In this document: piece after piece, positions 1 through 33,640 of the stretch
Layout: each line of letters starts with the position of its first letter
Numbering within the stretch: position 1 is the stretch's first letter
NCBI GenBank assembly: GCA_900315665.1
Contig: OMZX01000007.1
Coordinates: 10,769-44,408 of the forward strand
Origin: an uncultured Eubacteriales bacterium
GTDB taxonomy: Bacteria > Bacillota > Clostridia > Lachnospirales > Lachnospiraceae
DNA length: 33,640 bases
Direction: 5' to 3'
Translations under genes and position numbers: made by a program
The notes under the pieces: model-generated
Databases searched by the model: none
What the model was told of the DNA's origin: nothing
The model's input: the letters and a program-made list of their open reading frames with translations, nothing else

Positions 1-18
1 CCCGGAAGGAGTTTTCAA

Positions 19-1242
19 ATGGCTGGATTAAACAAGAAGTCAGTGGATGACATCAATGTCAAGGGCCTCCGCGTCCTCTGCCGCTGCGATTTTAATGTAC
101 CCCTTAAGGATGGCAAGATCACGGATGATAACCGTATCGTGGCTGCGCTTCCTACGATCAAGAAGCTCGTCGCTGACGGCGGCAAGGTGATCCTTTGCTC
201 TCACCTCGGCAAGATCAAGACGGAAGAGGATAAGCCGTCGAAGACCCTTGCACCGGTTGCAAAGAGACTGTCCGAGCTCCTTGGCAAGGAAGTAAAGTTT
301 GCAGCGGATCCTGAGGTTGTCGGTCCGAATGCACGTGCCGCTGTCGCTGCGATGCAGGATGGCGATGTCATTCTCCTTGAGAATACACGTTACAGAGCAG
401 AAGAGACGAAGAACGGTGATGCGTTCTCCCAGGATCTTGCTTCTATCGCTGATGTTTTCGTCAATGATGCCTTCGGAACCGCCCACAGAGCACATTGCTC
501 CAATGTCGGCGTGACGAAGTTCGTCAAGGGCCCGCATGTTGTCGGCTACCTCATGGAGAAGGAAATCAAGTTCCTCGGCCAGGCTGTCGAGAATCCGGTT
601 CGTCCGTTCGTCGCTATCCTTGGCGGTGCGAAGGTTGCCGATAAGCTGAACGTTATTTCTAACCTCCTTGAGAAGTGCGATACACTGATCATCGGCGGAG
701 GCATGGCGTATACCTTTGCGAAGGCACAGGGCTATGAGGTTGGTACCTCCCTTGTCGATGATACGAAGGTTGATTATTGTAAGGAAATGATCGAGAAGGC
801 AAAGAAGCTTGGCAAGAATCTTTATCTTCCGGTTGATGCTGTGACGACAGAGAAGTTCCCGGATCCGATCGACGATGCAACCATCGAGACAAAGGTTGTA
901 GACATTGACAAGATCCCGGCTGACAGAATGGGCGTTGATATCGGACCGAAGACCATTGAGCTCTTCACCGGTGCTGTAAAGTCTGCAAAGACGGTCGTTT
1001 GGAATGGACCGATGGGTGTTTTCGAGAACCCGGTTCTTGCAAAGGGCACAAGATCTGTCGCACAGGCACTTGCTGATGCGGATGCGACAACCATCATCGG
1101 CGGCGGTGATTCAGCTGCTGCTGCAAATCAGATGGGCTTCCATGATAAGATGACGCACATCTCCACAGGCGGCGGTGCTTCTCTCGAATTCCTCGAGGGC
1201 AAGGAGCTTCCGGGTGTCGCTGCAGCGGATGACAAGGACTAA
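19..1242 (+). CDS. pgk: Phosphoglycerate kinase
   Basis: Cytosolic glycolytic enzyme that makes ATP by transferring the phosphoryl group of 1,3-bisphosphoglycerate to ADP. The 407-aa product has the N-terminal substrate-binding signature RCDFNVPL (residues 22-29), GGAKVADKL near residue 202, GPMGVFE before the nucleotide site, GGGDSAAAA near residue 361 and [13 protein letters not shown] close to the C-terminus. These are the standard PGK landmarks in the right order. Length is normal for the family, with a short acidic C-terminal tail. The ATG is preceded by AAGGAG at ideal spacing. A terminator-like hairpin separates it from tpiA 71 nt downstream, so the two are probably co-transcribed with partial termination. 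A gap gene may lie just outside the window (inference). Confidence 0.98.
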
Positions 1243-1266
1243 GCTTAGTTTAGTGTTTTGAAAATC

Positions 1267-1296
1267 AGGCGGGGAGTTTTTGCTCTCCGCTTTTTA
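1267..1296 (+). terminator. Intrinsic terminator/attenuator between pgk and tpiA
   Basis: The stem GCGGGGAG/CTCTCCGC (1269-1276 with 1283-1290, one G-U pair) has a T-rich loop and is followed directly by TTTTT. It ends only 18 nt before the tpiA start codon, so it probably tunes rather than fully stops transcription into tpiA. Confidence 0.75.
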
Positions 1297-1313
1297 AAGA
1301 AAGAGGTATTTTC

Positions 1314-2063
1314 ATGAGAAAAAAGATTATTGCCGGCAACTGGAAGATGAACATGGTGCCGTCAAAGGCTGTTGAACTTGTCGAGACGCTGAAGCCGCTC
1401 GTACAGAATCCGGATGTCGATGTCGTATATTGTGTGCCTGCTGTAGACCTTGTGCCAGTAGTCAATGCTGTGAAGGGAACGAATGTGCATGTCGGTGCCG
1501 AGAACCTTTATTTCGAGGACAAGGGCGCTTATACCGGTGAGATTTCTGCAGATATGCTGCTGGATGCTGGCGTCGAGTATGTCATCATGGGCCATAGCGA
1601 GCGTCGTGGCTATTTCCATGAGACGGATGCGGACATCAACAAGAAGCTTCTCAAGGCTCTCGAGAAGGGCTTAAAGCCGATCGTCTGCTGTGGTGAGTCT
1701 CTCGAGCAGAGAGAGCAGGGCATCACAGAGGACTGGATTCGGATGCAGATCAAGATTGCGTTCCAGGGTGTGACGGCGGATCAGGCAAAGGGTGTCGTCA
1801 TCGCATATGAGCCGATCTGGGCGATCGGAACCGGCAAGACGGCAACTTCGGCACAGGCTGAGGAAGTCTGCAAGGCAATCCGTGAGACGATCGCGGAGGT
1901 TTATGATACCGATACTGCGGAAGCAATCCGCATTCAGTATGGCGGATCGATGAATGCCGGCAACTGCAAGGAACTTCTGGCACAGCCGGATATCGATGGC
2001 GGTCTCATCGGCGGCGCATCCCTGAAGCCGGATTTCGGCACCATCGTGAACTACAACAAGTGA
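1314..2063 (+). CDS. tpiA: Triosephosphate isomerase
   Basis: Interconverts dihydroxyacetone phosphate and glyceraldehyde-3-phosphate in glycolysis and gluconeogenesis. The 249-aa length is typical of a single TIM barrel. Catalytic residues are all visible: N9/K11 in GNWKMN, the electrophilic H94 in IMGHSERR, the base E166 in [14 protein letters not shown] (phosphate loop following), and the C-terminal GGASLKPDF phosphate-binding segment. The start codon is preceded by AAGAGG. It follows pgk on the same strand, a common arrangement in Firmicutes glycolytic operons. gpmI of the same pathway lies about 22 kb away rather than next door. A strong nested terminator follows. Confidence 0.98.
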
Positions 2064-2081
2064 TTTTATGGCTATACGGAC

Positions 2082-2124
2082 GGGGCTGTCGCGAAAGCGG
2101 CAGCCTTTTTTTCGCGACAGCCCC
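2082..2124. terminator. Nested terminator hairpins after tpiA
   Basis: A compact hairpin, GGCTGTCGC-GAAA-GCGGCAGCC (2084-2105), is followed by seven T residues and is a canonical plus-strand terminator. A second, longer pairing is possible between GGGGCTGTCGCGAA (2082-2095) and TTCGCGACAGCCCC (2111-2124), which encloses the T-tract. The two folds share the left arm and are mutually exclusive. The longer one could also serve the convergent minus-strand gene ending at 2138. Confidence 0.85.
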
Positions 2125-2137
2125 TGTGTGGCTAAAT

Positions 2138-2827
2138 TTACTTTATTTTTTGCTGGTGGATCGTGTAGATGATGCGATGGTACTGGGAATCAAGGGTGAT
2201 GGTGATGGAGGTGCCGTCAGAGGAGCCTGTTAGAAGGAGTATGGTGGGGTCGGTTTGTTTTGGCGTCAAGTCTTGGATTGCAGTAAGGCGGGTTTGTTCC
2301 GTGGTGAAGTCTGCCTTGGGTAGCGTGATGCCGAGGGTCAGGTAGGTGGTGTCTTCTTTGATGCTCCTATAGTGGTAGTACTGGTAGCGGGGATCGGTGG
2401 AGGCTTGCGGGACAGTTTCAGGTAATATAGTTTCTTGTGCGACATGGACGGAGCTGTCGCTCGTCCTGTCGAGATGAAGGTATGCATTTAATGATGTGGT
2501 GCTGGAGCAGAAGGGTGGGTATAGTGCTAGAACAATGGCACAGAGGACACCAAGGACAGCTGCTAATACCGCGGAGTGTTCGAAAAAGCGGTTCACGTGT
2601 GGGTTTTTAAGTGCTCGGAGCGCCATGCCAAAGACGCCGAGGAGTAAGGGAAGGTTCAGCCCGATGAAAGCGAGATTAAGTAGGAGTGGCTTCGCGAAGC
2701 TGAGCTTCGGGTACCGCATGCCATAGTAAAAGATAGCAATTAAGAACTCGGCAATTAGAAGTGAAATACCGAGAATCGCGTTCCGAAGCAGATGGTCATG
2801 AAAGATTGGTTTCGAGCTGTTTTTCAT
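2138..2827 (-). CDS. Hypothetical membrane protein, three N-terminal TM segments and an exposed C-terminal domain
   Basis: I do not recognise this 229-aa protein. Three hydrophobic segments are visible at about residues 14-36 (ILGISLLIAEFLIAIFYYG), 44-68 and 84-105. They are followed by a polar, Thr/Ser-rich region of about 120 residues that is probably a single exposed domain. No catalytic motif is seen. The start ATG at 2827 is supported by a strong SD (GGAGG, 8 nt upstream). It lies downstream of metK on the same strand, separated by a terminator whose 3' arm sequence is duplicated at this gene's SD. It may therefore receive read-through from the SAM-regulated metK transcript (inference). 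It is convergent with tpiA. Confidence 0.75.
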   Translation of the reverse strand: MKNSSKPIFHDHLLRNAILGISLLIAEFLIAIFYYGMRYPKLSFAKPLLLNLAFIGLNLPLLLGVFGMALRALKNPHVNRFFEHSAVLAAVLGVLCAIVLALYPPFCSSTTSLNAYLHLDRTSDSSVHVAQETILPETVPQASTDPRYQYYHYRSIKEDTTYLTLGITLPKADFTTEQTRLTAIQDLTPKQTDPTILLLTGSSDGTSITITLDSQYHRIIYTIHQQKIK

Positions 2828-2834
2828 TAAAAAA

Positions 2835-2843
2835 CCTCCGTGG
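2835..2843 (-). promoter_or_regulatory. SD region of the membrane-protein gene, sharing CACGGAGG with the upstream terminator
   Basis: On the minus strand CCACGGAGG precedes T6-AATG. The same CACGGAGG occurs about 30 nt upstream as the 3' arm of the metK terminator (2865-2873). The terminator's 5' arm GCCTCCGTG (2898-2906) is complementary to both copies, so it could alternatively mask this ribosome-binding site. The duplication is seen directly. The switch is inference. Confidence 0.5.
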
Positions 2844-2857
2844 GCTTTTCCTTAGGT

Positions 2858-2906
2858 CGAAAAAGCCTCCGTGGCTTTCATCTTAAGTTGAAAAGCACAC
2901 GGAGGC
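2858..2906 (-). terminator. Intrinsic terminator of metK
   Basis: Minus-strand hairpin with perfect 9-bp arms GCCTCCGTG/CACGGAGGC (2898-2906 with 2865-2873) extended by inner pairing, followed by TTTTT. It ends metK transcription 75 nt after the stop codon and lies just before the next minus-strand gene. Confidence 0.8.
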
Positions 2907-2981
2907 AACCTTTATTTATTTGAAATCACTTTTCCACGGCAATGCCAAATTATCACACCAGCCGAGCATGGAAGCATTGGC

Positions 2982-4040
2982 TTATTTCTCCCACGGAAGC
3001 TCTGGCTTTCCGAAGTGGCCGTAGCTTGAAACGAGATTGTAGTCAACGTCGCGGAGGCCGAGGCTCTTGATGATGCCCTTCGGGGTGAGATCGTAGTTGT
3101 CCTTGATCTCTTCCCAGATCTCTGTCCGATTCTTCTTCTCAGTGCCGAAGCAGTCTACGTAGACGGAAACCGGTTCTGCTACGCCGATAGCATACGCGAG
3201 CTGTACCTCGCAGCGATCCGCCTGGCCGGAGAGGACGATGTCGCGGGCAATCTTACGTGCCATATAGGCTGCGGAGCGGTCAACCTTTGACGGATCCTTG
3301 CCGGAGAAGGCTCCGCCGCCGTGATGAGCAGCGCCACCGTAGGTGTCGGCGATGATCTTACGGCCGGTTAAGCCGGAATCTGCGAAGGAGGAACCGAGGA
3401 CAAAGCGTCCCGTCGGGTTCACAAGGATCCGGAAGTCGTCATTGAGACCAGCTTCTTCGGCTGTTTCCTTCATAATCTTCGAAACAATCTCACGTACCTC
3501 ATCGAGAGAGATTTCTTCAGCATGCTGCGTCGAGATCAGGAAGGTGTCGATGCGGTGTGCGTCATAATCAAAGGAAACCTGCGCCTTCGCATCCGGACGA
3601 AGCTTCTCGAAATGATTTGCAAGGTTGTACTCGCGGAGCTTGAGAAGAGCCTTCGTCGAGAGTACGTACGGGATCGGCAGGAGCTCCTTTGTCTCATTTG
3701 TTGCATAGCCGAACATCATACCCTGATCGCCGGCGCCGTCATGATCGACGCCCATCGCGATATCCGGGGACTGCTTCGAGATGAGATAACGGACGTTATA
3801 TTTGTCAACATCCGGGAGGCCAATCTTCGTGAGGACGCCGCGGATGAGTGCATCGTAGTCCGGCTCATAGTTCGTGGTGACTTCGCCCATGACCGTGATC
3901 TCATAATCCTTGATCATGGATTCAGCAGCGATTCTGCCCATCTTATCATGCTGGAGAATGTCAGTTACGATTGCGTCAGAAATCTGATCGCAGATTTTGT
4001 CAGGATGTCCGTTTGACACCTGCTCGGATGAAAATAGCAT
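2982..4040 (-). CDS. metK: S-adenosylmethionine synthetase (compact form)
   Basis: Makes SAM from methionine and ATP. Family motifs are clear: GHPDK at residues 11-15, GAGDQGMMFGYATNE (methionine/ATP site), the glycine-rich phosphate loop GGGAFSGKDPSKVDR, then ADRCEVQLAYAIGVAEP and a C-terminal YGHFGKPELPWEK. The product is 352 aa, noticeably shorter than the usual 380-400 aa. It stops right after the PWEK motif and appears to have shortened central loops. The start at 4040 is chosen because the homologous region begins there (MLFSSEQ) and GGAAG sits just upstream; the open frame to 4097 has no family similarity. It is controlled by an S-box riboswitch upstream. Confidence 0.96.
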   Translation of the reverse strand: MLFSSEQVSNGHPDKICDQISDAIVTDILQHDKMGRIAAESMIKDYEITVMGEVTTNYEPDYDALIRGVLTKIGLPDVDKYNVRYLISKQSPDIAMGVDHDGAGDQGMMFGYATNETKELLPIPYVLSTKALLKLREYNLANHFEKLRPDAKAQVSFDYDAHRIDTFLISTQHAEEISLDEVREIVSKIMKETAEEAGLNDDFRILVNPTGRFVLGSSFADSGLTGRKIIADTYGGAAHHGGGAFSGKDPSKVDRSAAYMARKIARDIVLSGQADRCEVQLAYAIGVAEPVSVYVDCFGTEKKNRTEIWEEIKDNYDLTPKGIIKSLGLRDVDYNLVSSYGHFGKPELPWEK

Positions 4041-4092
4041 AATGCTTCCTTTCTGGCCGTAGGCCGAGATTGTTTCGTAAGAAAAAGCAGAG

Positions 4093-4159
4093 GGCATCGC
4101 AAGCGATGCCTTTGAACGCGCTCGCCGCTAAGGCATCCCGAAGCCTCGCCGCAAGCGGC
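4093..4159 (-). other. Two extra hairpins in the metK leader after the riboswitch terminator
   Basis: The 127-nt stretch between the S-box terminator and the metK ATG holds two perfect inverted repeats: GCCGC-TT-GCGGC (4148-4159) and GGCATCGC-TT-GCGATGCC (4093-4110). The second is followed on the minus strand by a CTCTGCTTTTTC tract and could act as a weak second terminator or an mRNA-stability element. Their function is unknown. Confidence 0.5.
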
Positions 4160-4167
4160 ACTCCGGA

Positions 4168-4202
4168 ATAAACAAAAGCCAGTCGACGAACAATCGACTG
4201 GC
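4168..4202 (-). terminator. Expression-platform terminator of the SAM riboswitch
   Basis: Minus-strand stem GCCAGTCGA/TCGACTGGC (perfect 9 bp, 7-nt loop) followed by TTTTGTTTATT. It lies just downstream of the S-box aptamer and 127 nt before metK. In this riboswitch class SAM binding favours the terminator and shuts off the gene. Confidence 0.93.
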
Positions 4203-4216
4203 TGAAATCGCTTCCT

Positions 4217-4327
4217 CTTATTGTTCGAAACAAAAATGATTCGCTCAGGTTAGCACCTTCCGGGACTTTCACCCGGGGTTGCTGCGGCTTCAACGCTCCT
4301 CTGTAGCTCCACCGACTCTGAATAAGT
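4217..4327 (-). promoter_or_regulatory. SAM-I (S-box) riboswitch aptamer
   Basis: Read on the minus strand, the sequence carries S-box landmarks in order: the P1 5' strand CTTATT, an AGAGTCGGTGGAG segment (consensus AGAGxxGGTGGAG), GAAGCCGCAGCAACC (consensus GAAACCCGGCAACC), AAGGTGCTAACCTGAGCGAA, and the closing P1 strand AATAAG. A perfect terminator follows, and then metK, the classic target. Known for the class: SAM binding in the P1/P3 cleft causes premature termination. A sigma-A promoter lies 21 nt upstream of the aptamer. Confidence 0.95.
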
Positions 4328-4347
4328 ATTTAATTATTACGCCACTG

Positions 4348-4376
4348 ATTATATCGGCGGAAACCATGTCCGTCAA
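4348..4376 (-). promoter_or_regulatory. Sigma-A promoter for the riboswitch-metK transcript
   Basis: On the minus strand TTGACG (4376-4371), a 17-nt spacer and a perfect TATAAT (4353-4348) precede the aptamer. The predicted start site is about 15 nt before P1. Confidence 0.9.
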
Positions 4377-4417
4377 TAGACAAACGGGAAGATATTGTAT
4401 AGGAGATGATGCTGAAC

Positions 4418-4446
4418 TTGCCATTCTAGGTGGCAAAGTGTAGAAT
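4418..4446 (+). promoter_or_regulatory. Candidate promoter of the polysaccharide operon
   Basis: TTGCCA (4418-4423), exactly 17 nt, then TAGAAT (4441-4446). The -35 hexamer forms an inverted repeat with the spacer (TTGCCA-7 nt-TGGCAA), so a repressor site or hairpin may overlap the promoter. The gap to the first gene is about 115 nt and includes a 12-bp palindrome. Confidence 0.55.
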
Positions 4447-4489
4447 AAAATGCTATGATTTTTGCAAACAAATAAAAATGGGTAGCTAG

Positions 4490-4501
4490 TGTCAGCTGAC
4501 A
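4490..4501. repeat. Palindrome TGTCAGCTGACA, REP-like fragment
   Basis: Perfect 12-bp palindrome in the 5' leader of the first glycosyltransferase gene. The same GCTGACA/TGTCAGC half occurs in the larger intergenic inverted repeats at 8097, 16787 and 22061. It may be a remnant of that family or an operator. Confidence 0.35.
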
Positions 4502-4562
4502 TGTTGTTTGGTAGAATTAAATCGTCGACTGGTGCAAAGCATCCGAATTAAAGGAAATCAAC

Positions 4563-5615
4563 ATGAAGACAATTAGCATCGTCGTTCCATGCTATAACGA
4601 GGAAGAAAATGTCATCCCGCTTTATGAAGCGCTGAAGCAGCTTTTCACGGAGCAGCTTTCCTCCTATAAATATGAAATCATCTATATCGACAATGACTCC
4701 ACCGATCACACACGGGATCAGATTCGCACCCTCTGTGCTAAAGATACTGACGTGAAGGGCATTTTCAATGCGAAAAATTTCGGTCAGTTCAACTCGCCGT
4801 ATTATGCGATGCTCCAGTCCACGGGCGACGCGACCATCCTGATGGCAGCAGACTTCCAGGATCCGCCGGAGATGATCCCGCAGTTTGTGAAGGCCTGGGA
4901 GGAGGGCTATAAGATCGCCATCGGTGTGAAGACCCACTCACAGGAGTCGAAGCTCATGTACTGGCTCCGCGGCTGCTACTACAAGCTTATCAAGAAGTGG
5001 TCCTCCGTCGATCAGATCGAGCAGTTCACCGGCTTCGGTCTCTATGACCATGCCTTCATCGATGTCATGCGCACACTCGATGATCCGACGCCATTTCTCC
5101 GGGGTATCGTGGCAGAGCTTGGCTTCCATCGGAAGGAGATCCCATATACTCAGCCGAAGCGCCGTGCCGGTGTCACACACAACAATTTTTACACGCTCTA
5201 CGATGCGGCAATGCTCGGCTTCACCTCCTATACGAAGGTCGGCCTCCGGATCGCTGTGTTTGCCGGTGGTATCTGCAGCGCCGTTTCCATGATCATCGCG
5301 ATCATTTACCTCATCATGAAGCTCATCTGGTGGGACCGTTTCCCGGCCGGCATGGCGCCGATGCTGATCGGCATGCTGTTCCTCGGCTCGGTACAGATCT
5401 TTTTCATCGGGCTTCTGGGAGAATATATCCTCAGCATCAATCAGCGTGTCATGCGCCGTCCACTCGTCGTCGAGGAGGAGCGTCTGAACTTTGGAAACGC
5501 TCCGATTTATCAGGGCGTGCATGATACTGCCCCGACGCCGGTTGCCTTTGATGCCAATGCACACACCAGTGCACCGACAGCAGGGCCAGATGAAGGAAGC
5601 ATTGGAAAAGGATAA
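4563..5615 (+). CDS. Family 2 glycosyltransferase, membrane-anchored (GtrB/DPM1-like)
   Basis: Probably moves a sugar from a nucleotide sugar to a polyprenyl-phosphate carrier at the inner face of the membrane. The N-terminal GT-A domain (about residues 1-230) begins ISIVVPCYNEEENV, has the nucleotide-binding IIYIDNDSTD strand and the metal/substrate motif ADFQDPPEM. Two C-terminal TM segments follow (about 228-258 and 275-300, the latter FFIGLLGEYILSI). This is the layout of undecaprenyl-phosphate glucosyl/glucosaminyl transferases (GtrB/ArnC-like) and dolichol-phosphate mannose synthases. AAAGGAAA precedes the ATG. The stop codon abuts the ATG of the next gene, so they are translationally linked. 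It is the first gene of the polysaccharide operon. The sugar donor cannot be told from sequence. Confidence 0.9.
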   Translation: MKTISIVVPCYNEEENVIPLYEALKQLFTEQLSSYKYEIIYIDNDSTDHTRDQIRTLCAKDTDVKGIFNAKNFGQFNSPYYAMLQSTGDATILMAADFQDPPEMIPQFVKAWEEGYKIAIGVKTHSQESKLMYWLRGCYYKLIKKWSSVDQIEQFTGFGLYDHAFIDVMRTLDDPTPFLRGIVAELGFHRKEIPYTQPKRRAGVTHNNFYTLYDAAMLGFTSYTKVGLRIAVFAGGICSAVSMIIAIIYLIMKLIWWDRFPAGMAPMLIGMLFLGSVQIFFIGLLGEYILSINQRVMRRPLVVEEERLNFGNAPIYQGVHDTAPTPVAFDANAHTSAPTAGPDEGSIGKG

Positions 5616-8096
5616 ATGAGAACAAAAATAGATATCGCGCTGGTGCGTGAAGGAAAATTAAATATTCAGGGCTGGGCGTTCGGCAAGGATCCGGAGACGC
5701 CGGTCAAGCTGTATGTGAAGGATGCTGCGGGAAATCGCATCGAGGACGCATCCATCGGCAGTGTGCGTCGGGATTCGGTGGTCGAAGCTTATTTCGGAAA
5801 CTATGTGAAGGAGCATGGCGCTATCCGGCGGGAGCTCGGGTTCGACATCGATGTACCGTTTCAGCATGGTGATACCTGTTATCTTTTTATCTGTGTTGAC
5901 GGCCGCCGTCGCCGCTATAAGTTCAATGACAAAATTATCGAGGAGTTCAACTCGCACGCACACAAGAAGCGGGAGAAGCTTCTCGCGCTTTTAAACTGGG
6001 AGACGGTCGAGGTGTCGCTTGAGACGCTGAAAAAGGACGGACTTCGTGTACTGTTCCGGAAGGGCATCCACAAGATTCAGGGCGTGCAGGAGGATTTTGA
6101 TTATAACGAATGGTTTGAGAAGACCCGCACGACGGATGAAGAGCTCGCGCATCAGCGCGAAGAATTCGCGAAGCTTTCTGAAGGAAGGCCGTTGTTTTCC
6201 ATCGTCATCCCAGCGTTCAAGACACCAGAGAAGTTTCTGCGCCGGATGCTAAAGTCCATCGAGGAGCAGACCTATGGGAATTTCCAGGTTTACGTCGCGG
6301 ATGCGACGCCGTATGATGGTCTCGTCTGGATGAAGGAGGACGGGAAGAAACCGAAGGAAGTCCTTCAGGAGTTTGCGAAGAAGGATCCGCGGTTCCATTT
6401 TTCGGTGCTTGAGAAAAATCTCGGTATCTCGGATAACACCAATGCCGCCATCGAGCTGGCGCTGCAGGCAGCTCCTTTCAGTGCGCCGCACTTCATCGTG
6501 CTGGCGGATCATGATGATGAGCTTGCCCCGGAGGCCCTGTGGGAATGCGCGAGGGTTGTCAGGGAGCATCCGGCGGCGAAGGTCATTTATACGGATGAAG
6601 ATAAAATCGATTTTGAGGATGCCTATCGCTTCGAACCACATTTTAAGACAGATTATAATCCGGACCTTCTCCGTTCGGTGAATTACGTGTGCCATCTTTT
6701 CGTGATGGAGGAGGGACTGCTTCGCTCCATCGCAGAGAAGGATGAAGCCGGAAATGTCGTGTATGAGCGGAAGCAGTACGACGGCGCCCAGGACTATGAT
6801 CTTATTCTCCGTGCGACCGAGAAGGCGCAGGAAATCGAGAAAGAAGAAATTGCGCAGCATGGACTAAGCAAGGAAGACCAGAAGCTGCTTTCTGAAGCGC
6901 GGTTCACCAGCTCCAATATTTTCCATATCCAGAAGGCACTGTATCACTGGCGCTCGCACCAGATGTCGACAGCTGCAAACCCGGAAGCGAAGCTCTATGC
7001 GTTTGATGCCGGCGCGCGGGCGATTTACGACCATTGTGTGCGGATCGGCCTGCCGGTTGAAAAGGTCGAGAAGGGCATCACGTACGGCTTTTATCATGTG
7101 AAGTATCGCACAGAGGAGCCGCTGATTTCTGTGATCATCCCGAATAAGGACCATACGAAGGACCTTGATAAGGCCATCCGGTCGCTGATTAAAGGAAATT
7201 ATAAAAATCTTGAGTTCATCGTCGTTGAGAACAACTCGGAGGAGGATGAAACCTGGCAGTATTATGACGCCATCCAGAAGGAGTTTCCGGCTCCGGCAGC
7301 ATGGGAAGCTGACGATGCGAAGGCAGGCGGTGTTACGACAACAGCAGCTGATATGAAGGCCTGCAGCCTGGAGCATCCGGTCGTCCGCGTCGTAAAGTGG
7401 GTGTCCGACCAGGGCTTTAACTATTCGGCCATCAACAACTTCGGCGTGCAGTATGCGCATGGCGATTATCTCCTCTTTATGAATAATGACATCGAACTGA
7501 TTGAACCGGATTCTCTCTATGAGATGCTTAGCTACGTGCAGCGCGAGGATGTAGGCATTTGCGGGGCACGGCTTTTGTATCCGGACGAGGTGATCCAGCA
7601 TGCCGGCGTTGTGGTCGGCTTCGGTGGCATCGCGGGTGCCGCATTTGTAGGCATTCATGATAAGGAGCTTACGTATATGCACCGCGCGAAGTGCATCCAG
7701 GATTACTCTGCTGTAACGGCCGCGTGCATGCTGTCGAAGCGGAGTGTATTTGATGCGGTAGGCGGTTTCACAGAAGAACTTGCAGTTGCGTTTAATGATG
7801 TCGATTTCTGCATGAAGGTGCGGGCACTTGGGAAGCTTGTCGTTTATAATCCGTATGCGAAGTTCTATCATTATGAGTCGAAATCGCGCGGCATGGAGGA
7901 CACACCGGAGAAGGTGCAGCGTTTTAATGGTGAGATTGTGAAGTTTGCGAAGCGCTGGCCGGAGATTATTCGCGAGGGTGACCCGTACTATAACCCGGCG
8001 CTTACCTTTATGAAGTCGAACTTTGTCCTGAAGGACCTCGACAAGGAAAACGTCGGCAAACCCTTCCACATGGACATCCTCGACGGCATCGTATGA
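5616..8096 (+). CDS. Large glycosyltransferase with two tandem GT2 domains
   Basis: 826-aa cytosolic enzyme predicted to add sugars to a growing surface polysaccharide. After an N-terminal beta-rich accessory region (about residues 1-115, GWAFGKDPETPVKLYV) and a linker, the first GT2 domain starts at about residue 190 (PLFSIVIPAFKTPEKF) with the DxD-type motif ADHDDE near residue 296. The second starts at about residue 502 (PLISVIIPNKDHT), with MNNDIEL near residue 621 and the acceptor-side segment GGFTEELAVAFNDVDFC. Two domains suggest two linkages or a polymerase, as in rhamnan and hyaluronan-type synthases (inference). It begins immediately after the preceding stop codon. No TM segments are seen. 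Confidence 0.9.
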   Translation: MRTKIDIALVREGKLNIQGWAFGKDPETPVKLYVKDAAGNRIEDASIGSVRRDSVVEAYFGNYVKEHGAIRRELGFDIDVPFQHGDTCYLFICVDGRRRRYKFNDKIIEEFNSHAHKKREKLLALLNWETVEVSLETLKKDGLRVLFRKGIHKIQGVQEDFDYNEWFEKTRTTDEELAHQREEFAKLSEGRPLFSIVIPAFKTPEKFLRRMLKSIEEQTYGNFQVYVADATPYDGLVWMKEDGKKPKEVLQEFAKKDPRFHFSVLEKNLGISDNTNAAIELALQAAPFSAPHFIVLADHDDELAPEALWECARVVREHPAAKVIYTDEDKIDFEDAYRFEPHFKTDYNPDLLRSVNYVCHLFVMEEGLLRSIAEKDEAGNVVYERKQYDGAQDYDLILRATEKAQEIEKEEIAQHGLSKEDQKLLSEARFTSSNIFHIQKALYHWRSHQMSTAANPEAKLYAFDAGARAIYDHCVRIGLPVEKVEKGITYGFYHVKYRTEEPLISVIIPNKDHTKDLDKAIRSLIKGNYKNLEFIVVENNSEEDETWQYYDAIQKEFPAPAAWEADDAKAGGVTTTAADMKACSLEHPVVRVVKWVSDQGFNYSAINNFGVQYAHGDYLLFMNNDIELIEPDSLYEMLSYVQREDVGICGARLLYPDEVIQHAGVVVGFGGIAGAAFVGIHDKELTYMHRAKCIQDYSAVTAACMLSKRSVFDAVGGFTEELAVAFNDVDFCMKVRALGKLVVYNPYAKFYHYESKSRGMEDTPEKVQRFNGEIVKFAKRWPEIIREGDPYYNPALTFMKSNFVLKDLDKENVGKPFHMDILDGIV

Positions 8097-8131
8097 AGCT
8101 GACACAGGTGACAGTTCTCCATGTGTCAACT
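8097..8131. repeat. REP-like single-arm element, AGCTGACACA...GTGTCAACT
   Basis: A 35-bp imperfect inverted repeat starts right at the stop codon of the tandem GT gene. Its ends (AGCTGACA and GTGTCAACT) match the ends of one arm of the large inverted repeat at 22061-22166. It fills most of the 49-nt gap to the next gene. Confidence 0.6.
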
Positions 8132-8145
8132 GAATAGACTAAATT

Positions 8146-9561
8146 ATGATCAAAAATAATCAACATCTTTTAAATCAATTTCATGTCGTGCTGGACGCGC
8201 TGATCATCGCGGGAGCCTGGGCGCTTGCCTGGTACTTGATGATCGGCTCACGCATTTTCCCGGCGGGCTACGGCGTTTTGCCGCCGCGGATTTATTTTAG
8301 CGCCCTGATTCCGATCATCCCCGTCTATCTCATCCTGTACTGGGCGTTTGGACTCTATCAGCCGAAGCGTACCCGCACGAAGCGCACCGAATTTTTCAAC
8401 ATCTGTAAGGCGAACACCATCGGGCTCATGCTTTTCACCTCGATTCTGTATCTCCTCCGCCGCTCCGGTTACTTTGCGCACTTTTCGACCCGTATGATCG
8501 CGGTCTTCTATCTCTTAAATATCGCGGCCTGTGGTATTGAGCGCGGCGGCATCCGCTTTATCCTTACGAGGATGCGGAAGCAGGGCTTCAATCAGAAGCA
8601 TATCGTCCTCGTCGGCTTCTCGGATGTGTCTGATATGTTCATTGACGCGTGCCACCGGAACCCGGACTGGGGCTATCATATCTATGGTATCGTCGATGAT
8701 ATCGTGCAGGACGGAGCCACCTATAAGGGTGTCAATGTTATCGGCCGCATCTCGGATCTCGAGCAGATTCTTGCGAAAAATACGATCGATGAGATCGCCA
8801 TCACCCTGCCGCTTGCCGCTTACGAAAAGCTCGCCGGCATTGTCGCCGTGTGTGAGAAGTCCGGCGTTCATACAAAGTTCATACCAGATTATACAAATAT
8901 CATCAGCTCGAAGCCCTCGACGGAGGACATGGACGGACTGCCGGTCATCAACATCAGAAACGTGCCGCTGACAGATCCGGTCAATGCCTCCATGAAGCGC
9001 CTCGTCGATATCTTTGGCTCGTTGTTTGGTATTGTTTTGTTCAGCCCCGTTATGCTGGTGACCGCTGTAGCCATTAAGCTGAGCTCCCCTGGGCCTGTGA
9101 TCTTTAAGCAGGAGCGGGTGGGACTCCATAATAAACCCTTTATGATGTATAAATTTCGTTCCATGGTACAGCAGAAACCGGAGGACGAGAAGAAGGGCTG
9201 GACGACGAAGGGGGATCCGCGTGTGACCCGTGTCGGCCGCTTCATCCGGAAGACCTCAATCGATGAGCTGCCGCAGTTTTTTAACGTTTTGCTCGGTACG
9301 ATGTCGCTGGTCGGCCCGCGACCGGAGCGCACGCAATTTGTCGAGATGTTCAAAGAGGAGATCCCACGGTATATGATCAAGCATCAGGTACGGCCGGGTA
9401 TGACCGGCTGGGCGCAGGTCAACGGCCTCCGCGGCGATACTTCGATTTACGAGCGCGTCCGGTATGACATCTGGTATATCGAAAACTGGTCGATGGCGCT
9501 CGATTTTAAGATTTTGTTCATGACGATTTTCAAAGGATTTGTCAACAAAAACGCGTATTAA
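8146..9561 (+). CDS. Undecaprenyl-phosphate sugar-1-phosphate transferase (polyisoprenyl-phosphate hexose-1-P transferase, WbaP/CpsE type)
   Basis: Initiates polysaccharide repeat-unit synthesis by moving a sugar-1-phosphate from a UDP-sugar to undecaprenyl phosphate. The 471-aa protein has four predicted N-terminal TM helices (about residues 12-130), a nucleotide-binding-like middle domain (HIVLVGFSDVSDMF near 152) and the C-terminal catalytic bacterial sugar transferase domain from about residue 282: MKRLVDIFGSLFG membrane hairpin, KQERVGLHNKPFMMYKFRSM, TSIDELPQFFNVL, MSLVGPRPER and VRPGMTGWAQVNG. All hallmarks of the family are intact. Its presence identifies the cluster as envelope/exopolysaccharide synthesis. 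The sugar (Glc, Gal or other) is not determinable here. No obvious strong SD was noted before the ATG; the upstream gap carries a repeat element. Confidence 0.95.
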   Translation: MIKNNQHLLNQFHVVLDALIIAGAWALAWYLMIGSRIFPAGYGVLPPRIYFSALIPIIPVYLILYWAFGLYQPKRTRTKRTEFFNICKANTIGLMLFTSILYLLRRSGYFAHFSTRMIAVFYLLNIAACGIERGGIRFILTRMRKQGFNQKHIVLVGFSDVSDMFIDACHRNPDWGYHIYGIVDDIVQDGATYKGVNVIGRISDLEQILAKNTIDEIAITLPLAAYEKLAGIVAVCEKSGVHTKFIPDYTNIISSKPSTEDMDGLPVINIRNVPLTDPVNASMKRLVDIFGSLFGIVLFSPVMLVTAVAIKLSSPGPVIFKQERVGLHNKPFMMYKFRSMVQQKPEDEKKGWTTKGDPRVTRVGRFIRKTSIDELPQFFNVLLGTMSLVGPRPERTQFVEMFKEEIPRYMIKHQVRPGMTGWAQVNGLRGDTSIYERVRYDIWYIENWSMALDFKILFMTIFKGFVNKNAY

Positions 9562-9660
9562 TGAGCGGCGCTGCCTGACAGAGGCGGCAGTCGCTGATCG
9601 CAGAAAATATATCACGACAAGGGCGGCGTGCAGCTCGGGTCCGCCCGAAACGGAGGAAAC

Positions 9661-11928
9661 ATGAAGCAAAAGCTCGCGAATTATCTGGCGGAGACGCTCG
9701 TGTCGCATGGCATCACGCAGAATTTCAGTGTGACCGGCGGTGGTGCCATGCATCTCAATGACGCCTTCGGGCATCAGACCGGCATGTATACGCTGTATCA
9801 GCATCATGAGCAGGCGTGTGCCATGGCGGCGGAAGCCTACAGTCGGATCTATAACCGTCCTGCGCTTCTCTGTGTGACGAGCGGCCCGGGCGGCACCAAT
9901 GCCATCACCGGCGTGCTCGGTGCCTGGCTTGATTCGCTGCCGATGATTGTAATCTCCGGGCAGGTCCGCTATGACAACACAGCCCGCTGGGCACAGGAGC
10001 AGAATGGCGTCCGTATCCGTGCGATGGGCGATCAGGAGTTTGACATCACACAGTCGATTGCCTGCATGACGAAATACTGTGAGATGCTCTCGGACCCGTA
10101 TCGCGTGCGCTATGCCATCGAGAAATGTCTCTATCTGTCTCAGACCGGCCGTCCGGGCCCCTGTTGGCTCGATATCCCGGTTGATATCCAGGGCACCTAC
10201 ATCGAGACAGAGGATCTCGTCGGCTTTGATCCCGCAGATTACGAGGCCGGCGGCGACGGCTGGGTGAAGGATACGGCCTATACAGAGGCTGCAAGTCTTT
10301 TTGCTGATGAGAATTCGCTTGAGAAAATAATGGCAAAAATTCTCAGCGAAGGCCCGCTCACGGTAGACAGTAATGAGGTGAGTGGCGCTGAGCTCATGAA
10401 GGCGACAGCAATAAAGATTTCGCTAAACCCGCATTGGCGGGCAGAGGACAGTGATTGCTCGAATCGTGAAAAGCAACCGGATCCCAATGGTTTATCATCA
10501 GAGACAGTACATAAAATTCTTACGAAGCTTCAGGCAGCGAAGCGGCCGATCTTCTACACCGGCAACGGTATCCGGATCGCGGGTGCAGAGACGCTATTTC
10601 TTGATGTCGCACATCGTCTCGGTATTCCGGTTGTCGTCGGTTGGAACGCTCCGGATGTGATCCCGACGGAGGATCCTCTCTACGTCGGACGTCCGGGTGG
10701 CCGTGGCGACCGTCCCGGCAATCTTGCAGTGCAGAACGCGGACTTTATTTTATCGATTGGTTCACGTCTCAACATCCGGCAGGTCGGCTATAACTTTAAG
10801 ACCTGGGCCCGCGATGCCTACGTGATCGTCAATGACATCGATGATGAGGAGCTTCGTAAGCCTTCCGTGCACGCCGATATGAGGGTGCATTGTGATGCGC
10901 GGCTGCTGCTGGCGGCGCTGCTCCGCGAGCTAGAAGCAGAAGGCGTGACAGCGGAGAAGCCACTGTTTTCTGATGCGGAAAACGGGCTTCTGCGCACGGA
11001 TGCGAAGGAAATCTGTCATACGGAAGTAGCAAGAAATACTCTTATGAAGGCAGCAGACATACGTCTCACCTGGCGGGAGACCTGCGCGTTCTATCGTGAC
11101 AATTATCCGACGGTTCTCCCGGAAATGCTGACACCTGGTGATGGTCCTGCCAATGTTTACGACGTCGTAGATACCTTGTCCCGGATGGCGAAGGAAAATC
11201 AGATCACCGTGGTTGGCAATGGCAGTCCCTGCGTCGCCGGTGGTCAGGCATACATCATTAAAAACGGAACGCGGTTCATCTCGCAGGATGCCGTCGCATC
11301 GATGGGCTATGATCTGCCGGCGGCGATCGGCGCCTGCATGGCAGTGCATGGTCCGGACCGAGAGAGGATGCCTGCGGCGGCAGCATTGGACTGCTACTGG
11401 ACCGGTAAGGACGAAGTATATCCGCCTTATGAGAAGCAGGATATCATCCTCCTCACGGGCGACGGCTCGATCCAGATGAATCTGCAGGAGCTCGAGACGA
11501 TCATCTCGCATCGCATGCCGATCAAGATTTTTATCATCAACAACGGCGGCTACCATTCGATCCGGCAGACGCAGACGAACCTCTTCGGAGAACATACACT
11601 GGTTGGTATCGGTGTTGACTCGGGCGAATGGGAAAAGCCGGATTTATGCTTCCCGGATATGGAGAAGCTTGCGGCAGCGTATGGGTATCCTTTTGTACGG
11701 GCGGAGCATAACCAGGAGCTTGAGGCTGCATTTACAAAGACGCTGGCAATGCCGGGACCTGCGATCTGTGAGATCATGGTGTCTTTGACGCAGCAGTTCC
11801 TGCCGAAATCGGCGGCGAAGCGGCTTCCGGACGGCTCGATCGTGAGCCTGCCGCTCGAGGATATGGCACCATATCTTCCTGATGACGAGATGGACAAGCT
11901 CATGCTTGTGCCGCGGGTGGAGGAATAA
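9661..11928 (+). CDS. Thiamine-diphosphate-dependent enzyme of a polysaccharide cluster (acetolactate-synthase-like)
   Basis: 755-aa ThDP enzyme with the acetohydroxyacid-synthase fold: an N-terminal PYR domain with catalytic E50 (YQHHEQACAMAAE) and TSGPGGTNAITG, a central Rossmann-like domain (NADFILSIGSRLNIRQVG), and a C-terminal PP domain with the ThDP/Mg motif GDGSIQMN near residue 600 ending in IINNGG. It is longer than the usual 550-600 aa because of extra segments at about residues 204-287 and 580-592. The start at 9661 is preferred over an upstream GTG (9628) because CGGAGGAAAC precedes it and PYR similarity starts there. Context suggests carboligation on a nucleotide sugar or another sugar-precursor step, as in YerE-like enzymes, rather than branched-chain amino acid synthesis; no small subunit gene is adjacent. 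Confidence 0.88.
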   Translation: MKQKLANYLAETLVSHGITQNFSVTGGGAMHLNDAFGHQTGMYTLYQHHEQACAMAAEAYSRIYNRPALLCVTSGPGGTNAITGVLGAWLDSLPMIVISGQVRYDNTARWAQEQNGVRIRAMGDQEFDITQSIACMTKYCEMLSDPYRVRYAIEKCLYLSQTGRPGPCWLDIPVDIQGTYIETEDLVGFDPADYEAGGDGWVKDTAYTEAASLFADENSLEKIMAKILSEGPLTVDSNEVSGAELMKATAIKISLNPHWRAEDSDCSNREKQPDPNGLSSETVHKILTKLQAAKRPIFYTGNGIRIAGAETLFLDVAHRLGIPVVVGWNAPDVIPTEDPLYVGRPGGRGDRPGNLAVQNADFILSIGSRLNIRQVGYNFKTWARDAYVIVNDIDDEELRKPSVHADMRVHCDARLLLAALLRELEAEGVTAEKPLFSDAENGLLRTDAKEICHTEVARNTLMKAADIRLTWRETCAFYRDNYPTVLPEMLTPGDGPANVYDVVDTLSRMAKENQITVVGNGSPCVAGGQAYIIKNGTRFISQDAVASMGYDLPAAIGACMAVHGPDRERMPAAAALDCYWTGKDEVYPPYEKQDIILLTGDGSIQMNLQELETIISHRMPIKIFIINNGGYHSIRQTQTNLFGEHTLVGIGVDSGEWEKPDLCFPDMEKLAAAYGYPFVRAEHNQELEAAFTKTLAMPGPAICEIMVSLTQQFLPKSAAKRLPDGSIVSLPLEDMAPYLPDDEMDKLMLVPRVEE

Positions 11929-11929
11929 G

Positions 11930-12895
11930 ATGACAGTTGTAGTGACGGGCGTCACGAGCTTTATCGGAATTTATACAGCAAGAGCACTGCTCAAGACCGG
12001 GGATCGCGTGATCGGTGTCGTGCGGCCGGAGAGCCATAACCTCTTAAAGCTTACGCAGGCGGGCATTACTAAGGATGAGAATTTCCGGCTGGTGCGGTTT
12101 GATTTCGATGACCTGCCAGAGCCGGAAGCCGGCGAAGAACACTACAGGGCAGTGCTCGATGAAGGCATTGGCTCACATATTATCGACGTTTGGCTTCACA
12201 TGAGCTGGGACGGCGTCGGCAGCGTCGGCCGGAGCGATAATGACATGCAGATTCGGAACGTACAGAACGCGAAGAAGGCCTACCTCATGGCAAAGGTGCT
12301 CGGCGCGCGCAAATTTATTTTCGCGGGCTCACAGGCGGAATACGGTCGCGGCACACACCCGCGCCCATGGCCCGTCAGCGCCTATGGCAAGGGCAAGCTC
12401 GCTTTCGGCCGATGGGCGACGGAGCAGAGTCTCATCGATGAGGTGCTTCATCCCGATTCCATGCAGTTCATCCACACCCGCATCTATTCTGTCTATGGCG
12501 ATGGCGATCATCCGACAAGTCTTGTGAACACTGTGCTTCGCGGTGCAATCGCCGGTGATCCCTTCTTTCTTGGCCCGTGCACGCAGATGTGGAACTACCT
12601 TGAGGTTCGCGACTGTGCGCGTGCGCTGACAATGCTCACACATGCGGCGGATACCCGCACGGATGTTTACGATATCGCAGGTGCTGTGACGGAGCCGCTT
12701 CGGCGCTATGTCGAAACCATGTACCGGCTTGCCGGCGGGCAGGGGCATCTTCAGTTCGGCATGCGCGGCGATAACGCGGAGGGTGCAGCCGACATGGATC
12801 CCCGTACGAGAAAGCTTGAGGACCTCGGCTTTCGTCAGGAGATTTCCTTTGAAGCTGGCATCGGTGAACTCGTGAAGAAGATGAGAAATCATTGA
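11930..12895 (+). CDS. NAD(P)-dependent epimerase/dehydratase/reductase (extended SDR)
   Basis: 321-aa extended short-chain dehydrogenase that probably epimerises, dehydrates or reduces a nucleotide sugar in the cytosol. The N-terminal cofactor motif is TGVTSFIG (residues 6-13). The catalytic YGKGK (YxxxK) is at about residues 151-155 after FAGSQAEYG. A substrate-domain segment WNYLEVRDCARAL follows. The start at 11930 is one base after the stop codon of the ThDP gene, and the protein then begins exactly at the cofactor strand. Such SDRs occur with ThDP enzymes and C-methyltransferases in deoxy- or branched-sugar clusters (family knowledge). The exact reaction cannot be assigned. Confidence 0.85.
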   Translation: MTVVVTGVTSFIGIYTARALLKTGDRVIGVVRPESHNLLKLTQAGITKDENFRLVRFDFDDLPEPEAGEEHYRAVLDEGIGSHIIDVWLHMSWDGVGSVGRSDNDMQIRNVQNAKKAYLMAKVLGARKFIFAGSQAEYGRGTHPRPWPVSAYGKGKLAFGRWATEQSLIDEVLHPDSMQFIHTRIYSVYGDGDHPTSLVNTVLRGAIAGDPFFLGPCTQMWNYLEVRDCARALTMLTHAADTRTDVYDIAGAVTEPLRRYVETMYRLAGGQGHLQFGMRGDNAEGAADMDPRTRKLEDLGFRQEISFEAGIGELVKKMRNH

Positions 12896-12927
12896 ATAGT
12901 ACAAGCTTTAATAGAAGAGGAGAAGTC

Positions 12928-14313
12928 TTGAACGAGCAGGCAAAAATCAATTATATCCCGAAGCATCGATGCCTTATCTGTGACGGCGCGCTTCACCCAT
13001 TGTGGGAGCTTCAGAATCTCCCGGCTTCCGCCCAGGATATTCCGACCCGTGAGGAGCTTTCCGAGGATCATCCGATTTCTTTGATGCTCTGCCAGTGCGA
13101 AGTCTGCGGTCTCGTGCAGTTTGACGAAGAACCCGTGCACTACTACCGCGATGTCATCCGCGCCGGAGGCGGCACCACGACGATGACGCACCTCCGCCAC
13201 GAAGAATACACCCGCCTCCTTCAAGGGGTCAGGCGAAATAAAGAAAGTATAAACTCGGGTAAGGAAAATGTAAGCATTCCGAACCGTTTTACTACAGAAC
13301 CACCAACACCGTTTAAGATCGTCGAGGTCGGCTGCGGCCGCGGTGAGTTTCTCGAAATGTGGAAGACGCTGCAGCTTCCAGGGGTCGAGAACTATAAAGG
13401 AAGCATAAACTTCAGCAAGGAAAATGTAATGGTTTCTGACCCCGTTCGTGTGGAAGATACAGGTTCGACTGACCATGCGGCAGAGCTTCCGCCGCTTCAC
13501 CTCGTCGGGCTCGAGCACAGTAACGCCCTTGTTGAGCAGGCGCGGGCAGCAGGCTTTGATGTCTATGAAGATTTTCCGGAGCCGGGCAAACCCTTCCCGG
13601 AGGGACCTTTTGATGCTTTCGTACAGTTTAATTTCCTTGAACACCAGCCCGATCCCAGGTCAATGCTTCGGGCGATTCGTGAGAACCTGCGCGACGGAGG
13701 CCTCGGCCTCGTCACAGTACCAAGTTTCGAATACATCCTGCACTATGACGGCTACTATGAATTTCTCCGCGACCACATCGCGAACTATACAGAACAGACG
13801 CTCGGCTATCTTTTCAGCGCGAATGGCTTTGAGGTTCTATCTCTTCGCATCGTAAATCGCGATACCATCGAAATCATCGTGCGGAAGGGGAAAGGAGACC
13901 CGTCCGCCTTCAAGTTTGACGGGCAGTTCGTCGATATGACACCGCTCAAGGAGAATTACGCGAAGCTGTCCCAGGCGGTCAATGCGCACATCACGGCGCT
14001 TTCCGCTGAGGGTGGCAGTCTCGCACTATGGGGCGCCGGGCATCAGGGCTTCACGCTCGCCTCGACCACCGAGCTAGGCGGTAAGGTCCGTTATATCATC
14101 GATTCAGCCGATTTCAAGCAGGGCAAGTTTGCACCGGCATCCCATATTCCGATTGTTCCGCCGGCGCACTTTCATGAAGATCCGGTGACAGAAATTCTCA
14201 TCGTGGCGCCCGGCTACACGGACGAAATTGCCGGTATCATCCGGAAAGATTTCGGTCCGGACGTGAAGATTTTGGTGCTCCGGACAGAGAAGTTAGAAGA
14301 ATACTCGAAGTAA
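12928..14313 (+). CDS. Class I SAM-dependent methyltransferase with N-terminal zinc ribbon (sugar C-methyltransferase type)
   Basis: 461-aa protein with the three-part layout of sugar C-methyltransferases. It has an N-terminal zinc-binding domain (C15xxC18 and C57xxC60), a Rossmann SAM-binding core (motif I VEVGCGRGEF at about 133-142, later FNFLEHQPDPRSML and GLGLVTVPSF) and a C-terminal domain with LALWGAGHQGF. It probably methylates a carbon of a keto nucleotide sugar. TTG at 12928 is chosen as start because AGAGGAG lies 5 nt upstream and the zinc ribbon follows at once. Two AT-rich, mutually similar inserts (residues 99-119 and 151-171) interrupt the core around motif I without breaking the frame. 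Whether the enzyme is active with them is not known. Confidence 0.87.
   Translation: MNEQAKINYIPKHRCLICDGALHPLWELQNLPASAQDIPTREELSEDHPISLMLCQCEVCGLVQFDEEPVHYYRDVIRAGGGTTTMTHLRHEEYTRLLQGVRRNKESINSGKENVSIPNRFTTEPPTPFKIVEVGCGRGEFLEMWKTLQLPGVENYKGSINFSKENVMVSDPVRVEDTGSTDHAAELPPLHLVGLEHSNALVEQARAAGFDVYEDFPEPGKPFPEGPFDAFVQFNFLEHQPDPRSMLRAIRENLRDGGLGLVTVPSFEYILHYDGYYEFLRDHIANYTEQTLGYLFSANGFEVLSLRIVNRDTIEIIVRKGKGDPSAFKFDGQFVDMTPLKENYAKLSQAVNAHITALSAEGGSLALWGAGHQGFTLASTTELGGKVRYIIDSADFKQGKFAPASHIPIVPPAHFHEDPVTEILIVAPGYTDEIAGIIRKDFGPDVKILVLRTEKLEEYSK
13224..13285 (+). repeat. In-frame coding repeat, copy 1
   Basis: 62-bp AT-rich segment inside the methyltransferase gene, starting AGGGGTC and ending GAACC. 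Over 62 aligned positions, 44 match copy 2 without gaps. It encodes the peptide core NKESINSGKENVSI just before SAM motif I, where relatives normally have a short linker. It keeps the reading frame. Confidence 0.7.
13380..13441 (+). repeat. In-frame coding repeat, copy 2
   Basis: Second copy of the methyltransferase insert, encoding YKGSINFSKENVMV in the same frame as copy 1. It lies between motif I and the next core strand (LVGLEHSN). Its ends form an inverted repeat, GGGGTC (13381-13386) and GACCCC (13438-13443), suggesting a small element with terminal inverted repeats; the matching right end of copy 1 has decayed. Confidence 0.7.
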
Positions 14314-14412
14314 TAAATAAAGCGGGATGCTATGCTTGGGATGTTTCTTCATATAACATCGCTTGTTTAGCAGAATTGAAAGAAAGCAATCTGTAAAAAA
14401 GAGAAGAAGAGA

Positions 14413-15609
14413 ATGAAAGCTTTTGTCCTAAAATCACATGCCGACATCGGCTACATGGAGAAGCCGTATCCGACGCTTCTTAAACCGCATGGTGCGATTC
14501 TCCGGCCGCTTTTTGTGTCGCCATGCACCTCTGACGTGCACACCATCTGGCAGGGCAGTCCGAAGCAGCCGAACCTCACGCTCGGTCATGAATGCGTGGC
14601 GGAGATCGTGTCTGTCGGCGCCGATGTGGTAGATTTTAAGCCGGGTGATGTCGTCATTGTATCCGCAATCACGCCCGACTGGTCTCAGCCCGATGTCATG
14701 GAAAATCCGGCGCATGCGGGGCGCAATTTCTCTGGCCATATGCTCGGGAAATCGATTGACGGCGCGATGGCGGAGGCCTTTTATCTTCCGTACGTTGACA
14801 AAAACGTCGCGCATATGCCGACAGCTATGGATCCGGACGATGCGCTCATGTGTGCCGATGTCATGCAGACCGGCCTTACTGCCGTAGAGGAGGCAGACGT
14901 TCAGCCCGGTGACACAGTCGTCGTCATGGGCATCGGCGCGATCGGTCTCGCCTCAATCATGGCGGCAAAGGCAGCCGGCGCGTCCCGCATCTTCGCCATC
15001 GGCTCCAGTGAGCCCAATGCCTCCATCGCCCGCTCTCTTTCGGGGGTCAGTTGTCAGATTGAGGTTCTGAATTATAAAACGTTGCATTGCACTCTTCCAG
15101 CGGGGCTGCACCCACTGGCGAACTCGACCGGCTCTGCTGTCGTGAATTATGTATTGCAGGAAACCGGTACGAAAGGGGCTGACAAGGTCATCATCTGCGG
15201 CGGTTCGGATCTTAGCCTCGCACAGGCCGTCGATATGGTGAAGTATGGCACTGGCGTTGTGTCAAACGTGATGTATTTCGGAGCAGATCCTGATCTGCAG
15301 GCGGAGGAACAGGAAGCACTTGCCCGACTTAGAAAAGAAACGTCCGGGATGCAACTCAACCAAACCATCGATGGTCTCGTGATTCCGAAGTTCGGCATCG
15401 GTCGCGGTATGGCAGGAAAAACGCTCAAGTTTTCCCTGAGTCGAGGCGGCCGCCCGCATCTTGAAAAAACAATTCGCCTCGTACAGGAGCAGAATCTCCA
15501 TCCCGGCATGTTCGTCACCGAGCATCTCCACGGTCTCGACCAGATTGAACAATCCGTCTACGACATGAAGAACCGAAAGGCCATCAAAATTTCCGTAGAC
15601 CTGCGCTAG
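14413..15609 (+). CDS. Zinc-dependent MDR alcohol/polyol dehydrogenase (secondary-alcohol dehydrogenase-like)
   Basis: 398-aa medium-chain dehydrogenase. The catalytic zinc ligands fit the clostridial isopropanol-dehydrogenase type: C38 in SPCTSDVHT, H59-E60 in LGHECVAE and D152 in CADVMQTG. The NAD(P) motif is VMGIGAIGLASIMAAK, and a second-half segment ILNYK-type strand survives as VLNYKT. The structural-zinc four-Cys lobe is absent, as in that subfamily. The protein is about 45 aa longer than the usual 350, with extra sequence at about residues 205-246 and 295-325. Being last in the operon after the methyltransferase, it likely reduces or oxidises a sugar or sugar precursor (inference). 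The ATG follows AGAAGAAGAGA at slightly short spacing. Confidence 0.86.
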   Translation: MKAFVLKSHADIGYMEKPYPTLLKPHGAILRPLFVSPCTSDVHTIWQGSPKQPNLTLGHECVAEIVSVGADVVDFKPGDVVIVSAITPDWSQPDVMENPAHAGRNFSGHMLGKSIDGAMAEAFYLPYVDKNVAHMPTAMDPDDALMCADVMQTGLTAVEEADVQPGDTVVVMGIGAIGLASIMAAKAAGASRIFAIGSSEPNASIARSLSGVSCQIEVLNYKTLHCTLPAGLHPLANSTGSAVVNYVLQETGTKGADKVIICGGSDLSLAQAVDMVKYGTGVVSNVMYFGADPDLQAEEQEALARLRKETSGMQLNQTIDGLVIPKFGIGRGMAGKTLKFSLSRGGRPHLEKTIRLVQEQNLHPGMFVTEHLHGLDQIEQSVYDMKNRKAIKISVDLR

Positions 15610-15626
15610 GGTACTCCCTCGATGAC

Positions 15627-15653
15627 TCCCGGTTCTACCGCCTGCGGCCGGGA
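15627..15653 (+). terminator. Hairpin after the polysaccharide operon
   Basis: TCCCGG/CCGGGA stem with inner CCGC/GCGG pairing begins 18 nt after the dehydrogenase stop codon. There is no clear T-tract, so it may be a weak or factor-dependent terminator or only an mRNA 3' end structure. Confidence 0.35.
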
Positions 15654-15781
15654 CTTCCGCTGGATTTCGGACAGCCTCGCGCTTTCGTCGCAAATGTAGT
15701 ATACTAGGTTTCGCGTCTCAGGCATTTGCAGAAAAGCAGTGCAGCACAGCAACAAAGTCTCATGAAAGAAGAGGGCAACCC

Positions 15782-16786
15782 ATGCCAATCAAGGTGCAGA
15801 ACGACCTCCCGGCGAAAGCTAAGCTGGAGGCAGAAAATATATTTGTGATGGATGAAGATAGAGCGCAGTCACAGGAGATCCGGCCGCTCCGCATTGCGAT
15901 CCTGAACCTCATGCCACTCAAGGAGGATACCGAGCTCGATATTCTGCGTGTACTCTCAAACTTCCCGATTCAAACTGAGATCACACTCATGAAGGTGGCA
16001 ACGCACCAGGCAACACATACGGACGCTTCACATCTCAACAAGTTTTATGTGACACTTGATCAGGTGGAACGGGAATATTTCGACGGACTTATCATCACCG
16101 GCGCACCGGTTGAGAAACTTCCCTTCGAGGAGGTCGAATACTGGCAGGAGCTCACGGAGATCATGAAATGGTCGGAGACGCATGTCTTTTCGACCTTCCA
16201 CATCTGTTGGGGCGCGCAGGCCGGGCTCTATTATCATTATGGCATCAAAAAGGTTCTTCTTCCCGGGAAGCTTTCCGGCATCTATCGGCAGAAGGTGCTG
16301 CACCGGAAAAAGATCATCATGCGTGGTATGGATGATTATTTCAATGTTCCCATCTCGCGCTATACGGGTATCGATGAAAAAGCGGTACGGACGAATCCTG
16401 AGCTATACGTCGTAGCAGAGGCGGTGAAGCCGGAGGAGGGCGGCAGCTACATGATCCTTGCCTGCTCTTCACGGCAGATTTTCATCACCGGACACTCCGA
16501 GTATGACAAGTATGATCTTGATAAGGAATATCAGCGTGACGTTTTGAAGGGTTTGAATCCGGATATCCCGGTTAACTATTATGAGGACGATGATCCGTCG
16601 AAGGAACCGATTCTAAGCTGGCGTTCGACCTCGAACTGCACCTATACAAACTGGCTCAATTTTGTGTACCAGGAGACGCCATATGATCTCCGGGAGCTGA
16701 AGCCGGTGCAGTATGACAGCTATCTCCGTGGCGATCACCTTGCAGAGCGGGATACAATCGGCTTCTCCGACGTACGCGGGAAATAG
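15782..16786 (+). CDS. metA: Homoserine O-acetyltransferase (MetA/HTS family)
   Basis: Acylates homoserine in the first committed step of methionine synthesis. The 334-aa protein carries the catalytic C142 ([10 protein letters not shown]), H238 and E240 ([11 protein letters not shown]). The acyl-CoA selectivity position is E111 in [14 protein letters not shown]. In this family Glu here goes with acetyl-CoA and Gly with succinyl-CoA, so acetyltransferase activity is predicted despite the historical succinyltransferase name. The ATG is preceded by GAAGAGGG. No S-box is visible in the 172-nt upstream gap, unlike metK; a TATACT box at 15700-15705 is the best -10 candidate but lacks a good -35. 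pepT follows 58 nt downstream. Confidence 0.95.
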
Positions 16787-16814
16787 AGCTGACACCGGGA
16801 GACAGCTTACCGGC
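16787..16814. repeat. REP-like fragment between metA and pepT
   Basis: The segment GAGCTGACACCGGGAGACAG starts directly after the metA stop codon. It shares TGACACCGGG-GAC with the arm of the 22061-22166 inverted repeat and can form a short AGCTG/CAGCT hairpin. Confidence 0.5.
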
Positions 16815-16844
16815 GGAAGCCTTGGAAAAGGATGGAGGAAACGA

Positions 16845-18086
16845 ATGGACGTTTTAGAGAGATTTATCAATTACGCAAAGATCGACACGCAGTCGAAGGA
16901 GGAAGTCGATAAGGTGCCTTCGACCGAGAAGCAGTTTAATCTCGCGCATCTCCTTGAGAAGGAGCTCCGTGAGATGGGGGCTTCCGATGTGCGGGTGTCG
17001 GAGCATTGCTATGTGTTTGCGCGGATTCCGTCGAATCTTTCGGAGGAAGAGGGAAAAAATGTGCCTAGCTTAGGCTTCATCGCGCATATGGATACTTCGC
17101 CTTCGGCAAGTGGTGAAAATGTAAAGCCTCGGGAAATCAAGAACTATCAGGGCGGAGACATCGTCCTCAATAAAGAGAAAAATATTGTGCTTTCCGAGAA
17201 GACCTTTCCGTATCTCAAGGATGCGGTCGGTTCGGATCTCCTCGTCACAGATGGCACGACGCTGCTTGGGGCCGACGATAAAGCTGGCGATGCCGAGATC
17301 ATGGCGATGGCGGAGTATTTTCTTACGCACCCGGAGGTCAAGCACGGAGAAATCGAACTTGGCTTCACACCGGATGAAGAGGTTGGCATGGGTCCGAGCT
17401 TTTTTGATGTTGCGGATTTCGGCGCGGACGTTGCGTATACCGTCGATGGAGGAACGCTTGGCGAAATCGAGTATGAGAATTTCAATGCTGCCGCCGGGAA
17501 GGTCATCATTCATGGCGTCAATGTGCATCCGGGCTCAGCAAAAGATAAGATGGTGAACGCTTCTCTCGTTGCGATGGAATTTAACGCACTCCTGCCGGAC
17601 TGTACTCCTTCAAACACGGAAGGCTATGAAGGGTTTTTCCATCTTTGTAGTGTGAGCGGAGATGAAACGCTCTGCAAGATGAGTTATATCATCCGGGATC
17701 ATGATCGTGAGAAATTTGAGGAGAAAAAGGAAATCTTCAAGGAGTGTGCGGAAACGCTCAATGAAAAATACCGGCACACAGCGGCCTCTGTCGAGGTTTC
17801 GCTTCGCGATCAGTATTACAACATGAAGGAAAAGATTGATCCGGAGAATATGTATCTCATAGATCAGGCGAAGGAGGCATTCCGAAAAAATGGCGTCGAG
17901 CCGAAGACAGTGCCGATTCGCGGCGGTACGGATGGCGCGCAGCTTAGCTTCAAAGGGCTGCCGTGTCCGAATCTTTCAACCGGCGGCGAAAATTACCACG
18001 GTATTTATGAATATCTGAACATTGATTCTATGCGGAAGATGGTGGAAGTTTTGATTACGCTCGCATCGAATATAAGACAAAAGTGA
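16845..18086 (+). CDS. pepT: Peptidase T (tripeptide aminopeptidase)
   Basis: Cytosolic dinuclear-zinc M20B aminopeptidase that removes the N-terminal residue from tripeptides. At 413 aa it matches family size. Metal-site motifs are present in order: H81 and D83 in [27 protein letters not shown] (bridging Asp), the catalytic Glu pair in [10 protein letters not shown], a later Asp in YTVDGG, and the C-terminal His in [11 protein letters not shown]. The start at 16845 is preferred over an open frame reaching back into metA because ATGGAGGAAACG gives a strong SD and the protein begins with the conserved [15 protein letters not shown]. Followed by a strong hairpin. Confidence 0.96.
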
Positions 18087-18119
18087 TTTGCGTTTTTGAA
18101 ATCTCGAGAATAGAAAACG

Positions 18120-18159
18120 TGTCCCGGCAGTGTCATTTTAGAATGATACTGCCGGGACA
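18120..18159 (+). terminator. Terminator hairpin of pepT
   Basis: TGTCCCGGCAGTGTCATT pairs with AATGATACTGCCGGGACA around a TTAG tetraloop, with a single G-U pair that is stable only in plus-strand RNA. A moderately T-rich tail (TGTCTTCTTTA) follows. It lies 34 nt after the pepT stop. Confidence 0.8.
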
Positions 18160-18181
18160 TGTCTTCTTTACTACAGATTTC

Positions 18182-18220
18182 AAAAAAGAACCGGCATCAG
18201 ATTCGATACCGGTTCTTTGC
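18182..18220 (-). terminator. Minus-strand intrinsic terminator with no upstream gene
   Basis: On the minus strand AAAGAACCGGTATC-6 nt-GATGCCGGTTCTTT is followed by TTTT. The only non-Watson-Crick pair is U-G on the minus strand but an A-C mismatch on the plus strand, so it has been selected as minus-strand RNA. No minus-strand protein gene lies upstream of it within 2 kb, which implies a non-coding minus-strand transcript. Confidence 0.6.
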
Positions 18221-18222
18221 AA

Positions 18223-18727
18223 TCATGCTATTACACTTTAACAAAACGTCTATCTTAAAAACAACAGTTACAAATGTTCAAAACCAAGATCAATAAGTTA
18301 CCAATTGCAATTTATAAATCTATAGGAACGAAATAGCTTTGTGCTACCTGAACTGGATCAACAGGGTAAACTCTTCATACACAACATGATCTTTTTTTAC
18401 GATAATATCTCATGCTTCTGAAGCGTTTTCTGAAGAAACAATCCGTATAAACAGAAAACCAATCCTACTGAAAGGCAACCTGTAAATTTATGAATTCATC
18501 AGAAGCTGTGAGATATTATCGTCTGACTGTGCTGGAACCATCGGTCTATACCTCACTTTCTATTGAATTGCCCTGACTTCTGTCAGCTTTCATGTCATAC
18601 CTCAAAGCACCTTTCTCTTCGGTGATTTTTCGTTAGTACGACATTTCTTTTAACTATCTAGAGCTTACCACATAAAAGAAATTTTGTAAACATATAAAAT
18701 AAAGAAATTTTTTCTATGAATCAATGT
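18223..18727. ncRNA. AT-rich non-coding region with structured-RNA signals, strand uncertain
   Basis: The 684-nt gap 18087-18770 has no ORF of useful size on either strand and is far more AT-rich than its surroundings. Its core is a long inverted repeat, ACGATAATATCTCA-T-GCTTCTGA at 18399-18421 against TCAGAAGC-TG-TGAGATATTATCGT at 18499-18522 (14 bp, small bulge, 8 bp). A further stem GTTTTCTG/CAGAAAAC lies in its loop, and an outer stem CAGGGTAA/TTGCCCTG (18362-18369 with 18568-18575) encloses it. A minus-strand terminator lies on the left. The rod-like outer-stem/bubble/inner-stem form recalls 6S RNA, and in proteobacteria ssrS adjoins the 5-formyl-THF cyclo-ligase gene, as the region does here. 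That link is analogy only. It could also be a decayed mobile element. Confidence 0.4.
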
Positions 18728-18733
18728 TATAAT
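18725..18733 (+). promoter_or_regulatory. Extended -10 promoter element before the cyclo-ligase gene
   Basis: TGTTATAAT, an extended consensus -10 box, lies 38 nt before the start codon at 18771. The -35 region is A/T-rich without a clear TTGACA. Confidence 0.6.
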
Positions 18734-18770
18734 ATGTAAAAGAAAATTTTGGATGATGGAGTGAAAAGCT

Positions 18771-19418
18771 ATGGAGAAGAGTAAACTCAGGAAGGCAGTG
18801 AAGCTAGAGGCGGCGGGGCTGACGGAGGAGTATCGGGCAATGGCTGATGGGCAGATTTTGACGCGGCTTTTATTGCATCCGATGTTTCAAGAGGTAGATT
18901 CGATCTTCTGTTATGTCAATACGGAAGGGGAGCCGGCGACGCGGGAAATTCTTGAGACTGCTTGGCAGATGAACAAACTTGTGACGGTGCCGCGGTGTAT
19001 TCCGGGACCGGAGCGCCGGATGGAAGCGGTTGAGATTCATTCTTTTGATGATCTCAAGCCCGGGACGATGGGGATTCTCGAGCCGGTGGACGGACTGCCG
19101 GTGGTTGATGCCTATAAAATCTCGATGGCCATCGTTCCCTGTGTGGCAGCAGACAGGTTCGGCGGAAGGCTTGGTCATGGCGCAGGCTATTATGATCGGT
19201 TTTTACATGGGCAAAGCATGTATACCTTCTGCCTCTGCTATGAAAAGCTTCTCCAGCGTGAGATTCCGATGGAAGCGACAGATGTCCGGATGCAATATGT
19301 TGTCACGGAGGATAAAATCTACAGAGGTACGAAGGATGGTGTAGGCATTAAAGAGCAGCTTCGTGATGAGGACGAGATGAAAGGACTTCTTGGCAAGATC
19401 CGGAGACTTTTTTCTTGA
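18771..19418 (+). CDS. 5-formyltetrahydrofolate cyclo-ligase
   Basis: ATP-dependent cytosolic enzyme (ygfA/MTHFS family) that returns 5-formyl-THF to the active folate pool as 5,10-methenyl-THF. The 215-aa product has the basic N-terminal ATP-binding start (KSKLRKAVK-like), the substrate strand YVNTEGEPATREI, KLVTVPRC and the family signature GRLGHGAGYYDRFL. A C-terminal tail of about 25 residues after the last conserved segment is lineage-specific. GGAG precedes the ATG at good spacing, with an extended -10 box just upstream. A REP-like element separates it from cobB. Confidence 0.93.
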   Translation: MEKSKLRKAVKLEAAGLTEEYRAMADGQILTRLLLHPMFQEVDSIFCYVNTEGEPATREILETAWQMNKLVTVPRCIPGPERRMEAVEIHSFDDLKPGTMGILEPVDGLPVVDAYKISMAIVPCVAADRFGGRLGHGAGYYDRFLHGQSMYTFCLCYEKLLQREIPMEATDVRMQYVVTEDKIYRGTKDGVGIKEQLRDEDEMKGLLGKIRRLFS

Positions 19419-19420
19419 AA

Positions 19421-19442
19421 GTGACACTGTCCCCGGTGTCAC
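19421..19442. repeat. REP-like inverted repeat GTGACAC...GTGTCAC
   Basis: Perfect 7-bp arms around TGTCCCCG, 3 nt after the cyclo-ligase stop codon. The inner GTCCCCGGTGTCA is identical to part of the 22061-22166 element, so this is probably a partial copy. Confidence 0.6.
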
Positions 19443-19481
19443 AAAGTTGATGGCATTCAAGGCGATGGGAAGGAGACACAA

Positions 19482-20222
19482 ATGAAGGAATCGTGGCAGG
19501 AACTTAAGGATATGATTGATGCGGCGCATTATATCGTGTTTTTCGGCGGCGCCGGTGTATCGACGGAAAGCGGAATTCCGGATTTTCGTTCGCAAGACGG
19601 ACTCTATAACATGAAGTATAAATTTCCGCCAGAGGAAATCATTTCCCATAGCTTTTTCGAGCGGAATCCGGAGGAGTTCTATCGCTTTTATAAGGATCGA
19701 ATGCTTGCACCGGATGCGAAGCCAAACAAGGCCCATCTTGCACTTGCAAAGCTGGAGCAGGAGGGAAAGCTGAAGGCAGTCATTACGCAGAATATCGATG
19801 GCCTGCATCAGAAGGCAGGCAGCAAGGCAGTGTATGAGCTGCATGGCTCGGTGCTCCGGAACTACTGCATGAATTGCGGGAAGTTCTTCGACGAGGAGTA
19901 TGTGCTGCATTCCGACGGCATCCCGAAATGTGATGCCTGCGGCGGCACGATTAAGCCGGATGTTGTGCTCTATGAAGAGGGACTTGATTCCCATACGATT
20001 AATGCATCCATCCGGCACATCGAGCGTGCGGATCTCATGATCGTCGGCGGAACGTCGCTCGTCGTGTATCCGGCCGCCGGGCTTCTCGATTATTTCAATC
20101 ACGGAAACGGGCATAAGCTCGTGCTGATCAACAAGTCTTCGACAGCGCGGGATGGCATGGCTGACCTCATTATCCAGGATCCGATCGGCGAGGTGCTTGG
20201 CACCGTCATCGGGACCGATTAA
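19482..20222 (+). CDS. cobB: NAD-dependent protein deacylase, sirtuin family
   Basis: Removes acetyl or acyl groups from protein lysines using NAD. The 246-aa sirtuin core is complete: the NAD loop GAGVSTESGIPDFRS, the catalytic QNIDGLHQKAG and HGS segment (YELHGSVLRNYC), a zinc ribbon with CxxC pairs (CMNCGKFF and CDACGG), and the C-terminal Rossmann motif GGTSLVVYPAAGL. It is close to bacterial CobB/SrtN forms. GAAGGAGA precedes the ATG. Its stop codon overlaps the stop codon of the convergent pseudouridine-synthase gene by 4 bp, leaving no room for an intergenic terminator. Confidence 0.95.
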   Translation: MKESWQELKDMIDAAHYIVFFGGAGVSTESGIPDFRSQDGLYNMKYKFPPEEIISHSFFERNPEEFYRFYKDRMLAPDAKPNKAHLALAKLEQEGKLKAVITQNIDGLHQKAGSKAVYELHGSVLRNYCMNCGKFFDEEYVLHSDGIPKCDACGGTIKPDVVLYEEGLDSHTINASIRHIERADLMIVGGTSLVVYPAAGLLDYFNHGNGHKLVLINKSSTARDGMADLIIQDPIGEVLGTVIGTD

Positions 20223-21304
20223 ACCGTGAGAAATGAGTGAATATCTTCAGGGAGCGGAGTCTCAAAGTGAAGCGACTTGCCGGTGATTGGATGCCGGAGG
20301 TCGAGAGAGAAGCTGTGCAATGCTTGCCGGGGAAGGCGGGTATCCTCCGGGTTATAAAGGAAGTCACCGAGCAGCGGATGCCCGACGGAGGACATGTGCA
20401 CGCGGATCTGGTGTGTGCGGCCGGTGCCTAGTCGAAGCTGGAGAAGCGAGACATTTTTATCAGGAAAATAGCGGAGAAGGGTGAGATGCGTAACGGCATA
20501 CTCACCCTTTTCGTAATTAATCTCTCTCTGCAGCACGGATCCTTCCACCCTCGCAATCGGCCGGACGATCGTCGCATAGCCTGCATGACAGTAAATTCCC
20601 GGCAGATCCTTCTCTGTGAGATCCTGCACATCGCCTTCCGCCAGCGCGAGATACGTCCGATGAATTTCCCGCCGCGCGATCATGTCATCCAGTAGACACG
20701 CAGACAGCATATTTTTCGCCATGATCATGAGCCCGCTCGTGTCCCGGTCCAGCCGGTTCACGACGCGGTTTACATAATGCTTACATCCGCATTCTTCCCG
20801 CATGTGGTACGCAAAAGCGTTTGATACGGTATCCCGGTAGTGCTCCATCGACGGGTGCACGGGCATGCCGGCCGGCTTGTTGATGACGGCGAAATCCTCA
20901 TCTTCGTAGACGATTTCAAGAGAAAGCTTCGCGGCCTCCACCTTCGGGCTGTCCTCTGTTTCGAGAAGCCTGATCGTGAGTTCGTCACCTTTAGACAGCA
21001 GATCAATCATCCGGACCGGCTGTCCATTTCTGAAGACGCCGGCACTGCTGATAGCAGATGTCATTTTGTATTCGCCCGGAAAGCAATCCTGGTCAAAGTT
21101 CTGCATAAGATCAGCATCATGATCTGCTGTAGACGAAGCATCGGATTTTTGGGATGCTACGGTTCTTTTAAGCGGAGGCAAGATGCTTGTTCGGATCAGA
21201 TGCGAAAGAACGGCATGGGAATAGCCCATGCCGCGAAGATATGCCTCCACTGTGATTGGCTCAGAGGCATCATATTTATATTGAAGAACGCGAAGATTTT
21301 CCAT
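20219..21304 (-). CDS. RluA-family pseudouridine synthase
   Basis: Predicted to convert specific uridines in rRNA (or tRNA) to pseudouridine. The catalytic Asp sits in VNRLDRDTSGLMIMAKN. LEIVYEDEDFAVINKPAGMPVHPS, RTHQIRVH and GHPLLGDFLY are the other family blocks. The N-terminal part (residues 1-100) resembles an S4-like RNA-binding domain (YLRGMGYSHAVLSHLI ... GDELTI), but it is split by an insertion of about 40 aa rich in Ser, Asp and Gln (about residues 48-88). At 361 aa it is longer than the typical 300-325. It follows rfbC on the same strand across a terminator hairpin and is convergent with cobB. The exact subfamily (RluC, RluD or other) is uncertain. Confidence 0.9.
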   Translation of the reverse strand: MENLRVLQYKYDASEPITVEAYLRGMGYSHAVLSHLIRTSILPPLKRTVASQKSDASSTADHDADLMQNFDQDCFPGEYKMTSAISSAGVFRNGQPVRMIDLLSKGDELTIRLLETEDSPKVEAAKLSLEIVYEDEDFAVINKPAGMPVHPSMEHYRDTVSNAFAYHMREECGCKHYVNRVVNRLDRDTSGLMIMAKNMLSACLLDDMIARREIHRTYLALAEGDVQDLTEKDLPGIYCHAGYATIVRPIARVEGSVLQREINYEKGEYAVTHLTLLRYFPDKNVSLLQLRLGTGRTHQIRVHMSSVGHPLLGDFLYNPEDTRLPRQALHSFSLDLRHPITGKSLHFETPLPEDIHSFLTV

Positions 21305-21315
21305 CCGTTTGCTAT

Positions 21316-21345
21316 GAAGAAGGCGACCGGATCAAGCCGGCCGCC
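21316..21345 (-). terminator. Terminator of rfbC
   Basis: Minus-strand hairpin GGCGGCCGG-CTTGAT-CCGGTCGCC (21337-21345 with 21322-21330) followed by TTCTTC. The one G-U pair is compatible only with minus-strand RNA. It lies between rfbC and the pseudouridine-synthase gene, so the latter depends on read-through or its own start. Confidence 0.65.
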
Positions 21346-21358
21346 ATAGGCATTATAC

Positions 21359-21967
21359 TTAGAAATTAAAATGGAACGTATCCTTGAGGGTCGCCCACTT
21401 CTGATCCTTGTCAGAAAGATTCAGCGCGGTGCCGTCATCAAGGGCATAACCGTCAGCAACCGGTGAGCCCGGATAGCTGCCCACGAGGTGCGGCCACTGA
21501 ATATTGATTTCCGGATCATTCCATGCAAGGCCGGATTCATCACCCGGATGCCAGAAATCCGTCACCTTATAGCAGAACTCCGCAACATCCGAAAGCACAA
21601 GGAAACCATGCGCGAAGCCTTCTGAAATATAAAACTGCTTCTTATTCTCTTCCGTCAGCTCGACGCCAAAATACTGCCCGTAGGTCTTTGAACCGGTACG
21701 GAGATCGACCGCAACATCATACACACTTCCCCGAATCACACGAACCAGCTTCCCCTGCGGATACTGCTTCTGAAAATGAAGCCCGCGGAGAACGCCCTTC
21801 GTCGACATCGACTGGTTATCCTGCACGAACTTCATGTCGAGTCCCGCTTCGTGCATATCCTTCTCATTCCAGGTTTCCATAAAATAGCCGCGGTTATCGC
21901 CATGTACCGTCGGCTCAATGATATAAAGGCCCTCAATCGGCGCCTTCGTGACTTTAATCTGTCCCAT
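21359..21967 (-). CDS. rfbC: dTDP-4-dehydrorhamnose 3,5-epimerase
   Basis: Epimerises dTDP-4-keto-6-deoxyglucose at C3 and C5 on the way to dTDP-L-rhamnose for cell-surface glycans. The 202-aa cupin has the conserved VLRGLHFQ (catalytic His), VDLRTGSKTYG and EGFAHGFLVLSD blocks, and length is slightly above the usual 180-190. GGGAG precedes the ATG. It stands apart from other rhamnose genes: rfbA, rfbB and rfbD are not in this window, and the polysaccharide operon lies about 6 kb away. The product could feed that operon with rhamnose (inference). Confidence 0.94.
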   Translation of the reverse strand: MGQIKVTKAPIEGLYIIEPTVHGDNRGYFMETWNEKDMHEAGLDMKFVQDNQSMSTKGVLRGLHFQKQYPQGKLVRVIRGSVYDVAVDLRTGSKTYGQYFGVELTEENKKQFYISEGFAHGFLVLSDVAEFCYKVTDFWHPGDESGLAWNDPEINIQWPHLVGSYPGSPVADGYALDDGTALNLSDKDQKWATLKDTFHFNF

Positions 21968-22060
21968 GATTTACTCCCGATTTAAATTTTTATTCCAATG
22001 CTTACACAAACGTATGCCGGGAAACATTATAAGACGGAAGCGGCAAAAAAGCCATACCGA

Positions 22061-22166
22061 AAGTTGACACCGGGGACGGTTCTCTCTGTCAGCTTTTTCG
22101 TTAAAAAATACATTTTGCAATGCTGCTTCAAAAGCTGACAGAGAGAACCGTCCCCGGTGTCAACTT
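22061..22166. repeat. Large perfect inverted repeat (37-bp arms), REP/BIME-like
   Basis: The arms 22061-22097 and 22130-22166 are perfect reverse complements over 37 bp, with a 32-nt AT-rich loop. They contain TTGACACCGGGGACGGTTCT and CTGTCAGCT. The element sits between the divergent rfbC and fur genes, so it does not terminate either one. Related pieces occur at 8097, 16787 and 19421. No transposase lies inside. It resembles non-autonomous REP-like elements moved by Y1 transposases in other bacteria (inference). Confidence 0.85.
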
Positions 22167-22206
22167 AAAATTTTACAAAAAAATGAAAATGCAGCGCGGA
22201 TTTTAC

Positions 22207-22235
22207 TTGACATAAAGCCGCGTAACGACTAAAAT
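22207..22235 (+). promoter_or_regulatory. Sigma-A promoter of fur
   Basis: Perfect TTGACA (22207-22212), 17-nt spacer and TAAAAT (22230-22235). The predicted transcription start is about 22242, at the edge of the Fur box. Confidence 0.88.
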
Positions 22236-22244
22236 AACATTGAA

Positions 22245-22261
22245 TTGATAATAATTATCAA
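22245..22261. promoter_or_regulatory. Fur box (7-1-7 operator) over the start site
   Basis: TTGATAATAATTATCAA contains TGATAAT-A-ATTATCA, exactly the Fur consensus of Bacillus-type regulators. It overlaps the predicted transcription start, so the bound regulator would block initiation, giving autoregulation of the fur gene and, with read-through, the rubrerythrin gene. A PerR box would read TTATAATxATTATAA, so this matches Fur better. Confidence 0.85.
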
Positions 22262-22290
22262 TTTCAAAAACAAGTTATCCGAGAGGGGAC

Positions 22291-22346
22291 AAAGCAGTCC
22301 GGAAAGAGCAGCGCGACCAGAGTATATGGCAAAGCGATCCGGAAAG
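22291..22346 (+). repeat. Short direct repeat in the fur leader
   Basis: AAAGCAGTCCGGAAAG (22291-22306) recurs as AAAGCGATCCGGAAAG (22331-22346), with 14 of 16 bases identical. It lies in the 130-nt leader between the Fur box and the fur start codon. Function unknown. Confidence 0.4.
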
Positions 22347-22391
22347 GCGGAACAGTCAAAACGTAAAGCGAAGCAGTCGAAAGGGAAGACG

Positions 22392-22775
22392 ATGAAGTAT
22401 TCTAGGCAGAGAGAAGAGGTTATGCATGCAATTGAGGAGCATCATGACCATCCCACTGCGGATCAGATCTATGCGGAGCTCCGGGACCAGGATCCGACGA
22501 TCAGTCTCGCAACCGTATACCGAAATCTGAAGTTCCTTTCCGAGCAGGGAAAGATTCAGAAGTTAAGCTTCATCGCCGGTGCAGATCATTTTGATCCGAA
22601 CATGGAGAGACATAGCCATTTCGTCTGTGAGCATTGTGGACGAATCTATGATCTTCCGGCACAGACGGAGGAAACGCTTGACGAAGAGGCGGCTCCCTAC
22701 GCACCGGGAAAGATCACCGGTCATGATCTTGTCTTTCATGGGATCTGCGAGGCTTGTGAGAAGTCCTTCGGATGA
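22392..22775 (+). CDS. fur: Fur/PerR-family metalloregulator
   Basis: 127-aa DNA-binding repressor that senses iron or, if PerR-like, peroxide. It has the winged-helix part (HPTADQIYAEL, ISLATVYRNLKFL) and a metal-binding dimer domain. Zinc Cys pairs are CEHCG and CEAC. Regulatory-site ligands H (HHDHP), D (HFDP), H-x-H (RHSHF) and D (IYD) are all kept. Ligands alone do not separate Fur from PerR; the operator is a Fur consensus, while the neighbouring rubrerythrin is a typical PerR target. The start at 22392 (MKYSRQRE) matches the family N-terminus and follows AAGGGAAG. The upstream in-frame ATG at 22326 would add a Lys-rich 22-aa tail and lacks an SD. Confidence 0.9.
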   Translation: MKYSRQREEVMHAIEEHHDHPTADQIYAELRDQDPTISLATVYRNLKFLSEQGKIQKLSFIAGADHFDPNMERHSHFVCEHCGRIYDLPAQTEETLDEEAAPYAPGKITGHDLVFHGICEACEKSFG

Positions 22776-22803
22776 TGTGAACACTTGGTAGTACTAAACA
22801 TTT

Positions 22804-22817
22804 GCGGCAGCTGCCGC
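22804..22817. repeat. 14-bp palindrome before the rubrerythrin SD
   Basis: GCGGCAGCTGCCGC is a perfect palindrome ending just before the AAAGGAG SD of the rubrerythrin gene. It may fold as a stem between the two coding regions or bind a protein. There is no T-tract for termination. Confidence 0.45.
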
Positions 22818-22836
22818 GGAAAAGGAGATTTATCAT

Positions 22837-23382
22837 ATGAAGACTTGGGTATGTTCAGTTTGCGGCTATGTTTTTGAGGGCGAGAATCCGCCGGAGAAGT
22901 GCCCGGTATGTAAGGCACCTGCTTCCAAGTTTGTCCTTCAGGAGGAGGGCGAGATGACCTGGGCAGCAGAGCATGTGATCGGTGTTGCAGCCGATGCTCC
23001 GGAAGACATCAAGAAGGATCTTCGTTCTAACTTCGAGGGCGAGTGTTCCGAGGTCGGCATGTATCTTGCGATGTCCAGAGCTGCCTTCCGCGAGGGTTAT
23101 CCTGAGGTTGGTGAATATTATAGAACGGCTGCTTTCGAAGAGGCTGAGCATGCTGCTAAGTTCGCAGAGCTTCTCGGCGAGTGCGTATCTGCTTCTACGA
23201 AGGAGAACCTGACCGTTCGTGTTAAGGCTGAGAATGGCGCTACAGCCGGCAAGGTTGATCTTGCAAAGAGAGCAAAGGAGCTGAATCTTGATGCGATTCA
23301 TGATACCGTTCATGAGATGGCACGTGACGAGGCTAGACACGGCAAGGCATTTGCAGGTCTTCTCAAGAGATATTTTGGTTGA
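22837..23382 (+). CDS. Reverse rubrerythrin (N-terminal rubredoxin, C-terminal ferritin-like domain)
   Basis: Peroxide- and oxygen-detoxifying enzyme of anaerobes that reduces H2O2 at a di-iron centre. The 181-aa protein has a rubredoxin-like Fe(Cys)4 site at the N-terminus (C6, C9, C22, C25 in CSVCGYVF and CPVCKAP) followed by a four-helix ferritin-like domain with the di-iron ligands in [21 protein letters not shown] and DEARHGKAF. In classical rubrerythrins the order is the opposite; this order is that of the clostridial 'reverse' type. AAAAGGAG precedes the ATG at ideal spacing. It follows fur by 61 nt with no terminator between, so it is probably under the Fur box. Confidence 0.93.
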
Positions 23383-23393
23383 TTGTCGGTTGT

Positions 23394-23427
23394 AGGAAGA
23401 CACTAAAGAGCGCTCGCTTGTCTTCTT
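23394..23427 (+). terminator. Possible weak terminator after rubrerythrin
   Basis: GAAGACA/TGTCTTC stem around a loop with the self-complementary GAGCGCTC, 14 nt after the stop codon. The tail is not T-rich, so it may be a 3'-end stabiliser. Confidence 0.35.
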
Positions 23428-23449
23428 ATGAGAAACGTAGGTTGATGAT

Positions 23450-23530
23450 ATGAAGTGGCATAAGCGTTTTGCAATCCTTACCTGCATTGCCTTCGCGCTC
23501 TGCATGTATACAGGACATAAGCATCTATAA
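23450..23530 (+). CDS. Possible 26-aa membrane microprotein
   Basis: Small reading frame encoding a peptide with a positive start (MKWHKR), one hydrophobic stretch (FAILTCIAFALCMY) and a basic end (TGHKHL), the shape of a single-span membrane peptide or toxin-like microprotein. It sits between rubrerythrin and a long hairpin, in the same transcription direction. The SD is poor (GTAGGTTG upstream), so translation is uncertain. No homologue recognised. Confidence 0.35.
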   Translation: MKWHKRFAILTCIAFALCMYTGHKHL

Positions 23531-23544
23531 AAAGCCGCCGGTAC

Positions 23545-23620
23545 ATTCCGGCATCGAAGAAGTGGCCCTGCCGCTAGCAGTTAAATGCTAACGGCAGGGC
23601 CATTTCTTCGATGTCGGAAT
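23545..23620 (+). terminator. Long hairpin ending the fur-rubrerythrin transcript
   Basis: 29-nt arms (23545-23573 and 23592-23620) pair with only two G-U positions, both stable in plus-strand RNA only, around an 18-nt loop that itself contains AGCA/TGCT. It begins 15 nt after the small ORF. The tail ATTTGTCGG is not T-rich, so it may act as a stable 3' end rather than a classic terminator. The rest of the gap to gpmI holds a promoter. Confidence 0.7.
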
Positions 23621-23670
23621 ATTTGTCGGAATAATAGATATATTTCTTGCGGGATTCAGAGATATGTACA

Positions 23671-23699
23671 TTGACGGAATTTTCAATTTATTATAAACT
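23671..23699 (+). promoter_or_regulatory. Promoter of gpmI
   Basis: TTGACG (23671-23676), 17-nt AT-rich spacer and TAAACT (23694-23699), about 75 nt before the gpmI start. Confidence 0.65.
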
Positions 23700-23773
23700 A
23701 TTCTACACTGTGGGCTCAGAATGCGCAGTGTAAGCATTGGCATAGGATAGCGAAGTATGGAGAGGAGCAGTTT

Positions 23774-25321
23774 ATGACTGACAGAAAACCAGTATTACTT
23801 CTTATATTAGATGGCTATGGCATCAACCCGAACCCGAAGGGGAACGCGATCGCCATGGCAAACACACCGGTGATGGACAAGCTTGAGAAGGAGTATCCTT
23901 TTGTACAGGGACAGGCATCCGGCAAGTTTGTCGGTCTCCCGGACGGGCAGATGGGTAACTCTGAGGTTGGACATATGAATATGGGCGCCGGCCGGATCGT
24001 ATACCAGGATCTGACCCGCATCACGAAGTCGATTGAGGACGGCGATTTCTTTGAGAATGAAGCGCTTCTCAAGGCTGTGAACAACGCGAAGGAGAAGGAT
24101 TCAGCCCTGCACCTCATGGGACTTGTGTCAAACGGCGGTGTGCATTCGCATATCGAGCATATCTTCGGACTTCTGGAGCTTGCAAAGAGAAACGGCCTGA
24201 AGAAGGTTTATCTTCATGCGTTCCTGGACGGCCGTGATACGCCGCCGGATTCTGGTAAGGGCTTCCTGAAGGAGGTTTCGGACAAGATGGCGGAGCTCGG
24301 TGTCGGCGAAATCGCGACGATCTCCGGCCGCTATTATGCGATGGATCGTGACAAGAACTACGATCGTGTCGTGAAGGCCTATGATGCTATGACCAAGGGC
24401 GTCGGCAATACTGCGATATCCGTAGAGGAAGCCATGGACAAGTCCTACCAGGATAAGGTCTATGACGAGTTCGTCGTACCTGTAGTCATTATGAAGGATG
24501 GCAAGCCGATCGCTACGATCAAGGACGGCGATTCTGTAATCTTCTACAATTTCCGTCCGGACCGTGCACGTGAGATGACGCATTGTCTCTGTGACGACGA
24601 ATTTGATTTCTTCGACAGAGGACCGCGCATCAAGACAGAGTATGTTTGCTTCACGGACTACGATCCGCTCATCAAGAACAAGGCGGTTGCGTTCCCGAAG
24701 CAGACGATTGATAACACGCTGGGACATTATGTTTCAGAGCTTGGACTTAAGCAGCTTCGTATCGCCGAGACGGAGAAGTATGCGCATGTCACCTTCTTCT
24801 TCAATGGCGGCGTCGAGGAGCCGAATGCTAACGAGGATCGTACGCTTGTGCCGTCTCCGAAGGATGTGCCGACGTATGACCTTAAGCCGCAGATGAGCTG
24901 CCCGGAGGTTTGCGAGAAGCTTTGTGCTGCGATCCGCTCCAAGAAATATGATATGATCATCTGCAACTTCGCAAATCCGGATATGGTTGGCCACACCGGC
25001 GTGATTCCGGCGGCTGTCAAGGCCATTGAGGTGGTCGATGAGGCAGTCGGCAAGGTAGTGGATGCCATCAAGGAAGTCGACGGCCAGATGATGATCGTTG
25101 CTGACCACGGTAATGCCGATATGATGATCAACTATGAGACCGGTGAGCCGTGGACCGCACATACGACGAATCCGGTGCCGTTCGTGCTTGTGAACGCAGA
25201 TCCGAAGTATACCCTTCGTGAGGGCGGCGCGCTCTGCGATATCGCACCGACACTGCTTCAGCTTATGGAGATCCCGCAGCCGAAGGAGATGACCGGAAAG
25301 TCACTGCTCGTCGAAAAGTGA
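23774..25321 (+). CDS. gpmI: 2,3-bisphosphoglycerate-independent phosphoglycerate mutase
   Basis: Manganese-dependent glycolytic enzyme that interconverts 3- and 2-phosphoglycerate. At 515 aa it matches the family. The phosphatase-type metal site starts with LILDGYGINPNPKGNA; the phosphoserine nucleophile is about S63 in DGQMGNSEVGH. The transferase part has HAFLDGRDTPP, SGRYYAMDRD and YNFRPDRARE, and the metal ligands recur in NFANPDMVGHTG and VADHGNADMM. GAGGAG precedes the ATG. It is linked metabolically to pgk/tpiA at the other side of the window. A degV-family gene follows within 100 nt on the same strand. Confidence 0.97.
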   Translation: MTDRKPVLLLILDGYGINPNPKGNAIAMANTPVMDKLEKEYPFVQGQASGKFVGLPDGQMGNSEVGHMNMGAGRIVYQDLTRITKSIEDGDFFENEALLKAVNNAKEKDSALHLMGLVSNGGVHSHIEHIFGLLELAKRNGLKKVYLHAFLDGRDTPPDSGKGFLKEVSDKMAELGVGEIATISGRYYAMDRDKNYDRVVKAYDAMTKGVGNTAISVEEAMDKSYQDKVYDEFVVPVVIMKDGKPIATIKDGDSVIFYNFRPDRAREMTHCLCDDEFDFFDRGPRIKTEYVCFTDYDPLIKNKAVAFPKQTIDNTLGHYVSELGLKQLRIAETEKYAHVTFFFNGGVEEPNANEDRTLVPSPKDVPTYDLKPQMSCPEVCEKLCAAIRSKKYDMIICNFANPDMVGHTGVIPAAVKAIEVVDEAVGKVVDAIKEVDGQMMIVADHGNADMMINYETGEPWTAHTTNPVPFVLVNADPKYTLREGGALCDIAPTLLQLMEIPQPKEMTGKSLLVEK

Positions 25322-25414
25322 TAGTTCAGCCAATGCCTACATCAGGTGGCTGATAAAAGTAAGATTGTAATACCGGGTGTATCCTCGGATGCATCCGTCA
25401 GGAGTAGGAAATAT

Positions 25415-26305
25415 ATGAGAATTGGCGTAGCGACGGATTCCGGCAGCGGTATCACGCAGGCGGAGGGTAAGGAGCTTGGCATCCGGGTTGTCCCGATGCC
25501 CTTCCGGATTGACGGGAAGGAATACTTCGAGGATATCAACATCACCCGTGAGGAGTTCTTTGAAAAACTGAAGAATGACTGTGACATCGCGACTTCGCAG
25601 CCGAGTCCTGAATCCGTGATGAAGGTCTGGGATGAGATGCTGAAGGAGTACGATCAGATCGTGCATGTTCCGCTTACGTCCGGCCTCAGCGGCTCTACAC
25701 AGACGGCGATGTTGCTTTCCCATGATGATAAGTATGAGGGAAGGGTATTCGTGCCGGATGATCGCGGCGTTTCTGTCACACAGCGGCAGGACTGCATCTT
25801 TGCTGTGGAGCTTGCGGCGAAGGGATATGATGGTAAGCAGATTATGCATATCATCAATCGCGAGTCGGCTTCCAATCAGATTTACATCGGTGTTGATACG
25901 CTGAAGTATCTGAAAAAGGGCGGCCGGATCACACCGCTTGCAGCGGCTGTCGGAACACTGCTTCATATCAAGCCTGTGCTTGGTATCACAGACGGCGGTA
26001 AGCTTGATGCCTATACGAAGGTACGGACTTCACGGGCTGTACGCGATGTGATCATTAAGGGACTGAAAGCGGCACTCGAAGGACCGCTGCAGGATCCGGA
26101 GATGAAGAACTGCTATGTCGCGATGGCCTACACGGATAACCCGGAGCAGGCAAAGGAGTTCGAGAAGGAACTGGAGGAGGCATTCCCGAACCGATTGAAT
26201 CCGGAGATCGTCAACCGTCCGCTGTCACTTCTTATTTCCTGCCATATCGGACAGAACGGCCTCGGTGGCGCAATCATCGAGCGGCCGAAGGAGCTGATGG
26301 ACTAA
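25415..26305 (+). CDS. DegV-family fatty-acid-binding protein
   Basis: 296-aa EDD-fold protein; characterised relatives (FakB) bind a fatty acid and present it to the FakA kinase for phospholipid synthesis. Family landmarks are IGVATDSGSGITQ at the start, FEDINITREEFFEKL, SQPSPESV, the lipid headgroup loop PLTSGLSGSTQTA and LKYLKKGGRIT. The start at 25415 is chosen over a GTG at 25346 because AGGAGTAGGA lies just upstream and the conserved N-terminal strand begins there. No fakA-like gene is in the window. It ends 14 nt before comEC, so the two are likely co-transcribed. Confidence 0.92.
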   Translation: MRIGVATDSGSGITQAEGKELGIRVVPMPFRIDGKEYFEDINITREEFFEKLKNDCDIATSQPSPESVMKVWDEMLKEYDQIVHVPLTSGLSGSTQTAMLLSHDDKYEGRVFVPDDRGVSVTQRQDCIFAVELAAKGYDGKQIMHIINRESASNQIYIGVDTLKYLKKGGRITPLAAAVGTLLHIKPVLGITDGGKLDAYTKVRTSRAVRDVIIKGLKAALEGPLQDPEMKNCYVAMAYTDNPEQAKEFEKELEEAFPNRLNPEIVNRPLSLLISCHIGQNGLGGAIIERPKELMD

Positions 26306-26319
26306 ACTAAAAATAAAAT

Positions 26320-28845
26320 ATGAATGTAAAAAGACCATTGCTTTCTGCTGCGGCAGTGTTCGTACTTGGAGAGTGTGTCATCGCCCGGGAAACGGGTCTT
26401 TTTCTGAATGTGACGTCAGGAATACTGCTTGCCATATTCTTACTCTGTGGCTATAAGGCAGGGAAGCTTCGCAAACGTGCGATGGCTTTCCTGCTTTTTG
26501 TGTCCCTTTTTGCCGGCGTGAGGTATAAGATTACGCAGCATCGAAATGATGTGAATAAGGCACGGATGGAAGCTTTTTCTGACCTAAATATCCGGCTCCG
26601 CGGTGAGGTCGAACGGGTTGTCGCCGGTGCGGATGCGACACGCATCACGATGAAGGACTGCCGGATGTCGAGTGCGTACGGATCGGTGGAGGAACTTCCT
26701 AAAATAAAAACTGAAGTGATGCGCTCCCGATATGACCAGCCGGTGGGAAGAATCCTCGTGTATATGGATTCTACGCCGGAGGAGATGCCGCTACCCGGGC
26801 AGATTATCGATTGTTATGGCAAGACGACCGCACTTTCACCTGCAACGAATGAAGGTGAGTTCGATTTCCTTTTATATTATCGAACTGTGTCTGTCAGTGG
26901 GATGATCTTTGGCAATCGAATCGAATTTGTCTCAAAGGATACGTATCCTCTGGCTGGTTTTCTCGAAAATTTACGACGGAAAACCGGACATATTCTCGAT
27001 GTACTTGGATCGGAGGAGGATGCAGGAATCTACCGGGCGATTCTTGCCGGTGATAAGACAGAGATGTCCGAGGACATTCGGAATCTGTATCAGAGAAGCG
27101 GTATCTCGCATATTCTTGCGGTCTCGGGCTTGCATCTTAGCATCATCGGGATGGGTGTGTTCCGTCTTCTGCGCCGTCGATTCTCAAAGACAGCATCCGG
27201 TATCGTGGCGGCCGTGCTTGTACTCATGTACGGCTTCTTCACCGGAAGCTCCGGCAGTGCACTTCGGGCTGTCATCATGCTGCTTTGTCGATTCCTCGCA
27301 CTGGCTGTCGGTCGGCAATATGACATGATGAGTGCGATGGCACTGGCATGTATTCTACTACTTTTGCATGAACCCTATATGTTGTTCGGCGCCGGCTTTC
27401 AGCTTAGCTTCATGGCAGTACTGTCGCTTGGGATTTATTCGACCTTGCAAAAAAGTTCGAAGGCAGCTTCAAAGGAACAGAAATTCCTTGAAAACCTGGT
27501 GCGATCATTTCTCGATGGCCTGGCGGGCTCAGCTTTTCTGCAACTGATGACCCTGCCGGTGATTCTGTTCCACTTCTTCCGCGTTCCGCTGTATGGAATT
27601 CTTCTCAACCTCATCGTACTTCCGCTCATGAACTATGTTGTATACAGCGGTTTGTTTGCGGTGCTTGTTTATCGGCTTTGTATACCGTTCGCCTTTGTTC
27701 TTTTCGGCTCCGGACATTATTTCCTGCTGCTTTTCACAGCACTTTCTGAGTGGATTGGGACTCTACCTTACGCGTCGATTCTCATCGGACGGCCATCGAT
27801 GCCGGTATGCATGATATACTATGCGATTCTTGCGGCTCTTATCAGTACTACAAAGTGGATAGGAAAGGAAAACATTCAGAAAAAGAAGAATGTTGGACTA
27901 TCAAAGAATGCTGAATCACTGAGGAATGCCGCATTATCGAAAAAGGCTCACATGAGATATACGATATGGAAACAAATGATATCTAGAAATTTCCCGGTTA
28001 TTGCCGCCGGCTGTATCTTGTTTGCTATAGCGCTCCTTCCACCAGCACCGCCGCAAAATCTCGAGATTACAGCGATTGATGTCGGGCAGGGTGATGGCTT
28101 TCTGATTCGGCAGGGCGATTTCACGATGATTATCGATGGCGGCTCTACCTCACAGAAAAAGCTAGGCGAGAAGATTCTGACGCCAGGACTGGAGGCACGT
28201 GGCATCGACCACATCGATACCTGGCTCATCACGCATTGTGACCAGGATCACATGAACGGACTTTCACAGATCCTTTCCGAGAATGCTGACATCACAGTCA
28301 GCACCCTGTTTCTTTCACCTGCGGCGGATGGCGATGAGCGCTATGATGATCTCCGTGTGTTGGCTGACACGCGGGACATTGCAGTTCAGTATTTTGGCAC
28401 AGGTGATCGTATGGAAGTAAGCAGATTAACCATGACTGGTCTTTATCCGGGGCCCGGCTATCGGGAAGAACCGAACAGTCATTCCATCGGGATGCTCCTT
28501 GAGTATGGAGATTTCTCGATGCTTTTCACTGGTGATATGGGAAAAGAAGAGGAAGCGGAGATGCTGCAATATATGACTTCTCAAAACATCCTTCCGGAAG
28601 GACTCGATATTCTGAAGGCCGGTCATCATGGTTCCTCCACGAGTACCTCCGAAGAACTGCTCGATACGTTGCAACCAGAGTATGCGATTTTAAGCTACGG
28701 ACAAAACAATCGATACGGCCATCCCCATCAGGAGACCGTGAGAGCACTCACGGACCGAGGCATTGAACTACTGGAGACTGCGAAGGTAGGACAGATCAAG
28801 ATACTGACAGATGGCAAAAAGACAGAAATAGAAAAATTCAGGTAG
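26320..28845 (+). CDS. comEC: ComEC/Rec2-family DNA-uptake channel protein
   Basis: 841-aa membrane protein predicted to pass single-stranded DNA across the membrane during transformation. An N-terminal pair of TM helices and an OB-like exposed domain (about residues 1-230) are followed by the competence core, whose signature SGLHLSIIG is at about 269-277, with many TM helices up to about residue 510. After a Lys/Asn-rich linker and another TM helix, a metallo-beta-lactamase domain begins (ITAIDVGQGDGFLI) with metal motif THCDQDHMNG near 638 and KAGHHGSSTST. The ATG has no evident SD and follows degV by only 14 nt. No other competence genes are in the window, so transformation ability is unproven. 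Confidence 0.94.
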   Translation: MNVKRPLLSAAAVFVLGECVIARETGLFLNVTSGILLAIFLLCGYKAGKLRKRAMAFLLFVSLFAGVRYKITQHRNDVNKARMEAFSDLNIRLRGEVERVVAGADATRITMKDCRMSSAYGSVEELPKIKTEVMRSRYDQPVGRILVYMDSTPEEMPLPGQIIDCYGKTTALSPATNEGEFDFLLYYRTVSVSGMIFGNRIEFVSKDTYPLAGFLENLRRKTGHILDVLGSEEDAGIYRAILAGDKTEMSEDIRNLYQRSGISHILAVSGLHLSIIGMGVFRLLRRRFSKTASGIVAAVLVLMYGFFTGSSGSALRAVIMLLCRFLALAVGRQYDMMSAMALACILLLLHEPYMLFGAGFQLSFMAVLSLGIYSTLQKSSKAASKEQKFLENLVRSFLDGLAGSAFLQLMTLPVILFHFFRVPLYGILLNLIVLPLMNYVVYSGLFAVLVYRLCIPFAFVLFGSGHYFLLLFTALSEWIGTLPYASILIGRPSMPVCMIYYAILAALISTTKWIGKENIQKKKNVGLSKNAESLRNAALSKKAHMRYTIWKQMISRNFPVIAAGCILFAIALLPPAPPQNLEITAIDVGQGDGFLIRQGDFTMIIDGGSTSQKKLGEKILTPGLEARGIDHIDTWLITHCDQDHMNGLSQILSENADITVSTLFLSPAADGDERYDDLRVLADTRDIAVQYFGTGDRMEVSRLTMTGLYPGPGYREEPNSHSIGMLLEYGDFSMLFTGDMGKEEEAEMLQYMTSQNILPEGLDILKAGHHGSSTSTSEELLDTLQPEYAILSYGQNNRYGHPHQETVRALTDRGIELLETAKVGQIKILTDGKKTEIEKFR

Positions 28846-28903
28846 GGAAATGTAGATACAGCCAGCAATTGCCAAAATAGATATATCGGACCGGTGTCTT
28901 TGA

Positions 28904-28912
28904 TGTTATAAT
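28904..28912 (+). promoter_or_regulatory. Extended -10 promoter of the HPr-like gene
   Basis: TGTTATAAT lies 35 nt before the start codon. No good -35 box is seen, as often tolerated with an extended -10. Confidence 0.6.
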
Positions 28913-28946
28913 CATAATAACTTAAGGTTTTGAAAGGAAGCACCTT

Positions 28947-29183
28947 ATGAAGGTTGTATTTAAGTCACCAGAGGAAGTATCGGAATTTGCAGGTATCTGC
29001 GGGAAGTATGATGGTGTGGATGTGTCTGTCACGAACAAGAGCATGACAGTTGATGGATGCTCGGTTGTAGGAATCCTGGGCTTCGGTACCGGTAAGGTGC
29101 TGGATGTAGACATTATCACACAGGACAAGGCTGCGGAGGCAGAGCTTACCGGGAAGCTGCAGAAGTTTGCTCCGGAAGAGTAA
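28947..29183 (+). CDS. HPr-like protein lacking the phosphorylatable histidine
   Basis: 78-aa protein with the HPr fold pattern: a first strand (MKVVFKS), helix (PEEVSEFAGICGKYDG), strand VDVSV, then the helix-capping motif VDGCSVVGILGFGTG, which matches the HPr Ser46 region (a Ser is kept at about residue 39). The loop that carries His15 in PTS HPr is shortened and has no His anywhere near. It therefore cannot act as a PTS phosphocarrier; a Crh-like or other regulatory role is possible. GAAAGGAAG precedes the ATG, and it has its own promoter. It stands alone before rpsT. Confidence 0.8.
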   Translation: MKVVFKSPEEVSEFAGICGKYDGVDVSVTNKSMTVDGCSVVGILGFGTGKVLDVDIITQDKAAEAELTGKLQKFAPEE

Positions 29184-29242
29184 ACGTTCAGGTCGGAAGA
29201 TTAGATTTTGCCTTGTTCAGAAACTAAAATTTTTGCTCGTTC

Positions 29243-29271
29243 TTGACACTCGCGGATAATTACTATATGAT
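29243..29271 (+). promoter_or_regulatory. Promoter of rpsT
   Basis: Perfect TTGACA (29243-29248), 17-nt spacer and TATGAT (29266-29271), 80 nt before the rpsT start. Confidence 0.9.
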
Positions 29272-29279
29272 ATTCAAGC

Positions 29280-29318
29280 GTGTTTTCAGGACTGTCCGTG
29301 TCCAGGCGCCGAAAACAC
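29280..29318 (+). promoter_or_regulatory. Hairpin in the rpsT leader
   Basis: GTGTTTTC (29280-29287) pairs perfectly with GAAAACAC (29311-29318), with an inner GGAC/GTCC pairing. It begins right at the predicted transcript start and ends 33 nt before the ATG. It may be an autoregulatory or stabilising leader of S20; no known leader class was recognised. Confidence 0.4.
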
Positions 29319-29351
29319 AGGACAAATCTTTCGAGGAAAGGAGAATATACG

Positions 29352-29615
29352 ATGGCAAACATTAAATCCGCAAAGAAGAGAATTCTGATCGGTCAGACAA
29401 GAAACGAGCGCAACAAGGCGATCCGTTCTGAAGTTAAGACATACATCAAGAGAGTTTATGCCGCTGTTGAATCCGGAGACAAGGCAAAGGCTGAAGATGC
29501 TCTTAAGATTGCTCAGAAGAAGATCAATATGGCTCATTCGAAGGGCGTTCTGAAGGCAAACAATGCTTCCAGAAAGGTAGCTCATATTTCGAAGGCTGTT
29601 TCTTCCATGAATTGA
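29352..29615 (+). CDS. rpsT: 30S ribosomal protein S20
   Basis: 87-aa basic helical protein that binds 16S rRNA early in 30S assembly. The sequence begins with the typical MANIKSAKKRI, continues with NKAIRSEVKTYIKRV and ends with the conserved GVLKANNASRKVAHISKAV. The ATG at 29352 is preceded by GAAAGGAGA. The in-frame upstream extension to 29280 overlaps the leader hairpin and has no S20 similarity. Strong own promoter and own terminator make it monocistronic. lepA follows, a common neighbour of rpsT in Firmicutes. Confidence 0.97.
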   Translation: MANIKSAKKRILIGQTRNERNKAIRSEVKTYIKRVYAAVESGDKAKAEDALKIAQKKINMAHSKGVLKANNASRKVAHISKAVSSMN

Positions 29616-29653
29616 TTTTATTTCGCCTAAAGTCGTTCTTTAGACATATATTT

Positions 29654-29671
29654 GTAAGTAACGTTACTCAC
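29654..29671. repeat. Near-perfect palindrome GTAAGTAACGTTACTCAC
   Basis: 18-bp sequence with a perfect 12-bp core AGTAACGTTACT, between rpsT and its terminator. Possible protein-binding site or RNA stem. No known operator was matched. Confidence 0.35.
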
Positions 29672-29676
29672 GAATG

Positions 29677-29710
29677 CCCCGCGGTTGACCCACCGCGGGG
29701 TCTTCTTTTT
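29677..29710 (+). terminator. Terminator of rpsT
   Basis: CCCCGCGGT-TGACCC-ACCGCGGGG (29677-29700) followed by TCTTCTTTTT; a textbook intrinsic terminator. Confidence 0.95.
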
Positions 29711-29792
29711 GTCGAAGGTGACACTCTTGCAATAGATGTTCGCGATATGATAGAGTAAAGAGTCAGATCATTTCTAAAGAATAGGAAATCAT

Positions 29793-31604
29793 ATGGAAAT
29801 CAATCAGAAAAATATCAGAAACTTCTGTATCATTGCGCATATCGATCATGGCAAGTCGACGCTCGCGGACCGGATCATTGAGATGACGGGGACACTGACC
29901 GAGCGGGAAATGCAGGATCAGGTGCTCGACAATATGGATATCGAGCGGGAGCGTGGTATCACGATCAAGTCGCAGACCACTCGCGTCATTTACAAGGCAA
30001 AGGATGGACAGGAGTACGTCTTTAATCTCATCGATACGCCGGGGCATGTGGACTTTAACTATGAGGTATCGCGTTCTCTTGCAGCGTGCGATGGTGCGAT
30101 TCTGATCGTTGATGCCTCGCAGGGCATTCAGGCTCAGACTCTCGCCAATACTTACCTTGCGCTCGACCATGATCTTGAGATTCTGCCGGTCATTAATAAG
30201 ATTGATCTGGTTTCGGCAAATCCGGATGAAACCGTAAAGGAAATTGAGGATGTCATCGGTATCGAGGCGGAGGATGCACCGCGTATTTCTGCGAAAACCG
30301 GCCTCAATGTCGATCAGGTACTTGAAGCCATCGTGCACCGGCTCCCGGCACCGACCGGCGATCCGGAGGCTCCGCTACGTGCGCTGATTTTTGATTCCCT
30401 TTATGATAACTACCGCGGCGTCATTATCTTTTGCCGTATCAAGGAGGGCCGCGTAAAGGCAGGCACCCGCATCCGCCTGATGGCCTCCGGCGCCGAGTTC
30501 GATGTAACAGAGGTAGGTTATTTTGCCCCCGGACGCTTCATCCCCTGCGAAGAGCTGTCAGCCGGTATGGTCGGCTACATTACCGCGCAGATTAAGGACA
30601 TCCGCGATACCCGTGTCGGTGACACCGTGATCGATGCTGCAAACCCGGCTGCAGAGCCGCTTCCCGGCTACAAGAAGGTCCAGTCTATGGTGTACTGCGG
30701 TATCTACCCGGCCGACACCATGAAATATCCGGATCTTCGTGATGCCCTCGAGAAGCTGCAGCTTAATGATGCCGCCCTGCAATATGAGCCCGAAACTTCA
30801 CAGGCCCTTGGCTTCGGTTTCCGGTGTGGCTTCCTCGGCCTTCTTCATCTCGATGTCGTACAGGAAAGGCTCGAGCGAGAATACAACCTTGATCTCGTGA
30901 CGACGGCGCCATCGGTTGTTTACCATGTCTACAAGACAGATGGCACGATGATTCCGCTCTCGAATCCGGCGAATCTTCCGGATCCGTCCGAGATTGACCA
31001 TATGGAGGAGCCAATCGTCGAAGCGGAGATCATGGTGACGACAGAATTTATCGGGTCTATCATGACGCTCTGCCAGGAGAGACGAGGCGTTTACAAGAGC
31101 ACGGAATATATAGAAGAAAACCGTGCGATCCTCAAGTATGACATGCCGCTGAATGAGATTATTTATGACTTCTTCGATGCGCTGAAATCCCGTTCGAAGG
31201 GCTATGCTTCCTTCGACTATGACCTGAAGGGCTACCAGACCAGTAAGATGGTTAAGCTTGATATCCTCGTAAACCACGAGCTTATCGATGCCCTCTCCTT
31301 CATCGTCCATGCTGATTCCGCCTACGATCGCGGCAAAAAAATGTGCGAAAAGCTAAAGGACCAGATTCCCCGCCAGCTCTTCGAAATCCCGATTCAGGCC
31401 TCGATCAATGGTCATATCATGGCCCGCGAAACCATCAAGGCCCTCCGGAAGGACGTTTTAGCTAAGTGCTACGGCGGCGACGTCTCCCGAAAGAAGAAGC
31501 TCCTGGAGAAGCAAAAAGAAGGCAAGAAGCGCATGAGACAATTTGGTAACGTTTCGATTCCCCAAAGTGCATTTATGTCAGTATTGAAATTGGACACTGA
31601 CTGA
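29793..31604 (+). CDS. lepA: Elongation factor 4 (LepA), ribosome-associated GTPase
   Basis: 603-aa translational GTPase that acts on stalled or mispositioned ribosomes. G motifs: [13 protein letters not shown] (G1), RGITIKSQT (G2), [11 protein letters not shown] (G3), NKIDL (G4) and SAKTGLNV (G5). EF-G-like domains II, III and V follow ([20 protein letters not shown]), then the LepA-specific C-terminal domain ending [19 protein letters not shown]. Length is normal. The SD is AATAGGAAA. It follows rpsT after a strong terminator; a promoter in the intervening stretch is not clear. hemW, a frequent lepA neighbour in Firmicutes, is here on the opposite strand beyond ilvE. Confidence 0.98.
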
Positions 31605-31724
31605 TGATGTCATATGCTTGATATCAGTCAATTAAGCCAAAGACAGGAAGCTTCGGCCAGTTTCTTCCGTCCGGATAGCCAGCAAGGTTATGCCAGTCAT
31701 GCGAAAAATGAAAGGCCGCCGCGG

Positions 31725-31753
31725 TTGAAAACAGCGGGGCGGAAGACTATACT
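31725..31753 (+). promoter_or_regulatory. Promoter of ilvE
   Basis: TTGAAA (31725-31730), 17-nt spacer and TATACT (31748-31753), 46 nt before the ilvE start. The 194-nt lepA-ilvE gap shows no T-box or other recognised leader. Confidence 0.82.
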
Positions 31754-31798
31754 AGTGAACAAGTCGGGCCGACGCCCGAAGAAGGGAGATCATAGAAC

Positions 31799-32824
31799 AT
31801 GGCGAAGAAAAACCTGGACTGGGGCAATATAGGATTCAGCTATATGCCCACGGATAAGAGATATGTTTCAAACTGGAAGGCTGGTGCCTGGGACGACGGT
31901 GCACTCATTGACGACCCGAATGTAACGCTCAATGAATCTGCCGGTATGCTGCAGTACTGCCAGCAGGTATTTGAAGGTCTGAAGGCCTATACCTGGGAGG
32001 ATGGTTCCGTCGTATGCTTCCGCCCGGATCTCAATGCAGAAAGAATCTACAACTCTGCAAAGCGGATCGAGATGCCGCCATTCCCGAAGGAAAAATTTCT
32101 GGAAGCAATCGATGCTGTCGTAAAGGGAAACATTGACTGGGTACCACCATATGGCTCAGGTGCTTCTCTCTATATCAGACCCTACGAGTTTGCAACAGGT
32201 GTAGTCATTGGCGTAAAGCCGGCTGACGAATATCAGTTCCGTATCTTTACGACACCGGTTGGCCCGTATTACAAGGGCGGCGCAAATCCGATTGCTATCA
32301 TCGTATCCGATTTTGACCGTGCGGCACCACGCGGCACAGGCGCAGTGAAGGCTGGTCTTAACTATGCGATGAGCCTTCATTCCAGCGTTCTTGCACACAG
32401 CGCAGGCTATGCCGAGAACCTGTATCTTGATCCGGCAACCAGAACCTATGTTGAGGAGACTGGTGGTTCCAATGCAATCTTCGTTGACGAGAACAACACT
32501 CTCGTTGTACCGAAGTCTCCGTCGATTCTTCCGTCCATTACGAGACGCTCCATCGTTTACGTCGCTGAGCATTATCTGCACCTTAAGGTCGATGAGAGAC
32601 CGGTGAAGTTCTCCGAAATTAAGGGCTTCAAGGAGTGCGGCCTTTGCGGTACTGCAGCCGTCATCTCCCCGGTTGGCCGCATCGTAAACGGTGATGAGGT
32701 CATCAATCTTCCGTCCGGCATGGATAAGGCCGGCGAGGTCATCGGTGAGCTCTATGATACCCTTACCGGCATCCAGACCGGCAAGAAGGAAGCACCGGAG
32801 GGCTGGATCAGACACATCTGCTGA
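31799..32824 (+). CDS. ilvE: Branched-chain amino acid aminotransferase
   Basis: PLP enzyme (fold type IV) that transfers amino groups between glutamate and the 2-oxo acids of Leu, Ile and Val. The 341-aa length fits the longer IlvE class. Motifs: QYCQQVFEGLKAY near the start, SLYIRPYEFATG, the PLP-lysine region GTGAVKAGLNYAMS, then YVEETGGSNAIFV, SILPSITRRS and the phosphate-binding ECGLCGTAAVISPVG. GAAGGGAG precedes the ATG with a 10-nt spacer. It has its own promoter and a bidirectional terminator, so it is probably monocistronic. Confidence 0.96.
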   Translation: MAKKNLDWGNIGFSYMPTDKRYVSNWKAGAWDDGALIDDPNVTLNESAGMLQYCQQVFEGLKAYTWEDGSVVCFRPDLNAERIYNSAKRIEMPPFPKEKFLEAIDAVVKGNIDWVPPYGSGASLYIRPYEFATGVVIGVKPADEYQFRIFTTPVGPYYKGGANPIAIIVSDFDRAAPRGTGAVKAGLNYAMSLHSSVLAHSAGYAENLYLDPATRTYVEETGGSNAIFVDENNTLVVPKSPSILPSITRRSIVYVAEHYLHLKVDERPVKFSEIKGFKECGLCGTAAVISPVGRIVNGDEVINLPSGMDKAGEVIGELYDTLTGIQTGKKEAPEGWIRHIC

Positions 32825-32843
32825 TTGTAGCCTGAATTATAAG

Positions 32844-32876
32844 AAAAGTCCGCTGAGCATCACTCAGCGGACTTTT
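32844..32876. terminator. Bidirectional terminator between ilvE and hemW
   Basis: AAAAGTCCGCTGAG-5 nt-CTCAGCGGACTTTTT with a T-tract on both strands (TTTTT on plus, TTTTCTTAT on minus). It serves the convergent ilvE and hemW-like genes. Confidence 0.92.
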
Positions 32877-32923
32877 TGGATTATGTGAAACACAGGCAGA
32901 CGCGTTCCGCGGCTGCCGTCCGC

Positions 32924-33640
32924 TTAGTCGAGAAGAAAGTCGCTCAGCACCTGGTTCGACACATCGAAGCCGTGGTCGGAGAAGCGGTAGCGATAGCCCT
33001 CATGAATGAGAAGCCCCTCCGCCGTATAGCGGTCGAGTACCGGCCCATAAACCGAGTGGATATCGACCTGGAAGCGGCTCGTGAACTCAATCTCAGAGAT
33101 ACCGGCAGTCCGTCTCAGCCCTAGAAACATAAATTCCGCCATCTCATCGTTTCGGGTCAGCTTCTCGACATCTGTGAAGAGCTGTGGATACCCGTTCCGC
33201 GCATCCGCCTCGAGGTCGAGATCCAGAAACGCCTGATAATCCCGGATCACCGACCATCTCGTGTGCTCGAGATAAGACGACGCACCAAGTCCGAACCCGA
33301 GATACGGCACATTTGACCAGTAACCATAATTATGCCGGCATTCAAAGCCCGGCTTCGCATAATTCGAAACCTCATAACGATGATAGCCATACTTCTCCAT
33401 GGCAGACTTCGTCTCAAAATCAATCATCATCTGCACACCTTCATTGGGAAGTGAGAGTGCGCCGTCCGAAAGCATTTTCTTAAAGGGCGTGCCGTCCTCG
33501 ATGATGAGATTGTAGATCGAAAGATGCTCCGGCTTCAGCATCAGCACGTGACGCAGCGTGTCCTTCCAGCTCCGTACCGTCTGCCCGGGGATATCATTCA
33601 TGAGATCAATGTTGATATTCTGGAAGCCCTCCATCCGCGC
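32924..33640 (-). CDS. hemW: HemW-like radical SAM coproporphyrinogen-oxidase-like protein, C-terminal part
   Basis: Partial gene: the frame stays open to the right window edge, so the N-terminal radical-SAM Cx3Cx2C cluster is outside. The visible 239 codons hold NINIDLMNDIPGQT, KPEHLSIYNLIIEDGTP, YHRYEVSNYAKPGFECRHN, YWSNVPYLGFGLGASSY and the C-terminal HemW domain EFMFLGLRRTAGISEIEF. These blocks are typical of HemW, now seen as a heme chaperone/insertion protein rather than a true HemN. The apparent ATG at 33634 is internal. It is convergent with ilvE. Confidence 0.92.
   Translation of the reverse strand, partial: ARMEGFQNINIDLMNDIPGQTVRSWKDTLRHVLMLKPEHLSIYNLIIEDGTPFKKMLSDGALSLPNEGVQMMIDFETKSAMEKYGYHRYEVSNYAKPGFECRHNYGYWSNVPYLGFGLGASSYLEHTRWSVIRDYQAFLDLDLEADARNGYPQLFTDVEKLTRNDEMAEFMFLGLRRTAGISEIEFTSRFQVDIHSVYGPVLDRYTAEGLLIHEGYRYRFSDHGFDVSNQVLSDFLLD

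Follow-up and report, generated by a model that had tools for sequence, protein, structure and literature searches.

Two related units of 63 bp, c1 and c2, lie in frame within a sugar C-methyltransferase-like gene of the window (the whole stretch of 33,640 nucleotides that was analysed), and probably a REP/REPIN-type element, made of two inverted arms and a spacer in about 63-65 bp, was inserted there in frame long ago, on two occasions, and tolerated in loops of the encoded protein. As indicated in Table 1, the units are framed as 63 bp (21 codons), the limits being the GGGGTC (13381-13386) and GACCCC (13438-13443) ends of c2; these inverted ends had already been described in a sequence-only reading of the window, its end at 13441 leaving out the last two C. 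The host protein, for which we chose the TTG at 12928 as start codon in a frame that is open from 12892, matches Methyltransf_23 (E 4.3e-16) and Methyltransf_14 (E 4.4e-13) in Pfam and has TcaB9 as a relative of solved structure. No known RNA family matched positions 12900-13700 at E values up to 1.

Table 1. Positions of the host gene, of the two units and of their REP-type arms in the window.
Feature	Position	Strand	Basis or remark
Host gene, sugar C-methyltransferase-like protein, 461 aa	12928..14313	+	Pfam, solved relative TcaB9
Unit c1, 63 bp, residues 100-120 (GVRRNKESINSGKENVSIPNR)	13225..13287	+	Left arm well preserved, right arm unrecognisable
Unit c2, 63 bp, residues 152-172 (GVENYKGSINFSKENVMVSDP)	13381..13443	+	GGGGTC...GACCCC ends
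c1 left REP-type arm, 31 bp, GGGGTCAGG...TATAAACT	13225..13255	+	Arm pattern, 3 mismatches
c2 left REP-type arm, 31 bp	13381..13411	+	Weight matrix of four non-window copies
c2 right inverted arm, 27 bp, read on minus strand from 13443	13417..13443	-	G007 matrices

The repeat itself is real. The gapless match of 44 out of 62 positions between 13224-13285 and 13380-13441, on which the sequence-only reading was built, exceeds all values obtained from 200 codon-shuffled versions of the gene (maximum 36, mean 32.6), and the highest-scoring 62-base register within the gene, at 13219/13375, has 45 matches; in the 63-bp framing, c1 and c2 are identical at 43 of 63 positions. Both segments are indeed translated in the same frame, which is the sole stop-free forward frame of each unit, and the matches are spread evenly over the three codon positions (14, 15 and 14 of 21 each), as would be expected for descent at the DNA level rather than for selection on the peptides. 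The units had also been described as far more AT-rich than the rest of the gene; they are AT-rich (GC 0.43 in both; the remainder of the gene has 0.551, and each of its 63-base windows is at GC 0.44 or above), but moderately rather than extremely so, given that 15% of the 63-base windows of the whole window are equally AT-rich. Neither unit folds notably better than its shuffled versions (z of -0.97 for c1 and -1.64 for c2), and both are decayed. Searching 21 genomes with a profile built from both 22-residue peptides recovered the window itself, the next match in the source genome having an E value of 1.87 and the best match elsewhere one of 0.044.

We searched 60 relatives with the host protein, and 15 of them had a match, 14 of these belonging to the 16 congeners; no match was detected in G002 and G011 (72% and 77% complete), and the lone match outside the genus, a partial one in G024 (E 1.6e-5), was not used in the comparison. 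The 15 congeneric sequences consist of one frame per congener plus a second frame for G003, and two remote sequences were used in addition to these 15; the match in G010 contains one stop, and the open frame after this stop was used. Before SAM motif I, the loop is 12 residues long in all 15 congeneric sequences and 32 in the window, and taking c1 out shortens the latter to 11; c1 is thus an insertion when set against these congeners. It is missing from every one of the 15, as the sequence-only reading had anticipated, and its removal leaves the reading frame open. After SAM motif I, the loop length ranges from 13 to 42 residues among the 15 congeneric sequences and is 48 in the window, or 27 without c2, which is consistent with c2 being an insertion as well, in a loop of variable length anyway. 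Hence the short linkers that had been ascribed to the family are found at the first site and only partly at the second. In an AlphaFold2 model of the host protein, based on three sequences and with a mean pLDDT of 59.8, residues 152-172 (c2) and the second half of residues 100-120 (c1) belong to segments with pLDDT under 50, while the first half of c1 forms the end of a helix; this poor model is weakly compatible with c1 and c2 being loops.

Lineage-specific loop inserts are also present in several genes of the sugar operon (window 4563-15606; orthologous loci L246-L249). In the G007 operon, four other genes have inserts of 24-50 residues that are rich in Ala, Ser and Thr, and the TPP enzyme of the source genome has a 25-residue loop insert at residue 231. 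Since loop inserts of this kind, which have no known likeness to REPs, occur often in the genus, loops also grow from other sources.

Unlike the complete units, their left 31 bp recurs at four other places of the source genome (G000). As a query in this genome, c1 finds, beyond c2, copies on contigs C78 (E 6.4e-6) and C107 (E 9.5e-4) and at a second place on C107 (E 0.023), and the left arm of c1 is identical to the C107 copy at 28 of 31 positions; the C107 copy in turn finds C8 (E 4.9e-20), C78 (E 1.0e-9) and the second C107 place (E 2.4e-8), and c1 only at 0.043. Beyond the 31-bp arm, the copies C8, C78 and C107A share a right half of their own. A six-copy model recovers its own six copies, as it must (E 2.9e-11 or better), and nothing further in G000 under 0.15 among the 150 of 289 candidates that were scored, so that weak copies may have escaped it. 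Neither this model, among the same 150 of 289 candidates, nor a search allowing 3 mismatches in 34 bases turned up another complete unit like c1 and c2. Contigs C11 and C78 terminate at this repeat or close to it, and therefore the draft assembly may be short of copies.

As read by eye from the ORFs, the other places in G000 lie between or beside ORFs, with the exception of C78. On this contig (L002, 772-1596, minus strand), an ORF that is open at the contig end carries a REP-type arm in its first part and a BglII endonuclease-like domain in its last part (PF09195, E 4.3e-7), and the arm may represent a second in-frame case if the ORF starts upstream. With C78 as possible exception, no copy is seen in the loop of another gene in these searches, of which that with the six-copy model scored 150 of 289 candidates, contrary to the many copies at loop positions of unrelated genes that the sequence-only reading had looked for. 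On C107 (L107), two identical 29-bp direct repeats, consisting of arm plus spacer (1893-1921 and 4059-4087), enclose 2.2 kb; this stretch codes for a Phd/YefM antitoxin and includes an HTH gene as well as an ORF of 280 aa that matches nothing in Pfam. On C8 (L144, minus strand), arm-like sequences GGGGTCAGGTC.. and GGTCACATTAAAATTT, at about 1090-1160 and 2489-2580, flank a gene with a PDDEXK_2 match below threshold (22.5 bits, cut-off 27.4).

Several other matches were discarded. With regard to a possible promoter motif, the core AAATAAAGAAAGTATAAACTC also has intergenic matches in G003, G011 and G013, but four of these loci (L046, L047, L048 and L060) read as one and the same stretch between genes and were therefore not counted as copies. 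Seven plasmid and two phage records match the window repeat over 24-28 bases with E values of 0.2-0.8, which we took as chance; the C107 copy had no match among plasmids and phages, and an exact 23-mer of the right half was present in none of the viral contigs.

In tests independent of the window units, the four non-window copies were made into an nhmmer model, which, run on selected stretches, finds c1 with an E value of 2e-4 when scaled to 4.9 Mb. This model misses c2, as does the arm pattern at 3 mismatches. A weight matrix of the same four copies places c1 at rank 1 and the left arm of c2 at rank 2 of 67,220 positions. Among 10.09 million random positions, none reaches the score of c1 and 10 reach that of c2, and by this measure the likeness of c1 to the C78, C107 and C8 copies is beyond chance. 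The left arm of c2 is weak when taken alone, since 9 of 150 random windows contain a left-arm score as high; in an earlier run of 20 random windows the maximum was 17.8, against 16.7 for c2. Two further arm-like spots of the window were set aside, one at 15043 (+), which read by eye seems native to the neighbouring dehydrogenase, and one at 8916 (-), which seems to be a chance score.

A search with the six-copy model pointed to the congener G007. A GGGGTC-N-G-type arm pattern, drawn from the G000 and G007 arms themselves, has 27 matches in G007, 5 in G000 and 1 each in G003 and G016, and none in 13 other genomes, the reversed pattern giving none in all 17. As lower bounds from draft assemblies, the 27 and 5 matches stay below a high copy number, over 100 REP copies per genome being usual according to PMC2817692. 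A second inverted arm is present to the right in 11 of the 23 G007 loci read, for a total of 64 (7 loci) or 65 bp (4 loci), and absent from the other 12; in 7 of the 23, a stop-to-stop frame of at least 100 codons spans the arm, these being open frames and not confirmed genes. The typed consensus of the G007 doublet folds at a z of -5.79, and the doublets have the REPIN architecture given in PMC3116915.

The G007 arms also bear on the right-hand ends of the window units. Two matrices were made from G007 only, one from 13 chosen arms and the other from the second arm type (10 places, 6 distinct), and both place the right inverted arm of c2 at rank 1 in the window, with scores that are reached in 2 and 4 of 150 random windows, respectively. 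The left arm of c1 has rank 3 under the G007 matrices and is equalled by 39 and 56 of 150 random windows, and the right arm of c1 is not recognised by them (rank 345 with one of the two). A related but different arm (GGGGTCAGGTACCA) was observed in two other genomes, where CCTGACCC ends with TTTATRAAAATTT.. lie by HTH and transposase-like genes (L190 on contig C36 of G016, near 1525 and 1748; L188 on contig C66 of G003, near 1384), and on the latter contig a weak arm lies 0.65 kb from a Y1 transposase-like gene.

Y1 transposase matches above the Pfam cut-off were found on two contigs of G000, C26 (133.8 bits) and C11 (54.1 bits), and once in G007. In the NCBIfam scan, which covered the C11 and G007 proteins, REP_Tyr_transpos matches the former with E 1.6e-21 and 76.7 bits and the latter with E 1.1e-20 and 74 bits, the cut-off being 80. 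The RAYT-like genes of C11 and G007 are probably one inherited gene, because both adjoin a Mg_chelatase gene. No arm was detected beside the RAYT-like gene within flanks of about 1.3-1.5 kb per side in G000 and G007, and since Y1 matches also occur in congeners without arms, presence of the gene does not track the arms. The G003 genome has 30 Y1_Tnp matches at E values up to 0.001, many of them partial, and nine of these start at most 6 bases from the first base of their contig, the pattern expected where copies of an IS200-type element interrupt the assembly.

If c1 and c2 descend from such a REPIN-type element, it would have moved as a folded single strand with a RAYT-like enzyme acting on it, and insertions out of frame in genes would have been removed by selection. 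The two insertions retained would be those in the loops before and after SAM motif I, and the DNA of both units would have decayed afterwards with the reading frame retained. We propose no function for the c1 and c2 peptides, which we infer to be tolerated only. The mobile, frame-preserving coding element suggested by the sequence-only reading therefore holds as regards a dispersed, mobile-type repeat family inserted in frame, but the family looks like one that ordinarily stays outside genes and twice entered one, rather than an element specialised for coding regions. It can be assigned to a known class, the REP type, although it had been described as unlike any element known to that reading.

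The strongest rival to two separate insertions is one REP-type insertion followed by a local duplication or gene conversion that placed a copy 156 bp away, which we regard as unlikely. It agrees with the right halves of c1 and c2, which are alike at 20 of 32 bases (0 of 100,000 shuffles) and show no likeness to the right halves of the other copies in the source genome; however, the stretch between the units, including SAM motif I, is not duplicated, and the right arm of c2 is closer to the G007 arms than that of c1, so that c2 is not simply derived from the c1 of today. It is quite improbable, too, that larger mobile modules with nuclease-like or toxin-antitoxin genes have the arm as their border, and that the units are leftover module ends instead of REPINs moved by a RAYT. 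Such modules are suggested by the arm-like sequences on both sides of the PDDEXK_2-matching gene of C8, by the direct repeats around the Phd/YefM antitoxin of C107 and by the common sequence to the right of the arm in C8, C78 and C107A, whereas the G007 arms are short doublets or singlets and c2 has two arms inside 63 bp. It is very hard to credit that the units arose by ordinary internal duplication where loops change fast, as the variable second loop and the inserts of the G007 operon might suggest, and that they resemble other repeats by chance, since no random position reached the score of c1, and since c1 is not in all homologues and other left-arm copies exist, the opposite of what the sequence-only reading associated with such a duplication.

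Beyond the reading of c1 and c2 as inserted REPIN-type elements, a doubtful extension would be that a tagless REPIN-type family gives enzymes of this genus new loop peptides, with two independent insertions kept in this gene in its open frame, and that the same arms border nuclease-like and toxin-antitoxin modules. At 63 bp the element leaves the reading frame unchanged, and one of its forward frames is free of stops. In the bolder part of this proposal, the arm would be a mobility signal shared by several kinds of cargo.

Read as REPIN-type insertions, the units would account for the in-frame repeat and illustrate concretely how a repeat of extragenic type became coding sequence, the source being a REP-type family without known tags and with a possible RAYT partner. 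The genus offers 17 genomes for comparison, with many (1), few (3) or no (13) pattern matches. The portion of the literature that was searched contained no report from Clostridia, to which the source genome probably belongs by its gene content, of an extragenic-type repeat turned coding, and on REPINs and RAYTs in Clostridia one paper, on endonuclease phylogenomics, came up.

Rickettsia palindromic elements are short, palindrome-ended, in-frame insertions in protein genes, missing from homologues and present in many genes of one genome. The comparison with these elements drawn by the sequence-only reading is appropriate for the effect, an in-frame insertion with palindromic ends in copy 2, but it fails for the distribution, because c1 and c2 occupy one gene and not many; it is a comparison by description. 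Rickettsia palindromic elements are also mentioned in section 15 of PMC3733652, a paper whose main text contains no occurrence of 'Clostridi' or 'Firmicutes'. REPINs, as presented in PMC3116915, resemble the G007 doublets in having two inverted palindromic arms and a spacer in about 64-65 bp, in forming one hairpin and in being dispersed; in that paper they are extragenic and near RAYT genes, whereas c1 and c2 lie inside a gene in decayed form, and the flanks of the RAYT-like gene contained no arm. The GTAG and CGTC superfamilies of REPs carry a GTAG or CGTC tag, and the G007 arms, inspected by eye as printed, carry neither. In PMC3733652, REPs inside ORFs are described, over half of them in dimers or groups, which encode 20 to 30 residues, and some genes have been inserted twice. 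These intragenic GTAG/CGTC REPs are like c1 and c2 in lying in frame within genes, in adding 20-30 residues and in occurring, in some genes, twice; of the two units, c2 has both arms of a dimer. On this analysis c1 and c2 appear to be a case of the same kind as the published in-frame REP dimers.
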